From positions 318,447 to 382,446 of the forward strand of contig LM994626.1 of the NCBI GenBank assembly GCA_000752675.2: a stretch of 64,000 bases of DNA. The letters are read 5' to 3'. Under the pieces are notes generated by a model. The model saw only the letters and a list, made by a program, of their open reading frames with translations, was not told where the DNA came from and made no database searches. This DNA is from a bacterium OL-1. Lineage in GTDB: Bacteria; Actinomycetota; Coriobacteriia; Coriobacteriales; Atopobiaceae. How positions within the stretch are numbered: position 1 is the stretch's first letter; every line of letters starts with the position of its first letter. This document shows, piece after piece, positions 1-64,000 of the stretch. Position numbers and translations under genes: made by a program.

Positions 1-155
1 GAGACAATGCCCATGACAACCAGCACCCATCCAAGCATGACAGTAATCGTAAGCATGGCGGATTGCGGGTTGGTGAAGAGAATGATGCCCATAGCCGCCA
101 GCGCAACGCCAGAGACGATGGTCCCCAACTTAGTACTCGTAAACTTCTGGTCCAT
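1..155 (-). CDS. HdeD/DUF308-family membrane protein, N-terminal part
   Basis: The reading frame starts at the ATG at 155 (GGAGGCATGCC just upstream is a strong ribosome binding site) and runs off the left edge, so only about 51 residues are visible. After a short polar N-terminus come two hydrophobic segments separated by the short polar stretch FTNPQSA. This pattern of paired short transmembrane helices with a turn is typical of the DUF308/HdeD acid-resistance family, whose members usually have six helices. The assignment rests on the N-terminus alone. The function of actinobacterial DUF308 proteins is unknown, so the family call is moderately supported and no role is proposed. Confidence 0.55.
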   Translation of the reverse strand, partial: MDQKFTSTKLGTIVSGVALAAMGIILFTNPQSAMLTITVMLGWVLVVMGIV

Positions 156-230
156 GGCATGCCTCCAGACGTGCGGACAGACTAACACACTCAGCTCATA
201 CCCATTGAAGGCACCAGCCAATACAAAAAG

Positions 231-269
231 GCGGGTGCCCCCACGCGATAGCGCAGTGAGCACCCGCCA
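231..269 (-). terminator. Intrinsic terminator after the ABC importer operon
   Basis: Reading the minus strand, GGCGGGTGC pairs with GCACCCGCC and is followed directly by TTTTT. It lies about 30 bp beyond the stop of the ATPase gene, after a separate palindrome that overlaps the stop codon. Stem plus T-run is a standard rho-independent terminator. Confidence 0.75.
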
Positions 270-270
270 A

Positions 271-299
271 TGAGACAAAGGGAAACTCCCTTTGTCTCA
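271..299. repeat. TGAGACAAAGGGA palindrome, copy 1 (overlaps stop codon)
   Basis: Perfect inverted repeat: TGAGACAAAGGGA (271-283) and TCCCTTTGTCTCA (287-299) around a 3-base loop. The outermost TGA on the minus strand (299-297) is the stop codon of the ATPase gene. The same palindrome, again ending a gene with its own TGA, recurs at 6429-6457 and 62011-62038. Confidence 0.85.
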
Positions 300-1373
300 C
301 AGTGCGTGAACGTCGCCTTTTGTGAAGCTCACAAAGGCATCGTCGCCCACCTCGTAGATCTTATGGGTCTTGGGGTTGAAGTCCTGAATCTTGACAAGGG
401 TGTTGCCTACCATGACCTGGTAGTTCTGGTAGCTGCCCATGAAGCGCGAGAGGGTGACCTTGCAGTGGAGGACGCCCTCGTCAGCGAGGGTGGCCGCCTC
501 GGGACGCAGCACCAGGGTGATGTCATCGCCCACACTGTGGGCAGAAACGCCGTCAACCTCCACGCTGTGCCCCTCGATGGTCGCGACGCCGGTGTCGCCC
601 TCCTTCTCGGCAAGCTTGCCACGCAGGAAGTTGGACTCGCCAATGAAGTCGGCCACAAACTCGTCGACGGGGCGATAGTAGACGGCATGCGGGTCGCCAA
701 CCTGGTCGATGACGCCGCGCTTCATGACAATGATCCTGTCGGCGATGGCCATGGCCTCGGACTGGTCGTGCGTGACGTAAACGGCCGTGATGCCCGCCTC
801 CTGCTGGATGCGGCGCACCTCGGTGCGCATCTCAACGCGAAGCTTGGCGTCAAGGTTCGAAAGTGGCTCGTCGAAGAGCAGGACCGAGGGCTCGATGACC
901 AGGGCACGCGCCAGCGCAACGCGCTGCTGCTGGCCGCCCGAGAGCTGGTTGGTCATGCGATCCTCCATGCCCTCCAAGCCAACCATGCCCAGGATGCGCG
1001 TGACCTTGTCGCGTATCTCGTCGGCGGGGAGCTTGCGGATCTTGAGGCCGTACGCCACGTTATCAAAGATGTTGTAGTGCGGGAGCAGAGCGTAGCTCTG
1101 GAAGACCATGGCCGTGTCGCGCTTGTTGGGCGTGAGGTCGTTGATGGGCTCGCCGCCCAGGTAGATCTGTCCCTCGTCCGGGCTCTCGAAACCAGCGATC
1201 ATGCGCAGGATGGTGGTCTTACCGCAGCCAGAGGGGCCAAGCAGCGTCACGAACTCACCGGGCGCTATCTCCAGGTTGGCGTCGTGGACGGCGTAGAAGT
1301 CCTTCTTTGTCTTGGGGTCCTGATAGATCTTGGAGATGTGCTCAAGGCGCACACCCTTCTTCTCCTTGGCCAT
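297..1373 (-). CDS. ABC importer ATPase, PotA/FbpC/AfuC type
   Basis: A 358-residue nucleotide-binding subunit of a periplasmic-binding-protein-type importer. Visible motifs are the Walker A GPSGCGKTT (about residues 46-54), the Q-loop FQSYALLP, the signature LSGGQQQR (about 144-151) and Walker B LLFDEPLSNLD. They are followed by a C-terminal TOBE-like region (about 280-358), as is usual for the PotA/FbpC branch. Start: ATG at 1373. It is the last gene of a three-gene operon, three bases after the permease gene. By homology it should hydrolyse ATP to drive uptake of ferric iron, phosphorylated sugars or a phosphonate; the sequence does not decide between these. The stop codon sits inside the TGAGACAAAGGGA palindrome. 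Confidence 0.9.
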   Translation of the reverse strand: MAKEKKGVRLEHISKIYQDPKTKKDFYAVHDANLEIAPGEFVTLLGPSGCGKTTILRMIAGFESPDEGQIYLGGEPINDLTPNKRDTAMVFQSYALLPHYNIFDNVAYGLKIRKLPADEIRDKVTRILGMVGLEGMEDRMTNQLSGGQQQRVALARALVIEPSVLLFDEPLSNLDAKLRVEMRTEVRRIQQEAGITAVYVTHDQSEAMAIADRIIVMKRGVIDQVGDPHAVYYRPVDEFVADFIGESNFLRGKLAEKEGDTGVATIEGHSVEVDGVSAHSVGDDITLVLRPEAATLADEGVLHCKVTLSRFMGSYQNYQVMVGNTLVKIQDFNPKTHKIYEVGDDAFVSFTKGDVHAL

Positions 1374-1376
1374 GGG

Positions 1377-3098
1377 TTACTCCCCCTCGCTCTGGGCGTT
1401 GATCTTTGCGCTGGTGCCAAAGTGCTTGATGAAGACATTCATAAGCACGACGGCCGCGTACGTGATGATGATGAGGATCGTGGCAAAGGCGCAGGCAATG
1501 CCATAGGCGCCCTTCTCGGCGTACTCGTTGATCTGCACGGTGATCATGAGCGTCTGCGGCGTGACCAGCAGGATGACCGCCGAGATTGCCGTGATGGAGC
1601 GCACAAAAGCGGTGACGAGGCCAGAGAGGAACGAGTCCTTGATGAGCGGCAGCGTCACGGTCATGAAGACCTGGAAGCTGTTGGCGCCCATGTCGTAGGC
1701 GGATTCCTCAATGGACTTGTCAATCTGGCGCAACGCCGAGATGCCCGAGCGCGTACCGGTTGGCAGCGACCTCACGATGAACACGATGACGAGAATGGCC
1801 GCCGTTCCGTAGAGCCCCTGCATAAACCCGGAGTGGAAGACGCCGCTCGAGAAGCCGCGGATGAAGCCGACGCCCAGGACGGTGCCGGGTACGGCCATGG
1901 CGAGCATGGAGACAAACTCGATGAAGCCACGGCCGGGGAAGCGCCGCTTCACCACGAGGTAGGCGATGACCATCGAGAGCAGGGCCGTAAGCGGTGCCGC
2001 AATGAGCGACAGGCCAAACGAGTCGGCAAAGGCCTCGAAGCCGTGGTGGAGGGTAAAGACCTGGATGAACCACTTGGGCGTGAGAGAGTAGTCATAGCCC
2101 CACGTCTTGAACAGTGCACCAAACGGCACGCACACGTAGAGCGCCACAACAAAGATGGCAACGGCGCCGCACAGGACGGAAAGCGGGATGCGCACGGAGT
2201 TGTCGGCGATGAGCATGCGCCCTCGCGCGGCCTTGCCCGTGAGGGTAGCTGTACTCTTGCGCTCGAGCACGTACTTCTGAACGATGAACATAATGAGCGT
2301 GATGCCGAGAAGCACGCACGACATGGCAGAGGCGCCCTGCTTGTCATAGGCACCCGTAATCTGCAGGTAGATGGACGTGGCAAGCGTGTCATAGGAGCCA
2401 CCGATGATCATGGGGTTCGCAAAATCGGCGATGGACTCCATGAAGGAGACGAGAAACGCGTTGCCCATGCCCGGCAGGATGAGCGGCAGTGTGACGCTGG
2501 TGAAGACCTTCCAGCGAGAGGCGCCCATGTCGCGCGCAGCCTCCTCAAGCGAGGGGTCGATGTTTCTCAGGAGGCCCCTGAACATCATGTAGCACACGGG
2601 GAAGAACGTGAGCGTCTGCACGAGGGCGATGCCCCAGAAGCCGTAGACGTTGTTGTCATAGATTCCCAGAAGCGTGCGGGTGATGAGGCCCGCCTTGCCA
2701 AAGAGCAGGATTACCGAAAGCGACAGCACAAACGGCGGAGAGACCACGGGGAGCATGGAGACGAGCTTGAAGAGCCCGCTCATGAAGCGCGACTTGAGGT
2801 TGACGTACACCTCGACGTAGGCAAAGAGCAGGCCGATGAGCGTGGCCACTATGCCTACGAAGAGCCCCAGGACCAGCGTGTTGCTGATGGCCGTCTCGAA
2901 AGACGGCATGGCCAGCACGCGCTGGAACACGGAAAGCGTGGGGCCGCTCTCCCCCACCACGGCATCGACGAGCAGGATTGCCAGCGGATACAGGATGAAC
3001 AGGGTCAAGAACACGATCAGGACGATGATCGTGGTGACAAGTATTGGATCCGCCAGCAACTTCTTCTGGTCCAGCCGAGCACTCTGACCTCGTGCCAT
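1377..3098 (-). CDS. ABC importer permease with two fused membrane domains, FbpB/AfuB type
   Basis: A 573-residue integral membrane protein with about twelve hydrophobic segments in two homologous halves. Each half carries an EAA loop for contact with the ATPase: EEAARDMGASRWKVF near residue 185 and EESAYDMGANSFQVF near 465. The fused arrangement is characteristic of FbpB/AfuB/ThiP-type permeases. Start: ATG at 3098, preceded by GAGGAGAG. It lies between the binding protein gene and the ATPase gene in the same operon. The substrate is not evident; ferric iron and hexose phosphate systems share this architecture. Confidence 0.9.
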   Translation of the reverse strand: MARGQSARLDQKKLLADPILVTTIIVLIVFLTLFILYPLAILLVDAVVGESGPTLSVFQRVLAMPSFETAISNTLVLGLFVGIVATLIGLLFAYVEVYVNLKSRFMSGLFKLVSMLPVVSPPFVLSLSVILLFGKAGLITRTLLGIYDNNVYGFWGIALVQTLTFFPVCYMMFRGLLRNIDPSLEEAARDMGASRWKVFTSVTLPLILPGMGNAFLVSFMESIADFANPMIIGGSYDTLATSIYLQITGAYDKQGASAMSCVLLGITLIMFIVQKYVLERKSTATLTGKAARGRMLIADNSVRIPLSVLCGAVAIFVVALYVCVPFGALFKTWGYDYSLTPKWFIQVFTLHHGFEAFADSFGLSLIAAPLTALLSMVIAYLVVKRRFPGRGFIEFVSMLAMAVPGTVLGVGFIRGFSSGVFHSGFMQGLYGTAAILVIVFIVRSLPTGTRSGISALRQIDKSIEESAYDMGANSFQVFMTVTLPLIKDSFLSGLVTAFVRSITAISAVILLVTPQTLMITVQINEYAEKGAYGIACAFATILIIITYAAVVLMNVFIKHFGTSAKINAQSEGE

Positions 3099-3125
3099 GG
3101 CATCTCTCCTCTCGCTTGACGCACT

Positions 3126-3156
3126 CCGCCCCGAGGCATGCGACGCCCCGGGGCGG
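3126..3156 (-). other. GC-rich intercistronic hairpin between binding protein and permease genes
   Basis: CCGCCCCG (3126-3133) pairs perfectly with CGGGGCGG (3149-3156). It has no T-run and lies between the binding protein stop and the permease start. Such stems often protect the upstream message or partly terminate, giving more binding protein than permease; that role here is inference. Confidence 0.5.
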
Positions 3157-3167
3157 AAGGCAGGGTG

Positions 3168-4325
3168 CTACTCGGTCTGGAAGCGGTCGTCGCCGCCACC
3201 GAGGGCGTTCATGATGTCAGAGACGTACTGCTCGGTGTTCTCCTTGGCGTCCTCGAAGTCGTAGTTCATGACGTTGTTGGGGTCGAGGCCGTACTCCTCG
3301 ACAACCGCCGGCTGCTTTGCGTCATCGATGACCAGGAACTGGTAGGCGCCAACCTCCTGGGCACGCTCGACGCACTGCGGCGAGAGAGCGTACTCGATCC
3401 AGAGCTTGGCGGCGTTCTCGTGCTTGCAGCCCTTGAAGATGGCAGTAGCGCCAACCTCGTACGAGGCGCCGGAGGACGGAATCACAAGGCCGATGTTCTG
3501 GTAGCCGTTGTCAACAATCTGGTAGATGGCGTCGTGCAGGAAGCCGATGCCAATGGTGCACTCGCCGGTACCCACGTTCTTGGACGGGCCGGAGCCACTC
3601 TTGGTGTAGACCTGCACGTTCTTGTCCAGGTCGACCAGGTACTTGATGCCGTCGTCGTGACCGTACTTCTGGATGACCGTGTTGAGGATGAGCTTTGCCG
3701 TGCCGGCCGTGTTGTAGTTGGACATCCAGATGAGGTCCTTGTACTTCTCGTCGAGAAGATCCGGCCAGTCCTGCGGGGCGTCGAGGCCCTTGCGCTCGAG
3801 CTCGTCCTTGTTGTAGAAGAAGCCGAGGATGCCCTTGTAGATACCGTACCAGTTGCCATCGGCGTCACGGAACTTGTCCGAGATGAGGTGCGAGGCGTTC
3901 TTTGCCTCGTAGGGCTCGAGGATGCCCTTGGTCACGGCAACGTTGTAGGGATCGGTGGTTCCGCCAAACCAGACGTCTGCGGAGGGGTTGCCGTTCTCCT
4001 CTTCCACCTTTGACTCGACCTCGCCCGTGGAGAGGCGCTGATAGGAGGTCTCAATGCCAAAGAGCTCCTGGAAGTGCTGGGCGCAGGCGGCCACGTGCTG
4101 CTCCTCGCAGGAACCGTAGACCACGAGCTTACCGTCCTTCTTGGCGGCCTCGATCACGTCGTCGCTCGCGATGCGGGACAGGTCGTCCGAGCCGGAGCTC
4201 GAGCTGGTGTCGGTGCCGCTGGAGCTGGAGCCCGACGTGTCTGATCCACCGCACGCGGCAAGGCCAAGGCCTGCTGCTGCGACAGCAGTCGTGCCAAGAA
4301 ACTCCCTACGAGATACGTTCTTCAT
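3168..4325 (-). CDS. ABC importer substrate-binding lipoprotein, FbpA/AfuA type
   Basis: A 385-residue extracellular binding protein. The N-terminus has a twin-arginine-like motif SRREFLG, then a hydrophobic stretch and the lipobox LAAC, followed by a low-complexity Ser/Gly/Asp linker. This suggests Tat export and lipid anchoring. The body resembles COG1840 proteins, with VYGSCEEQH at the start of the mature domain and ADVWFGGTTDPY further on. The chosen start is the ATG at 4325; an in-frame TTG twelve bases upstream is possible but would put extra residues before the signal. It is the first gene of the operon with permease and ATPase. The ligand (ferric iron, sugar phosphate or aminoethylphosphonate) cannot be read from the sequence. 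Confidence 0.85.
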   Translation of the reverse strand: MKNVSRREFLGTTAVAAAGLGLAACGGSDTSGSSSSGTDTSSSSGSDDLSRIASDDVIEAAKKDGKLVVYGSCEEQHVAACAQHFQELFGIETSYQRLSTGEVESKVEEENGNPSADVWFGGTTDPYNVAVTKGILEPYEAKNASHLISDKFRDADGNWYGIYKGILGFFYNKDELERKGLDAPQDWPDLLDEKYKDLIWMSNYNTAGTAKLILNTVIQKYGHDDGIKYLVDLDKNVQVYTKSGSGPSKNVGTGECTIGIGFLHDAIYQIVDNGYQNIGLVIPSSGASYEVGATAIFKGCKHENAAKLWIEYALSPQCVERAQEVGAYQFLVIDDAKQPAVVEEYGLDPNNVMNYDFEDAKENTEQYVSDIMNALGGGDDRFQTE

Positions 4326-4341
4326 GGGACACCCCAATCCA

Positions 4342-4427
4342 GCGGGCCTTCCTGAGGCCCGCTACGTTGCGCCGTGGCATGCCGCGGCTCTCCCTATGCC
4401 CCCAAGGCCAGATGCCTTGGTTCTTTT
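4342..4427 (-). promoter_or_regulatory. Structured 5' leader of the ABC importer operon
   Basis: The region upstream of the binding protein gene holds successive inverted repeats: GCGGGCCT/AGGCCCGC (4342-4362) and CCAAGGC/GCCTTGG (4402-4420), with a GCCGCGGC-rich segment between. On the plus strand the second is followed by TTCTTTT. AT-rich promoter-like sequence lies farther upstream (4421-4480). A regulatory leader is possible; no known riboswitch was recognised. Confidence 0.3.
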
Positions 4428-4556
4428 ATCAAGCTTTACACTTATCGTTTATTTTTCTTACAGAATTCGGTTATCGAGGGAGGGGTATCCCCAAGCGGCA
4501 TGCGTGGGGGGCTGAGCGGGGCTTAGTTGTTTGCGTTTGGTGGGAAGCCGCTGCGT

Positions 4557-5123
4557 TTACGCCAGCAGCGCCTTGATGCCAATGCCGATAAGCACGCAGC
4601 CGCCAAGGATCTCGGCGCGGTCGCCGAGGATCGTGCCCAGCTTGCGCCCAAGCGCCAGCGCGATGACGCAGCAGATGGCGGTGGTAATGCCGATGGTGCA
4701 CACGGAGAGGAGCAGCTCAACGGTCTGGGCGCGCAGCGAAACGCCAACCGCAAAGGCGTCGATAGCAGTGGCGATGGCCTGGACGAAGAGGGTCCAGAGG
4801 GTAAGCCTCCCCTTCGCGGGCGCGGGCTCGCAGTTGCGGCACGCGCGAATGGACGAGACGCCCTCGCGCACCATGTTGCCGCCGATGATGCCCAGGATGA
4901 CCAGGGTTACGATGCCCGCGTAGCTCTCGATGAAGTCCGCTGCGACGCCACCCAGGTAATAACCCGCAACCGGCATGAGCGCCTGGAAGACACCGAAGAA
5001 GACCGGCATGAGCGCGATCCTGGAGATTCGCTCGTCCCTGAAGGCAAAGGTGTTCGAGATGGTGACCGAGAATGCGTCCGCCGAGAGGGCGAGGCCGAGT
5101 ACGACAATCTCCAGCAGGCTCAA
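4557..5123 (-). CDS. mntP: MntP-type manganese efflux pump
   Basis: The frame gives 188 residues from the TTG at 5123, which is preceded by AGGGAG at good spacing and matches the usual MntP length. Two DUF204 signatures are visible, ALSADAFSV near the N-terminus and AIDAFAVGVSL in the second half. They form the two pseudo-symmetric three-helix halves with conserved aspartates that handle Mn(II). The protein should export manganese across the cell membrane. The frame stays open upstream to 5219, but the extra residues lack a ribosome binding site and would disturb the first helix. A DtxR/MntR-like palindrome lies about 100 bp upstream, fitting metal-responsive control. Confidence 0.85.
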   Translation of the reverse strand: MSLLEIVVLGLALSADAFSVTISNTFAFRDERISRIALMPVFFGVFQALMPVAGYYLGGVAADFIESYAGIVTLVILGIIGGNMVREGVSSIRACRNCEPAPAKGRLTLWTLFVQAIATAIDAFAVGVSLRAQTVELLLSVCTIGITTAICCVIALALGRKLGTILGDRAEILGGCVLIGIGIKALLA

Positions 5124-5220
5124 TCTGACTCCCTGAAGGCAGACGACAATCAAGCTCTTAATGTTACCCAAGCAATCGCAACGTAAGGTAATAGCTGTGC
5201 CGCTCCCCAAAACGCACAAG

Positions 5221-5234
5221 TTAGATTATCCTAA
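5221..5234. promoter_or_regulatory. DtxR/MntR-like operator between mntP and the phospholipase gene
   Basis: TTAGATTATCCTAA is an imperfect palindrome (10 of 14 symmetric positions). It differs at two positions from TTAGGTTAGCCTAA, the left part of the classical DtxR consensus. On the minus strand it includes GATAAT, a likely -10 box for mntP. A metal sensor of the DtxR/MntR family is the natural candidate, given the manganese pump next door. Confidence 0.4.
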
Positions 5235-5301
5235 AAGCTTGATTTGCATCCATTGCTGGCCGTGGACGCGGCCTACGTTGCGTACCCCGAGGAGTGCGAG
5301 C

Positions 5302-6222
5302 ATGCCCTCTCTGATAACGCACCACATCTTTGGCGAGGACGCCGCACAGCGCCTTCCCGAGGGTCTTGTCGACGGCGAGGAGGAGCTTCTCGCCTTCCTG
5401 CTGGGCAACGAGGGCCCCGACCCCTTCTTTGTGCGCTTCCGCACCATCCCGGCACGCGTTGCCACATGTCGTCACCTCGCGCATGACATGCACGCCAGCC
5501 ATATAACCCAGGCATTTGTCGACATCCGCTCCTCGGTGGGGCACCTGCCAGTCGAGGACGAGCGCATTGGCAGAGCGTTTGCGCTGGGGCTTCTCGGCCA
5601 TTATGTGCTGGACCGTACGGCGCATCCGCTGATCTACGCGCAGCAGTACGCTCTGCTGGAGCAGCCCGGCCTCTCCGACGCCACGCATGAGATCCGCGCG
5701 ATCATCGAGAGCGACATAGACTCCTGGATCCTCTGGGAGAAGCGCCACGTCACGGTGCTCGAGCACCACCCGGCTTCCGACCTCATGCGCACCACACGCG
5801 TCGACCGCGTGGGTGGCACGATCTTCTCGCAGGTGGCGTTTGCCGTCTTTGGCCTCAACGTGGGTCCCGAGGAGTACGGTGCAGCGGTGAGCGACTACCA
5901 GTGGGTGTATCGCCGAATTGAGCCGGCGGGGTCTGCCAAGACCCGCCTTATAGGAGCAGCTGAGCGCCTGGCGCGGCCGCACTCCATGGCGGAGTCGTTC
6001 GCCCACCGCGTGGCGGAGTCCGACGAGTGCGCCTCGGCGAACCTCGAGCGCCGCGAGTGGACTAACCCCTTTACGGGAGAGAAACGCCACGCGAGCTTTG
6101 CCGACCTGTTCGAGGAGGCGCTTGTGACGTATCCGCAGCTGGCGGAGGCGTTTGTCCGTGGGGACAGGGAGCGCTTCGACGCGATTGTGGGCGGCCTCAA
6201 CTACGACGGCCGCCCGGTGTAG
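5302..6222 (+). CDS. Zinc-dependent phospholipase C-like protein
   Basis: A 306-residue soluble protein starting at the ATG at 5302 after CGAGGAGTG. It carries THHIFGEDA at the N-terminus, two spaced histidine pairs around HLAHDMHASH, and GLLGHYVLDRTAHP near residue 95. These histidine/aspartate clusters match the zn_dep_PLPC family, which is related to bacterial phospholipase C and S1/P1 nuclease folds. No export signal is seen, so it is probably cytoplasmic. Family members of this type are common in Firmicutes and Coriobacteriia but have no established substrate. It is divergent from mntP and stands alone as a transcription unit. Confidence 0.75.
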   Translation: MPSLITHHIFGEDAAQRLPEGLVDGEEELLAFLLGNEGPDPFFVRFRTIPARVATCRHLAHDMHASHITQAFVDIRSSVGHLPVEDERIGRAFALGLLGHYVLDRTAHPLIYAQQYALLEQPGLSDATHEIRAIIESDIDSWILWEKRHVTVLEHHPASDLMRTTRVDRVGGTIFSQVAFAVFGLNVGPEEYGAAVSDYQWVYRRIEPAGSAKTRLIGAAERLARPHSMAESFAHRVAESDECASANLERREWTNPFTGEKRHASFADLFEEALVTYPQLAEAFVRGDRERFDAIVGGLNYDGRPV

Positions 6223-6263
6223 GCGCGACCGCAGGCGCCGCACCGATTGCGTCGGCTGCGCAA

Positions 6264-6361
6264 ACGAGCCCTCGGGCGAGAAAATGGCGCCCGAACAGGG
6301 GTTTTGTACGTAATCTTTGCTGTAACGAGCCCTCCGGCGCCAAATTGACGCCGGAGGGCTC
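6264..6361. repeat. Family B hairpin array (6264 locus)
   Basis: Two hairpins in tandem. The first has CTCGGGCG/GCGCCCGA arms (6270-6295 region). The second is a perfect 13-bp stem, GAGCCCTCCGGCG (6327-6339) with CGCCGGAGGGCTC (6349-6361). The spacer TTTTGTACGTAATCTTTGCT between them closely matches the spacer at 36551, showing that the family includes more than the hairpins. It fills most of the gap after the phospholipase gene. Confidence 0.8.
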
Positions 6362-6428
6362 AATTCGTACACGATAGCTACGAAAACGCACCTTGGGGCG
6401 CCAGCGCGTGGGGCGGGCGCCAGCGGGA

Positions 6429-6457
6429 TGAGACAACGGGAAGCTCCCTTTGTCTCA
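6429..6457. repeat. TGAGACAAAGGGA palindrome, copy 2 (overlaps stop codon)
   Basis: TGAGACAACGGGA (6429-6441) and TCCCTTTGTCTCA (6445-6457), with one mismatch between the arms. The minus-strand TGA at 6457-6455 closes the small open frame that starts at 6787, the same arrangement as at 271-299 and 62011-62038. Confidence 0.85.
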
Positions 6458-6787
6458 TATCCACACGAGGGTGTTGGGGGGTGCGGGGTCATCTCCCCCG
6501 TCGCCGGCACTGTCGGTGCCGCCTGCAGCTCCAGCGGTAGAGCCCGTCCACTCGGACGACTCCTCAAGCCACGTCCTTGTGGGCTCATCGAGCTCGGGTG
6601 TGTCCTTCTCGACGCCACCCTCCATCCAGAGGAGCTTATCAGGCTCGCCCTGCGCATCCGGAGAGGACCACAGCAGGCCGTCCCTCCCGGCTGCGGCATC
6701 GGACCGCCGGGCCCCACTTCTTTTGAGCGAGAGGTGCCTCTCTCTCATCTCGGTCATCCTGAGCGGTGCGGACGAGGCGTGTGACAT
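6455..6787 (-). CDS. Small hypothetical protein with acidic, Gly/Ser-rich C-terminus
   Basis: A 110-residue frame from the ATG at 6787, preceded by GGAGGAAAAGGCC, a very good ribosome binding site. The N-terminal third is basic and Arg-rich, the middle and C-terminus are rich in Asp, Glu, Gly and Ser, and the protein ends in NTLVWI. No domain is recognised. The support is the ribosome binding site and the TGA stop supplied by the TGAGACAAAGGGA palindrome, which elsewhere ends well-supported genes. It lies downstream of the gltD terminator, so it would need its own promoter. Composition is unlike a folded enzyme and it could be a chance frame. Confidence 0.4.
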   Translation of the reverse strand: MSHASSAPLRMTEMRERHLSLKRSGARRSDAAAGRDGLLWSSPDAQGEPDKLLWMEGGVEKDTPELDEPTRTWLEESSEWTGSTAGAAGGTDSAGDGGDDPAPPNTLVWI

Positions 6788-6858
6788 GGCCTTTTCCTCC
6801 AATCGGGAACGAGAAGTGGCACAGGCAGGCGGCGAGAAGCGCGCCAGGCAGCGATCCC

Positions 6859-6895
6859 AAAAGCGCTCGGCCGGCCCCAAGTGGAACCGGCCGAG
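6859..6895 (-). terminator. Intrinsic terminator of gltBD
   Basis: On the minus strand, CTCGGCCGG pairs with CCGGCCGAG across a 12-base loop, followed by CGCTTTTGG. It begins about ten bases after the gltD stop. Confidence 0.75.
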
Positions 6896-6904
6896 AAGAA
6901 GCTC

Positions 6905-8377
6905 CTAGAGCCCCAGCTCGCTGGCAACCTCACCGGCGCAAGCAAGGCCATCGGAGATAGCGGCTACCACGAGCGACGAGCCCGAACGCGCGTCGCCGGC
7001 GGCAAAGACGGGCACCTTACCCTCTCCCACGGTGCGGTGAGAGCCCGCGGCGGCTAGCTTGGGCCTCACGCCACCACGCACCTCCTCGGTCGTGACGCCC
7101 AGCGCGTCGTAGACCGAGGCCTCGGGACCGGTGAAACCCATGGCGAGAAGGACCAGCTGCGCCGGAATCTCGCGCTCGGAGCCCTCAATGGGCTCGGCCT
7201 TGCCGTGGGACCAGTCGAGCGAGACCACGCGCAGGCCACGGACGCCGCCGTTCTCGTCCTCTAGCACCTCAAGCGTGTTTGTCGCCCAAGTGCGCGGGTC
7301 TGCGCCCTGCACCAGCTCGGCCTCCACCTGGCCGTAGTCGGTCTTCTTGACGTTGGGCCACTCCGGCCACTGGTTGGAGGCTGCTCGAACCTCGGGCGGG
7401 GCCGGCAGGAACTCCAGCTGGTGGACACTCTTGGCGTGCTGACGCAGCGCGGTTGCCACGCAGTCGGTGCCGGTGTCACCGCCGCCGATGACTACCACGT
7501 CCTTGCCCTCGGCGCTTACCGCAGGCGTCTCGGCGTGGCCGTCGAGAAGCGCCTTGGTCTGTGCTGTGAGGTAGTCCACGGCAAAGACCACGTTGGGGTT
7601 GTCCGCGCCGGGAACGCGCAGGCCACGCGCCTGAGCGGCACCCGCGGCCACGACCACGGCGTCGAAGCCGGCAAGCTCGGCGGCAACCTCGGGCGAGGTG
7701 GCGTCGGCACCGCAGCGAATCTCGATGCCGCTCTTCTCCATGAGGTCGAGCCTGCGCTCGACGACCTCCTTGGGGAGCTTCATGTTGGGGATGCCGTACA
7801 TGAGCAGGCCGCCTGCACGGTCGTGGCGCTCGAAGAGCGTCACCCGCGCACCGCGGCGCGCGAGCTCCCACGACGTAGCCAGGCCGGCGGGGCCGGATCC
7901 AACCACGGCGACGCGGGGTGCGTCCTCGGCGGCAGCAGCAAGCGGCGCGGGGCCGCCCGCAGCCCACTCGTGGTCGGAGATGGCGCGCTCGTCATCCTTG
8001 ATGGTGGTGGGCTCATCCTCAAGGCCCAGGTTACACGCGGCCTCGCAGGGAGCGGGGCACACGCGGCTCGTGAACTCGGGCAGCGGGTTGGTGAGCGCCA
8101 GGCGCTCGGCGGCATCGTTCCACATGCCGCGCCACATGAGGTCGTTCCACTCGGGAATCAGGTTGTGCAGCGGGCATCCCGAGCTGCGCGCCTTGCCAAA
8201 CGAGAAGCCCGTCTGGCAGAACGCCACGCCACAGTACATGCAGCGACTGGCCTGCGAGCGCTGGTCCTTCTCGTCCAGCGGCACGGCAAACTCGCCAAAG
8301 TCCTTGAGTGTCTCGGCTGCGGGCCTCTCGCCGTGGGCGACCCTTCCGAGGTCGATGTAAGCTCCGACCTTGCCCAT
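6905..8377 (-). CDS. gltD: Glutamate synthase (NADPH) small subunit
   Basis: A 490-residue flavoprotein supplying electrons to GltB for conversion of 2-oxoglutarate and glutamine to two glutamates. The N-terminal region carries cysteine clusters, CMYCGVAFC near residue 48 and VCPAPCEAAC near 105, that bind [4Fe-4S] clusters. They are followed by the FAD-binding GSGPAGLA and a second nucleotide-binding site GGGDTGTDC. C-terminal GDARSGSSLVV closes the FAD site. Length and order match the family. Start: ATG at 8377, three bases after the gltB stop, so the two are co-transcribed and probably co-translated. Confidence 0.95.
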   Translation of the reverse strand: MGKVGAYIDLGRVAHGERPAAETLKDFGEFAVPLDEKDQRSQASRCMYCGVAFCQTGFSFGKARSSGCPLHNLIPEWNDLMWRGMWNDAAERLALTNPLPEFTSRVCPAPCEAACNLGLEDEPTTIKDDERAISDHEWAAGGPAPLAAAAEDAPRVAVVGSGPAGLATSWELARRGARVTLFERHDRAGGLLMYGIPNMKLPKEVVERRLDLMEKSGIEIRCGADATSPEVAAELAGFDAVVVAAGAAQARGLRVPGADNPNVVFAVDYLTAQTKALLDGHAETPAVSAEGKDVVVIGGGDTGTDCVATALRQHAKSVHQLEFLPAPPEVRAASNQWPEWPNVKKTDYGQVEAELVQGADPRTWATNTLEVLEDENGGVRGLRVVSLDWSHGKAEPIEGSEREIPAQLVLLAMGFTGPEASVYDALGVTTEEVRGGVRPKLAAAGSHRTVGEGKVPVFAAGDARSGSSLVVAAISDGLACAGEVASELGL

Positions 8378-8380
8378 GGC

Positions 8381-11300
8381 CTACCTCCCGTTCCTCATGG
8401 TCTCGAAGGCGATCTCGATTGCCTCGTCGTGGGTCTTGCCCGCGGCCTCAGCGGCCTCGGTGAGCTCGAGGGCAACCTCGTACTCGTGCGGGATGACCTT
8501 CACGAACTTGTCCTTGATGTCGTCGAACATGTAAAGCATCTTGATGCCGCGCGGGCTCTTGGTCCTTCTCGCGTGCTCCTCGATAAGGGCACGGATGGTC
8601 TGGAAGTCGCGCTCGGTTGGCCGCTTAAGTTCGACCATGTCGGTGTTGCAGCGGCTAGACAGCGTGCCGTACTCGTCGTAGACGAAGGCCACACCGCCGC
8701 TCATGCCAGCGGCAAAGTTGATGCCAACCTCACCCAGGATGAGCGCCATGCCGCCCGTCATGTACTCGCAGCCGTGGTTGCCCACGCCCTCGCACACGAT
8801 AGTGGCGCCGGAGTTGCGCACGCCAAAGCGCTGGCCGGCCAGGCCATTGATGAAGCCCTTACCGGCCGTGGCGCCATAGAAGGCCACGTTGCCAATGGAG
8901 ACGTTCTCGTCGAACTTGTACGTGGCGCTGGGTGCGGGGGCAACCGTGAGGATGCCGCCCGAGAGGCCCTTGCCAAAGTAGTCGTTGGCATCGCCGATCA
9001 CGTTGATGGTGATGCCGGCCGGCAGGAAGGCGCCAAAGCTCTGGCCGCCGGAGCCAACGCAGTCGATGGTGATGGAGCCCTCGGGAAGTCCCTCCGGGTG
9101 CGCACGCGTGACCTCGGAGCCGAGCATGGTGCCCACGCAGCGGTTCACGTTGGCGATGTCGGCGTGGAAATGCACCGGGGTGAGCGTGCGGCGCGCGGTC
9201 TCGGTGTAGGGCACAAAGAGCGTGGCATCCAGCGTGCTCGAGAGCTCGTCTGCCGGACCCATCTCGGGCAGGAAGTGACGGGCGGCAGCGCCGGGCACGC
9301 TCTTGCCAAACTCGTTGGTGACACTAGCGAGGACGGGCGAGAGGTCGATGGTGTTTGCCTTCCAGTTGCCCGGGACCTCCACCTGGCGCAGGCACTCGGG
9401 ATGGCCGACCATCTCCTGGACCGTGCGGAAGCCCAGCTCGGCCATGATGTGGCGCAGCTCCTCGGCCACCAGGTACATGAAGTTGACCACGTACTCGGGC
9501 TTGCCGTGGAAGCGCTTGCGCAGCTCGCAGTTCTGCGTGGCGATGCCCATGGGGCAGGTGTCCGTCTGGCAGTCGCGCTGCATGAGGCAGCCAAGCGAGA
9601 GCAGCGCGGCCGTGCCAAAGTCAAAGACCTCGGCGCCGAGAAGCGCGGCCACGGCCACGTCGCGACCGTCCATGAGCTTGCCGTCTGCCTCCAGCTCCAC
9701 GCGCGAGCGCAGGCCGTTCTTGAGCAGCGTCTGCTGGGTCTCGGCAAGGCCAAGCTCCAGCGGCAGGCCCGTGTGGTAGATGGAGTCACGCGGCGCGGCA
9801 CCGGTGCCGCCGTTGGCGCTCGAGATCAAAATCTTGTTCGCGCCGCCCTTGGCAACGCCCGTGGCGATGGTGCCCACACCCGCCTCGGAGACCAGCTTTA
9901 CCGAGACCGTGGCCTTGGGGTTGGCGTTCTTGAGGTCAAAGATGAGCTCGGCCAGGTCCTCGATGGAGTAGATGTCGTGGTGCGGCGGGGGCGAAACAAG
10001 GCCCACGCCAGGCGTGGAGTTACGCACCTTGGCGATCCACGGCCAGACCTTTGTGCCGGGCAGGTGCCCGCCCTCGCCGGGCTTGGCGCCCTGGGCCATC
10101 TTGATCTGAATCTCCTCGCCGGAGACCAGGTAGCGGCTCGTCACGCCAAAGCGCGCAGAGGCAACCTGCTTGACCTTGGAGTTTGCGGAGTCGCCGTTGG
10201 CAAGCGTGGTCTCGCGGTCGGGATTCTCGCCACCCTCACCCGTGTTGGACTTGGCCCCAATGCGGTTCATGGCAATCGCGAGCGCACGGTGTGCCTCGTC
10301 AGAGATGGCGCCAAAGCTCATGGCGCTAGTCTCGAAGCGCTTCACGATGGAGTCAGCGCTCTCGACCTCGTCCAGGGGCACGGGCCCTGAGGCCAGCGGC
10401 ACAAACTCGAGGAGGTCGCGCAGCATGATGGCGCGGCCCTTGGGGTGGAGCGCCTTTGAGTACTCCGAGAAGAGCTCGGGACTGTTCTCGCGCACGGCAC
10501 GATGCAACAGGTAGATGACCTGCGGGGTGATGATGTGCTCCTCGCCGCCAAGCGGGCGCCACTTGGTGATGCCGGAGCTTGCCAGCTGCGTGGGCGCGGG
10601 TGTCTTGAGCAGCGCCAGCGCCTCGTCATAGCGCTCGTTGCACTCGCGCTCCACGCCGTCCTCGTCGAGGCCTCCCACGCGCGAGACGGTGCCCGTGAAG
10701 CAGCGGTCAACAAAGCCCTGGTCAAAGCCAACGATCTCGAAGATCTGCGCGGAGTGGTAGCCCTGCATCGTGGAGATGCCCATCTTAGACATGATCGAGG
10801 TGATACCAGCGTTGACCGCGCGGTCGTAGTTGGCGATGCCCTCCTCGGCGCTCACGCCCAGAGAGCCGCGCTCCGCCAGGGCGGTAATGCACGCGTGCGC
10901 CATGTAGGGGTAGATACCCGAGGCGGAGTAGCCCACGAGCGTGGCGTAGTCGTGCGGGGTGATGGCGTCGCCGCACTCCACCACGATGTCCGCCTTCATG
11001 CGGATGCCGGTGCGGATCATGTGGTTGTGGACGGCCGAGACCGAGAGGAGCGACGGGATGGGAACCTGACCCTCGCCCGCGCGGTCGGAGATGACCACCA
11101 CGTTGGCGCCGGCGCGCACGGCCTTCTCGACGCCCGCGCACAGGGACTCGAGCGCCGCCCTGAGCGCGCCCTCCCCCGCCTCGCGCGGGTAGGTGGCCGA
11201 GAAGCACGCGGCATGGAAACCCTGACGGTCAAGCGAGGCGATGCGCTGGAACTCGTCCTTGGTGAGAATGGGGTCATCCAGGCGTAGGAGCTGGCAGTTC

Positions 11301-13000
11301 TTGCGGGAGTCCTCGAGCATGTTGCCGTGGTTGCCCAGGTAGAGCACAGAAGACGTCACGAAGCTCTCGCGCAGCGCGTCGATGGGCGGGTTGGTGACCT
11401 GCGCGAAGAGCTGGTTGAAGTAGTCGAAGAACGAGCGCGGGTGACCGGAGAGCACGGCGAGAGGAACGTCGGAGCCCATGGACGCCAGGGGCGGCTTGCC
11501 CGTGTTGGCCATGGGGCGCACGGCCTCCTCGACGTCATCGAAGTGGTAGCCGTGACGGGCCAGGCGCTGGGTGAGGGACACTTCGGCATCGATGGCCTCG
11601 AAGGGGTTCTTCTCGCTCTTGGCAAGATCTGCCACCGAGAGGGTCTCCTCGTCGATCCAGTCGCGGAAGGGCTTCTGAGCGGCAAAGTGGGCCTTGACCT
11701 CGTCGTCCCAGATGATGCGGCCCTGGGAGGGATCGACGACGAACATCTGGCCGGGACCGAGCGAGCCCGTCTGCAGAATCTCGTCGGGCTCGACGGAGAG
11801 GGCTCCCGCCTCGGAGGCAAGTATCATGCGGTCGTCGTGCGTGACGTAGTAGCGAGCGGGACGCAGGCCGTTCCTGTCCAGTGCGGCACCGGTGATGCGG
11901 CCGTCCGAGAAGGCGATGGCGGCAGGACCGTCCCAGCTCTCGGTGAGCATGGACTGGTAGCAGTCGTAGGCGCGGCGCGCGTCGGAGAGCTGCTTGTTCT
12001 TGTCCCACGGCTCGGGGAGCAGCATCGTGACGGCGCGCGAGAGGGGCCTGCCGTTCATGGTGAGGAACTCGAGGACGTTGTCAAGGATGGCGGAGTCCGA
12101 GCCCTCGCGGTTGATGACGGGCATCACGCGGCCAAGGTCCGCGCCAAGCACGGGCGAGTAGAACTCGGACTCGCGGGCGCGAATCCAGTTGACGTTGCCG
12201 CGCAGCGTGTTGATCTCGCCGTTGTGGACGATGTAGCGGTTGGGGTGGGCGCGCTCCCAGCTGGGCGTGGTGTTGGTGGAGTAGCGGGAGTGCACGAGGG
12301 CCAGAGCCGACTCTGCGGCGGCGTCGTTCAGGTCCAGGTAGAAGTTGCGCATCTGGGTGGCAACGAGCATGCCCTTGTACACGATGGTGCGCGAGCTCAT
12401 CGAGCACACGTAGAAGATCTTGCCCTCGAGCGCGTGGTGGGCGGCTGCGGTCTTCTCGATGGAGCGGCGGCACACGTAGAGCTTGCGCTCGAACTCGTCG
12501 CCCGCGGGCACGTCTGCCGGACGCCCAAGGAACGCCTGGTAGATGGTGGGCATGCAGGCCAGTGCCGTCTCGCCCAGGTCATGCGGGTCGATGGGCACCT
12601 CTCGCCAGAAGAGCAGGGGGATGCCCTGCTCGGCGCAGCCCTCCTCGAAGACGCGGCACGCCACCTGCGCGCCCTCCGCGTCCTGCGGGAAGAAGACCAT
12701 GGCCACGCCGTACTCGCCCTCGTCGGGGAGCAGGTGGCCGTACTTCTGAGCCTCCTTGCGGAAGAAGCGGTGCGGAATCTGGAACAGGATGCCGGCGCCG
12801 TCGCCGGTGTTTCTCTCCAGGCCCTTACCACCGCGGTGCTCGAGGTTCACAAGGAGCGTGAGCGCGTTGTCGAGCAGCTGGTGTGACTTCTGGCCCTTGA
12901 GGTGAGCGATCGCGCCGATGCCGCAGGCGTCGTGCTCGAACTCCTCCCGATACAGGCCCTGACCGGTGCTGATGTCCTTGGCCACCTGGTTGGATGCCAT
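8381..13000 (-). CDS. gltB: Glutamate synthase large subunit
   Basis: A 1539-residue protein, the usual length for bacterial GltB. The N-terminal glutaminase domain starts at CGIG (about residue 26) after a short propeptide; that cysteine is the expected nucleophile once the propeptide is removed. The central and FMN-binding synthase domains follow, with HHDIYSIEDLAELIFDL and SANGGTGAAPRDS (about 950-1060). A cysteine set around CLMQRDCQTDTCPMG (about 1130-1145) ligates the [3Fe-4S] cluster, and the C-terminal GXGXG beta-helix includes GANDYFGKGLSGG. Start: ATG at 13000. With gltD it forms the main ammonia-assimilation route together with glutamine synthetase, which is not in the window. Confidence 0.96.
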   Translation of the reverse strand: MASNQVAKDISTGQGLYREEFEHDACGIGAIAHLKGQKSHQLLDNALTLLVNLEHRGGKGLERNTGDGAGILFQIPHRFFRKEAQKYGHLLPDEGEYGVAMVFFPQDAEGAQVACRVFEEGCAEQGIPLLFWREVPIDPHDLGETALACMPTIYQAFLGRPADVPAGDEFERKLYVCRRSIEKTAAAHHALEGKIFYVCSMSSRTIVYKGMLVATQMRNFYLDLNDAAAESALALVHSRYSTNTTPSWERAHPNRYIVHNGEINTLRGNVNWIRARESEFYSPVLGADLGRVMPVINREGSDSAILDNVLEFLTMNGRPLSRAVTMLLPEPWDKNKQLSDARRAYDCYQSMLTESWDGPAAIAFSDGRITGAALDRNGLRPARYYVTHDDRMILASEAGALSVEPDEILQTGSLGPGQMFVVDPSQGRIIWDDEVKAHFAAQKPFRDWIDEETLSVADLAKSEKNPFEAIDAEVSLTQRLARHGYHFDDVEEAVRPMANTGKPPLASMGSDVPLAVLSGHPRSFFDYFNQLFAQVTNPPIDALRESFVTSSVLYLGNHGNMLEDSRKNCQLLRLDDPILTKDEFQRIASLDRQGFHAACFSATYPREAGEGALRAALESLCAGVEKAVRAGANVVVISDRAGEGQVPIPSLLSVSAVHNHMIRTGIRMKADIVVECGDAITPHDYATLVGYSASGIYPYMAHACITALAERGSLGVSAEEGIANYDRAVNAGITSIMSKMGISTMQGYHSAQIFEIVGFDQGFVDRCFTGTVSRVGGLDEDGVERECNERYDEALALLKTPAPTQLASSGITKWRPLGGEEHIITPQVIYLLHRAVRENSPELFSEYSKALHPKGRAIMLRDLLEFVPLASGPVPLDEVESADSIVKRFETSAMSFGAISDEAHRALAIAMNRIGAKSNTGEGGENPDRETTLANGDSANSKVKQVASARFGVTSRYLVSGEEIQIKMAQGAKPGEGGHLPGTKVWPWIAKVRNSTPGVGLVSPPPHHDIYSIEDLAELIFDLKNANPKATVSVKLVSEAGVGTIATGVAKGGANKILISSANGGTGAAPRDSIYHTGLPLELGLAETQQTLLKNGLRSRVELEADGKLMDGRDVAVAALLGAEVFDFGTAALLSLGCLMQRDCQTDTCPMGIATQNCELRKRFHGKPEYVVNFMYLVAEELRHIMAELGFRTVQEMVGHPECLRQVEVPGNWKANTIDLSPVLASVTNEFGKSVPGAAARHFLPEMGPADELSSTLDATLFVPYTETARRTLTPVHFHADIANVNRCVGTMLGSEVTRAHPEGLPEGSITIDCVGSGGQSFGAFLPAGITINVIGDANDYFGKGLSGGILTVAPAPSATYKFDENVSIGNVAFYGATAGKGFINGLAGQRFGVRNSGATIVCEGVGNHGCEYMTGGMALILGEVGINFAAGMSGGVAFVYDEYGTLSSRCNTDMVELKRPTERDFQTIRALIEEHARRTKSPRGIKMLYMFDDIKDKFVKVIPHEYEVALELTEAAEAAGKTHDEAIEIAFETMRNGR

Positions 13001-13186
13001 GTATTCCCCTCTCCAAGCGCCCGCGCAGGCGGGCGTGCCATGCGGGTTCCTGCCGCCTTGCTGCGGCGGGAACCCCTTCGTACCGATGGAAGTCTATGCT
13101 GGGTGTGTTTCGTCAAGAAAAACGGGGCTAGCTTGCTGTCCAACATACACACGCCCGAAACGCGTTCGAAAAATGGGCGGGATTGA

Positions 13187-13261
13187 GTTGCCGGGCAATG
13201 CAATCCCGTTGCCGAGCAAATCAATCCCGCGTGCGACTCAGTTACCGGGCAACTCAATCCC
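13187..13261. promoter_or_regulatory. Three 21-bp direct repeats upstream of gltB
   Basis: On the minus strand, GGGATTGNNTTGCYCGGYAA plus C occurs at 13207-13187, 13228-13208 and 13261-13241. The first two abut exactly and the third is offset by 12 bp. A reversed half, GGGATTGA, lies at 13179-13186. The repeats sit about 190-260 bp upstream of gltB and 80-150 bp upstream of the DUF2804 gene. Iteron-like spacing suggests a regulator binding cooperatively. The rest of 13001-13341 shows a TTGACG near 13111 as a possible -35 but no convincing full promoter. Confidence 0.55.
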
Positions 13262-13341
13262 GTCCGCCGAAGTGGCGCCAATAACTCCATCCGGACGGCG
13301 GATGCTGAATCCACGGAGAGGTCTCGTGGAGAGGGGTTGCC

Positions 13342-14379
13342 ATGTCCGAGCATCGCATCACCGGAACCGGCAGGCTTCTTGACGAGGAGGGCCGCCTTCG
13401 CGAGCCCGGCTGGGCAACGCGCCCGCCCTTTGCCTACGATCACGCGGACATCCAGGCGCCGCCGTGGCGCATCAAGGATTGGGACTACTACCTCATAAAC
13501 GACGAGCGCTATGCCGTGGCGCTCACCTTTAGTGACCTGGGATACCTTGGGCTTGTCTCGGCGTCTGTCCTGGACTTCTCAGTACGAGCCTTCAAGACCA
13601 CGTCCGAGACGGTACCGCTGCCGCTGGGTTCGATGGGGCTGCCGGCCAGCTCGGACGCCGGCGACATCTGCTGGGAGAACGCGCGCTGCCGCGTGGAGTG
13701 GCGTCACGTGGGAGACGCACGGCGCCTCTCGTTTGCCATGCGCGACTTCGATGATGGCGAGGACCTTGAGATGGAGGCCCTTCTCGACCAGCAGCCTCGC
13801 GACTCTATGGCCATCTGCACTCCGTGGGACGAGGATCCCCACGCGTTCTACTACAACCGCAAGATTGTGGGCATGCGTGCGTGGGGCGGCTTTAGGCGGG
13901 GCGCGCTCTTCCACGAGTTCTCGCGGGACGATTCGTTTGGGCTTCTCGACTGGGGACGCGGCGTGTGGACGTACGAGAACACCTGGTACTGGGCTGCCGC
14001 GCAGGGACACCAGGGCGGGCACGTGGTGGGCCTCAATCTTGGATACGGCTTTGGCAACACGCGCGCGGCCAGCGAGAACATGATCTTCGTGGACGGCGTG
14101 GCCCATAAGCTGGGACGCGTTGACTTTGGCATCCCTGTTGGCGAGAACGGCTACGCGTACCTCTCGCCCTGGCATATGACCGACAACGAGGGCAGGCTTG
14201 ACCTGGCCTTCGAGCCACAGATTGACCGCACTGACAACATCGACCTTGCGGGCATTATCGTAAGCCGGCAACACCAGGTGTTTGGGACGTTTAGCGGGAC
14301 GGTGGTACTCGACGATGGTAGCGCGCTCTGCGTGGACGGACTGCGCGGCTCGGCCGAGCACATCTACAACAAGTACTAG
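13342..14379 (+). CDS. DUF2804 domain protein
   Basis: A 345-residue soluble protein starting at the ATG at 13342 after GGAGAGGGG. It contains the DUF2804 hallmarks: an N-terminal PPWRIKDWDYYLI segment, a Trp/Tyr/Gly-rich core with LLDWGRGVWTYENTWYWAAA (about residues 200-219) and NLGYGFGN (about 233). The predicted fold is beta-rich and lipocalin- or glycosidase-inhibitor-like. No signal peptide or membrane segment is visible. Biochemical function of the family is not established. It is divergent from gltB and shares the intergenic region with the 21-bp repeats, so common control is possible. Confidence 0.8.
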   Translation: MSEHRITGTGRLLDEEGRLREPGWATRPPFAYDHADIQAPPWRIKDWDYYLINDERYAVALTFSDLGYLGLVSASVLDFSVRAFKTTSETVPLPLGSMGLPASSDAGDICWENARCRVEWRHVGDARRLSFAMRDFDDGEDLEMEALLDQQPRDSMAICTPWDEDPHAFYYNRKIVGMRAWGGFRRGALFHEFSRDDSFGLLDWGRGVWTYENTWYWAAAQGHQGGHVVGLNLGYGFGNTRAASENMIFVDGVAHKLGRVDFGIPVGENGYAYLSPWHMTDNEGRLDLAFEPQIDRTDNIDLAGIIVSRQHQVFGTFSGTVVLDDGSALCVDGLRGSAEHIYNKY

Positions 14380-14400
14380 CGGCAGGCGTGGGCGGTCGCG

Positions 14401-14478
14401 GCGTCGCCGGAGCGTGCGTTTTGGCGACAAGTGCGTCCAAAATGGGCCCTCCGGCGACGTTTTGCCGGTTCCGGCGAC
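14401..14478. repeat. Family B hairpin repeats (14401 locus)
   Basis: Degenerate copies of the CTCCGGCG/CGCCGGAG family: GTCGCCGGAGCGTGCG, then GGGCCCTCCGGCGACG followed by CCGGTTCCGGCGAC. They occupy the gap between the convergent DUF2804 and larC genes, where they may act as a bidirectional terminator. Confidence 0.6.
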
Positions 14479-14537
14479 ACCGCCCCTCGCCCTAGCGTCA
14501 GCACCGCAGAGACGGCGGCCACCAGCAGCCGCTACCC

Positions 14538-15851
14538 CTAGAGAGACGTCGCCGCAGCCAGGTACACCGTGCGGAAGTCGGTCCCTGCGGCGCGCGCCAC
14601 CGCGCGCACGGACTCGTACTCCGGGTAGGCGCGGAGAAGCCCGTCTCGCGCGCAGACCTTAACGCGCACGGTGCCGTAGCTTGTCTCGACGTCGCGCCAC
14701 GAGACGTCCATCACGCTGCGCTCCATGCGTTGGCGGCGGATGCCGATGGTCGTGGTCTCGGCAAACACGATGCGCTCGAGCGCCTCGCGGTGGGCGTCAT
14801 CGCAAATGATGGCAAGCTCGTAGGCGGGCCGGTTCTTCTTCATGAAGACGGGCAGGAAATGGGCGTCGCGAGCGCCCGTCGCCATGAGGTCCTCGAGCAC
14901 AGCGCCGAGCATCTCGCCCGTGCTGTCGTCGATGTTGCACTCGAGCTTCCAGATCCAGTCGCCGGGAGCGGGGGCGGCGCCGGAAGCAGTGCCGTCGCCG
15001 GAGTCCACATCCTCGATGAGCAACGCGCGCAGGATGCTGGGCGGATCGTAGTCACGCTTGCCCGCGCCCATGCCACAGGCCTTCACCGAGAAGCGCTTTG
15101 GCAACAAGGTCGAGGTCATGGCCGCGGCGGCAATCGCCGCACCCGTAGGCGTGACCAGCTCGCCCTGGCGCGGGCCCACGCTCAGCGGCAGTCCCGTGGC
15201 CGCGGCGATGTTCACCACGGCAGGCACCGGCACGGGAATCACCCCATGCTGGCAGCGAACCATCCCCGTGCCCTCGACCACGCGCGGCACGATGACCTTA
15301 TCGACGCCAAGGCTGTCCAGGCAGACAGCCGCCGCCACAACGTCCACGATGGCGTCGATAGCCCCCACCTCGTGGAAGTGCACCTCGTCCACGGGCACGC
15401 CGTGCGCTTTGGACTCTGCCTGGGCAAGCAGGCGGAAGGCCTTCTCGGAAAGAGACCGCGCGCGGGGCGCAAGGTCGAGCGACGCGAGCACCTCCCGCAC
15501 CTGTGCGTAGCTGCGGTGATGATGCCCGTACGTGTGCGACGCACCATCGCCGTGCACGCACGGGCACGCGGCACCGCCAGCGACGCTCTCCCCGCCCGGC
15601 GTCCACTCGGAATCGTACAGGTAGGCCATGTCGTGGTCATGGCCGTCGTGCTCCTCGTCCAGCGCCACGTCAAAGTCACAGCAGTCGAGCCCTGCCTTCT
15701 CCACGCGACCAACGTGCAGCTCAAAGCCCTCGCCTGCAAGCGGAGCGAGCGCCGCGCGCACTGCCTCTTCGCTGGCGCCAAGGTCCAGCAGAGACGCCAC
15801 TGCCATATCGCCGCTGATGCCGGTCTGGCAGTCCCAGAAAAGTGTGCTCAC
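14538..15851 (-). CDS. larC: Nickel-pincer cofactor nickel insertase LarC
   Basis: A 437-residue protein of the DUF111/LarC family. LarC inserts nickel into pyridinium bis-thiocarboxylate mononucleotide, using CTP, to make the cofactor of lactate racemase and related enzymes. The N-terminal FWDCQTGISGDM is the family signature. A histidine-rich stretch (EHDGHDHDM and HTYGHHH, about residues 75-115) is the expected metal-binding loop. VDEVHFHEVGAIDAIVD and the C-terminal LECNIDDSTGEMLG complete the motif set. The start is GTG at 15851, overlapping the TGA of larB. Both halves are in a single frame here, unlike Lactiplantibacillus plantarum, where the full protein needs a frameshift. Confidence 0.92.
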   Translation of the reverse strand: MSTLFWDCQTGISGDMAVASLLDLGASEEAVRAALAPLAGEGFELHVGRVEKAGLDCCDFDVALDEEHDGHDHDMAYLYDSEWTPGGESVAGGAACPCVHGDGASHTYGHHHRSYAQVREVLASLDLAPRARSLSEKAFRLLAQAESKAHGVPVDEVHFHEVGAIDAIVDVVAAAVCLDSLGVDKVIVPRVVEGTGMVRCQHGVIPVPVPAVVNIAAATGLPLSVGPRQGELVTPTGAAIAAAAMTSTLLPKRFSVKACGMGAGKRDYDPPSILRALLIEDVDSGDGTASGAAPAPGDWIWKLECNIDDSTGEMLGAVLEDLMATGARDAHFLPVFMKKNRPAYELAIICDDAHREALERIVFAETTTIGIRRQRMERSVMDVSWRDVETSYGTVRVKVCARDGLLRAYPEYESVRAVARAAGTDFRTVYLAAATSL

Positions 15852-16552
15852 GAGGCACTCCCTCCCACCGCAAGGCGGTTGATCTGCGTGGCCAGATAGG
15901 CCGCGCCAAACCCATTGTCGATGTTGACCGTAGCCACGCCGTTGGCGCAGGAGTTGAGCATGCTGAGAAGCGCAGCCATGCCGTTGAACGACGCCCCGTA
16001 CCCAACCGAGGTGGGCACCGCGATCACCGGAACCGAGACAAGCCCGCCCACAACGCTCGCAAGCGCCCCTTCCATTCCAGCGACCGCCACCACGCAGTTT
16101 GCCGCACGAATTCCGTCCGCATGGTCCATCTGGTCGAGCAGCCTGTGGAGACCGGCCACGCCAACGTCGTAGTGGCGCGTTACGCGGGTGCCAAAGAACT
16201 CTGCCACGCGCGACGCCTCCTCGGCAACCGGTGTGTCCGCCGTGCCGGCGCACACTACGGCGACGTGCCCCACCTGCGGCACCGGCACCTCCGGCGCAAC
16301 GCTCAGGATGCGCGAGACGGGGTCGTAAGTTGCCTGGGGCAGGACCTCTCGCACAAGGCCGGCCTGGCGCTCGCTTGCGCGCGTCCCCAGGGCGCGACCG
16401 TCCGCGGCAACCAGGCGCTGGAAGATCTCTGGCAGGTAGGCGTCGGGTTTGTCCTCACAGAACACCACCTCGGGGAAACCGGTGCGCTGCTCGCGGTTGG
16501 TGTCCAGCTTGGCAAAGCCAAGGTCTTCATAGCCGGCGCCATTCTCGCTCAT
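15848..16552 (-). CDS. larB: Pyridinium-3,5-biscarboxylic acid mononucleotide synthase LarB
   Basis: A 234-residue protein homologous to AIR carboxylase (PurE). LarB carboxylates nicotinic acid adenine dinucleotide and cleaves the phosphoanhydride to give the biscarboxylate precursor of the nickel-pincer cofactor. Visible features are the N-terminal LDTNREQRTGFPEVVFCEDK, the PurE-like VVCAGTADTPVAEEA (about 123-137) and VGYGASFNGMAALLSMLNSC (about 190-209). Start: ATG at 16552 after GGGGGAGGC. The ATG overlaps the larE TGA and its own TGA overlaps the larC GTG, so translation of larE, larB and larC is coupled. Confidence 0.92.
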   Translation of the reverse strand: MSENGAGYEDLGFAKLDTNREQRTGFPEVVFCEDKPDAYLPEIFQRLVAADGRALGTRASERQAGLVREVLPQATYDPVSRILSVAPEVPVPQVGHVAVVCAGTADTPVAEEASRVAEFFGTRVTRHYDVGVAGLHRLLDQMDHADGIRAANCVVAVAGMEGALASVVGGLVSVPVIAVPTSVGYGASFNGMAALLSMLNSCANGVATVNIDNGFGAAYLATQINRLAVGGSAS

Positions 16553-17427
16553 GCGCGCGCCTCCCCCAGCGACTGGTTCATGGAACCCGTATGGTAGCCC
16601 GCCAGGTCCATGGTCACGTACGAGAAGCCCAGCGCACGAAGGTTCGCGGCAACCTGCGCGGCATGCGCGACAAGCAGCCCAAACTCCTCGGGGATCACCT
16701 CGATTCGGGCGATGGGGTCCTTCTCGCCGTGGACGCGCACGCGTACCTGCGTGAGGCCCAGGTCGAGAAGTTCCTGCTCCGCGCGGTCCACCATGGCCAG
16801 GCGCGTGCGGGAGATGAGCTCGCCGTAGACAAAGCGCGATGACAGGCACGCGAAGGACTGCTTGTCCCAGGTGGGAAGCTCCAGCTCGCGCGAGAGCGCG
16901 CGAATCTCCGCCTTGCGCAGCCCCACGTGGCGAAGCGGGCTCAAGATGCCCTGCTCGGCAACGGCGCGCAGGCCAGGGCGGTAGTCGCCCTCGTCGTCCA
17001 CGTTGGAGCCCTCGGCAACGTGCGCCACGCCCCTCTCGCGCGCGACGCTGCAAATCCGCTGGAAGAGCTCACTCTTGCAGAGATAGCAACGGTCCTTGGG
17101 GTTGTGGTCAAAGCCGGGGATACCCAGCTCCTCCGAGTCCACCAGCACGTGCGCGATGCCCTCGCGCTCGCAGAAGGCGTCTGCCTCGTTGCGCTCGCGC
17201 TGCGGGAACGACTCCGAGCGCGCCGTGACCGCAAGGCACTTCTCGCCCAGCGCCTCGTGCGCGGCGTGCAGAAGCAGCGTGGAGTCGACCCCGCCCGAGA
17301 ACGCCACGGCAACGCTTCCCTGGTCATGCAAGTAGTCCACAAGCTGGTGGTACTTCTCGCGCATCTCCTGGGTCACCGGCGGCACGCGTCGCGCAACCGG
17401 GTTCTCGCCAACTGTCGTTTTGTCCAA
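16549..17427 (-). CDS. larE: ATP-dependent sulfur transferase LarE, probable [4Fe-4S] type
   Basis: A PP-loop protein that converts the two carboxylates of the nickel-pincer precursor to thiocarboxylates. From the chosen start the PP-loop FSGGVDST lies at residues 43-50. A CxxC pair (C114, C117 in RCYLCK) and a third cysteine (C194 in FACLSSR) are present. The third aligns with the sacrificial cysteine of L. plantarum LarE, while the CxxC plus third cysteine pattern is that of LarE proteins carrying a labile [4Fe-4S] cluster, as in Thermotoga. The TTG at 17427 is chosen because AGGAGGT lies nine bases upstream, giving 292 residues; the frame stays open to 17559. It is first in larEBC. Confidence 0.85.
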   Translation of the reverse strand: MDKTTVGENPVARRVPPVTQEMREKYHQLVDYLHDQGSVAVAFSGGVDSTLLLHAAHEALGEKCLAVTARSESFPQRERNEADAFCEREGIAHVLVDSEELGIPGFDHNPKDRCYLCKSELFQRICSVARERGVAHVAEGSNVDDEGDYRPGLRAVAEQGILSPLRHVGLRKAEIRALSRELELPTWDKQSFACLSSRFVYGELISRTRLAMVDRAEQELLDLGLTQVRVRVHGEKDPIARIEVIPEEFGLLVAHAAQVAANLRALGFSYVTMDLAGYHTGSMNQSLGEARA

Positions 17428-17578
17428 GAGCGTCACACCTCCTGCAGCAGGCGGCTGGCGAGCCCCTGCCCGCCTTCCAAAGCACCCTCCATGGTAGGAG
17501 ATGCGAGCCGCATCGCCCAGGTTGCACTTCATACCGCAACATGACCCAAGCGGCACCACTTCAACTCACATGAACGAA

Positions 17579-17613
17579 AAAGGGGCCGACCGTACGATTG
17601 CGGCCGGGCCCCA
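17579..17613 (-). terminator. Intrinsic terminator of the large surface protein gene
   Basis: On the minus strand GGGGCCCGGCC pairs with GGTCGGCCCC around a loop containing GCAATCGTAC, followed by TTTTT. It lies 20 bases past the stop of the 1596-residue protein. Confidence 0.8.
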
Positions 17614-17632
17614 GGTTCATCTGGCATCCAGA

Positions 17633-20600
17633 TTAGCGCTCGTCACGCCAGCGCCGACGCACGACAGCCGCGGCGACAACGGCAACAAGTCCAAGCGCGC
17701 CCAGCATGGAAAGGGGGGCGTAGTTGGTGCTGTCACCGGTGTTGGGCGTTGCTGCAGGCGCCTTGGGAGCAGCCGCAGGGACTGCGGGCACCTTCGGGGC
17801 ATCGTCCTTCACGTCGCCCGGAAGCTCGCGCTGCTCGGGCTTGTCCACAAGCAGGGTCTGCTGGATGGCGTCATCGCTGGTCGCAAAGGCATCCCTGCCC
17901 TCCTTGACCTGCTTGGCCGTCCAGTCGAACTGGAAGTGCTCGGTACGTCCGGAAGACCCGCGCGCAACGGAATCGAAGCTGCCCTTCACGTTGCCGGTCA
18001 CCGTGAGCTGCTGGTTGTTGGTTACCTCGTCTGCCTTGAGCGAGAGGTCGCCCACGGTGAGCGTAATCCAGGTCCCAGCACCCACGCCCGGAACGCCGGT
18101 CGCAAAGACGGCATCCCTGAGCTGCTGGTAATTCTGGTAGTCACCCTTGAGTCCAAAGGTGATGTAGAGGTTCTGTCCCTCGACGTGCTTGTCGGTCACC
18201 GTGTAGAGGTCCCCAAGGCCGCCAACGGTCACCTGATCCATGTTGGTGGGCAGGGTCACCTGGTCTGGGAAGGTCACACATGCCGTAAAGCTCGAGCTGG
18301 TGCCCGAGAGGGAGATCTTCGAGAGGTCGTCCTTGTCCTCGCCAAACTGGGCCTCGATGCCCTCCATCTGTGCGCGGATGCCAGTGGTGTCGATGGCACC
18401 CGTTAGGCTGAAGGTCTCATCTGTCCCAACCATGAGCGCCTGGGTGCTGGTCTCGATAGAGGATCCCCAGATGTCTCCGTCAAGCATGTTGGAGGCCTTC
18501 TGGATGCCGGGGGTCTGCACACTCAGTTGGATAGGAGCATCGTCAGACGAGGAGAGCAGGGCGTCCGCGCCGTCTGCCGTCTGCTTGCCGGTCCAGACAA
18601 ACGAGAAGTCCTTCTCGGTGCCAGACGCGCTTGTGGCAACCGCGTCAAACGTGCCCTTAAGCGTGCCCTTCGCGGTGAGGGTCGTTCCATCCGCAACGTC
18701 CGTGTTCACCACGACGGCTGGCACGGTCACCTTGAGGGCGTCGCCCATCGCATCAACGGCATCTTTAAGCTGCTGGTAGTTGGTGATGCCGCCCTTGAGC
18801 CCAAGGGTCACCGTGAGGGTGTTCCCGCTCACCTGGGCGTCGGTCACCGCAAACGTATTGGCGAGCCCCTCCACCACTAGGGAGTCCTTGCTGAACCCCG
18901 CGGGGAAGGACATGCCCTTGGGCAGCGTGAACGTGGCGGTAAAGTTCGACGAGAGGTCAGAGATAGCGATGCTCGCATAGCCATCCTGGCCAACGCCAAA
19001 CTGGCTTTCTATCTCTTTCATCTGGTTCTTGACGCTGGTGGCGTCGATGGTGCCCGTGATGTTGAGCTTCTGCCCCTGAAGCACGTTGACAATGGAGTCG
19101 TGCTCCGTGTTAGTGCCCGCAGCCTTGAGGTCGGCATCGGTGGGGTTCTCGGGCAGGACGGTGGCAAGCATATCCGCACCAAGCTCGAGCTGGTAGGGCT
19201 TCTTCACGAGGATCGTAAGCTGGATCGTGGAGTCATCGGTGGCCCTGACGTCCTTGCCCGCCGCAGCCTGGGTGCCCGTCCAGGTGAAGTCGAAGCGCTT
19301 GACCTTGCCCGTCTCGTTGCTCGCAACGGCACCAAAGGAACCGTTCACGTCACCGGTAACCGTAAGCTCGTCGCCGTTGGCAACAGCGTCATTGCTCAGG
19401 GTGAAGCCCGGTATTGTGAGCTCGATGGAGTCGGAGAGCGGGTCCATCTGGGGGCCTGCCCCGCCCGTGGACTCAACGGCGTTCTTGAGCTCTTGGTAGT
19501 TGGTAAACGCGCTCTTGAGGGAGAAGGTCACGGTGACCTTGTTGCCCTCCACGCTTGCGCTTTCAATCTTGTAGCAGTTGCCCAAGCCCGTGGCCGTCAC
19601 GTCTGCGGCAGAGAGGTCCTTGGGCGCCACCACGCCCTCCGGCAGCGTGAAGGTGGCCGTAAAGGTGGAAGTGGCATCCGTGAGGGCAATCTTAGAGAGG
19701 TCTCCTCTGTCCTCACTAAACTGCGACTCGATGGACTCCATCTGGCTCTTGATGCCAGACACATCGACGGCACCCGTAAGGGCAAAGGAGCTGCTGCCGT
19801 CCGCGGTCACGCGAAGCACGGACGTGCTGTCCTTCTGATTGGCCCCGCCGCCGGCGAACATGTCGCTCTGGATCTCGTTCTGAGCAGAAACGTGATCCGC
19901 TGCGGGGACGGAGTCCTTCCAGGTGAGGTAGTACGTGGTGTCAGCGGTGATCTGGGGGTTTTCTCCAGGCATCGGGATAATCCCCCAGAACTTGTAGTCA
20001 TCGAAGCGCAGGGACGAGCCCTTGCCGTCGGCCTGCGTGTTCCACTCCGTGGTGCTGTCGAGCGTGGAACCCGTCTTGGAAGCGGCGGCCTTGCCGGGCG
20101 TCAGGTTGTTGTAGTCAAACGTGCCGAGAAGGTCATGCAACTTCTGGTTGTAGAGCGCGCCCTGCTTGAGCACTGCGACCTCGCCGCCGGTGGCATCCTT
20201 CTCAATGGCAAAGACATCGGGGTTCGTCTTGAAGACGCTGCTTGACGCAAAGGTTCCGCCGTTTGCCGAGAAGGCCACGCGGTACTGATTGTCCGTGTAC
20301 TGCGCGTAGAGGTCAACCTGCGTGGCGCTGCCGTCAAAGCTCACCGCGTCGCCGGGGCTGTAGGCCGTGCCACTGCCATCTGCTGCGGTCGTCCATGTCT
20401 TGAACGTCTTGCCCGCTACGGCAAAGTCGCTGTTAGCCGCCACGGCATCGTCGAAGGATGCGACGGTTGCGGCAGTCGCGTCCGTGTCGACCGTCTGGAT
20501 GTAGCTCTGGTCATAGCCGTTGTGGTAGACAACGGTCTTCGCGTCCCACTTAGCGTAGACCTCGGTGTCTGCGTCGAACTCCGTGGTCTCAAAGTCGAAG

Positions 20601-22423
20601 GGATGCTCGGTGCCAGAGGCATCCTTGTAGTACCAGCCAAGGAACATGACACCGTTCTTGTCGGTTGGCGTTCCCAGGGACTTGGCGGCGTCGTTGCCCG
20701 TAACAAAGCCTAGCTTGTAGCCGCGAACCGTCGAGAAGGTCTTATCTGCGGCCGTGCCGTCCTCAAAGGTAGCGTTACCGTCGTTGAGCGTGACGGTCAC
20801 CTTGGCAGCAGGCACAAACACATGCTTCTGGCCATCCTTGCTGGGAGTGGCCACGCTGTAGGCATAGCGCTGTCCGTTCTTGTTGATGGGGTTCACCTGC
20901 GAGACCGAGGAGTCTGCGAGGGTGAGGTAGGAGAGCCACTCGTTGCCGTTGGCCTGACCGTTGGTGGGCGTCGTCACATCGTGGTTGTAAGTGGGATCGT
21001 AGGCCACAAGGTACGAGCCACCCGTCACCACATACGTGCCACCGTTGTCACGATTTGCCCCACCGTTGTCGGCGGTCTTGTCCTTTGCGTCCGTGTTCAC
21101 CACGGAGTTACCCAGGAACGTGATCGAGCAGGGACCATCCGACTGGGCGGTGCCAAAGGATGGCGTGTACTTCATGTTGGTGGTCTCAAGCGTTGAGTTG
21201 GTAAAGGTGGCGTCTCCGCCCTTGTAGTTGATGTTGAGGCCACCGGCCGTACTGTTCTTGATGACCACCTTGGAGTCCGTCACGGCGAGGGGTGCAGAGA
21301 GTGTCACACGCGAGCCGTCTGCCGTGAGAGTGGAGCCGTTCTTAATCTCGGAGGAGCCCAGGATCGACATGACCTGCTTGTAGCTGTAGCTTCCCGTTGC
21401 CTTGTAGGCGGTGAAGTCAGCGCTGTCCATGTGGATGCCGCCCTTACCGCCGGCAGGATCAAAGTAGTACCACACACCGCGCGTCGTAAGCGAGGCGTTG
21501 GTGAGGTACAGACCTGCGTACTGCTCGGACTTCTGGTTGTTCGCCTGGACGTCAACGGTGCAGTTCTCGAAGCGAGAGTCGTTCTCGTACGAGAAAGCGC
21601 GACCGCTCGAGTTCTTGGCCGAGACGGTGCATGCGCTGCGAGACGAGCCAACGATCTTGCCGGTCCCCTTGAGCTCGAAGCCGATTGCGTTGCCGTCGAG
21701 CACGTACGTGCCGTCGTTCACCTCGGCACCCGCGCCAACAGAGAGAGCTGTCTTAAAGCCGCTCATCGTGAGCGTTGCGCCGCTATCGCAGGAGAGCTTG
21801 GTACCGCTGGAGAGCACGATGCCATTGTTGCCGTTGCCCGTGAACGTTGCGTTGCCAGACGCCACCAGGGCAACGTTCTGGGGAATCGTCACTGGCTTGG
21901 CCAGCGAGAGGGCACCCGTCACGTGAATCGTCCTCACGCCAGAGACCGAAACCGCCTTGGCAAGCGAGGCAAATGCTGTCTGGGCAGTTGCGCCGTCGTT
22001 GTCGTCACTACCGGAGGTGCCGTTGACGTAGACGACGCCCTCCTCCGCAGGGTCACTCGCGGGAGACGCTTCCGTTGGGGCTGGCGCAGAAGCGGGCGCT
22101 GCGGCCTGTGGAGCTGCCGCCCCATCGGATGCGGCGGCCGGGCCAGCGCCCTGCGTCGCACCATCAGCATCCTTCTTGGCAGGCTGTCCCTGGTCCTGCG
22201 CCGTAGCGCCACCTGTCTGCTGGCCAGCCGTGGCATCGGTGGATGCCGTGCCCGCACCCTCGCTGGAATCGGAGGTTGCAGGAGCTTCTGCTGTGGCCTT
22301 GGAGTCACCTCCCCCCGGAACGATCTCGTCCGCAATGCCCTGCATGGGCATGGTGCTCAATGCAAGGACCGCCGAAAGGGCGACGGTAAGCGCACGCTCT
22401 TTCCATGGCTTCAACCGATGCAT
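17633..22423 (-). CDS. Large cell-wall-anchored repeat protein (adhesin-like)
   Basis: A 1596-residue exported protein. From the ATG at 22423 (GGGGGAG upstream) it has a charged N-terminus, a hydrophobic signal segment (about residues 12-28) and an Ala/Thr/Pro-rich stalk (to about 130). A VYVNGTSGSDDNDG-led right-handed beta-helix-like region follows (about 135-520). Then come InlB-type B repeats with GWYYKDASG and DTEVYAKWD (about 560-740). Three homologous units of about 220-240 residues (about 800-1540) each contain MxxIExQF and FTATFTLP-like segments. The C-terminus is TPNTGD, about 22 hydrophobic residues and RRRWRDER, an LPXTG-like sorting signal with TPNTG in place of LPXTG. It is probably attached to peptidoglycan by a sortase, with a role in adhesion or matrix binding inferred. 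Confidence 0.85.
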   Translation of the reverse strand: MHRLKPWKERALTVALSAVLALSTMPMQGIADEIVPGGGDSKATAEAPATSDSSEGAGTASTDATAGQQTGGATAQDQGQPAKKDADGATQGAGPAAASDGAAAPQAAAPASAPAPTEASPASDPAEEGVVYVNGTSGSDDNDGATAQTAFASLAKAVSVSGVRTIHVTGALSLAKPVTIPQNVALVASGNATFTGNGNNGIVLSSGTKLSCDSGATLTMSGFKTALSVGAGAEVNDGTYVLDGNAIGFELKGTGKIVGSSRSACTVSAKNSSGRAFSYENDSRFENCTVDVQANNQKSEQYAGLYLTNASLTTRGVWYYFDPAGGKGGIHMDSADFTAYKATGSYSYKQVMSILGSSEIKNGSTLTADGSRVTLSAPLAVTDSKVVIKNSTAGGLNINYKGGDATFTNSTLETTNMKYTPSFGTAQSDGPCSITFLGNSVVNTDAKDKTADNGGANRDNGGTYVVTGGSYLVAYDPTYNHDVTTPTNGQANGNEWLSYLTLADSSVSQVNPINKNGQRYAYSVATPSKDGQKHVFVPAAKVTVTLNDGNATFEDGTAADKTFSTVRGYKLGFVTGNDAAKSLGTPTDKNGVMFLGWYYKDASGTEHPFDFETTEFDADTEVYAKWDAKTVVYHNGYDQSYIQTVDTDATAATVASFDDAVAANSDFAVAGKTFKTWTTAADGSGTAYSPGDAVSFDGSATQVDLYAQYTDNQYRVAFSANGGTFASSSVFKTNPDVFAIEKDATGGEVAVLKQGALYNQKLHDLLGTFDYNNLTPGKAAASKTGSTLDSTTEWNTQADGKGSSLRFDDYKFWGIIPMPGENPQITADTTYYLTWKDSVPAADHVSAQNEIQSDMFAGGGANQKDSTSVLRVTADGSSSFALTGAVDVSGIKSQMESIESQFSEDRGDLSKIALTDATSTFTATFTLPEGVVAPKDLSAADVTATGLGNCYKIESASVEGNKVTVTFSLKSAFTNYQELKNAVESTGGAGPQMDPLSDSIELTIPGFTLSNDAVANGDELTVTGDVNGSFGAVASNETGKVKRFDFTWTGTQAAAGKDVRATDDSTIQLTILVKKPYQLELGADMLATVLPENPTDADLKAAGTNTEHDSIVNVLQGQKLNITGTIDATSVKNQMKEIESQFGVGQDGYASIAISDLSSNFTATFTLPKGMSFPAGFSKDSLVVEGLANTFAVTDAQVSGNTLTVTLGLKGGITNYQQLKDAVDAMGDALKVTVPAVVVNTDVADGTTLTAKGTLKGTFDAVATSASGTEKDFSFVWTGKQTADGADALLSSSDDAPIQLSVQTPGIQKASNMLDGDIWGSSIETSTQALMVGTDETFSLTGAIDTTGIRAQMEGIEAQFGEDKDDLSKISLSGTSSSFTACVTFPDQVTLPTNMDQVTVGGLGDLYTVTDKHVEGQNLYITFGLKGDYQNYQQLRDAVFATGVPGVGAGTWITLTVGDLSLKADEVTNNQQLTVTGNVKGSFDSVARGSSGRTEHFQFDWTAKQVKEGRDAFATSDDAIQQTLLVDKPEQRELPGDVKDDAPKVPAVPAAAPKAPAATPNTGDSTNYAPLSMLGALGLVAVVAAAVVRRRWRDER

Positions 22424-22443
22424 AACTCCCCCAATTGACAAAA

Positions 22444-22468
22444 CGTCCCGCTCAGCTCGAGCGGGACG
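22444..22468 (-). promoter_or_regulatory. Attenuator-like hairpin in the surface protein leader
   Basis: CGTCCCGCTC (22444-22453) and GAGCGGGACG (22459-22468) form a perfect 10-bp stem with a 5-base loop. On the minus strand it is followed by TTTTGTC and then, about 20 bases on, by the start codon. A GC stem plus T-run inside a 5' leader is the form of a transcription attenuator. Confidence 0.5.
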
Positions 22469-22482
22469 AAGCGACAAGGTTA

Positions 22483-22501
22483 TCTTCGAATTTATCGAAG
22501 A
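22483..22501. promoter_or_regulatory. Operator-like palindrome upstream of the surface protein gene
   Basis: TCTTCGA (22483-22489) and TCGAAGA (22495-22501) are perfect 7-bp arms around ATTTA, in an unusually AT-rich stretch (22469-22640) for this genome. The symmetry suggests a dimeric repressor site near the promoter. Confidence 0.4.
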
Positions 22502-22642
22502 AAAGTAAGGATTACAGTCGTCAGTTCTTCAGCAAATGGGAAAACGCGCTTGCAAGCTAAAAGATACACAAAATAATCGTATTTCTAGTCACGAATTACG
22601 ATGCTTAAGACCTACATGCGTACAGTCAGGACACGATTCCTG

Positions 22643-23509
22643 CTACCTGAATACAGCCATCAGGAGCGTGGACGCCACGATGATGGCCAGGCCCGTGAGC
22701 GAGCGCTTGGTGTAGGTTTCCTTAAAGACCACCGCCGAGAAGGCCATGGCCACCACGATGGACAGCTTGTCGATGGGCACCACCACCGAGACCACGCCCG
22801 TCTGGATGGCGTAGTAGTAGCAGAGCCATGAGGCTCCCGTGGCAACGCCGGAAAGGCAGATGAAGAGAAGCTCGTGCCGGTCGATGCCACGTACCTCCCC
22901 CAGCTTGCCGCGCATTGCCACAACCACCCACGCCATGACCAGCACAAAGCAGGTGCGGATGGCCGTAGCAAGGTTTGACTCCACGCCCTCGATGCCCACC
23001 TTGGCGAGAATCGACGTAAGCGCGGCAAAGACCGCGGAGCCCACGGCGTACCACATCCACGAGCGACCCTGGACGTCGTGGTCCTGCCGCTTGCGCTCGA
23101 TCATCATGAGGGTGCCCACGAGGATGCCCGCGCAGCCCACAAGCTTTACGGCAAGGTTCTGGGTCTCGCCAAAGAGCACGATGGCGAGAAGAACCGTGAG
23201 CACCGTGGAGCACTTGTCGATGGGCACGACCTTGTTGACGTCGCCCATCGAGAGGGCCTTGAAGTAGCAGATCCAGCTCGCGCCGGTAGCGAGGCCGGAA
23301 AGCGCCAGAAAGAGCAGCGAGTTGGGTGTTATCTGGGTAATGGTGGGAATGGAGCCAACCACGCCCGCCGTGAGCCACGCAAACACCAGGACGACGATGG
23401 TGCGAACGGCCGTAGCAACGTCAGAGTCGGTGTGTCGGATACCGCACTTGGCAAGAATTGATGTGATGCCCGCAAAGACCGCCGAACCAACCGCAGCTAG
23501 AACCCACAT
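22643..23509 (-). CDS. EamA-family (DMT superfamily) transporter
   Basis: A 288-residue membrane protein of about ten helices arranged as two EamA domains. The repeat is visible directly: SAVFAGITSILAKCGI near the N-terminus and SAVFAALTSILAKVGI near residue 150, each followed by a VAT.-rich helix. GLATGASWICYFKAL and GVATGASWLCYYYAI are the matching second motifs. Start: ATG at 23509. Members of this subgroup export or import small metabolites, and the substrate here is unknown. It lies 39 bp after the PPK2-convergent boundary and appears to have its own promoter. Confidence 0.85.
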   Translation of the reverse strand: MWVLAAVGSAVFAGITSILAKCGIRHTDSDVATAVRTIVVLVFAWLTAGVVGSIPTITQITPNSLLFLALSGLATGASWICYFKALSMGDVNKVVPIDKCSTVLTVLLAIVLFGETQNLAVKLVGCAGILVGTLMMIERKRQDHDVQGRSWMWYAVGSAVFAALTSILAKVGIEGVESNLATAIRTCFVLVMAWVVVAMRGKLGEVRGIDRHELLFICLSGVATGASWLCYYYAIQTGVVSVVVPIDKLSIVVAMAFSAVVFKETYTKRSLTGLAIIVASTLLMAVFR

Positions 23510-23548
23510 GCGCGTCCCCTCTCGTTGCGCTGCATACCCTCGGTTATG

Positions 23549-24487
23549 TTAGCCGTTCTCGCGCTCCGTTGCGTCGCGCTCGGAGCGGTCGTCGTGGCCG
23601 CCCGTCTCGGCGAGCAGGCCCTGGCGCGCGGCCTCCAGGTCGCCGCGCTGCTCGGCGGGAAGCTCCGGGTAGTGCGGGTCGCACGCCTCGAGCGTATGGA
23701 CGATTGCCTCCGAGACAAGCCAGCGCGCATAGAACTTCTGGTCCGCCGGGATAACGTACCAAGGCGCCTCCTTGGTGGCGGTGCGGTCGATACAGTGCTC
23801 GTAGGCGTCCATGTACTTGGGCCACAGCTGGCGCTCGGTCACGTCGGACGAGGAGAACTTCCAGTTCTTGGACTCGTCATCGATGCGGTCGAGGAAGCGC
23901 CTGCGCTGCTCGGCGCTGCTCACGTTGAGGAAGATCTTGAGCACTCGGTAGCCGTTCTCCCAGAGGTAGCGCTCGAAGTCGCGGATCTGGCGGTAGCGCT
24001 GCTCGAAGAAGTCGTCCTTGGGGGTTTCGAGCACGCGCTTGGGCATGCGGTAGGTCTTCTGGAGGTCGTGAACGCGCACAACCAGTACGTCTTCGTAGTA
24101 GCTGCGGTTGAAGAGGCCAATGCAGCCACGGCGCGGCAGCCTGGTGGCGGCGCGCCAGAGGAAGTCGTGCGCGAGCTCCTCGGAGGAGGGCTGCTTGAAG
24201 CTTGCCACCGTGACGCCCTGCGGGTTGATGCCGCTCATCACGTGCTTGATGGTGGAGTCCTTGCCGGCCGCGTCCATGGCCTGCAGGATCACTACGACCC
24301 CCTCGCGGCCCTCGGCGTAGAGCCTGTCCTGGAGCTCGGCCATGCGCTGGGTGTTTGCCTCGGTGAGGGCCTCGAAGTTGGGTCTGAGCTTCTTCCCCAC
24401 GTGTACGTCTGTGGGGTAGTCGTCGAGCTTGAAGTGGCCCGAGCCATCGAACCTGCAGTCCTTGAGCTCCTGGAACTCCATATGCAT
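23549..24487 (-). CDS. ppk2: Polyphosphate kinase 2 family protein
   Basis: A 312-residue PPK2 enzyme, which transfers phosphate between polyphosphate and nucleoside mono- or diphosphates. The Walker A-like AMDAAGKDST (about residue 70), GCIGLFNRSYYEDVLVVRVH (about 122-141) with the lid-module arginine, and YRQIRDFERYLWENGYRVLKIFLN are all characteristic. Length and single PPK2 domain suggest the ADP- or AMP-phosphorylating classes I/III; which nucleotide is used is not decided. Start: ATG at 24487 four bases after GAGGAG; a second in-frame ATG at 24481 has longer spacing and is equally possible. Confidence 0.9.
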   Translation of the reverse strand: MHMEFQELKDCRFDGSGHFKLDDYPTDVHVGKKLRPNFEALTEANTQRMAELQDRLYAEGREGVVVILQAMDAAGKDSTIKHVMSGINPQGVTVASFKQPSSEELAHDFLWRAATRLPRRGCIGLFNRSYYEDVLVVRVHDLQKTYRMPKRVLETPKDDFFEQRYRQIRDFERYLWENGYRVLKIFLNVSSAEQRRRFLDRIDDESKNWKFSSSDVTERQLWPKYMDAYEHCIDRTATKEAPWYVIPADQKFYARWLVSEAIVHTLEACDPHYPELPAEQRGDLEAARQGLLAETGGHDDRSERDATERENG

Positions 24488-24540
24488 GCATCTCCTCGCG
24501 GTTCTCGGCAGGCGCGCTGTTGCGCGAGCCACTTGTCTAC

Positions 24541-25461
24541 CTACCCCATGAGGGCGGGGCTAACGCACGTGGTTGGTGCGCCGGCGCCGCAGCGGTTCTC
24601 GCCCTCTTCGCACATGAATGCGGGCATGGCGCCCGGCTTGGCTGCTGCAGCGATGTCGAGAAGGGCGTCGGCAACCGCGTCCTCGGTCACCGCGCCAATG
24701 TGCCAGCGCGCCGCTGCCACAACCTCGGGAGCCGCATTCGAGACGGCGACGGAATTGGGTACGCCCTCGATGATGGCCCGGTCATTCTCGGAGTCTCCAA
24801 AGACGCAGACCTCGTTAAGGCCTATGCCCAACTGGTCCATGAGAATTGTAAGTCCACTCATCTTGGAGACGCCGGCGGGCAGGATGTCCAATGTAGAGGA
24901 AGCAGCGCTGGAAAAGACGAAGTCGAACTCGGGGAAGTCGCGGACCAGGTCGTGGCGGAGGTCCTCCATGTGGGCGCGCGAGTGGTCGCTGTGGATGTTG
25001 TTCTTCACATACGTGCCGGCCGGAATATGTGCCGACGTGCGACGAAACGCGTGGAAGGCCTTGGGGTGACGCGCCAGCTCCTCATTCGTTATGCCCACAA
25101 CAATGTCGCTGTCTTCGCGATCGTTGTCGTAGGCGGTAAGGGCGGTCCTCTCGCCGTCACGTTTGCGCAGGTAGGCGATAAGGCGCTCGAGGCTTTCGCG
25201 CGCGGGCGCCTCCTGGTAGATTACACGGCCGCGCAGGCGCACGACCTGCCCGTTCACGAAGACGCCGGTTTGAAAGCAGTCTGCTGCGTCGTTCTCGAAC
25301 ATCCATGACATCATGGCGACGGTCCGGCCGGAGATGGGGCCGGCGAGCACGCCCGGCGCGGCGTTCACGGCTCGCACGGCTGCAATGGCCGCGTCCGACG
25401 CGCGACCCTGACCGTAGGGAATCAAGGTGTTGTCGAGGTCCGAGAGTGCGAGCTTTATCAC
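24541..25461 (-). CDS. HAD-superfamily hydrolase (Cof-like phosphatase)
   Basis: A 306-residue hydrolase. Motif I is DLDNT (about residue 8-12, nucleophilic Asp), motif II the GPISGRT segment, and motifs III/IV are followed by CVFGDSENDRAII (about 230). A large C2-type cap lies between, typical of Cof/SupH sugar or phosphoprotein phosphatases. The GTG at 25461, preceded by GGGAAGGGG, is the best start. A cysteine-containing C-terminal tail (CEEGENRCGAGAPTTC) is unusual for the family and may bind a metal. Substrate unknown. Confidence 0.8.
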   Translation of the reverse strand: MIKLALSDLDNTLIPYGQGRASDAAIAAVRAVNAAPGVLAGPISGRTVAMMSWMFENDAADCFQTGVFVNGQVVRLRGRVIYQEAPARESLERLIAYLRKRDGERTALTAYDNDREDSDIVVGITNEELARHPKAFHAFRRTSAHIPAGTYVKNNIHSDHSRAHMEDLRHDLVRDFPEFDFVFSSAASSTLDILPAGVSKMSGLTILMDQLGIGLNEVCVFGDSENDRAIIEGVPNSVAVSNAAPEVVAAARWHIGAVTEDAVADALLDIAAAAKPGAMPAFMCEEGENRCGAGAPTTCVSPALMG

Positions 25462-25540
25462 GGCGCCCCTTCCCTTCTCAGTGCTGTTTGCCGAGAAGAG
25501 CATACGGCAGTACGGGACGCGGGTGCTTATGCAGTTTGGT

Positions 25541-25660
25541 TGACGCCGGGGGGTGTTTCTCGTACGGGATCACGTCGGAAACCGCTGCTCCGGCGATGCC
25601 TTGCCGCCGGAGAGCCCGCTTTGGTGCCAGATGCCTAAAAAATCGCGGCTCCGGCGACAG
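25541..25660. repeat. Family B hairpin repeats (25541 locus)
   Basis: GCTGCTCCGGCGATG pairs with CGCCGGAGAGC (25585-25614), and a further CGGCTCCGGCGAC half lies at 25646-25658. CTCGTACGGGATCACG in the flank resembles the GTACGTNAT spacer of other copies. It fills the gap between the HAD hydrolase and radical SAM genes; nothing else is seen there. Confidence 0.6.
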
Positions 25661-25756
25661 CGCCACCCCCACGCACAAGAAACGCCCCGCCACCAAAGCC
25701 ATCCGGCTCCAGCGACGGGGCGACAAGCGCTTTCGCGCGAGAGGGGCGAGCAGCAC

Positions 25757-27271
25757 CTACTTTGCGGCGCCGACCGTCTCCTTCTCCTCCTCCTTGAGCT
25801 CCTCCTCGATGTGCGAGTCAAGCTCGCCGTCCTTCTCGGCAAGCATCTTGGCCTTCTTGTCGACATCCATCATCGAGATGTTGTCCTCGTAGATTTTCTT
25901 GCCGGTGGGGTGCTCCTCGACCCAGATGCGGTCGCCCTCGGGCGCCCACTTCTCGGCGTACTTAGCCGTGCGGGCGCACAGGTGGTCGACGTCCTCCGGC
26001 GAGGTGTACTCCGTGGACTTGGCTTCTGCCTCGTGAACCATCTTGGGCAGAACCTGCGGGTTCTCGAGCATGGGGCAGGGGCGCAGCATGTTGTCGTTCC
26101 AGGGCCAGTTGGCGCGATACTCCTGGAAGATGGGCTGCTGCAGGCACTCCAGCCAGCTCTTCTCGTGAATGTTGGCGTTGGAGTAGTGAATGAAGACGCA
26201 GGGCTCCACGTCGCCGCGAGCGTTCACGTGGCAGAACACGCGACCGCCAGCGATGCAGCCACCCACGAACTCGCCGTCGTTCTGGAAGTCCATGGCCATG
26301 ATGGGCTTGCCGCCCTCGTAGTCGCGGATCTTGCGGATGCGGTCGATCATGTACTCGCGCTGCTCGATGGTGGGCATGAGGTCGGCGTTGGCGCCCTCGC
26401 CCACGGGCATATAGTGGAAGTACCACTGCCACAGCGCGCCGTGCTCAATGATGAAGTCGTAGTACTCGTCGGAGGTGACGTCCTCGACGTTGTTGCGCGT
26501 ATAGCAGGTAGAGATGCCAAAGGGCACGCCGTTCTCAGTCATGAGGTCCATGGCGCGAACAACCTCGTCGAACGAGCCGTCACCGCGGCGACCGTCGTTG
26601 GCGGTCTTGAAGCCCTCGAGCGACATCGAGAACACGATGTTGCCCAGGCGCTTGCAGTCGTCGCAGAGCTTCTGGTCGATGAGCGAGCCGTTGGTGAAGA
26701 GGCCAAAGATGCAGTCGTCGTGCTTCTCGGCAAGGCGGACGACGTCCTTCTTGCGCACCAGGGGCTCACCGCCGGTCATCATGAAGAAGTGCGTGCCCAG
26801 CGCCTTGGCCTCGGTGACCAGGCGATCCATGTCATCGAAGGAGAGGTTGAGGGAGTTGCCGTAGTCGGCGGCCCAGCAGCCGATGCAGTGCTTGTTGCAG
26901 GCACTCGTGGGGTCGAAGATGATGATCCAGGGCACGTTGCACTGGTACTTCTCGGCAGACTGGGTAGTCTCGCGCAGGCCGCGGAAGGCGGACTCGTAGG
27001 CGCCGTTCAGGACGGCGGTCTTCAAGATGTTGGGGTCAACGCGGTCCCTCACCAGCTCGATGAGGAAGTTCTCCCACTTGGAACCAGGGTAGAATGCCTT
27101 GCGCAGGGAGTTTGCCATGTCGGGCGCGGTGTCGGCGAGGAGCTTGCCGCCCATGTCCAGGAACTTGTTGATGGCCTCCTCGGGGTGATCGCTCCTGACG
27201 CCCTTGATGGCCTGGTCGATTGCGATGCTAAACGCCTTGCGCTCAGCTGCGTGCGCGATTTTCGACTGCAT
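25757..27271 (-). CDS. Radical SAM protein with C-terminal extension
   Basis: A 504-residue protein starting at the ATG at 27271 after AAAGGAAC. The CxxxCxxC cluster motif SACNKHCIGCW (about residues 118-128) binds the [4Fe-4S] cluster that cleaves S-adenosylmethionine, and MMTGGEPL (about 162) is the GGE motif contacting its amino group. The C-terminal half has more cysteines (GGCIAGG, VFCHVNARGDVEPCVF, LRPCPML), as in SPASM-type auxiliary clusters. The tail is highly charged and Glu/Lys-rich. An N-terminal domain of about 110 residues precedes the radical core. Substrate unknown; no peptide substrate gene is adjacent. A perfect palindrome sits in its promoter region. Confidence 0.85.
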   Translation of the reverse strand: MQSKIAHAAERKAFSIAIDQAIKGVRSDHPEEAINKFLDMGGKLLADTAPDMANSLRKAFYPGSKWENFLIELVRDRVDPNILKTAVLNGAYESAFRGLRETTQSAEKYQCNVPWIIIFDPTSACNKHCIGCWAADYGNSLNLSFDDMDRLVTEAKALGTHFFMMTGGEPLVRKKDVVRLAEKHDDCIFGLFTNGSLIDQKLCDDCKRLGNIVFSMSLEGFKTANDGRRGDGSFDEVVRAMDLMTENGVPFGISTCYTRNNVEDVTSDEYYDFIIEHGALWQWYFHYMPVGEGANADLMPTIEQREYMIDRIRKIRDYEGGKPIMAMDFQNDGEFVGGCIAGGRVFCHVNARGDVEPCVFIHYSNANIHEKSWLECLQQPIFQEYRANWPWNDNMLRPCPMLENPQVLPKMVHEAEAKSTEYTSPEDVDHLCARTAKYAEKWAPEGDRIWVEEHPTGKKIYEDNISMMDVDKKAKMLAEKDGELDSHIEEELKEEEKETVGAAK

Positions 27272-27340
27272 GGTTGTTCCTTTCGCCCAGTGGCGGTGGT
27301 CGAACTGCCTTCCACCGATTTTTCGCACCTTTGTATGGAC

Positions 27341-27357
27341 GGTCAAATATTTTGACC
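27341..27357. promoter_or_regulatory. Palindromic operator candidate before the radical SAM gene
   Basis: GGTCAAATATTTTGACC has perfect 7-bp arms around a TAT centre. It lies 70-86 bp upstream of the radical SAM start in the only AT-rich patch of the region (27318-27380), where a promoter would be expected. A dimeric regulator site is likely; the regulator is unknown. Confidence 0.45.
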
Positions 27358-27512
27358 CAGATTTGAAAAAAATCAACCCCGGATCGAGAAAGCCTGAAGA
27401 AGCGTTAACAAAAGGGGACGAGAAGGACAGGCGCAGCCGAGAGCAGCGGCGCTTCTCGGCGGGCGGCGGCAGGCGGCGGCAGGCGGCGCAAGGTTGTGTG
27501 TGCCCCCATCAA

Positions 27513-27645
27513 CGCCGCGGGATTTCGCCGGTTAGAGCGGTCTAACCGTTCGGAATCCGCGGCATTCTCGTCTTGCCGCCCATTCTCGCCGTTTAGGCAC
27601 CTCTAACCGTTCGGAAAAATCCTAACCGACGAAATCCGGCGGCAT
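27513..27645. repeat. Family C nested palindromes, tandem pair (27513 locus)
   Basis: Copy 1 (27513-27563) has outer arms GCCGCGG/CCGCGGC around an inner GGTTAGA...TCTAACC hairpin. Copy 2 (27586-27645) has GTTTAGG, TCTAACCGTTCGGA and TCCTAACCGACGAAATCC. The same words occur as a pair at 62106-62245. The rest of 27272-27800 contains the palindrome at 27341, a Gly/Arg-codon-like GC-rich stretch and TAGAATAAAAAAG near 27718, a possible -10 for the downstream operon. Confidence 0.7.
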
Positions 27646-27800
27646 CGCGGCGCCGGCCACGGCGGCAATTCTCGCCAAAAGCGCAATCTCCCCCGCCCCC
27701 GCAGCACCGCACCCGTCTAGAATAAAAAAGCTGCCGCCTCGCACCATCGCCCGCGGCGCCCAGGCATCCCCGCAAGTTCGCAAGGTCATTTGGAGGCATC

Positions 27801-29438
27801 GTGACCATCGTCGACATGCTGCGCAAGAACGCCGAGCTCTACCCCACCGAGGTCGCCCTCGTGGAGGTGAACCCACAGCGCCGCGAGAACCGCCACATCA
27901 CCTGGCGCGACTACGAGCTCGTCGAGACCACGGATGACGAGCCCTTTCGCCGCGAGATGACCTGGCAGGTCTTTGACGAGAAGGCCAACCGCTTTGCAAA
28001 CCTGCTGCTCTCGCGCGGCATCCGCAAGGACGACAAGGTCGCAGTCCTGCTCTACAACTGCATCGAGTGGCTCCCCATCTACTTTGGCGTGCTCAAGAGC
28101 GGCGCCACGGTGGTGCCGCTCAACTTCCGCTACTCCGCCGACGAGATCCGCTACTGCGTCGAGAAGTCCGACGCCGACATCCTGGTCTTTGGCCCCGAGT
28201 TCACCGGCCGCGTCGAAGAGATCGTGCCCCAGATCCAGAAGGGCCGCCTGCTCTTCTACGTGGGCGACGATTGTCCCACCTGGGCCGAGCCCTACCAGGA
28301 GCTCGTTGGCCTGTGCTCCTCGGCAGACCCCATGATCCCGCTCTCCGAGGACGAAGACGCGGCGGTCTACTTTAGCTCGGGCACCACAGGCTTCCCCAAG
28401 GCCATCCTGCACCACCACCAGAGCCTCACCCAGGCAGCCATCATGGAGCAGAAGCACCACGGCCAGACGCACGACGACGTCTTTCTCTGCATCCCGCCGC
28501 TCTACCACACCGGCGCCATCATGCACTGGATGGGGTCGCTCGCCGTGGGCGGGCGCGGCGTACTCCTGCGCGGCGTGAGCCCCAAGACCATCCTCGAGAC
28601 CGTCTCCAACGAGCGCTGCACCATCGTGTGGCTGCTCGTCCCCTGGGCGCAGGACATCCTTCTCGCCATCGAGCAGGGCACGGTCACGCTGGCCGACTAT
28701 CACCTCGACCAGTGGCGCCTCATGCACATTGGCGCCCAGCCCGTGCCCAAGAGCCTGGTGCGCCGCTGGCTCAAGGTCTTCCCCAACCAGCAGTACGACA
28801 CCAACTACGGCCTCTCGGAGTCGTGCGGCCCCGGTTGCGTCCACCTGGGCGTGGAGAACGTGGACCACGTGGGCGCCATTGGCGTTCCAGGCTACCAGTG
28901 GGAGTGCAAGATCGTGGACGAGAAGGGCGAGGAGGTCACGCCCGGCGAGGTTGGCGAGCTCTGCGTGAAGGGCCCGGGCCTCATGGAGTGCTACTACAAG
29001 GACCCTGCAGCCACGGCCGAGATCCTCATTGACGGCTGGCTGCACACGGGCGACATGGCGCGCCAGGACGAGGACGACTTCTACTGGCTGGTCGACCGAA
29101 AGAAGGACGTCATCGTGATGGGTGGCGAGAACCTCTACCCCGTGCAGATCGAGGACTTTCTCGCCTCCAACCCCGCCATCCAGGACGTGGCCGTCATTGG
29201 CCTGCCCGACGAGCGCCTGGGAGAGATACCCGCGGCAATCATCGAGCTCAAGCCCGGCTACGAGGACACCACCGAGGACGACATCAACGAGTTCTGCCTG
29301 GCGCTCCCCCGCTACAAGCGGCCGCGCAAGGTGATCTTTGCCGAGGTGCCGAGAAACCCCACGGGCAAGATCGAGAAGCCGCTCCTGCGCGAGAGGTACG
29401 GGGCGGCGCACCTGGTAGACCAGGAGAACAAGGCCTAG
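27801..29438 (+). CDS. Acyl-CoA synthetase (AMP-forming), adenylate-forming family
   Basis: A 545-residue ANL-superfamily enzyme. The P-loop-like YFSSGTTGFPKA (about 190-201), the NYGLSES motif (about 335), WLHTGDM (about 413) with the adenosine-binding Asp, and the C-terminal PRNPTGKIEKP (catalytic Lys, about 520) are intact. The start is GTG at 27801 after TTGGAGG. It leads an operon with iorA and iorB, so the likely substrates are aryl- or branched-chain carboxylates. It would either activate the acid or, running in reverse, recover ATP from the CoA ester made by IorAB. Substrate choice is inference from context. Confidence 0.88.
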   Translation: MTIVDMLRKNAELYPTEVALVEVNPQRRENRHITWRDYELVETTDDEPFRREMTWQVFDEKANRFANLLLSRGIRKDDKVAVLLYNCIEWLPIYFGVLKSGATVVPLNFRYSADEIRYCVEKSDADILVFGPEFTGRVEEIVPQIQKGRLLFYVGDDCPTWAEPYQELVGLCSSADPMIPLSEDEDAAVYFSSGTTGFPKAILHHHQSLTQAAIMEQKHHGQTHDDVFLCIPPLYHTGAIMHWMGSLAVGGRGVLLRGVSPKTILETVSNERCTIVWLLVPWAQDILLAIEQGTVTLADYHLDQWRLMHIGAQPVPKSLVRRWLKVFPNQQYDTNYGLSESCGPGCVHLGVENVDHVGAIGVPGYQWECKIVDEKGEEVTPGEVGELCVKGPGLMECYYKDPAATAEILIDGWLHTGDMARQDEDDFYWLVDRKKDVIVMGGENLYPVQIEDFLASNPAIQDVAVIGLPDERLGEIPAAIIELKPGYEDTTEDDINEFCLALPRYKRPRKVIFAEVPRNPTGKIEKPLLRERYGAAHLVDQENKA

Positions 29439-29492
29439 ACGGCCCACCGGAGAGGCAACACAGGCGGGCAGTCCGCCGGGAGAGGAGAGCGC

Positions 29493-31298
29493 ATGGGAAA
29501 GCAGCTACTGTCGGGCAACGAGGCCATCGCCGAGGGGGCGTGGTCGGCAGGTGCGGGCGTGGGAACGGGCTACCCCGGCACCCCCTCCACCGAGACCCTC
29601 GAGAACCTCGTGCAGCACGGTGACGTCTACTGCGAGTGGTCGCCCAACGAGAAGGTCGCCCTCGAGGTGGGCATTGGCTCTGCCATGGGCGGTGTGCGCA
29701 CGCTGGTCACCATGAAGCACGTTGGCCTGAACGTTGCGGCAGACCCCTTCATGAGTGTCACCAACACGGGCATCAACGCAGGCCTCGTGCTTCTCGTCGC
29801 CGACGACCCCTCCATGTACAGCTCCCAGAACGAGCAGGACACGAGGAACTACGCCGCGTTTGCCCGCGTGCCGTGCTTGGACCCGTCGGACTCCCAGGAG
29901 GCCTACGACTTCGCGCGCAAGGCGTTTGACATCTCCGAGCGCTTCGACGCGCCGGTCATTCTCCACGAGACCATGCGCATTGCCCACACGAGGACCATGG
30001 TCGAGTGCTCCCACGAGCGCGACCTTGATGCCGCCGCGCCCCGCGACTACCAGAGCCAGCCCAGCAAGTACGTGATGATGCCCGCCTACGCCGTGGCGCG
30101 CACCCGCGTGACCAACGAGCGCGAGGACGTCCTGGTTGAGTTTGCCGAGACGAGCGACCTCAACCGCGTCGAGATGCGCGACACCAAGGTTGGCATCATC
30201 GTCGCCGGCGCCCTCTACAACCACGTGCGCGAGGCGCTGCCCGAGGCCTCTACGCTCAAGCTGGGCCTCACCTGGCCGCTGCCGCCAAAGCTCCTTGCGA
30301 GCTTTGCGGCCTCGGTGGAGAAGGTCTACGTGGTGGAGGAGTCCTGCCGCTACTTCCGCGACCACGTGGCGGCGCTGGGCATTAAGCTCTCCGAGCCGCC
30401 TGCGGCGCCGCTCCCCCGCTCCGGTGAGATTTTCCCTGCCGACATCCAGCGGAGCTTTGGCGTTGCCACGCCCGCGCATCTCGAGGCCGCGAAGGACCTT
30501 CCTCCTCGCCCGCCCGCGTTCTGCGCCGGCTGCCCGCACCGCCTGGTCTTTAACGAGCTGCGCCGCATGAAGGCCATCGTGACCGGTGACATTGGCTGCT
30601 ACACGCTGGGAGCCGTCGCGCCCTTCCGCGCCGTCGACTCGGTGATCGACATGGGCGCCTCTCTCAGCATGAGCCACGGTATGGAGCTTGCCGGCATCCC
30701 CGAGCGCACCAAGCGCCCCGTGATTGGCGTCATTGGCGACTCCACCTTTGCGCACTCCGGCATCACGTCGCTTCTCGGCACCGCCTACAACGGGGGCAAG
30801 GGCACGCTGCTCATCCTGGACAACCGCACAACAGCCATGACTGGCACGCAGGGCAACCCCGTGAACGGCCTTACCCTCTCCGAGCAGGGCGCGCGCATCA
30901 GCCCGCTGCTGGACGCAGACGAGAAGCCCTCGGTTCTCGACCGCCCGGCGGGGCGGCCGCTCGACCTGCCCGCACTCTGCCGCGCCATTGGCGTCGACGA
31001 GGTCATCGAGGCCGACGCGCAGGATTTGAAGGCCGTGCGCGCGGCGCTCAAGGAGGCTGTCTCTCACGAAGACCTGCTCTCGGTGGTCATCTTCCGCTCG
31101 CCGTGCCGACTGGTTGACCGCACGCACAAGCCCGCGCCCGTCATCCGCGACTGCCGCCGCTGCGGCACCTGCGTCCAGATTGGCTGCCCGACGCTTGGCA
31201 AGGACGAGACAAACTACGCCATCATAGACCCCACGCAGTGCGTGGGCTGCGGCCAGTGCGAGCAGGTGTGCCCGTTTGGGTGCATCAAGTCCGAGTAG
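29493..31298 (+). CDS. iorA: Indolepyruvate:ferredoxin oxidoreductase, alpha subunit
   Basis: A 601-residue subunit that binds thiamine diphosphate and converts aryl-pyruvates plus CoA to aryl-acetyl-CoA, CO2 and reduced ferredoxin. N-terminal LLSGNEAIAEGAWSAGAGVG and GTGYPGTPSTE are the pyrimidine-binding domain. CAGCPHR (about 346) and GDSTFAHSGI (about 416) belong to the diphosphate-binding domain. Two ferredoxin-type motifs, CRRCGTCVQIGCP and CVGCGQCEQVCPFGC, close the C-terminus. Start: ATG at 29493 after GGAGAGGAG. It is in an operon between an acyl-CoA synthetase gene and iorB. Confidence 0.95.
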   Translation: MGKQLLSGNEAIAEGAWSAGAGVGTGYPGTPSTETLENLVQHGDVYCEWSPNEKVALEVGIGSAMGGVRTLVTMKHVGLNVAADPFMSVTNTGINAGLVLLVADDPSMYSSQNEQDTRNYAAFARVPCLDPSDSQEAYDFARKAFDISERFDAPVILHETMRIAHTRTMVECSHERDLDAAAPRDYQSQPSKYVMMPAYAVARTRVTNEREDVLVEFAETSDLNRVEMRDTKVGIIVAGALYNHVREALPEASTLKLGLTWPLPPKLLASFAASVEKVYVVEESCRYFRDHVAALGIKLSEPPAAPLPRSGEIFPADIQRSFGVATPAHLEAAKDLPPRPPAFCAGCPHRLVFNELRRMKAIVTGDIGCYTLGAVAPFRAVDSVIDMGASLSMSHGMELAGIPERTKRPVIGVIGDSTFAHSGITSLLGTAYNGGKGTLLILDNRTTAMTGTQGNPVNGLTLSEQGARISPLLDADEKPSVLDRPAGRPLDLPALCRAIGVDEVIEADAQDLKAVRAALKEAVSHEDLLSVVIFRSPCRLVDRTHKPAPVIRDCRRCGTCVQIGCPTLGKDETNYAIIDPTQCVGCGQCEQVCPFGCIKSE

Positions 31299-31328
31299 CC
31301 CGGCCCAGAGCAAGGGAGGTAGACACAC

Positions 31329-31967
31329 ATGCCACACGCAACAGCATCCGCGGCCAGCTCGACCGTCCACATGGGCGAGCGCGTGCATCTTGATCACACC
31401 ATGACCGTCCTTCTCGTAGGCGTTGGCGGACAGGGCACAATCCTTGCCGGCAACATCCTTGCCATGACCGCCTCGGAGGCGGGCCTCGACGTGAAGGTCT
31501 CCGAGATCCACGGCATGAGCCAGCGAGGCGGCTCTGTCTCGACCATCATCCGCATGGGCGAGCACGTTGACTCCATGGTCTGCGACCCGGGCACGGCCGA
31601 CGTGCTCGTAGCGTTCGAGGCCATCGAGGCCCTGCGCAACCAGCAGTTCCTCAAGGAGGGCGGGCGCCTCTTTGTGAACGACGAAACCATCGTTCCTGTG
31701 CCCGTGAACATTGGCAACGCCCAGATGCCGCGGCGGATTGGCGCACGCCTGGACGAGATTGGCGCCGTGCGCATTGACGCCGGCGAGATTGCCCGCGGCG
31801 TGGGGAGCCCTCGCTCGACAAACGTGGTGCTGGTGGGCGCGCTCTCGACGGCGCTCCCCTTTGCCGTCGACGAGTGGCGCGACGCCATCAGCCGTCGTGT
31901 GCCGCCCAAGACGGTCGAGGCGAACCTCGCCGCGTTCGACGCCGGTCGCAAGGCGGCCGAACGGTAG
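31329..31967 (+). CDS. iorB: Indolepyruvate:ferredoxin oxidoreductase, beta subunit
   Basis: A 212-residue gamma-domain-type subunit that completes the IorAB heterodimer. VLLVGVGGQGTILAGNILA (about residues 27-45) and the EIHGMSQRGGSVSTIIR segment (about 58-74) are the family signatures. About 24 extra residues precede the usual start; the ATG at 31329 has AAGGGAGG upstream and is preferred, though the ATG at 31404 begins the conserved core. Together with IorA it links amino acid fermentation (Trp, Phe, Tyr after transamination) to ferredoxin reduction. Confidence 0.93.
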   Translation: MPHATASAASSTVHMGERVHLDHTMTVLLVGVGGQGTILAGNILAMTASEAGLDVKVSEIHGMSQRGGSVSTIIRMGEHVDSMVCDPGTADVLVAFEAIEALRNQQFLKEGGRLFVNDETIVPVPVNIGNAQMPRRIGARLDEIGAVRIDAGEIARGVGSPRSTNVVLVGALSTALPFAVDEWRDAISRRVPPKTVEANLAAFDAGRKAAER

Positions 31968-31999
31968 GTCGCGGGGTTACGTAGCCACTACGCCTGCAG

Positions 32000-32033
32000 G
32001 CGCCCGGGTCAGTCGCTGGCCCGGGCGCTTTTC
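32000..32033 (+). terminator. Intrinsic terminator of the acyl-CoA synthetase-iorAB operon
   Basis: GCGCCCGGG (32000-32008) pairs with CCCGGGCGC (32020-32028) and is followed by TTTTC. Confidence 0.85.
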
Positions 32034-32135
32034 TCGTTGCGCTTGGCGCGGGCTCCTTCTCGCCGGGCCTTCCCGCGCCCGCAGTTCTCGCTTGCCTCTC
32101 TTCTCGCGCCCCCCTCTCGTCCCTCTCGCCCCCCG

Positions 32136-32236
32136 AAACCTGCGGCTTAATAGCAGTCCCGAAAAAAGCCATAAGCTAGCTACCTGCGGATTTGCTCTGC
32201 GACGTACGCAGCAAAGTGCTATTAACCCGCAGGTTT
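32136..32236 (+). repeat. Family D 100-bp element, copy 1
   Basis: Outer arms AAACCTGCGGCTTAATAGCA (32136-32155) and the complement of AAACCTGCGGGTTAATAGCA (32217-32236) bracket an internal CTACCTGCGG and a CTGCG/CGCAG hairpin. The same layout recurs in reverse at 62334-62433. It lies between iorB and the deacetylase gene; the rest of 32034-32471 shows a C-rich stretch and no gene. Confidence 0.85.
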
Positions 32237-32471
32237 GTTGCGAGGGCCATCCGTCCACCTTGCAGCAGCCGGAAACGGTTACCTCGAACAACCTCCCTGC
32301 AAAAGAGTGAACCAACCTTCCGTTTCGCAGGTCAAATCATCAGATAGTTTCATGCGGCTTACATCTGCGCATGGCATTTGGTTGTTTTCAGCCTACGATG
32401 GTGGTGCGACGACGCTGCGGGAAGCAGAGCGACGCCGTCGCCGCTTTGCGGCAATTCGGGGGGATGCGCAC

Positions 32472-33374
32472 ATGCCAGAGCACTTCAAACGTAACGGAAC
32501 GCCACGTCAAGACGGCAGCAGCGGCCATGTGCAGGGCATCCCGCGCGGAAAATCTGCTCTCGTCCTGGTCGCGGGCGTTCTGCTCGCCGCCTTCCTGGGG
32601 CTCGCAGCCGTCCAAGCGCTGGGCGGGTCCGGCTCGACCTCAAATGGCAGCGCCAGCTCAGCCACACCTGCCGCCGCATCCGACCCCCGTGCGGCGGAGC
32701 TTGCCCTTGACCCAAACGCCCAGACGGACTGGAGCTTCAAGAACAACGGAGAGAAGATCGTCTACCTCACCTTTGATGACGGCCCCTCCAAGAACACCCA
32801 GCGCGTGCTCGACATCCTCGACCAGTACGGCGCCAAGGCGACGTTCTTCGTGGTGGGACACGACCCCGACTACTACGACATGATCAAGAAGGCCTATGAC
32901 GATGGCAACACCATCGGCCTCCACTCCTACACCCACGACTACGCCAAGGTCTACGCATCTGAGGATGCCTACTTCGACGACCTCGACCAGATTGCCCAGG
33001 TGGTTCAAGACCAGATTGGCTACGTCCCCTACCTCGTGCGCTTCCCCGGCGGCTCGTCAAACACCATCTCGGAGAAGTACTGCACGGGCATCATGGACGC
33101 ACTTGTGAACGACGTGCAGGCGCGCGGCTACCAGTACTACGACTGGAACGCCTCGAGCGGCGACGGCGCGGTCTGCACCACCGAGCAGATCGTCGAGAAC
33201 TCCTGCGCCTACGACGACTACCCCAACATCATCCTGCTCTGCCACGACGCCGCAACCAAGGACACCACCGTCGAGGCCCTGCCCAAGATCATCGAGCACT
33301 ACCAGGCGCTGGGCTACCAGTTCAAGGCCATCGACCGCAGCACGATGGTGCCGCACCACAAGGTGGCCAACTAG
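32472..33374 (+). CDS. Membrane-anchored polysaccharide deacetylase (NodB fold)
   Basis: A 300-residue protein with a short cytoplasmic N-terminus, one transmembrane/signal helix (about residues 28-48) and a Ser/Ala-rich linker, then a NodB domain. The catalytic motifs are present: YLTFDDGPS (motif 1, base and metal Asp), HSYTHDY (motif 2, metal His pair), and RFPGGSSN (motif 3). The C-terminal LLCHDAATKDTT supplies the last catalytic His. It probably de-N-acetylates peptidoglycan or a surface glycan outside the membrane. ATG at 32472, preceded by GGGGGG, is chosen; an upstream in-frame extension lacks a ribosome binding site. Confidence 0.9.
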   Translation: MPEHFKRNGTPRQDGSSGHVQGIPRGKSALVLVAGVLLAAFLGLAAVQALGGSGSTSNGSASSATPAAASDPRAAELALDPNAQTDWSFKNNGEKIVYLTFDDGPSKNTQRVLDILDQYGAKATFFVVGHDPDYYDMIKKAYDDGNTIGLHSYTHDYAKVYASEDAYFDDLDQIAQVVQDQIGYVPYLVRFPGGSSNTISEKYCTGIMDALVNDVQARGYQYYDWNASSGDGAVCTTEQIVENSCAYDDYPNIILLCHDAATKDTTVEALPKIIEHYQALGYQFKAIDRSTMVPHHKVAN

Positions 33375-33377
33375 CCG

Positions 33378-33399
33378 CCGGGGTCGACGTCAGCCCCGG
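33378..33399. terminator. Possible bidirectional terminator between convergent genes
   Basis: CCGGGG (33378-33383) pairs with CCCCGG (33394-33399) between the stops of the deacetylase and cysteine synthase-like genes. There is no T-run, so support is modest. Confidence 0.4.
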
Positions 33400-33403
33400 A
33401 CTC

Positions 33404-34330
33404 CTACGCGTATAGCCCCTTCGAGAAGTATCGGTCGCCGCGGTCGGGAAAGACCGTCACGATGGTGGCGCGCTCGCCCTTCTCGGCAAGGCGGCCTGCA
33501 AGTGTGAGGCTCGCGGAGAGCGCCGCGCCCGAGGACGAGCCCGCAAAGATTCCCTCCGCCCGCGCGATGAGCCGCGACGCCGAGAAGGCCTCGTTGTCCG
33601 TCACCTTGATGACCTGGTCCACCAGCGACATGTCCATGGTCTTGGCCACAAAGTCGTTACCGATTCCCTCGATATCGTAGTCGCCGTGCTCGCCACCACC
33701 CATGGTCGAGCCCACTGGGTCCGCAAGGACGCCCACGATCCCAGGGTTCTGCTCCTTGAGATAGCGCGCCACGCCCGTGTACGTGCCACCGGAGCCAGCC
33801 CCCGCAACAAAGTAGTCAACGCTGCCACCCAGGTCGCGCCAGATCTCCGGACCGGTAGTCTCGTAGTGAGCCTGCGGGTTGGCCGCGTTCTCGAACTGAC
33901 GAAGCGCAATCGAGTTGGGAATCTGGCCGAGAAGCTCCTCTGCCTTGGCCGCAGCGCCCAGCATGCCGTCCTCGCGCGGCGTGTTCACGATGCGTGCTCC
34001 CAGAGCGCGCATGAGCGTCTGCTTCTCCTCGGAGAACTTCTCCGGCACCACGAAGACCACGTTATAGCCACGGCCGATAGCCGCAAAGGCAATGCCCAGT
34101 CCCATGTTGCCCGCCGTACCCTCGACGATGGTAGAGCCGGGCTTGAGCAGGCCCTTCTCCTCCGCCGCACGCACCATGTAGAGGCCGGTGCGGTCCTTCA
34201 CGGAACCCGCGGGGTTCCACAGCTCCAGCTTGGCAAAGATGTCCACGCCCTCGGACGCGCCCACGTTGTTGAGCTTGAGCAGCGGCGTGTTCCCCACGAG
34301 CTCCTCGGCAGAGTCATAGTAGTGACGCAT
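33404..34330 (-). CDS. mccA: Cystathionine beta-synthase/cysteine synthase-like PLP enzyme
   Basis: A 308-residue fold-type II PLP enzyme. NPAGSVKDR (about residues 39-47) contains the Schiff-base lysine, and GAGSGGTYTG binds the PLP phosphate. The substrate loop reads EGTAGNMGLG rather than the PTSGNTG of plain cysteine synthases, which is closer to MccA-type O-acetylserine-dependent cystathionine synthases. Start: ATG at 34330, two bases after the mccB-like gene. The tight pair would run reverse transsulfuration from homocysteine to cysteine. A plain cysteine synthase (CysK) role is the alternative. Confidence 0.82.
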   Translation of the reverse strand: MRHYYDSAEELVGNTPLLKLNNVGASEGVDIFAKLELWNPAGSVKDRTGLYMVRAAEEKGLLKPGSTIVEGTAGNMGLGIAFAAIGRGYNVVFVVPEKFSEEKQTLMRALGARIVNTPREDGMLGAAAKAEELLGQIPNSIALRQFENAANPQAHYETTGPEIWRDLGGSVDYFVAGAGSGGTYTGVARYLKEQNPGIVGVLADPVGSTMGGGEHGDYDIEGIGNDFVAKTMDMSLVDQVIKVTDNEAFSASRLIARAEGIFAGSSSGAALSASLTLAGRLAEKGERATIVTVFPDRGDRYFSKGLYA

Positions 34331-34332
34331 GG

Positions 34333-35511
34333 CTAGGCCTCCCTGCTTGCCGTGATGGCATCCTCGACGTCTGCGAGAATGTCGTCCTTGTCCTCAATGC
34401 CAACGGAAAGGCGGATGAGGCCGTCGGTGATGCCGACCTTCTCGCGCACCTCCGCGGGAATCGCCGCGTGGGTCATCGTGGCCGGGTGGCAGACGAGAGA
34501 CTCGACGCCGCCGAGGCTCTCTGCCAGCGCAACCAGGCGTGTCGAGCGGAAGAACGCCCGGTAGTCGTGGCCCGGTGCAAGCTCGAACGAGATCATCGCC
34601 CCAGCACCCGACGCCTGGCGGCGCTGGACCTCGTAGCCGGGGTCGTCCGGAAGGCCCGGGTAGTGCACGGCCGAGACCTCGGGGTTTCTCGCAAGCGCCT
34701 CGGCAATGTACTGAGCGTTCTCCACATGCCGGTCCATGCGCACGCCCAGCGTCTTGATGCCGCGCACGAGAAGGAACGAGTCCTGCGGCCCCAGGACGCC
34801 TCCCGTGGAGTTCTGGATGAAGGCGAGACGCTCCGCCAGCTCGCTGGTAGACACAACCACCAGGCCCGCGACAACGTCCGAGTGCCCACCCAGGTACTTG
34901 GTCGCGGAGTGGAGCACGATGTCCGCACCCAGCTCGAGCGGGCGCTGCAGCCATGGTGTCATGAAGGTGTTGTCGACAATGGAAAGCACGTTGTGCTCGC
35001 GCGCCACGTCGGCTATCGCCGCGAGGTCGGTGACGCTCATGAGCGGGTTTGCGGGACTCTCGACGAGCACCGCCCTGGTGCGAGGGCCAATGGCATGCTC
35101 GAACTCGTAGGGCTGGGTGGTGTCGACAATGCGATACGTGATGCCAAAGTGGTTGAAGACCTTATCGAGCACACGGTACGTGCCGCCATACACGTTGGTT
35201 GGGATGATGACCTCGTCGCCCTGGTTGAGCAGCGAGAGGACCGCGGTTATCGCCGCCATGCCGCTACCAAAGGCAAAGCCGGCAACGCCGCCCTCCAGGT
35301 CTGCGATGAGGCTCTCGAGCGCCGCACGTGTGGGGTTGCCCGTCCTGGAGTACTCCCAGCCAGAAACGGTGCGGCCAACCTCCACCTGCCGATACGTCGA
35401 CGTCTGGTAAATGGGAACGTTCACCGAACCCGTGGCCGGGTCGGTGGTGGTTCCAGCATGGATGAGGCGCGTCGAGAGGTGCTGCGCATGGGGACGCTTC
35501 TCTTGTGACAT
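34333..35511 (-). CDS. mccB: Cystathionine gamma-lyase/synthase family enzyme
   Basis: A 392-residue fold-type I PLP enzyme of the Cys/Met metabolism family. YSRTGNPTRAALE (about residues 54-66) is the phosphate-contacting region, and HSATKYLGGHSDVVAG (about 195-210) carries the PLP lysine. SLGGVESLVCHPATMTHA (about 335-352) is the C-terminal signature. Start: ATG at 35511 after AGGAGAG. Paired with the mccA-like gene it most likely acts as cystathionine gamma-lyase and homocysteine desulfhydrase. Cystathionine gamma-synthase (MetB) cannot be excluded from sequence alone. A 590-bp structured leader precedes it. Confidence 0.85.
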   Translation of the reverse strand: MSQEKRPHAQHLSTRLIHAGTTTDPATGSVNVPIYQTSTYRQVEVGRTVSGWEYSRTGNPTRAALESLIADLEGGVAGFAFGSGMAAITAVLSLLNQGDEVIIPTNVYGGTYRVLDKVFNHFGITYRIVDTTQPYEFEHAIGPRTRAVLVESPANPLMSVTDLAAIADVAREHNVLSIVDNTFMTPWLQRPLELGADIVLHSATKYLGGHSDVVAGLVVVSTSELAERLAFIQNSTGGVLGPQDSFLLVRGIKTLGVRMDRHVENAQYIAEALARNPEVSAVHYPGLPDDPGYEVQRRQASGAGAMISFELAPGHDYRAFFRSTRLVALAESLGGVESLVCHPATMTHAAIPAEVREKVGITDGLIRLSVGIEDKDDILADVEDAITASREA

Positions 35512-36102
35512 TGCTTCTCTCCTATCCGGGCGGCCATTCTGGGCACACCCATTGCTACCCGCACAAACGTAAATGAGCAGGACAAAGCCCCAGCAAGTGC
35601 CAAGGCTCTTCTCGCATGTTCAGCGTGCTATGGATTGAGAAAATGGGCGCCAGCCAACAAGCCGGGCTGGGCACAAGGAGTGTCTAACGGCGACAGCCTG
35701 TGAACGTGCAACAGGCGCGGGTAGCGAGCGCACTCGTGTATGCGAGATTCTCCAACTCCTGCGCCTCCCCTACGGGTCATCGTCTCTTCAGGCCCTGCTG
35801 CCGCGGGAGCCCGATTAATTCCTAGTGTTGCACTGGGGTATTTATACGGCAGCCGACTCCGTGCGCCGCAGCAGCCCGCCAACGCGAAACGCAATGGAAA
35901 CGGAGTCCCGTCCAGCAGGCTTCTAGCGAGCTTCCGGCGAACTTCCCCCCCAGCTTTGCGGCACACCTTTGCCGGCTCCGTCACAAATGCGACCATTCGC
36001 CATCTTGGTCGGACTGGCTACCCCGAGGGAGTGGAATCTATACCCTAACGTCGGCCTACGGGCCCAAGGCAGTATCCGTATCAAGCGTTTGGGGTGATTA
36101 GT
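35512..36102. other. Structured non-coding region between mccB and the DUF1508 gene
   Basis: No convincing gene. Inverted repeats on several scales: GACTCCG (about 35861) with CGGAGTC (about 35902), GCTGCCG with CGGCAGC across 35802-35862, and CGACC/GGTCG around 35975-35998. A GGGTATTTATAC patch near 35838 is promoter-like on both strands. The arrangement resembles a folded RNA or riboswitch, serving either mccBA (minus) or the DUF1508 gene (plus), but no known class was recognised. Confidence 0.4.
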
Positions 36103-36474
36103 ATGGGGCAGTACGTACTCAATGAGAACGAAGGAAAGTACCTCTTCAACCTGTGTGCAAGCAACGGCCACATCGTCGCCACGTCCATGGTCTTCCCGTC
36201 CAAGGACGATTGCCTTGACGGCATCAACCGCATTCGCAAGACCGCAAAGGACGCGGCGATCGAGGACACAACAACGCAGGACTGGCAGCACGTTCCCGCA
36301 CCAAAGTACCGCATCTTCCAGACCCTCTCGGGCAACTACTTCTTCCGCTTCTATCCGGACGAGAGCAACGACCTTGCCCAGTCGCACTCCTATCCGCGCA
36401 AGGAGAGCCTGCTGAGAAGAATCGAGCGCATGCGCAACGAGGGAGACTCCCCGCTGGCGCAGGACGAGGAGTAG
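36103..36474 (+). CDS. DUF1508 (YegP-like) small protein
   Basis: A 123-residue protein with two copies of the roughly 50-residue DUF1508 motif. The first contains YLFNLCASNGHIVATSMVF followed by CLDGINRIRKTA. The second is divergent, with YRIFQTLSGNYFFRFYPDES and LLRRIERMR. The repeat folds as a small beta-sheet with one helix, and its function is not known. Start: ATG at 36103 after GGGGTGATT; a GTG nine bases upstream is in frame. It stands alone, downstream of the structured region at 35512-36102. Confidence 0.75.
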   Translation: MGQYVLNENEGKYLFNLCASNGHIVATSMVFPSKDDCLDGINRIRKTAKDAAIEDTTTQDWQHVPAPKYRIFQTLSGNYFFRFYPDESNDLAQSHSYPRKESLLRRIERMRNEGDSPLAQDEE

Positions 36475-36513
36475 CGCGACGGCGAGAGGCACAACGACCT
36501 TCTCTGCGAGAAC

Positions 36514-36715
36514 TGCCGCTCCGGCGAGAATTTGGCGCCGGAGCGGCATCTTTGTACGTGATTGCTGCGGCAACGCGCCCTCCGGCGGCAAAAAATGTCG
36601 CCGGAAGGCGCGTAATGTTGCAATTCGCATCAAAATCGCTGTTCCGGCGACGTTTTGTCGCCGGAGGGCGCCCAGTGTTGCAATTCGCACCAAAAGTGGC
36701 CTTCCGGCGACGCGC
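36514..36715. repeat. Family B tandem hairpin array (36514 locus), longest copy
   Basis: Perfect 12-bp hairpin GCCGCTCCGGCG/CGCCGGAGCGGC (36514-36546), then GCGCCCTCCGGCG/CGCCGGAAGGCGC (36576-36611), TCCGGCGAC/GTCGCCGGA (36643-36665) and a final TTCCGGCGACG. TGTTGCAATTCGCAYCAAAA occurs at 36616-36635 and again exactly 60 bp later at 36676-36695, so the unit is a 60-bp tandem repeat of which the hairpin is only part. It separates DUF1508 from gatB. Confidence 0.85.
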
Positions 36716-36769
36716 AACACGCGACACGCGCGCGACACACAACCATCGAAAGATCGCGCGCCGCAGTCC

Positions 36770-38305
36770 CTACCCCTCGAGCCGTGCGGTAAGCAGCTTG
36801 TTGAACAGCTTGGGGTTGCCCGAGCCCTTCGACGCCTTCATGCACTGCCCCACCAGGTAGCCCACGACCTTCTTGTTGCCGTCGTGGTACTGCTGGACCT
36901 GATCGGTGCAGCGTGCGAGAACCTCGTCCACGATGGGCTCCAGCGCCGCCGTGTCAGTCACCTGGCGCATGCCGCGCTCGTCCACCACGCGCTCCGGGTC
37001 CTTGTCGGTGCCGTTGACCGCCTCGAGCACCTCGCGCGCCTGCGCAAAGGTGATGGCGTCCTCGGCGAGAAGGCCGGCGATGCTCCTCACCTGCGCGGGC
37101 GTCAGCGCGTCGAAGCTCGGCGCCAAGTTCACCATCACGTTGGCGATAGTCGCAACCGTCTTTGACGACGCGCCGTCGAGCGCCTCCTCGAAGAAGGCCG
37201 CAACGGCGGGGTCGCCCGCAAGCTGGGCGGCGTCGGCGCGCTTCAGGCCGTAGTCGTGCATGTAGCGGTCACGCTTGGCGTCCGGCAGCTCGGGGATCTT
37301 CTCGCGCGCCTCCTCGATGAAGTCGTCGGTGAGGTCGAATGGCGCCAGGTCAGGGTCGGGGAACAGGCGGTAGTCGTCCGCCGTCTCCTTCACGCGCATC
37401 ACCACGGTGCGACGACGACTGGGCTCCCAGTGACGCGTCTCCTGGTAGATGATGCCGCCCTCCTCGAGCACCTCGGCCTGGCGGCAGATCTCGTACTCAA
37501 GCGCGTCGTGCAGGCTCTTGAACGAGTTGATGTTCTTCATCTCGGTCTTGGTGCCCAGGCGCGTCTCGCCGCGGCGACGCAGGCTGATGTTGCCGTCGCA
37601 GCGCATAGAGCCGTTCTCCAGCGAGCAGTCGGAGATGCCGAGCGTCTTGAACGTCTGCTGCAGCTTCTCCATGAAGAGGCGGGCCTCCTCGGGCGTGCGC
37701 AGGTCGGGCTCGGTGACCAGCTCGATCAGCGGCGTGCCGCAGCGGTTGTAGTCGATGAGGCTCTCGGTGGCTGCGGTGATGCGGCCCTCCTCGCCGCCCA
37801 CGTGCACCATCTTGGCGGCGTCCTCCTCCATGTGGATGCGCAGGATGCGGATGGGCGCCACGTAGGAGCCGTCCTTCTCGCGCGTGATGGGCGTCTCGCC
37901 GTCGCCCGCCACGTCTTCCCATGCCGGACGCTCGGCTGCGCCCTCACCGGAAACCTCCAGGTCAAGGTGCCCATGCATGCAGAAGGCCACCGGTCCTTGC
38001 GTGGTCTGGAAGTTCTTGGCCATGTCGGGATAGAAGTAGTGCTTGCGGTAGAACATCGAGTGGCGCATGATCTGGCAGTTTGTGGCCAGGCCCGCCATCA
38101 CGATGGACTGAATGGCCGCGCGGTTGGGCACCGGCAGCGCGCCCGGCATGCCCAGGCACACCGGGCAGACGTTGGTGTTGGGCGGGTCGTCGTGCGTGTT
38201 CTTGCAGTTGCAGAACATCTTGGTCTCGAGCGTGGTGAGCTCGGTGTGGACCTCAAGGCCAATGACGGCCTCCCAGTCCTTCAGGACCTCGGCGAGCTTC
38301 TTCAC
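36770..38305 (-). CDS. gatB: Aspartyl/glutamyl-tRNA amidotransferase subunit B
   Basis: A 511-residue subunit that binds and activates misacylated Glu-tRNA(Gln)/Asp-tRNA(Asn). N-terminal WEAVIGLEVHTEL, the zinc-type cysteine set MFCNCKN and CPVCLGMPGALPVPN (about residues 32-60), and DYNRCGTPLIELVTEPD (about 185-201) are canonical. The C-terminal YqeY-like tail ends in GNPKLFNKLL. The start is GTG at 38305, overlapping the gatA TAG. It is last in gatCAB, so glutaminyl- or asparaginyl-tRNA is made by the indirect route. Confidence 0.97.
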   Translation of the reverse strand: MKKLAEVLKDWEAVIGLEVHTELTTLETKMFCNCKNTHDDPPNTNVCPVCLGMPGALPVPNRAAIQSIVMAGLATNCQIMRHSMFYRKHYFYPDMAKNFQTTQGPVAFCMHGHLDLEVSGEGAAERPAWEDVAGDGETPITREKDGSYVAPIRILRIHMEEDAAKMVHVGGEEGRITAATESLIDYNRCGTPLIELVTEPDLRTPEEARLFMEKLQQTFKTLGISDCSLENGSMRCDGNISLRRRGETRLGTKTEMKNINSFKSLHDALEYEICRQAEVLEEGGIIYQETRHWEPSRRRTVVMRVKETADDYRLFPDPDLAPFDLTDDFIEEAREKIPELPDAKRDRYMHDYGLKRADAAQLAGDPAVAAFFEEALDGASSKTVATIANVMVNLAPSFDALTPAQVRSIAGLLAEDAITFAQAREVLEAVNGTDKDPERVVDERGMRQVTDTAALEPIVDEVLARCTDQVQQYHDGNKKVVGYLVGQCMKASKGSGNPKLFNKLLTARLEG

Positions 38306-39798
38306 TAGAGCTCACCCCCCTTCCCGGCAAACTCGGGCGCAACGGCACCGCGCGCCGAGAAGGACTTCTCGACGGCACGGGCAAAGCGCAGGAGCTTGCG
38401 GTCTGAGAAGGCCGGCCCCTGCAGCTGGACCGAGACGGGCAGGTGGGACTCTGTCCCAAGGCCCAGCGGCACCGAGATGCCACCGTTGCCGGCAATGTTG
38501 TTCGAGATGGTGAACATGTCCGAAGCATACATCTGCGTGGGGTCGCTCATCTCGCCAAACTTAAACGCCGTGCGCGGAGAAGCGGGCATGAGAATGACGT
38601 CGCACTGCTCATAGGCGCCCTTGTAGTCCTGCGTGATGAGGGTACGCACCTGCTGCGCCGGGTAGTAGTACTTGTCGTAGACGCCGCTGGAGAGAAGGTA
38701 GGCCCCCAGCATCTGGCGACGCTTGGCCTCCTCGCCAAAGCCGTGCGCGCGGCTCTTGGACGTCTGCTCGGCAAGCGAGAGGCACCCCTCCTCCTGGTAG
38801 CCGTAGCGCACGCCGTCAAAGCGAGCGAGGTTCGAGAAGGCCTCGCACGGCGCGATCACGTAGTACGCGGCGATTGCGGACTTGATGTTGGGGAGGTCGA
38901 CCTCGACCAGCTCGGCACCGGCGTTCTCAAGGGCCTTCGCCGCACCCTCCACGGCCGTGCGAACCTCCGCCGTGAGGCCGGCGGCCTCCATGAGCGCAGG
39001 CACCACGCCCACGCGCATGCCCTCGACGGGGTCTTCCAGGTGCTCGAGGAAGTCGACGGCGCAGGGCTGGCTCGTTGAGTCGTACGGATCGCGGCCGGCA
39101 GCGGTGAGGGCGTTCATGGCAAGTGCCACGTCCTCCACGCTACGGCCAAAGGGGCCAACCTGGTCGAGCGAGGAGCCAAAGGCAACCACGCCGTAGCGGC
39201 TCACGGCGCCATACGTGGGCTTCATGCCCACCACGCCGCAGAGGCTTGCCGGCTGGCGGATGGAGCCACCCGTGTCGGAGCCCAGCGAGATGGTGACCTC
39301 GCCGGCGGCGACGGCAGCAGCTGAGCCGCCCGAGGAGCCGCCGGGCACGCGCTCGGTGTCCCAGGGGTTGTTCGTGCGGTGGAAGGCAGAGGACTCGGTG
39401 GACGAGCCAAACGCGAACTCGTCCATATTGGCCTTGCCCATGGGCGTGGCGCCCGCGTCGAGCATGCGCCGCACGCACGTTGCGGTAAAGGTTGACTCGT
39501 AGTTCTCGAGCATCTTGGAGGCGCAGGTCGTGCGCGTGCCCACCAGGTGCATGTTGTCCTTGAAGGCCACGGGCACGCCGGCCAGGGGGCCGAGCTTCTC
39601 GCCCGCGGCACGACGGCGGTCCGTCTCGGCGGCTGCAGCCAGGGCAAGAACGGACGAGACCTGCAGGAATGCCTGGACCTTCTCGTCACGTGCATCGATG
39701 GCGTCGAGGGAGGCCTTGGCCACCTCGGTTGCGCTGAACTCCCCCGCGGCAACGCCGGCAGCAATGCGCGCGGCGGAGAGCTGGTCGATGTTGGCCAT
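38305..39798 (-). CDS. gatA: Aspartyl/glutamyl-tRNA amidotransferase subunit A
   Basis: A 497-residue amidase-signature enzyme that releases ammonia from glutamine for transfer to the tRNA-bound acid. The Ser-cisSer-Lys triad is visible: Lys in VAFKDNMH (about 79), the glycine/serine stretch GGSSGGSAAAVAAGE (about 152-166), and the nucleophile Ser in DTGGSIRQPAS (about 175-185). Start: ATG at 39798, sharing one base with the gatC stop. Length and all catalytic residues are as expected. Confidence 0.97.
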   Translation of the reverse strand: MANIDQLSAARIAAGVAAGEFSATEVAKASLDAIDARDEKVQAFLQVSSVLALAAAAETDRRRAAGEKLGPLAGVPVAFKDNMHLVGTRTTCASKMLENYESTFTATCVRRMLDAGATPMGKANMDEFAFGSSTESSAFHRTNNPWDTERVPGGSSGGSAAAVAAGEVTISLGSDTGGSIRQPASLCGVVGMKPTYGAVSRYGVVAFGSSLDQVGPFGRSVEDVALAMNALTAAGRDPYDSTSQPCAVDFLEHLEDPVEGMRVGVVPALMEAAGLTAEVRTAVEGAAKALENAGAELVEVDLPNIKSAIAAYYVIAPCEAFSNLARFDGVRYGYQEEGCLSLAEQTSKSRAHGFGEEAKRRQMLGAYLLSSGVYDKYYYPAQQVRTLITQDYKGAYEQCDVILMPASPRTAFKFGEMSDPTQMYASDMFTISNNIAGNGGISVPLGLGTESHLPVSVQLQGPAFSDRKLLRFARAVEKSFSARGAVAPEFAGKGGEL

Positions 39799-40124
39799 TA
39801 GGCGATGCCTCCCTCGTCTTCGTCGGTACCCAGGATCGAGGGCACGCGGAAGTAGCGGTCGCGCGTAGAGCCCGCGTTCTTGAGCGCCACGTCAATGGGC
39901 AGCGCTCGGACAGAATCGTCGATGATGTCCTCGCCCATCACGTTGGAGAGGTCGCCGATGGGGTGGAAGGTGGGGTCGACCCCGTCGAGGTCGTACTGGC
40001 GGATGGGCTCGAGAAGATCAACCGCCTCGTTCATGTAGGTGGTCATCTCGTCGAGCTCCTCGTCCGTGAGGGCTATGCGCGCGTAGTCCGCAATGCCCTG
40101 CACGTCTTCCCTGCTGAGTGCCAT
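39798..40124 (-). CDS. gatC: Aspartyl/glutamyl-tRNA amidotransferase subunit C
   Basis: A 108-residue small subunit that stabilises GatA and links it to GatB. ALSREDVQGIADYARIALTD at the N-terminus and the PTFHPIGDLSNVMGEDII segment (about 53-70) with the conserved proline-rich belt are typical. Start: ATG at 40124 after GGGAGGATCC. It is the first gene of gatCAB, with one-base overlaps binding the three genes together. The upstream 237 bp carry the promoter region shared with the divergent small peptide gene. Confidence 0.92.
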   Translation of the reverse strand: MALSREDVQGIADYARIALTDEELDEMTTYMNEAVDLLEPIRQYDLDGVDPTFHPIGDLSNVMGEDIIDDSVRALPIDVALKNAGSTRDRYFRVPSILGTDEDEGGIA

Positions 40125-40361
40125 GGATCCTCCCGTCTGGAGCTGTGTCACGCCGTCCATTCTACGGGACAAGGCGCCGGGGCGCGGCGTCACATTACCA
40201 AGGCGCAACACGCAGACGAGAATACCAACCGCCACCGAGAGGCCCCAGCTTACAAAGCCGTAAGACAGCCGTAAGCCTGGTCGATGGCACCAAACAGCCG
40301 CTCGCGGGAGTATAGGGTCAACGAAAAGCAACGACCAAGCGTCGCGTCGGAAGGAGTCATC

Positions 40362-40475
40362 ATGAACGTCCTCGAGCACATCGCCTTCATCGCCATCGTG
40401 TGCGTACTGAGCCTCATCGTCATCGTCGGCGACGGTGGCGAGCGCAACCGTCGCCCCAGCCGTCGCCGCCGCTAG
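40362..40475 (+). CDS. 37-residue single-span membrane peptide
   Basis: From the ATG at 40362, preceded by GGAAGGAGTCATC, a strong ribosome binding site. The peptide has a short N-terminus (MNVLEH), one uninterrupted hydrophobic helix of about 17 residues (IAFIAIVCVLSLIVIVG) and a C-terminus ending in RRPSRRRR. Positive-inside topology puts the arginine tail in the cytoplasm. It is divergent from gatC and followed by a perfect hairpin. No family is recognised, and small membrane peptides of this kind include regulators and type I toxins. No antisense RNA or neighbour supports a specific role. Confidence 0.55.
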   Translation: MNVLEHIAFIAIVCVLSLIVIVGDGGERNRRPSRRRR

Positions 40476-40521
40476 CGCGCTCAGCCACTAGCGCACCCCG
40501 ACAAGACCCACCTTCCTCCCG

Positions 40522-40550
40522 CGGGGAGAGGGACCCAGTCCCTCTCCCCG
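40522..40550. terminator. Perfect 13-bp hairpin between convergent transcripts
   Basis: CGGGGAGAGGGAC (40522-40534) pairs fully with GTCCCTCTCCCCG (40538-40550) around CCA. It lies between the stop of the membrane peptide and the stop of the exporter gene on the other strand, so it could terminate both, although no T-run follows. Confidence 0.6.
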
Positions 40551-40554
40551 CCCC

Positions 40555-42429
40555 CTATGCGACCTCCTCGAACTGCGACTGGTACAGCTGCGCGTAGAAG
40601 CCGCCCGCGGCGAGAAGCTCCTCGTGCGTGCCCTTCTCCACAACGTCGCCGTCGCGCAGCACCAGGATGGCGTCGGCGTTCTTGATGGTCGAGAGACGGT
40701 GCGCGATCACAAAGCTCGTGCGCCCGGCCATGAGCTTGTCCATGGCGCGCTGGATGCGCCACTCGGTGCGCGTGTCCACGTTCGAGGTAGCCTCGTCCAG
40801 GATGAGGATGGGCCTGTCGGCGAGAACCGCGCGGGCAATGGTCAGCAGCTGGCGCTGCCCCTGGGAGATGTTGGTTGCGCCCTCGTCCAGCTCAAAGTCG
40901 TAGCCGCCCGGCAGCGTCTTGATGAAGTGCTCGCAGTGCGCGTAGCGCGCGGCGGCCTCCACCTCCTCGTCGGTGGCGTCAAGGCGCCCAAAGCGGATGT
41001 TCTCGCGGATGCTACCCTTGAAGAGCCACGCGTCCTGAAGGACCATCGAGAAGCTCTGCCGCAGGTCCTCTCGTCCCACGTTGCGCACGTCGTGGCCGTC
41101 CACGCGGAGCGCGCCCCCGTCCACGTCGTAGAAGCGAAGCAGGAGCTTCATGAGCGTTGTCTTGCCGGCGCCGGTGGGGCCCACGATGGCCACCGTGCGG
41201 CCAGGCTCGACGTCTGCCGAGAAGTCATGGATGATTGTCTGCCCCGGCAGGTAGCCAAACGAGACGTGGTCGAAGTCCACAGCACCGGTGGCGTGGCCAA
41301 TCGCCTCGGCAGGCGCGCCCGTGGCGGGGTCAAGCTCCGCGGTCTCTTCCTCCTCCGGTGCCTCCAAGAACTCAAAGACGCGCTCAGCGCAGGCGGCCAT
41401 CTGCTGCAGCACGTTGGACACCGTTGCCAACTGCGTGATGGGCTGCGTGAAGTTCTTGACGTACTGGATGAAGGACTGGATGTCGCCCGGCTGGATGGCG
41501 CCCGTCACGGCAAGGCCAGCGCCAACCACAACCACGCCCACGTAACCCATGTTGCCCACAAGGTTCATGAGCGGCTGCATGAGGCCCGAGAGAAACTGGC
41601 TCTTCCACGCACTCTCAAAGAGCTGGTCGTTCTCCTCCTCAAAGCGCTCCACGGCACGCTCGCCGCGGTTGAACGCCTGGATCACCACCTGCCCCGAGAA
41701 GTCCTCCTCAACGCGCCCGTTCACGGCACCAAGCTGCTCCTGCTGTAGACGGAAGTACTTCTGCGAGCGGCGGATGAGCACGCCCAGGACAAGCGCCGAT
41801 ACCGGCAGCGTCACAAAGGTCACGCCCGCAAGCGGCACCGAGATGGTGAGCATCATGATGGCCACGCCCACCACCTGCGTGACGGAGGTCACCAGCTGGA
41901 TGAGGCCCTGGTTGAGCGACTGGCTTAACGTGTCCACGTCGTTGGTCATGCGCGAGAGCACGTCACCCTTAGAGATGGACTTGCCGTCGAAGTACGAGAG
42001 GGGCACCTTGGAGATCTTGTCGGCAATCTGGCCACGCATGCGGAACACGACCTTCTGCGTGATGCCCGTCATGATCCAGCTCTGGAGGCCAGACGCCGCG
42101 GCGCTTGCCGCATAGATGACGAGAAGGGTCACCAGGATCTTCTCGATGAGGCCAAAGTCTATGCCGCCCGTGCCGGCCGCTGCGGCCTGCACGCCACGGA
42201 TGACCTCGGTGGTTGCGTTGCCCAGGACCTTTGGTCCCACCACCGAGAACACCACCGACGCCATGGCAAGAACCACCGCCGCCACAAGTCCCACGCGATA
42301 CGGCCCCATGTAGTGCATGAGCTTTCGAATGGTGCCCTTGAAGTCCTTGGCCTTCTCGCCCGGCGCCATGCGGCTGCCTGGCCCGTGCGGACGCGGCGTC
42401 TGCCGGGGCTGTTGTGTTTTCTCGGCCAT
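40555..42429 (-). CDS. ABC exporter, fused permease-ATPase (second of a pair)
   Basis: A 624-residue half-transporter. It has an N-terminal cytoplasmic extension rich in Pro/Gly/Lys, six transmembrane helices (about residues 40-340) and a nucleotide-binding domain. The latter carries Walker A GPTGAGKTT (about 420), signature ISQGQRQLL and Walker B LILDEATSNVD. ABC signature NISQGQ and the MdlB-like arrangement suggest a heterodimer with the upstream gene. Start: ATG at 42429, two bases after that gene. A MarR regulator leads the operon, so drug, peptide or lipid export is probable; the substrate is unknown. Confidence 0.9.
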   Translation of the reverse strand: MAEKTQQPRQTPRPHGPGSRMAPGEKAKDFKGTIRKLMHYMGPYRVGLVAAVVLAMASVVFSVVGPKVLGNATTEVIRGVQAAAAGTGGIDFGLIEKILVTLLVIYAASAAASGLQSWIMTGITQKVVFRMRGQIADKISKVPLSYFDGKSISKGDVLSRMTNDVDTLSQSLNQGLIQLVTSVTQVVGVAIMMLTISVPLAGVTFVTLPVSALVLGVLIRRSQKYFRLQQEQLGAVNGRVEEDFSGQVVIQAFNRGERAVERFEEENDQLFESAWKSQFLSGLMQPLMNLVGNMGYVGVVVVGAGLAVTGAIQPGDIQSFIQYVKNFTQPITQLATVSNVLQQMAACAERVFEFLEAPEEEETAELDPATGAPAEAIGHATGAVDFDHVSFGYLPGQTIIHDFSADVEPGRTVAIVGPTGAGKTTLMKLLLRFYDVDGGALRVDGHDVRNVGREDLRQSFSMVLQDAWLFKGSIRENIRFGRLDATDEEVEAAARYAHCEHFIKTLPGGYDFELDEGATNISQGQRQLLTIARAVLADRPILILDEATSNVDTRTEWRIQRAMDKLMAGRTSFVIAHRLSTIKNADAILVLRDGDVVEKGTHEELLAAGGFYAQLYQSQFEEVA

Positions 42430-42431
42430 GC

Positions 42432-44186
42432 CTACTCCCCCTCCGCAAGGCCAAGCTCCTTAGCGCTGAGCTGGCTCTTTGCAATCTCCAGGTACTCGGG
42501 GCAGCTGCGCAGGAGCTCCTCGTGCGTCCCCTGCCCCACCACGCGGCCCTCATCGAGCACGATGATCTGGTCGGCCCCCATGACGGTGGCGATGCGCTGC
42601 GCCACCACCAGGACCGCGGTGTCCGCCTGCTCGCGGGCAAGCGCCTGGCGCAGCCGCGCATCCGTGGCGTAGTCAAGCGCCGAGAAGGAGTCGTCCAGCA
42701 CCAGGACCTCGGGACGCGTGGCAAGCGCGCGGGCAATGGCCAGGCGCTGGCGCTGCCCGCCAGAGACGTTGGTGCCACCCTGGGCGATTGTCGTTTTGAG
42801 GCCGTCTTCCTTCTCGGTCACAAGTTCCGTGGCCTGCGCCACGTCGATGGCGCGGAGCAGGTCCTTCTCGCTGGCGCCATCTGTGCCAAAGGCCACGTTG
42901 CTGGCGATGGTGCCCGAGAAGAGAAAGCCCTGCTGGGGCACGTAGCCCACGCGCGAGCGCAGGTCGGCGAGGGACATCTTGCGCGTGTCCACGCCGTCGA
43001 GCGTAATGGTGCCCGCCGTGGGGTCGTAGAGGCGCGGCACCAGCTGCACGAGCGTCGACTTGCCCGAGCCCGTGGAGCCAACGATTGCCGTAACCTTGCC
43101 GGGCATGGTGGCAAAGCTCACATCGCTCACCACGTTGCCCTCGGCGTCCGGGTAGTGGAAGCCCACGTGGTCAAAGACCAGCCTGCCGCTCGGGGCGTCT
43201 TCCGCAGGAGCAACGGGGTTCTTGGGCTCGCGCACGGCGGGGGTGACGTCCAGCACCTCCTGCACGCGGCCAACGGAGACCTCGGCGCGCGGCAGGATGA
43301 CGGCAACCATCGAGACAACAAGAAAGCTCATCACGATCATCATGGCGTAGCTGATGAAGGCCATCATGTCTCCCGCCTGCATGGCGCCGGCGGCCACCCC
43401 GTGCGAGCCAAACCACACGATGGCAACGGTGGCCACGTTCATCACGAGCATCATGAGGGGCATCATGAGGGTCATGGCGCGGTTCACGAAGAGCTGCGCG
43501 TCGCGGAGGTCGCCGGACGCCGCATCAAAGCGCTTGAGCTCGTGGCCCTGACGGCCAAAGGCGCGGATGGTCATGATGCCGTCGAGCATCTCTCGCGCGA
43601 GGAGGTTCACGCGGTCTACCAGCGACTGCATGACCTTGAAGCGCGGCATGGTAAGCGTGAAGAGCACCGCCACAACGCCAAGCACGGCGAGAAGCGCCGC
43701 GCCCACAATCCACGTGAGGCCACCACCCATGGTCATCACCTGCACCACGGCAACGATGCCCATGACCGGCGCAAACATCACCATACGCAGCATGATCACG
43801 ATCATGTTCTGGATCTGCTGCACGTCGTTGGTGCAGCGCGTGATGAGCGACGACTGCGAGAACCGGTTGACCTCCGCGGGCGAGAATGACATCACCTTTG
43901 CGAAGACGTCGCGGCGCAGGTCGCGCGCAACGGCCGCCGCCACGCGGGACGCGATGAGCCCCGAGAGCACTGCAGCCGCGAGCGAGCCCACGCAGAAGCC
44001 AAACATCACGAGCGCCATGTGTCCCAGGTAGGCGGAGTTGCCCGCCTCGGACCCAACCACGCCCACGTTCACGATGTCGGACATGTAGCGCGGAAGCGAC
44101 AACTCGCAGAGCGCCTGGACCAAGAGCAGCACGAACACCGCCACGACCTCACCCACATGCCTGCGAAGGAGCTTAGCGAGCCTCAT
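42432..44186 (-). CDS. ABC exporter, fused permease-ATPase (first of a pair)
   Basis: A 584-residue half-transporter with six helices (about residues 15-310) and an ATPase domain with Walker A GSTGSGKST (about 376), signature NVSGGQRQR and Walker B VLVLDDSFSALD. In the last motif the residue after the Walker B aspartate is Asp rather than the catalytic Glu. This degenerate site is a hallmark of heterodimeric exporters (MdlA, TmrA/BmrC type), while the partner keeps DEATS. The ATG at 44186 is chosen for the GGAGGGGG nine bases upstream. It overlaps the end of the marR gene by 14 bases. Confidence 0.9.
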   Translation of the reverse strand: MRLAKLLRRHVGEVVAVFVLLLVQALCELSLPRYMSDIVNVGVVGSEAGNSAYLGHMALVMFGFCVGSLAAAVLSGLIASRVAAAVARDLRRDVFAKVMSFSPAEVNRFSQSSLITRCTNDVQQIQNMIVIMLRMVMFAPVMGIVAVVQVMTMGGGLTWIVGAALLAVLGVVAVLFTLTMPRFKVMQSLVDRVNLLAREMLDGIMTIRAFGRQGHELKRFDAASGDLRDAQLFVNRAMTLMMPLMMLVMNVATVAIVWFGSHGVAAGAMQAGDMMAFISYAMMIVMSFLVVSMVAVILPRAEVSVGRVQEVLDVTPAVREPKNPVAPAEDAPSGRLVFDHVGFHYPDAEGNVVSDVSFATMPGKVTAIVGSTGSGKSTLVQLVPRLYDPTAGTITLDGVDTRKMSLADLRSRVGYVPQQGFLFSGTIASNVAFGTDGASEKDLLRAIDVAQATELVTEKEDGLKTTIAQGGTNVSGGQRQRLAIARALATRPEVLVLDDSFSALDYATDARLRQALAREQADTAVLVVAQRIATVMGADQIIVLDEGRVVGQGTHEELLRSCPEYLEIAKSQLSAKELGLAEGE

Positions 44187-44676
44187 GCGCACCATCCCCC
44201 TCCATGGGGCAGCCGGCCTGAGAGCCGGCCTCTGCAGCGCGCCTGGTGACAACCTCGGCCAGACGACCCGAAATGCGCACCAGCTCGCGCGCGTCGTACT
44301 CGCCCAGCTCGCAAAGGACCCCCGCCACGTAGCCGTTGATGCCGTCGATGCGTTGCTGGACCTCGGCCTCGCCCTTGTCGGTGAGGCACACGATCACGCT
44401 GCGGCGGTCATGGGGACTGGCGTGCCGCTCCACCAGGCTGCGACCCTCGAGCTGGTCGATCGTCTTGGTGATGCGCGCAGTAGACACCTGACACGCGCGC
44501 GCCAGGGCAGTTGGGGTCATGCCCTCGGGCTGGTGGTGGAGCGCATGTAGGGCGTTTATCTCGCCACGCATCTCCATGTCCTTGGAGTGCGCCCCATGGC
44601 CTGCCCTAAGACCGTGCATCGAGGTCATGAGCTGCTGGGCAAGGCCGTCCCAGTCCGTCTTCTCGACGTTTGGCAT
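44173..44676 (-). CDS. MarR-family transcriptional regulator
   Basis: A 167-residue winged-helix regulator. MTPTALARACQVSTARITKT (about residues 53-72) is the recognition helix-turn-helix. HASPHDRRSVIVCLTDKGEA (about 85-104) is the MarR wing with the conserved D-R-R. Helices at both ends form the dimer interface. Start: ATG at 44676 after GAGGAGCAGAGC. It is first in the operon with two ABC exporter genes and is expected to repress them until a ligand binds. Repeated TAACGSCATTA-type words upstream are candidate operators. Confidence 0.9.
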   Translation of the reverse strand: MPNVEKTDWDGLAQQLMTSMHGLRAGHGAHSKDMEMRGEINALHALHHQPEGMTPTALARACQVSTARITKTIDQLEGRSLVERHASPHDRRSVIVCLTDKGEAEVQQRIDGINGYVAGVLCELGEYDARELVRISGRLAEVVTRRAAEAGSQAGCPMEGDGAHEAR

Positions 44677-44696
44677 GCTCTGCTCCTCTCGGTTGG

Positions 44697-44759
44697 TTAC
44701 TAATGCCGTTAAACAGTTTGAGATGCTACCCAGCTTGGCAGGGGTAGTTAATGGCGTTA
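44697..44759. promoter_or_regulatory. Candidate MarR operators upstream of marR
   Basis: TTACTAATGCCGTTA (44697-44711) and TAGTTAATGGCGTTA (44745-44759) match at 11 of 15 positions and have their centres 48 bp apart. They flank the probable promoter of the marR-exporter operon. Paired similar sites are common in autoregulated MarR systems. Confidence 0.45.
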
Positions 44760-44831
44760 GCGAGAAGAAGCTGCCCTACATAAGGTCTACATTTATTAAC
44801 GAGGTTAGCTATTGATGTCCCAAGAGCCGAG

Positions 44832-44866
44832 GAGGGCGGCGGCACCGCCTGGCCGTCGCCCTCCCC
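44832..44866 (-). terminator. Hairpin after the amino acid importer operon
   Basis: GAGGGCGGCGG (44832-44843 region) pairs with CCGTCGCCCTC (44854-44864) with one G-U pair. It lies 45-75 bp beyond the stop of the kinase-like gene on the minus strand. A weak T-rich segment follows, so termination is plausible but not certain. Confidence 0.4.
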
Positions 44867-44908
44867 ATGGTCTGCACGCAGTTTCGCCCGTGGGCGGCAT
44901 CGCTCCGC

Positions 44909-45628
44909 CTATCCCTTGGCACCCGCACTTCCCACCTGCGCCGCCTTGGCGCGATACGCCGCGGCAATGATGGCCACGCACTCCTCGCGACTAAAGCGCT
45001 CGCGATTGAGCACCAGGTCCTTGCCGTCATGCATCTCGCACTTGCCAGCCGAGTAGCGATGGCAGTACATCTCGCGGCCCTTCTGCATGCGTCGCACCAG
45101 CTTGCGCGCCTCCTTGCGAGTCATGCCGCGCTTCTGGCGCACCACCTCCACGCGGTAGTCCTCGGGCGCCGTCACAAGCACGGCGATGCGATTGGGGTTC
45201 TCGCGCAGGATGTAGTCGGAGAGTCTGCCCACAAGGATGCAGGGCCCAACAGACCCAAGGTCGCGGATGACGCTCGACACGCGCCCAAAGAGCTTGTCGG
45301 CAGCCGAGCGGGCGTCGATGCGATCAGGGAGGAAGGCGCTGAGCTCCGCCGCAAGCCTAGCGTCGTAGGCGGCCACCTCGTCCACAGGCGCGCCGGCGCG
45401 CGCGGACGCGCGCACCAGGATCTCGTTGTCGTAGAAGGGCAGGTCAAGCTCCTGGGAGAGCATCTTGCCAATCTCGTGCCCCTCGGCGCCAAAGTCTCGC
45501 TCGATGGTGATGATCACGGGGTTGGAAGCGGGAACCTCGGCCTCAAGCTCCTCGGCAGCCGTTGCGTCCGCCGCTGGCCTCGCCAAAAGGGCATCCTTGT
45601 CTGTAGTCTTGAGCTGCTCGTCTGCCAT
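44909..45628 (-). CDS. Cytidylate kinase-like P-loop protein
   Basis: A 239-residue protein. After a 35-residue acidic/alanine-rich leader comes IITIERDFGAEGHEIGKMLS (about 39-58). This is the glycine-rich nucleotide-binding region of the cytidylate-kinase-like family (Cytidylate_kin2), with DLPFYDNEILVRASARAG immediately after. CILVGRLSDYIL (about 130) and basic RKEARKLVRRMQKGREMYC follow. Start: ATG at 45628 after GGAGGAGG, only 15 bp behind the permease gene of the importer operon. True CMP kinase activity is doubtful, since such proteins occur next to transporters and regulators. Its link to amino acid uptake is unexplained. Confidence 0.75.
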   Translation of the reverse strand: MADEQLKTTDKDALLARPAADATAAEELEAEVPASNPVIITIERDFGAEGHEIGKMLSQELDLPFYDNEILVRASARAGAPVDEVAAYDARLAAELSAFLPDRIDARSAADKLFGRVSSVIRDLGSVGPCILVGRLSDYILRENPNRIAVLVTAPEDYRVEVVRQKRGMTRKEARKLVRRMQKGREMYCHRYSAGKCEMHDGKDLVLNRERFSREECVAIIAAAYRAKAAQVGSAGAKG

Positions 45629-45643
45629 GGGTCCTCCTCCTTG

Positions 45644-46291
45644 CTATGCCGCCACAAGCTTTCTCTGATACGAGCGCACTGCGAGCGAGATGCTGAAATT
45701 GAGTGCAAAGTACAGCAGGAAGACAAAGCCGTACACCAAGAGAATCTGGCTGAGGCTTGTGGTCGAGGCCATTATCACCTTGGAACAATACATGAACTCG
45801 GCAACGTTGATGCCGGCCAAGTACGAGGAGTCCTTGACGACCGTGGTGCACTGGCCAAAGAGCGCGGGGATGATCTTGCGAAACGTCTGGGGCAGGATGA
45901 TGAGCCGCATCGACTGGAAGAACCCAAAGCCCTGCGACTGTGCCGCCTCGAACTGGCTCTTGGGGACGGAGTTGAGGCCGCCGCGCACGATCTCGGCCAT
46001 GACCGCCGAGGTGAAGAGCGTAAACGCGAGCACGGAGATGAGCACGTCGTTGCCGTTGACGGTGAAGTACACAAAGAGGATCCACAGCAGGTTGGGGGTG
46101 CAGCGGAAGAGCTCGATGTAGGCGCTTGCGATGACGGAGAGCACGCGCAACCGTCCGCGGCAGTACTGCTTCACCAGGGCCAGCACGGTGCCAACGATGA
46201 TGGAGAAGATAATCGCCAAGACCGAGATGAGGATGGTCTTGCCAAATCCCCTCAAGATAAAGGCAAGGTTGGTAGCAGAGAAGACCTCCAT
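45644..46291 (-). CDS. Polar amino acid ABC importer permease (second)
   Basis: A 215-residue membrane protein of the HisM/GlnP family with five helices. EIVRGGLNSVPKSQFEAAQS (about 103-122) is the EAA loop that docks on the ATPase, followed by FFQSMRLIILPQTFRKIIPA. Start: ATG at 46291 after GGGAGGCGTAGGAG, three bases after the previous permease gene. With that permease it forms the translocation pore. Confidence 0.92.
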   Translation of the reverse strand: MEVFSATNLAFILRGFGKTILISVLAIIFSIIVGTVLALVKQYCRGRLRVLSVIASAYIELFRCTPNLLWILFVYFTVNGNDVLISVLAFTLFTSAVMAEIVRGGLNSVPKSQFEAAQSQGFGFFQSMRLIILPQTFRKIIPALFGQCTTVVKDSSYLAGINVAEFMYCSKVIMASTTSLSQILLVYGFVFLLYFALNFSISLAVRSYQRKLVAA

Positions 46292-46294
46292 CTC

Positions 46295-47032
46295 CTACGC
46301 CTCCCTTCCGGCGGCCACGGCCACCTTGCGGCGATGGCGCCGCGGCGTCTTGTTGGAGTTCTTCTCCAGGTGCTGGACGAGAAGCGCCAGGGGCAGGCAG
46401 ATGATGAAGTACAGGAAGCAGCACATGATGTAGCCCTGCAGGTAGCCAGAGGTAGAAACGAAGTTGTCCGCGTTGTACATGAGGTCGCCACCGGCGATGA
46501 GGGCAAGCACTGACGTGTTCTTGACCAGGTTGAGCGCCTGGTTGCAGAGAGGCGGCAGGATGATGCGGAAGGTCTGCGGGAGGATGACGTAACGGTACGC
46601 CTGAGCGCGCGAGAAGCCCTGGGAGAGCGCCGCTTCCATCTGCCCGTGCGGCACCGCCTCGATGCCCTGGCGGATTACCTCGGAGACGTAGGCAGCGTGG
46701 TAGAGGCCAACGCCCACCGAACCCAGCACAAACGGCGCGATACGCACCGGCGTGGGAGCGTTCGTTAGGCTCTGCAGGACCAGCGGTCCCGCGGCGTACA
46801 TGAAGAACACCTGCACCGGAAGCGGCGTGTTCTGATAGAACTCAACGTATACGCGGCTGATGCCGCGAAGAACCTTTATGTGCGTAGTCGAGAAGATGCC
46901 GAGTACGGTGCCCAGCACGAGGGCAAGAATCAGGGCGGCTACCACAACCTGGAGCGTGAAGCCAAAGCCCTCCCAAAACGTGTCCATGCTGGCAAAGGTC
47001 GCCTGCCAGCGCACGGGATCAAAAAGGTCCAT
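46295..47032 (-). CDS. Polar amino acid ABC importer permease (first)
   Basis: A 245-residue membrane protein of the same family, with five helices and the EAA loop EVIRQGIEAVPHGQMEAALS (about 118-137) followed by YVILPQTFRIILPPLCNQ. Its C-terminal tail is basic (KNSNKTPRRHRRK), longer than usual. Start: ATG at 47032 after GAGGAACGG. It follows the binding protein gene by 21 bp, and together with the next gene makes a heterodimeric pore. Confidence 0.92.
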   Translation of the reverse strand: MDLFDPVRWQATFASMDTFWEGFGFTLQVVVAALILALVLGTVLGIFSTTHIKVLRGISRVYVEFYQNTPLPVQVFFMYAAGPLVLQSLTNAPTPVRIAPFVLGSVGVGLYHAAYVSEVIRQGIEAVPHGQMEAALSQGFSRAQAYRYVILPQTFRIILPPLCNQALNLVKNTSVLALIAGGDLMYNADNFVSTSGYLQGYIMCCFLYFIICLPLALLVQHLEKNSNKTPRRHRRKVAVAAGREA

Positions 47033-47053
47033 CCGTTCCTCCTCATGCGGCCG

Positions 47054-47935
47054 CTACAGCAGACCCCAGTTGCTAACTTCCTCGTCGAGCCATCCTCTGG
47101 CCTGGCACTCCTGGACGACCTCTTCGCAGGTCTGCGAGAAGTCGCAGCCCTTCTTCGTGGCGATGCCGTAGTCCTGCTGGCCAAACTTGATGTCGGGCAG
47201 GAGCAGCTCGTTCGTGTCGTCCTTGTAGCCGCTCAGGATGGAGCGGTCCACCGAGAAGACGTCGATGTTGTAGGAGTCGAGCGCGATCTTGAGCGTGGAA
47301 TAGTCCGGGAACTGCAGGTACTCCGGGGTGATGTCGGCTCCCTGATCCTGGAGCATCTTCTGGATGTTGGTCATGGTGCTGGAGCCCTGGGAGACGCCGA
47401 TGTAGGCGCCGTCGAGGTCCTCGAGGCTCGAGAACCTCCCCTTCTTCACGAGCATGCCAATGTAGTCCGAACGGTACGGATTGGTGAAGTCCCAGCTCTT
47501 CTTGCGCTCGTCGGTGATGGTGTAGGTGGCGCACACGAGGTCGAGCTGGTCGTTGTCGATGAGGGGGCCGCGGGTCTTGGGCGTGACATCGGTGAAGGCC
47601 ACAAGGTCGTTCGCCTTGGCGTCATCGTAGCTGCAGCCAAAGACCTTGGCCGCCACCTGGTAGCACAGGTCGATCTCCATGCCCTGGTACGTGCCCGTGG
47701 CGGGGTCGAGGTAGCCGTAGCCGGGAATGTCCTTCTTGACGCCGCACTTGAGGGTCCCGCGGCTCTGGATGGTCGCAAGCTTGGAGCCGCCCGAGCTTCC
47801 CGACTGGCTGCCGCTTTCCGAGCAGCCGGCGAGAAGCCCCGCGCCCGCGATGCCCAAGGCGCAGGCGCCCGCAGCACGAAGGAACTGCCTGCGCGTGAGA
47901 CGGCCCGGTTCTTCTCGCAGACGGAATGTAGTCAT
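47054..47935 (-). CDS. Amino acid ABC importer binding lipoprotein
   Basis: A 293-residue family 3 solute-binding protein. The N-terminus has a twin-arginine motif LTRRQFLRAAG and the lipobox LLAGC, then a Ser/Gly linker. GTLKCGVKKDIPGYGYLDPA opens the mature domain and GMEIDLCYQVAAKVFG follows, as in glutamine/glutamate-type binding proteins. Start: ATG at 47935; a GTG at 47944 is in frame but too close to AGGAAC. The Tat signal implies export in folded form. Substrate is probably a polar or acidic amino acid, not further defined. Confidence 0.9.
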   Translation of the reverse strand: MTTFRLREEPGRLTRRQFLRAAGACALGIAGAGLLAGCSESGSQSGSSGGSKLATIQSRGTLKCGVKKDIPGYGYLDPATGTYQGMEIDLCYQVAAKVFGCSYDDAKANDLVAFTDVTPKTRGPLIDNDQLDLVCATYTITDERKKSWDFTNPYRSDYIGMLVKKGRFSSLEDLDGAYIGVSQGSSTMTNIQKMLQDQGADITPEYLQFPDYSTLKIALDSYNIDVFSVDRSILSGYKDDTNELLLPDIKFGQQDYGIATKKGCDFSQTCEEVVQECQARGWLDEEVSNWGLL

Positions 47936-47949
47936 GCTCGTCACCGTTC

Positions 47950-48681
47950 CTAGTGGATGATCTTGTCGAGAAATGCCTGCACGCGGGGGTTGTCCGGGTG
48001 CTCGAAGAAGTGCTCCGGCGTACCCTCCTCGATGATGTGGCCGTCATCCATGAAGACGATGCGGTCCGCTACCTCGCGGGCAAAGCCCATCTCGTGAGTC
48101 ACGCAGAGCATCGTGATGTTCTGGTGGGCAAGCTCGATCATGACATCGAGCACCTCCTGGACCATCTCTGGATCGAGAGCGGAGGTCGGCTCGTCAAAGA
48201 GGATGATCGGCTGCTTGGTGCACATTGCCCGCGCGATGGCCACACGCTGCTGCTGCCCGCCAGAGAGGTTCTGCGGGTACTCGTCTGCCTTATGGGCGAG
48301 GCCAACGCGCTCGAGCGCGGACATTGCTGTGGCCTCCGCCTCCTGCTTTGACTTGCCCTGCAGTTTGATGGGGGCAATGGTGAGGTTGCCCAGCACCGTC
48401 ATGTTTGGGTAGAGGTTGAACTGCTGGAACACCATGGACGAGTACTTGCGCGCCATCTCCAGATGGTTCTTCCGCGTGAGCACGGTGCCGTCGATGATCA
48501 CCTGGCCTGAGCTGGGTTCCTCCAGGAAGTCCACGCAGCGGATGAGCGTCGACTTGCCGGAGCCGGAGGGGCCGAGGATGACGACCTTCTCGCCCTCCTC
48601 GACAGAGAGGTTGACGTCCTTAAGGACGTGGAGGTCGCCAAAGAACTTGTTGAGGTTCTTGATTTCGATGAACGCAGACAT
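47950..48681 (-). CDS. Polar amino acid ABC importer ATPase (GlnQ type)
   Basis: A 243-residue ATPase with Walker [10 protein letters not shown] (about 36-44), Q-loop [15 protein letters not shown], signature [14 protein letters not shown] (about 138-151) and Walker [13 protein letters not shown] (about 158-169). Length and motifs match GlnQ/HisP. Start: ATG at 48681 after GAGGAAGGGG. It leads the five-gene operon of ATPase, binding protein, two permeases and kinase-like protein. Confidence 0.93.
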
Positions 48682-48702
48682 GCTGCCGCCCCTTCCTCAT
48701 GC

Positions 48703-48765
48703 TGGAACAGAGGGACCCGCCCGTCATGCCATGCCGGCAACCCGGTGCAGCTGCGCCCCTTTTTT
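48703..48765 (+). promoter_or_regulatory. SAM-I-like core plus terminator on the plus strand
   Basis: GAGGGAC (48710-48716), GCCC, GGCAACC (48736-48742) and GGTGC (48744-48748) occur in the order of the S-box core. They are followed by the palindrome GGTGCAGCTGCGCC (48744-48757) and CCTTTTTT. The upstream and outer P1/P2 parts of an S-box are not seen, and no plus-strand gene follows. On the minus strand the same bases are the leader of the importer operon. Confidence 0.2.
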
Positions 48766-48917
48766 CGCCTAGGATTTCCGCTTTTCATAATGAATGCGAT
48801 GCCTGGGCGAGCCGCCTGTCATGCCCGATATGTTTACGCAGGTGAAAAGGGTGTTACCAAGGATTAGCGTATGGTCGGACAGGTGTTGGGGGCCATTTCC
48901 AAAGAGACTCGCGCGCC

Positions 48918-50159
48918 TTATGAGCGCCGTGTGCAATACGCGAGGGCACCAACGGCAATCGCCGCCACCACGGCAGACGCAGCGAAGAGCGTCCCCTGCA
49001 CACCCAGCACGTTTGCAACCAGCGGTGCCACAAGCAGCGGCAGGGTCCCCGCGCTGTTGGTGCCCGCGTTCATGACAGATGTCACGCGCCCCACGTACGA
49101 GACGTCGCAGCTGCGTTGCAGGATCGTGTCCTTCACGGGCCGCATGGCGCCAAAGCCAAGGCCGGTCACGAGCTGGCCCACCACGGCAACGGCCACGTTC
49201 GCCGTGCCAACGTAGATCATGGAGCCCACACCGGTCACCAGCAGCAGGACGGAAAGCGTCCCCAGCGTAAGCCGCCTTGTTGGAAAACGCAGAACCAGCA
49301 GCGACCCTGCCGTTGCGCCCACGCCGGCGCAGGCGGAAAGCCAGCCCATCCACTCGCCACTCACGAGCAGCACGTCTCGGTAGAAGAGCGACTCGAGCGA
49401 GTCAAAGGCGCCGTAGGCAAAGAAGCCCAGGAAGTAGAGAAGGAAGAGCATGCGCAGGGTCCTGTGCGAGAAGGTCACGCGAAAGCCCTCAGCAAGCTGA
49501 TGCCAAAAGCCCTCGTGGGCGGCGGGCTTCTCGCCTGTTGCGTGGCTTGCGCGCTGCTCGCCCACGGTGCCTGGAGCCTCCGGCGTTGCCCAGACAATCG
49601 CGGCAGCGAGAAGCGACGCCACGGGGATGGTGACAAAGCAGGCCTGGTTGGTGGAAAGCGAGGTCACGACACCGCCAATGAGCGGCCCCACGATGACCGC
49701 CACCGAGACGGCGGTACCGCAGAGGCTGTTCATGCGCTTGAGCTCGCGCGGGCGGCTAGTGAGAAAGCGCGGATAGGCGCTCACGGTGGTGCCACAGAAG
49801 CCGTCGGCCAGGCCCTCGAGCGTCGAGACCACGGCAAGCATGGGATAGCTTAAAGGCATGAGCAGGGAAAAGATGCCGAGAAGTGCAAAGCCCGCGAGCG
49901 AGGCTGCGAGGGTGATGCGCGGGCCGATGCGGTCTGTGACCACGCCAGCGAGGGCCCCGCCCACCACCAGGGCAACGTTGAGCAGTATGACGAGGGCGGA
50001 GACCTCAAAGGCGCCGCAGCCAAGCTGGTAGGTGGCGCTGCCGATGAGCCCCACAAAGTACGTGGCGGTGAAGCACACCACAAACAGGAAGTTTGCAAGG
50101 ACAAGGCGGCGCGTGGGCGTAAGGAACTGGCGCCGAGCGGGGCAAGAATGGGAAGGCAT
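48918..50159 (-). CDS. Major facilitator superfamily transporter
   Basis: A 413-residue membrane protein with about twelve helices. GVVTDRIGPRITLAASLAGF (about 58-77) is the cytoplasmic loop 2-3 motif of the superfamily, and LEGLADGFCGTTVSAYPRFL is helix 4. A long basic loop separates the halves (about 195-220). C-terminal QLVTGLGFGAMRPVKDTILQ resembles SET/EmrD-type drug exporters. Start: ATG at 50159 after TTGGAGAACCT. Substrate unknown. Confidence 0.85.
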   Translation of the reverse strand: MPSHSCPARRQFLTPTRRLVLANFLFVVCFTATYFVGLIGSATYQLGCGAFEVSALVILLNVALVVGGALAGVVTDRIGPRITLAASLAGFALLGIFSLLMPLSYPMLAVVSTLEGLADGFCGTTVSAYPRFLTSRPRELKRMNSLCGTAVSVAVIVGPLIGGVVTSLSTNQACFVTIPVASLLAAAIVWATPEAPGTVGEQRASHATGEKPAAHEGFWHQLAEGFRVTFSHRTLRMLFLLYFLGFFAYGAFDSLESLFYRDVLLVSGEWMGWLSACAGVGATAGSLLVLRFPTRRLTLGTLSVLLLVTGVGSMIYVGTANVAVAVVGQLVTGLGFGAMRPVKDTILQRSCDVSYVGRVTSVMNAGTNSAGTLPLLVAPLVANVLGVQGTLFAASAVVAAIAVGALAYCTRRS

Positions 50160-50335
50160 AGGTTCTCCAAGGGTTTGGCGGCGAGAAGGACGTTGCCCCG
50201 TCTTGGGGTGAACGATGCATCGCTACTTTGCGAGCTGTCCTCCTGCGAACCCCGCCATGAATGCCTCCTTGGTTAGCCAACGCTCGCACGATGATACACG
50301 CGTGCCACTCGCCACGCAAGGAGGTGGTTGGGGTA

Positions 50336-51619
50336 TTAGCCCTCCGCGTAGATGCCTACAAGCTCCTGGAGCACGTCGACCATGGTCTCCAGCTCGCGCA
50401 CCGGCACGAACTCGGTCACGCCGTGAGCGTTGTGGTAACAGGCCGAGAGGTTAGCGCACGGCAGGCCGCGGAAGGAGAGCTGCGCACCGTCGGTGCCGCC
50501 GCGCATGGGAACCGTCCGCATGGTAACGCCGCAGGCGGCATACGCCCGACGCGCGGACTCGATGAGGTGCGCGTTCTCGGGGCGGGTGATGACCTCGGCC
50601 ATGTTGCGGTACTGGTCGCGGATCTCAATGGAGAGCACGGGTTGGCCGGCCGCCGCGGACGGGCGCAGCGCGTACTCCTCGTTCACCTGGGCCACGGCCG
50701 AGCGGAGCAGGTCCTTTCTTGCCTCAAAGCGGTCGCGGTCGTGGTCGCGGATGATGTAGTCCGCACGGGCATCCTCGCAGTTGCCCTCAATGCGCTCCAG
50801 GTAGAAGAAGCCCTCGCGGTCCTGCGTGAACTCCGGGCGATCCTGGGGCGGAATGAGCTGGTGCACGCGGAGCAGCGCCTCGGAGGCGTTGACCATCACG
50901 TCCTTCGCGGTGCCGGTGTGGACCGAGCGTCCGTTGGCGCGGATGGTCGCCTCGGCAGCGTTGAACGTCTCGTAGCAAAACTCGCCCAGGGGGCCGGCGT
51001 CGATGGTGTAGCCGTAGGCGGCACCTAGCGCGTCAAGGTCGAGCAGCGCCGCGCCATGGCCGATCTCCTCGTCAGGGACAAACGCCAGCGCGAGCGCCGG
51101 ATGCGGGATGGAGGGGTTCTCGGAAAGGCGTGCGAGAAGTGAGACGACCATGGCCACAGCGGCCTTGTCGTCTCCGCCGAGAAGCGACGTGCCGTCCGAG
51201 GTGACAAGATCCTCGCCAATGAGGTCTTTGAGCTCCGGGTTTGTGGCGGGGTCGAGGGCGACTTCGGCGCCGTCGCGGCCGCTGCCCAGGACAAGCCGTC
51301 CGCCCTCGTAGCGCTTGACCTGCGGGTGGACCGGGCTGCCATATGTCTGCCACGCGGTGTCGAGGTGGCAGCAGAACGCGAGCGCGGGGCGCTTCTCGGC
51401 ACCGGCGCTTGCGGGCCAATGGGCCGTGACGTAGGCGTGCTTGTCGAGCGTGACGTCTTGGGCGCCAAGGTCGCGCAGGTCAGCGGCAACGACGCGCGCC
51501 ATATCGAACTGGGCCGGGGTCGAGGGCACCGTTTGCGCGGTGCGCGGATCCGACTGCGAGGGAACCTCGCAATACCTCACGAACCTCTCGAGCACGTCAC
51601 TTGTCGCCTTGCGTCCCAT
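50336..51619 (-). CDS. pepT: Peptidase T (tripeptide aminopeptidase)
   Basis: A 427-residue M20B metallopeptidase that removes the N-terminal residue of tripeptides in the cytoplasm. The zinc ligands are visible: FCCHLDTAW (about residues 82-90), LLGGDDKAAVA (about 146-156) with the bridging Asp, PDEEIGHGA (about 180-188) with the catalytic Glu, and YTIDAG (about 200). C-terminal MRGGTDGAQLSFRGLPCANL completes the family signature. Start: ATG at 51619 after GAGAGG. It stands alone. Confidence 0.95.
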   Translation of the reverse strand: MGRKATSDVLERFVRYCEVPSQSDPRTAQTVPSTPAQFDMARVVAADLRDLGAQDVTLDKHAYVTAHWPASAGAEKRPALAFCCHLDTAWQTYGSPVHPQVKRYEGGRLVLGSGRDGAEVALDPATNPELKDLIGEDLVTSDGTSLLGGDDKAAVAMVVSLLARLSENPSIPHPALALAFVPDEEIGHGAALLDLDALGAAYGYTIDAGPLGEFCYETFNAAEATIRANGRSVHTGTAKDVMVNASEALLRVHQLIPPQDRPEFTQDREGFFYLERIEGNCEDARADYIIRDHDRDRFEARKDLLRSAVAQVNEEYALRPSAAAGQPVLSIEIRDQYRNMAEVITRPENAHLIESARRAYAACGVTMRTVPMRGGTDGAQLSFRGLPCANLSACYHNAHGVTEFVPVRELETMVDVLQELVGIYAEG

Positions 51620-51809
51620 GCGGTGATACCTCTCCCCTAGCGCTTACGGCAGGCCGCGGCTGCTGCGGCCGCGCGCACGCCATTCCCAGATGACTACCCT
51701 ACCGCAATGCGTCCGGCACTTCTCGGCGCGAGGCGGACGGTTACGGCCGTGGGCTCGCTCGGCGCGAGGCGGACGGTCACGCTGTGCGCTCCTGCAGAAA
51801 TAAGCTCGT

Positions 51810-51854
51810 GCAGAAATAGATTGTTTAGCCCCATCTAAACGATCGAAATCTGCA
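51810..51854. repeat. Imperfect hairpin with TTTAG/CTAAA core
   Basis: GCAGAAATAGATTGTTTAG (51810-51828) and CTAAACGATCGAAATCTGC (51835-51853) pair at 15 of 19 positions. The core resembles the GTTTAGG/CCTAAAC centres of family C. The rest of 51620-51961 has a GGCCGCGGC/GCGGCCGC-type hairpin after the pepT start and a family B half-array at its right end. Confidence 0.45.
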
Positions 51855-51913
51855 GGGTTGCTGCCCGACCTTCCATAGGAAGGACGGCCCTGGCCGTGGT
51901 CGCTGCAGAAATC

Positions 51914-51961
51914 TTCGCTCGGGCGAGATTCTGACGCCCGAGGGCGCGTTACCCATGCAAT
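51914..51961. repeat. Family B array, left half split by insertion sequence
   Basis: CTCGGGCGAG/CTGACGCCCGAG hairpin followed by GGCGCGTTACCCATGCAAT, directly abutting the left terminal repeat of the composite IS. The right half resumes at 55954. Confidence 0.7.
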
Positions 51962-51988
51962 GGGGGTGCGGACGATTCCTTGGACGGC

Positions 51989-52372
51989 CTAGGCGGCCAT
52001 CCCCATAGACTCACGGTACTGCTTCGTGCTCATCCAGCCAAGCGACTCCTTGAGCCTCTCGTCGTTGTAGTAGGCGAGGTGGCCCTCCAGGGCGGACGCG
52101 AACCCCTCCAGCGTGACGCCCGACCAGTCCCGGTAGTAGAAGAACTCGTTCTTCATCGTGCCGAAGAAGCCCTCCATGCGGGAGTTGTCGGGCGAGCGCC
52201 CCTTCGCGGACGTGGAGCGGGCCACGCCGTTCTCCTCGCAGATGCGCACCCACCCCGGCCAGCGGTAGTGGCACCCGCGGTCGGCGTGGACCACCGTGAG
52301 CTCGCCGCCCTCGCGACCCGACAGCGCCTTGAGCAGCGAGGAGTTGGCGAGCTCCGCGTCGGGTGCATTCAG
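51989..52372 (-). pseudogene. IS3-family transposase OrfB, C-terminal remnant (outer element)
   Basis: About 127 residues of a DDE integrase core. VHADRGCHYRW holds the second catalytic Asp and DNSRMEGFFGTMKNE the catalytic Glu, followed by the usual YYNDERLKESLGWMSTKQYR end. The frame begins abruptly at about 52372 with PDAELANSSL; the first Asp and the N-terminal half are missing. Upstream sequence belongs to the inserted IS21-type element. Inactive. Confidence 0.85.
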
Positions 52373-52437
52373 TCAAGTAAAAGTCGACAGTTTGCTCTGT
52401 CGATTTCCCACACTTCGCTCGGGGCACGCCCGCACCC

Positions 52438-53196
52438 CTAGCTTCCGTTACCAGAGAGCATGAGCGCCTGGTCCATGCGGTGGCTCGTCCCGTTGAACTC
52501 GACCAGCCTGCTGTGGTGCACCACGCGGTCGATCATCGCCGCGGCGAGCTTGTCGTCGCCGAGGACCGTGCCCCACTTCCCGAACTCGATGTTGGTCGTG
52601 ATGACGAGGCTTCTCCTCTCGTAGCAGTCCGACACCACCTGGAAGAGCAGCCTCGCCCCGGCGACGTCGATCGGGACGTAGCCGAACTCGTCCAGGATCA
52701 CGAGGTCGGCGTTGGTGGCGTCCCTCAGCGCGCCGTCGAGCTTGCCGTCCGCGCGGGCGCGCTCCAGCTGCATAACCAGGCGCGCCGTCGAGTGGAACCG
52801 TACCGGGCGACCCATCGAGACGGCCCGTACGCCCATCGCCGTCGCGAGGTGGGTCTTGCCCCTCCCGGTCCTGCCGTGGAACACGAAGCCCTCGGCGGTG
52901 TCCAGGAAGGAGAGCGACTCGAGGTCGGCCGGCCCGTAGCCGTCGGGGAAGGCCACCTGCGAGTAGTCGTAGCCCTCGAACGACTTGACCTGCGGGAACC
53001 TGGCCCTGCGCATGAGGCGCTCCCTCCTGTGCACGTCGCGGCTCTCCAGCTCTGCGGACAGGAGCCTGTTGGCCGCGCGGACCTCGGCCGCCGTCGCTCC
53101 GTCCAGGAAGCCCCTCACGACGTCGCCAGATATGAAGAGCCTCCTCGCGTTCGCCGCCAGCTCCCCGTCGAGCGACGACCTCGCCGGCCTACCCAT
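52438..53196 (-). CDS. istB: IS21-family ATP-binding protein IstB
   Basis: A 252-residue AAA+ helper of the IS21 transposase. Walker A GRTGRGKTHLATAMG (about 102-116) and Walker B NADLVILDEFGYVPID (about 158-173) are intact, with the N-terminal SFEGYDYSQV segment typical of IstB. The ATG at 53196 overlaps the TAG of the istA C-terminal remnant, as in intact IS21 elements. The gene itself looks complete, but its transposase partner is broken by the 53240-54649 insertion. Confidence 0.88.
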   Translation of the reverse strand: MGRPARSSLDGELAANARRLFISGDVVRGFLDGATAAEVRAANRLLSAELESRDVHRRERLMRRARFPQVKSFEGYDYSQVAFPDGYGPADLESLSFLDTAEGFVFHGRTGRGKTHLATAMGVRAVSMGRPVRFHSTARLVMQLERARADGKLDGALRDATNADLVILDEFGYVPIDVAGARLLFQVVSDCYERRSLVITTNIEFGKWGTVLGDDKLAAAMIDRVVHHSRLVEFNGTSHRMDQALMLSGNGS

Positions 53197-53239
53197 CGGC
53201 GACCACCCCCGCCAGACGGTCGTACTCGGCGAGGTCGCC
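53197..53239 (-). pseudogene. istA C-terminal remnant
   Basis: Reading on the minus strand, GDLAEYDRLAGVVADG and a TAG that overlaps the istB ATG. This is the tail of the IS21 transposase, cut from its front part by the inner IS3 element. Joining the flanks gives a continuous frame (RAYE-GDLAEYD), but the total of about 270 residues is much shorter than normal IstA, so a deletion accompanied the insertion. Confidence 0.6.
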
Positions 53240-53279
53240 TGAGCCCTGTCAATATAATGGACAGCGGAGTCGCAGATTT

Positions 53280-54247
53280 CTATGCGGCCAGCATGGCTTC
53301 CGGATCGGCCTGGAGGGCACTCTCGAAGCGGTCGAAGAACTCCTGCATGGCCTCTGCCGGCACGCGGTCCCCGATGGACTCGTGCGGGCGGAAGCGGTTG
53401 TAATACGACTCGATGAACTCGATCGCCCCGTGCTTCGTCGTGGATGCATCCGACGGGCGCTCGTGGTGGTACCACTCGCTCTTGAGCGTCCCGAAGAACG
53501 ACTCCGCGACCGCATTGTCGTGGCGGCTGCCGGTGCGGCCCACGGAGAGCCTCACGTCGTGCGCTGCCGCCCAGGCGGCGAGCTCGGCGCTCGCGTGCTG
53601 GCTTCCGCGGTCGCTGTGGAACATGGCCCCTCCTGCGACATGGCCGCGCGAACGGGCCATCTCGAGGGCTGCGACCACGAGGCCTGCCCTCATGTTGTCC
53701 CGCATGCTCCAGCCGACGACCATGCGCGCGCACAGGTCTATGACCACGGCCAGGCAGATGAAGCCGCCCGTGGTCCTGAGATAGGTTATGTCGCCCACGA
53801 GCTTCGTGGTCGGGACGGGGCCCGGGAAGTCGCTCCCCATGAGGTCGGGCCGCGCGGGCGCATCCCTGTCCGGCACCGTCGTCCTCCTGGAGGCATTGGG
53901 GCAGATGCCGCGTATCCCCAGCTCGGACATGCATTTCCGGACGCGGTAGGGGGTCGTTCCCGCGAAGCGGCCGTACTTGGGGTCGCCCGTCAGCTTCGAC
54001 CAGGCCTTGCGGAGGCCGAAGCGCCTCTCGCTCGCGTCCCATGTCTCGATGATGGCCTCCTTGAGGGGGCCCCCTGGATCCTCCCCGCTGCCGCCCGCCT
54101 TCAGCCACCGGTAGAACCCCGACCTGCTCACGCCCAGCACCCGCGCCATCATCGAGACGCTGTAGTCCGCCTTCTCCTCCAGCATCAGCCGGAACCTGTC
54201 CTCCGTCAGAGGCTCCTGGCGAAGAAGGCTGCTGCTTTTTTTAGGGA
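53280..54247 (-). CDS. IS3-family transposase OrfB (inner element)
   Basis: The integrase half, read by -1 frameshifting from orfA at the A7 run. The N-terminal RFRLMLEEKADYSVSMMARV and the HTH_21-like SRSGFYRWLKAG lead into the rve core. Catalytic residues are in VGDITYLRT (Asp), FHSDRGSQHAS (Asp) and DNAVAESFFGTLKSE (Glu). YNRFRPHESIGDRVPAEAM closes the domain. All three catalytic residues are present, so the transposase is probably functional. The coordinates mark the frame from the slippage site, and no independent start with a good ribosome binding site was found. Confidence 0.85.
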
Positions 54248-54547
54248 CTCGTTCTCGCTCTCGAGCTCCCTGATGCGCCTCCTTGCCTCGTCGGGCTCCT
54301 TCTGCTCGTCGGTCCTGGCCTGGGTGACCTTTCCCGTCCTCCCGAACTTGATGACCCAGTCGTTGAGGGTCTTGTCGTTGATTCCGAGCTCTGCGGCGCA
54401 CTCCCTGATGCTCTTCTTCGGATCCGCCTCCCGGGCCCTCCTGTAGTACTCGACCGCCTCGAGCCGGTACTCCTCCGCACACTGTCTGGGAGCCTTCGCC
54501 TTGGCCCTGGACTCCGCCCTCTCGATCTCGCCTGCGCTCACTGACAT
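54206..54547 (-). CDS. IS3-family transposase OrfA (inner element)
   Basis: A 113-residue DNA-binding protein from the ATG at 54547 (GGAGCAGCGAG upstream). SIRECAAELGINDKTLNDWV (about residues 46-65) is the helix-turn-helix, followed by a leucine-zipper-like coiled coil (DEARRRIRELESENESLKKA). Near its end the sequence CTAAAAAAAGC contains seven A (54242-54236), the classical site for -1 frameshifting into orfB to make the OrfAB transposase. Confidence 0.88.
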   Translation of the reverse strand: MSVSAGEIERAESRAKAKAPRQCAEEYRLEAVEYYRRAREADPKKSIRECAAELGINDKTLNDWVIKFGRTGKVTQARTDEQKEPDEARRRIRELESENESLKKAAAFFARSL

Positions 54548-54646
54548 CTCGCTGCTCCAATCTGCTGGTGGTGATGGGAGGGCATATCTGCCGAGCATAC
54601 CGGCTGCAGGTTCCTGCCATCCCGCTGTCCACCAAAAGATTACGGC

Positions 54647-55402
54647 TCACTCGTAGGCCCTGAGGCGCGACAGGAAGCGGTTCGCGCTCTCGTCCTTGCC
54701 CTTGGTCTGCGGCGTCCTGGGCCGGCAGAGCGCGAGCTCGAAGCCGGCCTCGCGCGCGAAGGCGGCGACGCGGCCGTCCCGCGAGCGCCTCCCGTCGCCG
54801 CCGAGCGTCGCGACGGCCGACATGTTGTCCGTGAGCCACTGCCGCGGCACGCCGCCCAGCCAGCGGATGTTGTCCGCCATGCAGGCCAGCAGGTCGTCCC
54901 TGGTCCTGGTCGGGGACCGCACGAAGTAGTGCATCCGGGACCATCCGAGCGTCGAGGTGTACACGTCGAAGCGGTACCCGCGGCCGGAGCGGTCGTGCAT
55001 GGTGACGCCCTCCTTCCAGTCGAACTGCAGCTGCTCGCCGGGCGCCGTCTCGAACCTGGGGTGCGCGTCCGGCGCGCCGCCGCGCCCGACGGCTATGCCG
55101 CGCCCCCTCAGGTAGCTCGTGAAGGCGTTGTAGCCCGGGACCGGCGGCTCGTCGCCCGCGTGGCGCTCGAGCAGCAGCTCGTGGATGCCCTTGGCCGTGA
55201 CTCCCGGCAGCGCCGCCTTCTCCTCGATCTCGTCCCGGTAGCGGTCGAACCCGCTCGGCCGCCCGTGCCTGCCGTCGTCCGGCGAGGGCCCGCCCCCGTT
55301 CCAGTACTTCGAGACGGTGTGCCTGTCCACGCCGTACCTCCTAGCGACCTCCGAGAAGTTCGGCTTGACGCCGCACTCCCTGTCCGCGTTCAGCTCAGCC
55401 AT
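54647..55402 (-). pseudogene. istA: IS21-family transposase IstA, truncated by insertion
   Basis: About 251 residues from the ATG at 55402. FSEVARRYGVDRHTVSKYW (about 19-37) is the helix-turn-helix. FDWKEGV (first Asp, about 128) and WLTDNMSAVAT (second Asp, about 190) belong to the DDE core, and TKGKDESANRFLSRLRAYE carries the Glu. The frame then stops at TGA 54649-54647, which is the terminal TGA of the inner IS3 element. The remaining C-terminal domain is absent except for a short tail at 53197-53239. Non-functional. Confidence 0.85.
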
Positions 55403-55426
55403 GAGGTTCCTCTCCAAGGCCCCCAC

Positions 55427-55545
55427 CCCTCTCCGTCGTCGGTTCGGGGCTGAGCCTAGTTGGTGAAAGTGGTGAAACTACGCTGGTTTGGCTGGCGCAT
55501 TCGCGCTGGTCGGATTGGGGCGCGTATTGGTCAATCTGGTGAAAC
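55427..55545. other. IS21-type end region with TGGTGAAA repeats
   Basis: TTGGTGAAAG, GTGGTGAAAC and CTGGTGAAAC occur within about 85 bp upstream of istA. Multiple short terminal repeats are normal at the ends of IS21-family elements. The exact junction with the outer OrfA remnant, near 55545, is not resolved, and no matching repeats were found on the istB side. Confidence 0.4.
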
Positions 55546-55899
55546 CTAAGCTAGCGCTATCATCCGCACCACCCCGCCCGTCCCGGACAGCGCCGCCGCG
55601 CCGCCACGCCAGTACGCCTCGGCCCAAGCATACACGCTGCTGAGGCCGGAGACCCCGAGCCGCTCGGCCACGTCCCGCGCCGGGACGCCCGAGCGCATGA
55701 GCCCGACGGCCCTCATCCGGACGTCGAACGGGTACGGCTCGGCGTGCGAGGCGGGAGGGACGTGCCTGGGGTCCGCCCTCACCCAGTCGTGGAGGCGCTG
55801 CCTGGTCGGGTAGCCCAGCTCGTCGACGACCCCCTTCAGGCTCTTCCCGCTGGCGAAGAACCTCTCGACCGCCAGCTCCCTCTGCTCCCTCGAGTACAT
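55546..55899 (-). pseudogene. IS3-family OrfA, N-terminal part (outer element)
   Basis: A 117-residue frame from the ATG at 55899, with GGAGGTCCGC as ribosome binding site, 42 bp inside the right terminal repeat. Two helix-turn-helix units are visible: SLKGVVDELGYPTRQRLHDW (about 20-39) and PARDVAERLGVSGLSSVYAW (about 73-92). Elements with this double-HTH OrfA normally have a longer OrfA followed by OrfB. Here the frame ends at a TAG next to IS21-type sequence and the rest is missing. Confidence 0.8.
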
Positions 55900-55953
55900 G
55901 CGGACCTCCAGTCCCGGACCACCCCGTGGTCCAACTTCGAGTCCGCACCCCCA

Positions 55954-56036
55954 TCGCGTACGAAAGGGGCCTTCCGGCGCCGTTTTCTAGCCGGGGGGAG
56001 TTTCCGCAGCGTCGGCGACCAAAAGTAGCCCTCGGG
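55954..56036. repeat. Family B array, right half split by insertion sequence
   Basis: TCGCGTACGAAAGGGGCCTTCCGGCGCCG and a further GCCCTCGGGCGTC half. Placed after the left half (ends GCAAT at 51961), the junction reads GCAATTCGCG, matching GCAATTCGCA in the intact array at 36620-36630. The remainder of 56037-56250 shows GC-rich sequence without a gene. Confidence 0.7.
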
Positions 56037-56218
56037 CGTCACGCACGCCGAGAAGCGCCCCCAGCCGTGCGTCAAGAAGGGCCGTCAGTCGCGCGCCGAC
56101 GCGCCACCGGCGCCCCGACCACACCCGGTAGCCGTCGCGCCCCGACACCGCCGGCCCCAACAAAATGCCCCCTTAGCCGTAGGAATTTGTGAAACCGCCG
56201 AGAAACCCGTCCCTCACC

Positions 56219-56290
56219 CTTGCCTTCTATTTCCTACAACCTAGTATGAATTAGGTCGCAAGGGGTACCCTCGGGTTAGGTCGCGTGGGG
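56219..56290 (+). promoter_or_regulatory. suf operon promoter region with 15-bp direct repeats
   Basis: TTAGGTCGCAAGGGG (56251-56265) and TTAGGTCGCGTGGGG (56276-56290) match at 13 of 15 positions, spaced 25 bp. They follow an AT-rich stretch with TTGCCT (about 56219) and TAGTAT/TATGAA (about 56242), a plausible promoter. Repeats just downstream would suit control by the Rrf2 regulator encoded at the operon's end; that link is inference. The remaining leader to 56514 shows no gene. Confidence 0.4.
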
Positions 56291-56514
56291 CACTCCCCAC
56301 AGGTGGCCCACGGCACTCTCGCGAGCGAACCAAGGCACTCCGCGGGCAGACCAATTTGTCCCCCGCAGGCAGCCCCAGGCACCCCACGAGTGCCCAACCG
56401 CCAAACGCGACTAGGAAGGAACGCACGCGCGCCGGCTCGCCGACCCCGTGCGGGGAGAGGAAACCTGCGTCCGCAGCCAGACAGCCGCAGGCGCATTCGA
56501 GCTAGGAGAACAGC

Positions 56515-57285
56515 ATGGCAGACACGCTTCTTGACGTGAGCGGCATCTCCGCAGGTACGGAGGACAAGCCTATCCTCCACGACGTCAACCTCAAGGTTGG
56601 CGCAGGCGAGACCCACGTCCTCATGGGCCCCAACGGCGCCGGCAAGTCGACGCTCGGCCACGTGATCATGGGCGACCCCACCTACAAGGTCACCGCGGGC
56701 ACCATCACTTTCGACGGTCAGGACATCACCGAGCTCTCGCCCGACAAGCGCTCGCTCGCGGGCGTCTTCCTGTCCTACCAGGCCCCCGTCGAGGTCCCCG
56801 GCGTGCCCCTCTACAGCTTCCTGCGCTCAATCTCGCAGATGCGCCCCGAGCTCAAGTGCACCGCGCGCGAGTTCCGTCGCCGCGTGGGCGCCATCGCCGA
56901 CGAGCTCAACCTCGACCAGAGCTTCCTCATGCGCGAGCTCAACGTAGGCTTCTCGGGCGGCGAGAAGAAGAAGATCGAGATGCTCCAGCTGCTGCTTCTC
57001 CAGCCCAAGCTGGCAATTCTCGACGAGACGGACTCCGGCCTCGACGTCGACGCGCTGGCCACCGTCTCGCACGGCATCCAGCGCTACCGCGAGACCGTGG
57101 GTGGTGCGCTCATCATGATCACGCACAACACGCGCATCCTCGAGCGCCTCACCGTGGACCGCACGCACGTGATGGTCAAGGGCCACCTGGTTGCCGAGGG
57201 CCCCGCAAGCCTCATCGACGACATCGACAAGAACGGCTTCGAGCGCTTCGAGAGCCAGGCCGCGGGCGAGGGTGATGCAAGGTGA
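56515..57285 (+). CDS. sufC: SUF Fe-S assembly ATPase SufC
   Basis: A 256-residue ABC-type ATPase that energises the SufBCD scaffold. Walker A GPNGAGKSTLGHVIMG (about 40-55), signature GFSGGEKKKIEML (about 145) and Walker B LAILDETDSGLD (about 165-176) are intact, with the SufC-specific ITHNTRIL switch region. Start: ATG at 56515 after GGAGAACAGC. It is first in the operon, and its TGA overlaps the sufB GTG. Confidence 0.96.
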   Translation: MADTLLDVSGISAGTEDKPILHDVNLKVGAGETHVLMGPNGAGKSTLGHVIMGDPTYKVTAGTITFDGQDITELSPDKRSLAGVFLSYQAPVEVPGVPLYSFLRSISQMRPELKCTAREFRRRVGAIADELNLDQSFLMRELNVGFSGGEKKKIEMLQLLLLQPKLAILDETDSGLDVDALATVSHGIQRYRETVGGALIMITHNTRILERLTVDRTHVMVKGHLVAEGPASLIDDIDKNGFERFESQAAGEGDAR

Positions 57286-58697
57286 CGAAGGAGAGGACGC
57301 AGGTCGCAGACGTCGACCGCTCCCTCTACGACTTCACCAAGTCCGAGGAGGGATACGAGCGCTACGCCGACGGCCTCACGCCGGACATCGTGCGCGCAAT
57401 CTCGGCCAAGAAGGACGAGCCCCAGTGGATGCTCGACCTGCGCCTGAAGGCGCTCGACGAGTACCACCGCCGCCCCATGGCCACCAACTGGGGCCCCTCA
57501 ATCGCAGGCCTTGACCTCGACCACATCTCCACGTACGTCTCGCCCAAGACCAAGCAGGCCTCGAGCTGGGACGACGTGCCAGCAGACATCAAGGACACCT
57601 TCGAGCGCCTGGGCATCCCCGAGGCGGAGCGCGAGAGCCTCGCCGGCGTGGGCGCCCAGTACGACTCGGAGATCGTCTACCACAACATGCGCGAGGAGGT
57701 CGCCAAGCAGGGCGTGGTCTACACCACGATCGAGGACGCGCTCCACGACCCCAAGTGGGAGCCCGTGGTGCGCGAGTACTTTGGCACCCTCATCCCCATG
57801 ACCGACCACAAGTTTGCGGCGCTCCACTACGCCGTGTGGTCGGGCGGCTCGTTTGTCTACGTGCCCGCGGGCGTCAGCCTCGACTACCCGCTGCAGAGCT
57901 ACTTCCGCCTGAACGCCCAGGGCGCGGGCCAGTTCGAGCACACGCTCATCATCGTGGAGCCGGGCGCTAACCTGCACTTCATCGAGGGCTGCTCGGCACC
58001 CAAGTACTACGAGGCCAACCTCCACGCCGGCGCCGTGGAACTCTTCGTGAAGGATGGCGCGCGTCTGCGCTACTCCACGATTGAGAACTGGTCCAAGAAC
58101 ATGTACAACCTCAACACCAAGCGCGCCACCGTGGGAGCGGACGCAAAGATGGAATGGGTCTCGGGCAGCTTTGGCAGCCACGTCTCCTACCTCTACCCCA
58201 CCACGATCCTCGCGGGCGACCGCTCCAGCTGCGAGTTCACCGGCATCACGTTCTCCGGCGCCACACAAGACCTCGACACCGGCTGCAAGGTCATCCTGAA
58301 CGGCCGCGACACCACCGCATCGGTGAGCACCAAGTCCATCTCCAAGGACGGCGGCATCAACACCTTCAGGAGCTCGGTCGTCGTTGGCCGCCACGCGGAC
58401 AACGCGCGCTGCACCGTGAGCTGCCAGTCGCTCATGCTCGACAACATCAGCCGCTCCGACACCATCCCCGCGATGGACGTGCGCAACCCCACCGCGTCGG
58501 TTGGCCACGAGGCCACCATCGGCCGCATCTCGGACGACACGATCCTCTACCTCATGAGCCGCGGCTGCTCCGAGCAGGAGGCGCGCACGCTTGTGGTGAA
58601 CGGCTTTGCCAACCCGGTCTCGAAGGAGCTCCCCATGGAGTACGCCGTCGAGATGAACAACCTCATCAAGCTCGAGATGGAAGGGGCGATTGGCTAA
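57282..58697 (+). CDS. sufB: SUF Fe-S scaffold protein SufB
   Basis: A 471-residue scaffold on which clusters are built. The sequence runs through the beta-helix core YPLQSYFRLNAQGAGQFEHT and SRGCSEQEARTLVVNGF near the C-terminus, which contains the conserved cysteine. NWSKNMYNLNTKRA and SSVVVGRHADNARCTVSCQS are further SufB signatures. The start is GTG at 57282, overlapping sufC; its TAA overlaps the sufD ATG. The length is as expected. Confidence 0.96.
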   Translation: MTKERTQVADVDRSLYDFTKSEEGYERYADGLTPDIVRAISAKKDEPQWMLDLRLKALDEYHRRPMATNWGPSIAGLDLDHISTYVSPKTKQASSWDDVPADIKDTFERLGIPEAERESLAGVGAQYDSEIVYHNMREEVAKQGVVYTTIEDALHDPKWEPVVREYFGTLIPMTDHKFAALHYAVWSGGSFVYVPAGVSLDYPLQSYFRLNAQGAGQFEHTLIIVEPGANLHFIEGCSAPKYYEANLHAGAVELFVKDGARLRYSTIENWSKNMYNLNTKRATVGADAKMEWVSGSFGSHVSYLYPTTILAGDRSSCEFTGITFSGATQDLDTGCKVILNGRDTTASVSTKSISKDGGINTFRSSVVVGRHADNARCTVSCQSLMLDNISRSDTIPAMDVRNPTASVGHEATIGRISDDTILYLMSRGCSEQEARTLVVNGFANPVSKELPMEYAVEMNNLIKLEMEGAIG

Positions 58698-59797
58698 TGG
58701 CAGACGAGAACACCTCCGTCGTGCTCGACCGCGTGAACGAGCCCCCCGCGCAGACCTGGAACCGCCTGCGCGCCAATGACATCACGCTCACGGTGCCCAG
58801 GATCTCTCGCAAGGGCGACGTGTACTTTGCGCTTCCCCAACTCTTCTCGCGCGTTGAGTGCGGCATGGGCGAGAAGGTCACCAACTGGGTGACCTCGCAG
58901 GCCGCAGACGCCCGCTACGTGGAGGTCCCTGCGCACACCGTGCGCGAGGAGCCCATCGTGGTGGCCATCGACACCGACAAGGGCGAGGTGGCAGACACCG
59001 GCGTCATGGTGCGCGCGGGCGCCACGGTATCGATCGTGGTGGCCGCGGGCGGCACTGGCGCCGATAACACAACCTCGGCCTCGCTCCTGCGCGTGGTTGC
59101 CGAGGAGGGCGCCACCGTCACGATCACCGAGGTCGTGGGCGTTGGCTCCTCTCAGCAGCACCTGGAGAGTGTGGGCGTGGACGCAGACGACGACGCCCGC
59201 GTGGAGGTTCGCCAGTATGCGCTGGGCGGCGGCACCGTGGCCTTTGGCACGGCGGTCTCGCTCTCCGGCGACCGCGCCCGCACCAACATTGGGCTGCGCT
59301 ACTTCGCAGACGGCAAGGACCGCCTAGACGTGAACCACGTGGTGCGCCAGCGCGGCAAGAACACCATCGCCCACGTGCGCGAGAACGGCATCCTCGACGA
59401 CGCTGCCGAGAAGGCCCTACGTGCCACCATCGACCTTGTCCACGGCGCCCGCGGCTCCAAGGGCGACGAGGCCGAGAATGTCCTGGTCTTTGGCGATGAC
59501 GTGGTCAACAAGACCGTGCCCGTGATTCTCTGCGACGAGGACGACGTCCAGGGCAACCATGGCGCCACCATTGGCACCGTTGGCCCCGAGCAGATGGACT
59601 ACCTGGCCGATCGCGGCCTCTCTCGCAAGGACGCCGAGGCGCTCTTCGTGCGCGCTCTCTTCGAGGACGCCATCATCAACGCGCCCGAGGCGCACGCACA
59701 CGACGTCGCAGTGCGGCAAGCCGAGCGCGTGCTGGGCGCCGAGGTGGCGCACGACTTCGACGCGAGCGTGCAGCTCGCGGAGAATGAGGAGGCATAA
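58697..59797 (+). CDS. sufD: SUF Fe-S scaffold protein SufD
   Basis: A 366-residue SufB paralogue and partner in the SufBC2D complex. The C-terminal half has HGATIGTVGPEQMDYLADRG and LSRKDAEALFVRALFEDAII, the family signature, preceded by beta-helix repeats and KNTIAHVRENG. The N-terminal third is diverged, as is common for SufD. Start: ATG at 58697, sharing a base with the sufB TAA. Confidence 0.93.
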   Translation: MADENTSVVLDRVNEPPAQTWNRLRANDITLTVPRISRKGDVYFALPQLFSRVECGMGEKVTNWVTSQAADARYVEVPAHTVREEPIVVAIDTDKGEVADTGVMVRAGATVSIVVAAGGTGADNTTSASLLRVVAEEGATVTITEVVGVGSSQQHLESVGVDADDDARVEVRQYALGGGTVAFGTAVSLSGDRARTNIGLRYFADGKDRLDVNHVVRQRGKNTIAHVRENGILDDAAEKALRATIDLVHGARGSKGDEAENVLVFGDDVVNKTVPVILCDEDDVQGNHGATIGTVGPEQMDYLADRGLSRKDAEALFVRALFEDAIINAPEAHAHDVAVRQAERVLGAEVAHDFDASVQLAENEEA

Positions 59798-59805
59798 GGC
59801 AGCCC

Positions 59806-61077
59806 ATGCTGACACAAGACGAGCTCTCTACCATCGAGCAGAACCCCTACAAGGAGGACTTCCCGCTGCTTGAAGGCAACCCAGACCTGGCCTTTCTCGA
59901 CAGCGCCGCCACCGCGCAGCGCCCGGGCGCGGTTCTCGACGCGCAGCGCCGCTTCTACGAGACCATGAACGCCAACCCGCTGCGCGGGCTCTATCGCCTC
60001 TCCGTCGAGGCCACCGAGGCCATCGCGCAGACGCGCGACAAGGTCGCCGCCTTCCTGGGTGCGGTCGACGAGGGCGGCAAGCCCTGCGGCAACCAGGTGG
60101 TCTTCACGAGAAACGCCAGCGAGGCCTTGAACCTTGTGGCGCGCACGCTGGGACGCTCCGTGCTCAAGCCGGGCGACGAGGTGGTCATCTCCATCATGGA
60201 GCACCACTCCAACCTCATCCCGTGGCAGCAGATCTGCCGCGAGACAGGCGCCAACCTGGTCTACCTGCGCATGGACGAGAACTACCGCATCACGCCCGAG
60301 GAGGTTGCCGCAAAGGTTGGCCCGCGCGCCAAGATCGTCTCGGTGACGCAGGTCTCCAACGTCCTGGGCGTTGAGAACGACGTCCCCATGATCGCCAAGC
60401 GCGCGCACGAGATGGGCGCCTACGTGGTGGTCGACGGCGCGCAGTCCGTGCCACACGTGCGCGTGAACGTGCGCGAGCTTGGCTGCGACCTTCTCGCCTT
60501 CTCGGCGCACAAGATGGGCGGCCCCATGGGCATTGGCGTGCTTTGGGGCAAGCCCGAGGTGCTCGACGCCATGCCACCCTTCCTCACCGGCGGCGAGATG
60601 ATCGACTCCGTGACCGAGACGGACGCCGTCTGGGCGCCCGTGCCGCAGAAGTTCGAGGCCGGCACGCAGGACGCCGCTGGTGCGTACGCGTTTGGCGCCT
60701 GCCTTGACTACCTCAACGAGAAAGGCTTCGACGTCCTTGAGGCCCGCGAGCGCCTGCTTGCCCGCTACCTCACGGACTCGCTGGCCTCCCTTCCCTACGT
60801 GGACGTGATCGGTCCCGCCGAGGGCGAGCGCCACGTGGGCTCCGTGGCCTTCAACGTGCGCGGCATCCACCCGCACGACGTGGCGTCGATCCTCGACATG
60901 GGCAACGTGTGCATCCGCGCCGGCCACCACTGCGCGCAGCCGCTTCTCACCTACCTGGGCGTGGAGAACGGCGCAACGTGCCGCGCGAGCATCGCCTTCT
61001 ACAACGACAAGTCCGACGTCGACGCCCTTGTCGACGGCCTGGGGAAGGTCTGGGAGGTCTTCCATGGACGTGACTAG
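59806..61077 (+). CDS. sufS: Cysteine desulfurase SufS
   Basis: A 423-residue PLP enzyme that takes sulfur from cysteine. VVDGAQSVPH (about residue 206-215, PLP Asp), FSAHKMGGPMGIGVLWG (about 227-243, PLP Lys) and RAGHHCAQPLL (about 367-377, persulfide Cys) identify the SufS/CsdA group. Start: ATG at 59806 after AATGAGGAGGC. Its end overlaps the start of sufU by 14 bases, so desulfurase and sulfur acceptor are coupled. Confidence 0.96.
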   Translation: MLTQDELSTIEQNPYKEDFPLLEGNPDLAFLDSAATAQRPGAVLDAQRRFYETMNANPLRGLYRLSVEATEAIAQTRDKVAAFLGAVDEGGKPCGNQVVFTRNASEALNLVARTLGRSVLKPGDEVVISIMEHHSNLIPWQQICRETGANLVYLRMDENYRITPEEVAAKVGPRAKIVSVTQVSNVLGVENDVPMIAKRAHEMGAYVVVDGAQSVPHVRVNVRELGCDLLAFSAHKMGGPMGIGVLWGKPEVLDAMPPFLTGGEMIDSVTETDAVWAPVPQKFEAGTQDAAGAYAFGACLDYLNEKGFDVLEARERLLARYLTDSLASLPYVDVIGPAEGERHVGSVAFNVRGIHPHDVASILDMGNVCIRAGHHCAQPLLTYLGVENGATCRASIAFYNDKSDVDALVDGLGKVWEVFHGRD

Positions 61078-61561
61078 CCTCTACAACGCCGAGTTCATGG
61101 ACCACGTGGCCCATCCCGACTACAAGTACCAGATGGAAAACCCCACCTGCACGCACGAGGGCGTGAACCCCTCCTGTGGCGACGAGCTGAAGTTCTCCGT
61201 GCGCCTGGCGGACGACGGCACCATCGACGAGGCCGCGTTCACCGGGCACGGCTGCGCCATTAGTCAGGCGTCCGCGGACATCATGAGCGACCTCATGGTT
61301 GGCAGGACCCCCGAGGAGGCCATCAAGCTGTGCGACCTCTTCGAGCGCATGGTGCGCGGCGAGGTCACCGACGAGGCCGAGCTCGAGCCGCTTGAGGACG
61401 CCGAGATGCTCAAGGACATCTCGCACATGCCGGCGCGCGTGAAGTGCGCCGAGCTTGCGTGGCGCACCCTCAAGGAGATGCTCGAGGCGCGCGAGGGTGA
61501 CGGCGCGGCCGCTGCCGGCGCAGCTGGCGCGACCGCTGCCAAGGACGAGAAGGGGGCCTAG
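61064..61561 (+). CDS. sufU: Sulfur-transfer protein SufU
   Basis: A 165-residue zinc-dependent acceptor that relays persulfide sulfur from SufS. NPSCGDELKFSV (first Cys, about residues 36-47), FTGHGCAISQASADIM (second Cys, about 62-77) and ARVKCAELAW (third Cys, about 126-135), with a conserved Asp, form the zinc site. The SufU-type insertion between the second and third cysteines is present. A 20-residue Ala/Gly-rich tail is unusual. Start: ATG at 61064 after GGGAGGTC, inside the sufS end. Confidence 0.93.
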   Translation: MDVTSLYNAEFMDHVAHPDYKYQMENPTCTHEGVNPSCGDELKFSVRLADDGTIDEAAFTGHGCAISQASADIMSDLMVGRTPEEAIKLCDLFERMVRGEVTDEAELEPLEDAEMLKDISHMPARVKCAELAWRTLKEMLEAREGDGAAAAGAAGATAAKDEKGA

Positions 61562-61563
61562 CC

Positions 61564-62013
61564 ATGGCCGGGATGTTCTCGACAAAGGGCATGTACGCCC
61601 TGCGCGCGATGGCCGACCTCGCATCCCACGACGGGTGGGTGTCCCTGGGCGACGTCTCGAAGCGGCAGAACATCTCGCGCAAGTACCTTGAGCAGGTCAT
61701 CTCTCTTATGCACAAGGCGGGCTACGTGGAGAGCCAGCGCGGGAAGGGCGGCGGCTACCGCCTCACGCGCAAGCCCGAGGAGTACACACTGGGCGAACTC
61801 TTGCGTGCGGCCGAGGGGTCGCTTGCGCCCGTGGCCTGCCTGCAGTGCACCAACGACACGTTCTGCTCGCAAATGGACACTTGCACCACCGTGGGCGTGT
61901 GGCGCGACCTTGGCCGCGTGACCTCGGCATACCTTGACAGCAAGACCCTGGCGGATCTTCTCGAGCCCACCGACGTGAACGAGGACGCCGCCCGCCTCAA
62001 CCGCGACGAGTGA
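61564..62013 (+). CDS. Rrf2-family (IscR-like) regulator
   Basis: A 149-residue winged-helix protein. STKGMYALRAMADLASHDGW opens the Rrf2 domain, and VSLGDVSKRQNISRKYLEQV is the helix-turn-helix. GKGGGYRLTRKPEEYTLGEL is the wing with the conserved arginine. Cysteines in ACLQCTNDTFCSQMDTC (about 96-112) are placed like the cluster ligands of IscR, so it may sense Fe-S status. Start: ATG at 61564, two bases after sufU. A regulator at the end of a suf operon would give feedback control; its TGA is part of a conserved palindrome. Confidence 0.9.
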   Translation: MAGMFSTKGMYALRAMADLASHDGWVSLGDVSKRQNISRKYLEQVISLMHKAGYVESQRGKGGGYRLTRKPEEYTLGELLRAAEGSLAPVACLQCTNDTFCSQMDTCTTVGVWRDLGRVTSAYLDSKTLADLLEPTDVNEDAARLNRDE

Positions 62014-62038
62014 GACAAAGGGAGTTTCCTTTTGTCTC
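62011..62038. repeat. TGAGACAAAGGGA palindrome, copy 3 (overlaps stop codon)
   Basis: TGAGACAAAGGGAG (62011-62024) and TTCCTTTTGTCTCA (62026-62039 region), with G-U pairs near the loop. The TGA at 62011-62013 is the stop codon of the Rrf2 gene. The plus-strand right arm is T-rich (CCTTTTG), so it may double as the operon's terminator. Confidence 0.85.
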
Positions 62039-62105
62039 ACTGCGCGCGTCTGGCGCCCTTCTCGGCCTATGCTGCGGCGGCCTTCTCGGCAATGCCGCGC
62101 CCTCT

Positions 62106-62245
62106 CGCCGGTTAGGAATTTTCCGAACGGTTAAGCCCTCTTAAATGGTGAAATCCCGCGGCATTGGCAGCGATGCCGCGCATTCCGAACGGTTAGGCCG
62201 CCCTAAACGTTCGGATTTTTCCTAAACGGCGAAATCTCGCGGCAT
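62106..62245. repeat. Family C nested palindromes, tandem pair (62106 locus)
   Basis: Copy 3 (62106-62164): GCCGGTTAGGAATTTTCCGA, CGGTTAAG...CTTAAATGG, GAAATCCCGCGGCAT. Copy 4 (62173-62245): ATGCCGCGCATTCCGAACGG, TTAGGCCGCCCTAA, GGATTTTTCCTAAACGGCGA and AATCTCGCGGCAT. The same word set is found at 27513-27645. Confidence 0.7.
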
Positions 62246-62333
62246 CCCTGCGACGTCGATGCCCCAGGGACGCCCACCGTCGATGCCCAGCGTCGATGCC
62301 CAGCGTCGATCCCGCGGGCAAAGCTCCCAACCA

Positions 62334-62433
62334 AACCTGCGGGTAAATAGCACCCCGCAAGAGTCGCTGCCGAGAAGAACCGCAGGTAGTGGTCTTGCGG
62401 CCGCAGAGGGCACTGCTATTAAGCCGCAGGTTT
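62334..62433 (-). repeat. Family D 100-bp element, copy 2 (reverse orientation)
   Basis: Outer arms AAACCTGCGGGTAAATAGCA (62334-62353) and the complement of AAACCTGCGGCTTAATAGCA (62414-62433). Reversed, it aligns end to end with the element at 32136-32236, including the internal CTACCTGCGG. It lies between the suf operon and the aldolase gene; three short GTCGATGCCCA-like direct repeats precede it (62257-62310). Confidence 0.85.
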
Positions 62434-62466
62434 GCTCGGCTCGCCCGGCACCCCCCACCACCACGC

Positions 62467-62497
62467 AAAAGGCCCGTCCGGACGCGCCGGGCGGGCC
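62467..62497 (-). terminator. Intrinsic terminator of the aldolase gene
   Basis: On the minus strand GGCCCGCCCGG pairs with CCGGACGGGCC, followed by TTTTGC, about 50 bp after the fba stop. Confidence 0.8.
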
Positions 62498-62549
62498 TCA
62501 GCAACACTATGCGGCGAGAAGAACTCGCGGCGCGGAACCCACGGAACCG

Positions 62550-63422
62550 TTAGTTCCAGCCCTTGCCGTCGGAGCCAAACTCCTTGATGAGCTCCTCGGT
62601 GCGGGCCTTGATGGCCTCGCGACCGGGCTTGAGGAGCTTGCGGGGATCGTAGCCCTTGCCCTGCTTGTCGAGGCCCTCCTCGATGTACTTGCGGGTAGCG
62701 GCCGCAAAGACAAGCTGGAGGTCGGTGTTGACGTTGATCTTGGAGATGCCCAGCGAGATGGCCTTCTTCACCTGGTCAACGGGGATGCCGGTGCCGCCGT
62801 GAAGGACGAGCGGCAGGTCGCCCGTCTTGGCCTTGATCTCCTGCAGGCGGTCGAAAGACAGGCCCTCCCAGTTGGCGGGATAGATGCCGTGGATGTTGCC
62901 AATGCCGCAGGCTAGGAAGTCAACGCCCAGGTCGGCGATGGCCTTGCACTGCTCGGGGTCGGCAAGCTCGCCCTTGGCGGTCACGCCGTCCTCGGTGCCA
63001 CCAATGCCGCCGACCTCAGCCTCGACGGAGATGCCCTTGTTGTGGGCAAGCTTCACGATCTCGGCGGTGTGGGCAAGGTTGGTCTCGAAGTCCTTCTCGT
63101 GCGAGCCGTCGTACATGACGGAGGTGAAGCCGGCGTCGATGCACTCAAGGGCGGCCTCGTAGGAACCGTGATCGAGGTGAAGGGCAACGGGCACGGTGAT
63201 GTTCTTGGCCTCGACGAGGTCCTTCACCATGTCGGCGACAAGCTTGAAGGAAGTCTGCCACTTGGCGGCGCCGCTGGTGCACTGGATGATGAGCGGCGAC
63301 TGAAGCTCCTCGCCAGCATCCAGAATGGAAGAGGCCCACTCGAGGTTGTTGGTGTTGAAGGCACCAATACCATAGTGGCCCTTCTCGGCGCTCTGAAGCA
63401 TTGCGGTTGCATTGACGAGCAT
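62550..63422 (-). CDS. fba: Fructose-bisphosphate aldolase, class II
   Basis: A 290-residue zinc aldolase of glycolysis/gluconeogenesis. VALHLDHGSYEAALECIDAG (about residues 77-96) supplies catalytic Asp and a zinc His. SVEAEVGGIGGTEDG (about 131-145), GIGNIHGIY (about 173) and LVLHGGTGIP (about 203-212) supply the other zinc histidines and the phosphate site. INVNTDLQ is the conserved strand. Length near 290 and the GIPVDQVKKAI segment suggest the shorter FbaA/GatY-like group, so tagatose-bisphosphate aldolase is an alternative. Start: ATG at 63422 after GGAGGTCACACC. Confidence 0.92.
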   Translation of the reverse strand: MLVNATAMLQSAEKGHYGIGAFNTNNLEWASSILDAGEELQSPLIIQCTSGAAKWQTSFKLVADMVKDLVEAKNITVPVALHLDHGSYEAALECIDAGFTSVMYDGSHEKDFETNLAHTAEIVKLAHNKGISVEAEVGGIGGTEDGVTAKGELADPEQCKAIADLGVDFLACGIGNIHGIYPANWEGLSFDRLQEIKAKTGDLPLVLHGGTGIPVDQVKKAISLGISKINVNTDLQLVFAAATRKYIEEGLDKQGKGYDPRKLLKPGREAIKARTEELIKEFGSDGKGWN

Positions 63423-63480
63423 GGTGTGACCTCCATCTGTTGGAAGATGAACGATGTGGTACTTCAACAATCATACCCGA

Positions 63481-63496
63481 TGTGAGAACCTTCACA
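63481..63496. promoter_or_regulatory. CRP/FNR-type palindrome upstream of the aldolase gene
   Basis: TGTGAGAACCTTCACA is a perfect TGTGA-N6-TCACA. It lies 59-74 bp upstream of the aldolase start. A minus-strand TATGAT at 63475-63470 makes a good -10, which would centre the site near -25, overlapping the promoter. A CRP/FNR-family regulator acting as repressor is the simplest reading. Confidence 0.45.
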
Positions 63497-63696
63497 CCCT
63501 AGAAGCGCTGCAAGAACGCGATTCCTGCAGGCATTACAAAACGTTGGCAGTCCGGGCGGCGCCACGGACCTGTGGGTTAGGGGAAGGCTTGTCTCTTATT
63601 CGTGAGGATGGGCGCAACGCGTTGGTCGCAGCCTATACTCGGGTATCCCAAAACAGTAGGGCCGCGCGGGAGACGCGACCGAAGGAGGGATGGGCC

Positions 63697-64000
63697 TTGG
63701 CGCAGGAATCCAAGATGTACGCCAATGGTGCGGATGACCAGCGGGACAAGAAGGACGAGAAGGACGAGCGTGCTGGAGGGGTGTTTGGCGACCTCTCGTT
63801 TGCGCAGATCCTCGCTAGCGCACTTGCCGCAGGCGTGTCGTTCTCGCTCTCTTCGCAGATAGGCGTTGCCGGCTCGCTCATTGGAGCCATCGTGGGCGCC
63901 GCCGCGGCAACCGTGGCGTCCTCGGTGCTCAACAACCTCTTCTCCAAGTCCGCCGAGGCAATCAAGGGCGCCGTGGGCACGGATGCCGGCGAGGCGCCCG
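63697..64000 (+). CDS. Hypothetical membrane protein, N-terminal part
   Basis: A frame from the TTG at 63697 (GGAGGGATGGGCC, ideal spacing) runs off the right edge. About 101 residues are visible. The first 30 are very polar (DDQRDKKDEKDERAGG). Then a Gly/Ala/Ser-rich amphipathic to hydrophobic region, including LIGAIVGAAAATVASSVLNN, suggests one or two membrane segments. An ATG at 63715 in the same frame is an alternative start. No family is recognised. TATACT at about 63632 could be its -10. Confidence 0.6.
   Translation, partial: MAQESKMYANGADDQRDKKDEKDERAGGVFGDLSFAQILASALAAGVSFSLSSQIGVAGSLIGAIVGAAAATVASSVLNNLFSKSAEAIKGAVGTDAGEAP

Follow-up and report, generated by a model that had tools for sequence, protein, structure and literature searches.

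Two IS21 fragments fused at an inner IS3-family element within a single IS3-family insertion of an Atopobiaceae genome

Elements of the IS3 family have inverted ends, duplicate 3-5 bp of their target and produce OrfAB through a programmed -1 frameshift between orfA and orfB. Those of the IS21 family encode an IstB ATPase and an integrase-type transposase, IstA, between TG..CA ends. According to the excerpts of PMC1525189 available to us, some IS3-family elements use extragenic palindromes as targets; the same excerpts describe, for IS elements, recombination or adjacent deletion that leaves unlike flanks. Deletions adjacent to ISs and recombination between ISs in the Lenski lines are recorded in the available excerpts of PMC11708052, which also propose that ISs may insert into breaks during rearrangements without producing duplications. 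The array described here likewise presents an IS at a deletion junction without target duplication, but here the deleted DNA is confined to a stack of other ISs, and we infer the process rather than observe it.

We analysed a stretch of 64,000 nucleotides, here called the window, from the genome of the bacterium OL-1 (G000). Other genomes and the loci in them are designated by G and L numbers, respectively. The genome comprises 2.46 Mb in 10 contigs and the array site lies inside an 880-kb contig, between a frame that we take to be an M20-type peptidase and a presumed sufC-like ABC gene (Table 1).

The elements and their single outer insertion site

Judged from its sequence, the array is composed of at least four elements: an outer IS3-family element, two IS21 elements (IS21-A and IS21-B) and an inner IS3-family element. 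A chance origin of the array is excluded because the matches to these elements are full-length and colinear. The original prediction, a three-deep nesting of an IS3 in an IS21 in an IS3, proved partly correct: what it had observed is real in part and the relative order from outer element to IS21 to inner IS3 was upheld, but its central reading was wrong, since there are four elements and each IS21 lies directly in the outer IS3.

Table 1. Coordinates of the array and of its surroundings in the window.
Feature	Positions	Strand	Basis or remark
M20-type peptidase frame (presumed)	50336-51619	minus	beside array; family named from sequence
Left half of outer target, dispersed palindromic intergenic repeat	51909-51961	.	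contiguous with 55953 onward in G116, G119, G121
Outer IS3 OrfB tail, 402 bp, with terminal inverted repeat GGGGGTGCGGAC	51962-52363	minus	IS3 profile and alignment
IS21-A left end: terminal repeat TGCATTCAGTCAAG.., whole istB, final 49 bp of own istA	52364-53239	minus	98.3% to L011/L066; right limit 53237/9, parentage of final two bases (53238-53239) ambiguous
istB of IS21-A, intact, 252 aa	52438-53196	minus	Pfam IstB_IS21, E 9e-62
istA 3' end of IS21-A, overlaps istB	53189-53237	minus	aligned to L011 1501-1549, end of 500-aa istA
Inner IS3, complete, 1410 bp, ends TGAGCC..GGCTCA	53240-54649	minus	full-length copies elsewhere
Inner IS3 orfB, integrase core, open	53280-54233	minus	rve E 7e-21; NCBIfam transpos_IS3 247.9 bits, cut-off 160
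Inner IS3 orfA, 130 aa	54206-54598	minus	HTH_Tnp_1
Inner IS3 A7 run, G next	54236-54242	minus	putative -1 frameshift site, orfA-orfB overlap
Terminal TGA of inner IS3, closing truncated istA frame	54647-54649	minus	sequence
IS21-B right end: first 259 codons of istA and terminal repeat (reverse complement TGATAGCGCTAGC)	54650-55562	minus	match to G120 copies
Outer IS3 OrfA front, 390 bp, with terminal repeat	55563-55952	minus	90.8% identical to L129 (G120)
Right half of outer target, palindromic	55953-56020	.	AT at 55953-55954
sufC-like ABC gene (presumed)	56515 onward	plus	other side of array; family named from sequence

The outer ends had been correctly placed at 51962 and 55952 with perfect 12-bp inverted repeats: GGGGGTGCGGAC starts at the former position and its reverse complement, GTCCGCACCCCC, ends at the latter. 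A literature search with this 12-bp end sequence returned no match. As predicted, the outer element survives as an OrfA front and an OrfB tail, in the order and orientation of its intact relatives L131 and L130, which measure 1446 bp and present the same perfect 12-bp ends and a 466-aa frame (L130 reaches a contig end). Alignment places the two fragments of the window at residues 15-110 and 343-466 of this 466-residue transposase frame, and the OrfB tail covers positions 255-369 of the NCBIfam IS3 transposase profile. The OrfB fragment, of the integrase-core type, and the OrfA fragment, of the HTH type, match IS3 profiles and both ends of the L130/L131 frames, which places the element in the IS3 family. 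At L129 of G120, the outer orfA runs uninterrupted past the point that corresponds to 55562|55563, without IS21-B. The L129 outer copy is followed by an inner-type IS3 that is 74% identical to the inner IS3 of the window.

The uninterrupted outer target is kept at the same place in three species of the genus (G116, G119 and G121), and only the dinucleotide AT is doubled in the window (51960-51961 on the left, 55953-55954 on the right). This indicates that the whole array lies inside one outer insertion. These contiguous flanks also argue against outer fragments joined from different loci. The original prediction was to be abandoned if the OrfA and OrfB fragments belonged to different elements; single intact relatives match both fragments, and separate origins find no support in L130/L131 or in the empty sites. 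In G115, G117, G118 and G120, the flanking genes match and the intergenic target itself does not. The empty-site sequence of G116 folds (z -4.6); it gave 39 matches in G000, of which two correspond to the window site. The outer target is therefore a dispersed intergenic repeat.

We did not detect the array elsewhere. Among the matches listed in the 140 family genomes other than G000, those that cross one of the four junctions do so by about 10 bases at most, and the longest junction-related match seen outside G000 is 44 bases long, in G054. Scanning genome contigs with the inner OrfB yielded 9 loci and no second array, and a plasmid search produced distant matches only (60-80% identity).

Two IS21 halves joined at the inner IS3-family element

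The adjoining istA and istB had been taken for a single IS21, but they are derived from two unrelated IS21 elements, of which they represent opposite ends. Over 874 bases, the DNA of IS21-A is 98.3% identical to L011/L066 (G115) and 95.7% identical to L013/L067 (G118), and the IstB of the window is 99.2% identical to that of L011. The relative in G115 extends over 2420 bp up to the contig end (L066 1509-3928) and carries a 500-aa istA that overlaps its istB; in L066, the first end of the element occurs a second time, next to a single N. The istA of the window, which belongs to IS21-B, is 24% identical to the istA of L011. The 913 bases of IS21-B share 95.7-95.8% identity with L064 and L065, two copies in G120 that are intact elements of 2274 bp as delimited by their TG..CA ends and are 99.6% alike over the whole element. 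Relative to L012, IS21-B is 95.8% identical in DNA and 88.4% identical in IstA, and the istA of L012 continues into a different istB. Indeed, the istB of intact IS21-B relatives is only 36-39% like the istB of the window. The terminal repeats are also unlike, IS21-A presenting TGCATTCAGTCAAG.. and IS21-B presenting TGATAGCGCTAGC.. at their respective ends. Different partner genes and unlike ends identify two separate IS21 elements. The true left end of IS21-A abuts the outer OrfB fragment at 52363|52364 and the true right end of IS21-B meets the outer OrfA fragment at 55562|55563, so that both inserted directly into the outer element and not into each other.

The intact relatives of IS21-A and IS21-B possess istA and istB between matching ends, whereas the A-B fusion does not. 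Unlike in a working IS21, both window copies are halves, and the istA-istB pair is a fusion of two elements. Because their ends differ, these halves should not move as a unit. Adjoining istA and istB fragments are no evidence of one IS21, and a natural misreading is corrected here.

The halves meet at the inner IS3, which looks complete by its sequence. As the original prediction held, it is 1410 bp long, and it is colinear from end to end with full-length copies in G116 (L068, 90% identity) and G052 (L069 and L070, 76%). Its orfA, which presents an HTH, and its orfB, which presents an integrase core, are open and match IS3 profiles; its terminal inverted repeats are imperfect, with TG..CA, and TGAGCC..GGCTCA is kept in the G116 and G052 copies. 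It resembles other IS3 elements in its orfA/orfB organization, A7G run, integrase core, TG..CA ends, length and, in the G116 relative, a 3-bp duplication. The prediction was also right that its terminal TGA provides the stop of the istA frame. Unlike a usual IS3 copy, it is flanked by two different elements and shows no target duplication (GCC|IS|CTC). Duplicated flanks are found around L068 (CAC/CAC) and not around L069 or L070; since these two of the three clean full-length relatives also lack a duplication, its absence alone is weak evidence, and it is the unlike parentage of the flanks that carries the argument. No second copy of the inner IS3 was found in G000.

Losses and the likely order of events

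A total of approximately 3.5 kb is missing from the outer element, IS21-A and IS21-B. The outer loss, an estimate because there is no close intact relative of this element among the genomes searched, amounts to ~0.65 kb by the 1446-bp relatives and to ~0.5 kb by the shorter L059-L062 (about 1.3 kb). We based the size on L130/L131 and dropped L059-L063 (about 1.3-1.38 kb) as a reference, as their OrfA differs and leaves the OrfA of the window unmatched at E 1e-3. A loss from the outer element had been predicted and is real, but the size given (~0.8 kb) is not. The several hundred bases thought to be lost from one istA correspond to ~1.54 kb of IS21-A and ~1.36 kb of IS21-B. It had further been assumed that these losses accompanied the insertions, which is not required: one later deletion at the inner IS3 accounts for all missing parts.

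We consider it likely, as the simplest history, that the outer IS3 was followed by IS21-A and IS21-B separately, then by the inner IS3 and by one deletion. An old IS3-family element would have inserted in a palindromic intergenic repeat between the M20-type peptidase gene and the suf gene cluster. IS21-A would then have entered the outer orfB and IS21-B the outer orfA, independently and in the same orientation, before the inner IS3 entered the stack. Finally, a single deletion of ~3.5 kb with one edge at the inner IS3 would have removed the right-hand part of IS21-A, the central portion of the outer element and the left-hand part of IS21-B; what remained would be a fusion of the two IS21 halves with the inner IS3 between them. 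Such a deletion may have occurred by intramolecular transposition, as an IS-adjacent deletion, or by recombination between two copies of the inner IS3, which would leave no present trace as G000 holds no second copy. It would explain all losses as well as the missing target duplication, which is not expected if the two sides of the inner IS3 come from different places. The intermediate, an outer element with whole A and whole B, was not found among the genomes searched. As a record of genome decay, the array is tidy but of an ordinary kind, and it leaves the general picture unchanged. It does illustrate that several losses seen in a nested array may go back to a single deletion.

Other histories have to be weighed against this one. 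The parts of istA and istB lie in the usual order and orientation, as they would in one IS21 that was interrupted by the inner IS3 with partial loss of istA; yet each part has its matches in a different element, with its own partner gene and terminal repeats, and the A half holds the end of its own unrelated istA. We rejected a single interrupted IS21 on these grounds and regard it as extremely improbable. Module exchange among IS21 elements is conceivable, and a hybrid with an A-type istB and a B-type istA might have moved as a unit before the inner IS3 arrived, although nothing speaks directly for it. Such a hybrid is very unlikely: its ends are unmatched, the fusion point lies inside two istA genes, and no match listed in the 140 family genomes other than G000 joins both parts. 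Moreover, simple insertion would give neither the lack of duplication at the outer edges nor the ~0.65 kb missing from the outer element. In the available excerpts of the literature on chimeric IS21 recombination, we found no account of such an A-B fusion. An assembly chimera, in which two loci were joined at a collapsed repeat, is suggested by the 10 contigs of G000 and by the related IS21-A copy that ends a contig in G115. However, the G000 assembly contains no other close copy of the inner IS3, IS21-A or IS21-B, three relatives show the outer flanks exactly rejoined and the site is within the 880-kb contig, all of which makes an artefact highly improbable.

A different alternative rests on the bases that precede the inner IS3. 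The window has C at base 53238, where the four independent relatives of IS21-A (G115, G118, G039 and G048; L014 and L072 represent one place in G039 and were counted once) all have A. The window reads GAGGTCGCC|IS|CTCG, the same four IS21-A relatives read GAGGTCGAC and the IS21-B relatives L064 and L065 read GAAGTCGCC|CTCG; L022 possesses the same nine bases as L064 and L065. A deletion that ended exactly at the IS therefore needs a point change at 53238. Alternatively, A and B might have fused first at a shared GTCG, the inner IS3 being inserted or captured at the break two bases away without duplication. The two bases before the IS do fit B, which is contiguous across the IS (GTCGCC|CTCG), and the entry of ISs into breaks during rearrangements without duplications is proposed in the available excerpts of PMC11708052. 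This order of events is nevertheless rather unlikely, as its basis is a 4-bp match and a single informative base, which one substitution explains equally well. Base 53238 fits either a GTCG fusion with the IS two bases off and no duplication or a simple substitution. We regard capture of the inner IS3 at the break of a four-base-match fusion as quite doubtful; if true, it would document in nature the break-insertion route that those excerpts of PMC11708052 propose.

Stem-loop insertion sites of the outer family

Insertions of the outer IS family tend to lie in large stem-loops between genes, a habit shared with IS1397-type elements. Rejoined 80-base sites presented a fold z <= -3 relative to shuffles in 12 of 17 full-length outer-family relatives, in agreement with extragenic palindromes as targets; this sample draws 12 of its 17 members from the single genome G057, where several are inserted in copies of the same palindrome. 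The same threshold was reached by 9 of 250 random 80-mers of the window and by 21 of 200 80-mers centred outside long ORFs. Five relatives fell short of it (L169, L174, L175, L060 and L131), and the main hairpin of L179 lies beside the insertion site rather than at the site. Like IS1397, ISKpn1 and ISPsy8, IS3 elements that target extragenic palindromes, the outer family combines an IS3-type transposase with sites in dispersed intergenic stem-loops. It differs from them in its GGGGGTGCGGAC ends and actinobacterial hosts, and it is likened to them by its insertion sites, from which its specificity is read. This preference for stem-loops offers a practical starting point for understanding how IS3 elements of actinobacteria choose their targets. 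Finally, the duplications that flank the relatives are of 3 bp (12/17) or 4 bp (2/17) and absent in three of the 17, while the window copy presents the 2-bp AT.

Insertion sites of the outer IS3 family

The family of the outer IS3 element, whose ends are GGGGGTGCGGAC, tends to insert into large intergenic stem-loops, judging from the sequences flanking its copies. The tendency was read from the window's own copy, the G057 copies L169-L179 and L062, and the relatives L059, L061 and L063, and most of these insertions present 3-bp duplications. In G057, several of the stem-loops are copies of a single dispersed palindrome. The window's target repeat has 39 matches in its own genome, counting both matches at the window site.

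Target of the outer element in the window
Feature	Position	Description
Outer element's target	51909-51961 / 55953-56020	Dispersed palindromic intergenic repeat

Nearest relative of the outer OrfA

The nearest relative of the outer OrfA was found in G120 (L129, G120:C1:1136500-1141500). Its reading frame shifts near residue 23 and an inner-type IS3 comes after it, indicating that this outer copy is broken too.

Relatives of the two IS21 elements

At L064 (G120:C2:936500-943500), a whole IS21-B copy sits within the apparent istA of another IS21 element, and a further B-like istA (74%) is located nearby. In another genus, an IS21-A relative (L072, G039:C46:3000-9000) has two interruptions of its own: one insert, carrying a B-like istA, sits within the relative's istA, and another, with an IS3-type orfB, lies close to the relative's end. 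Finally, the first end of IS21-A occurs in two copies in G115:C5 (L066, 1443-1510) with one N between them, apparently an assembly gap.
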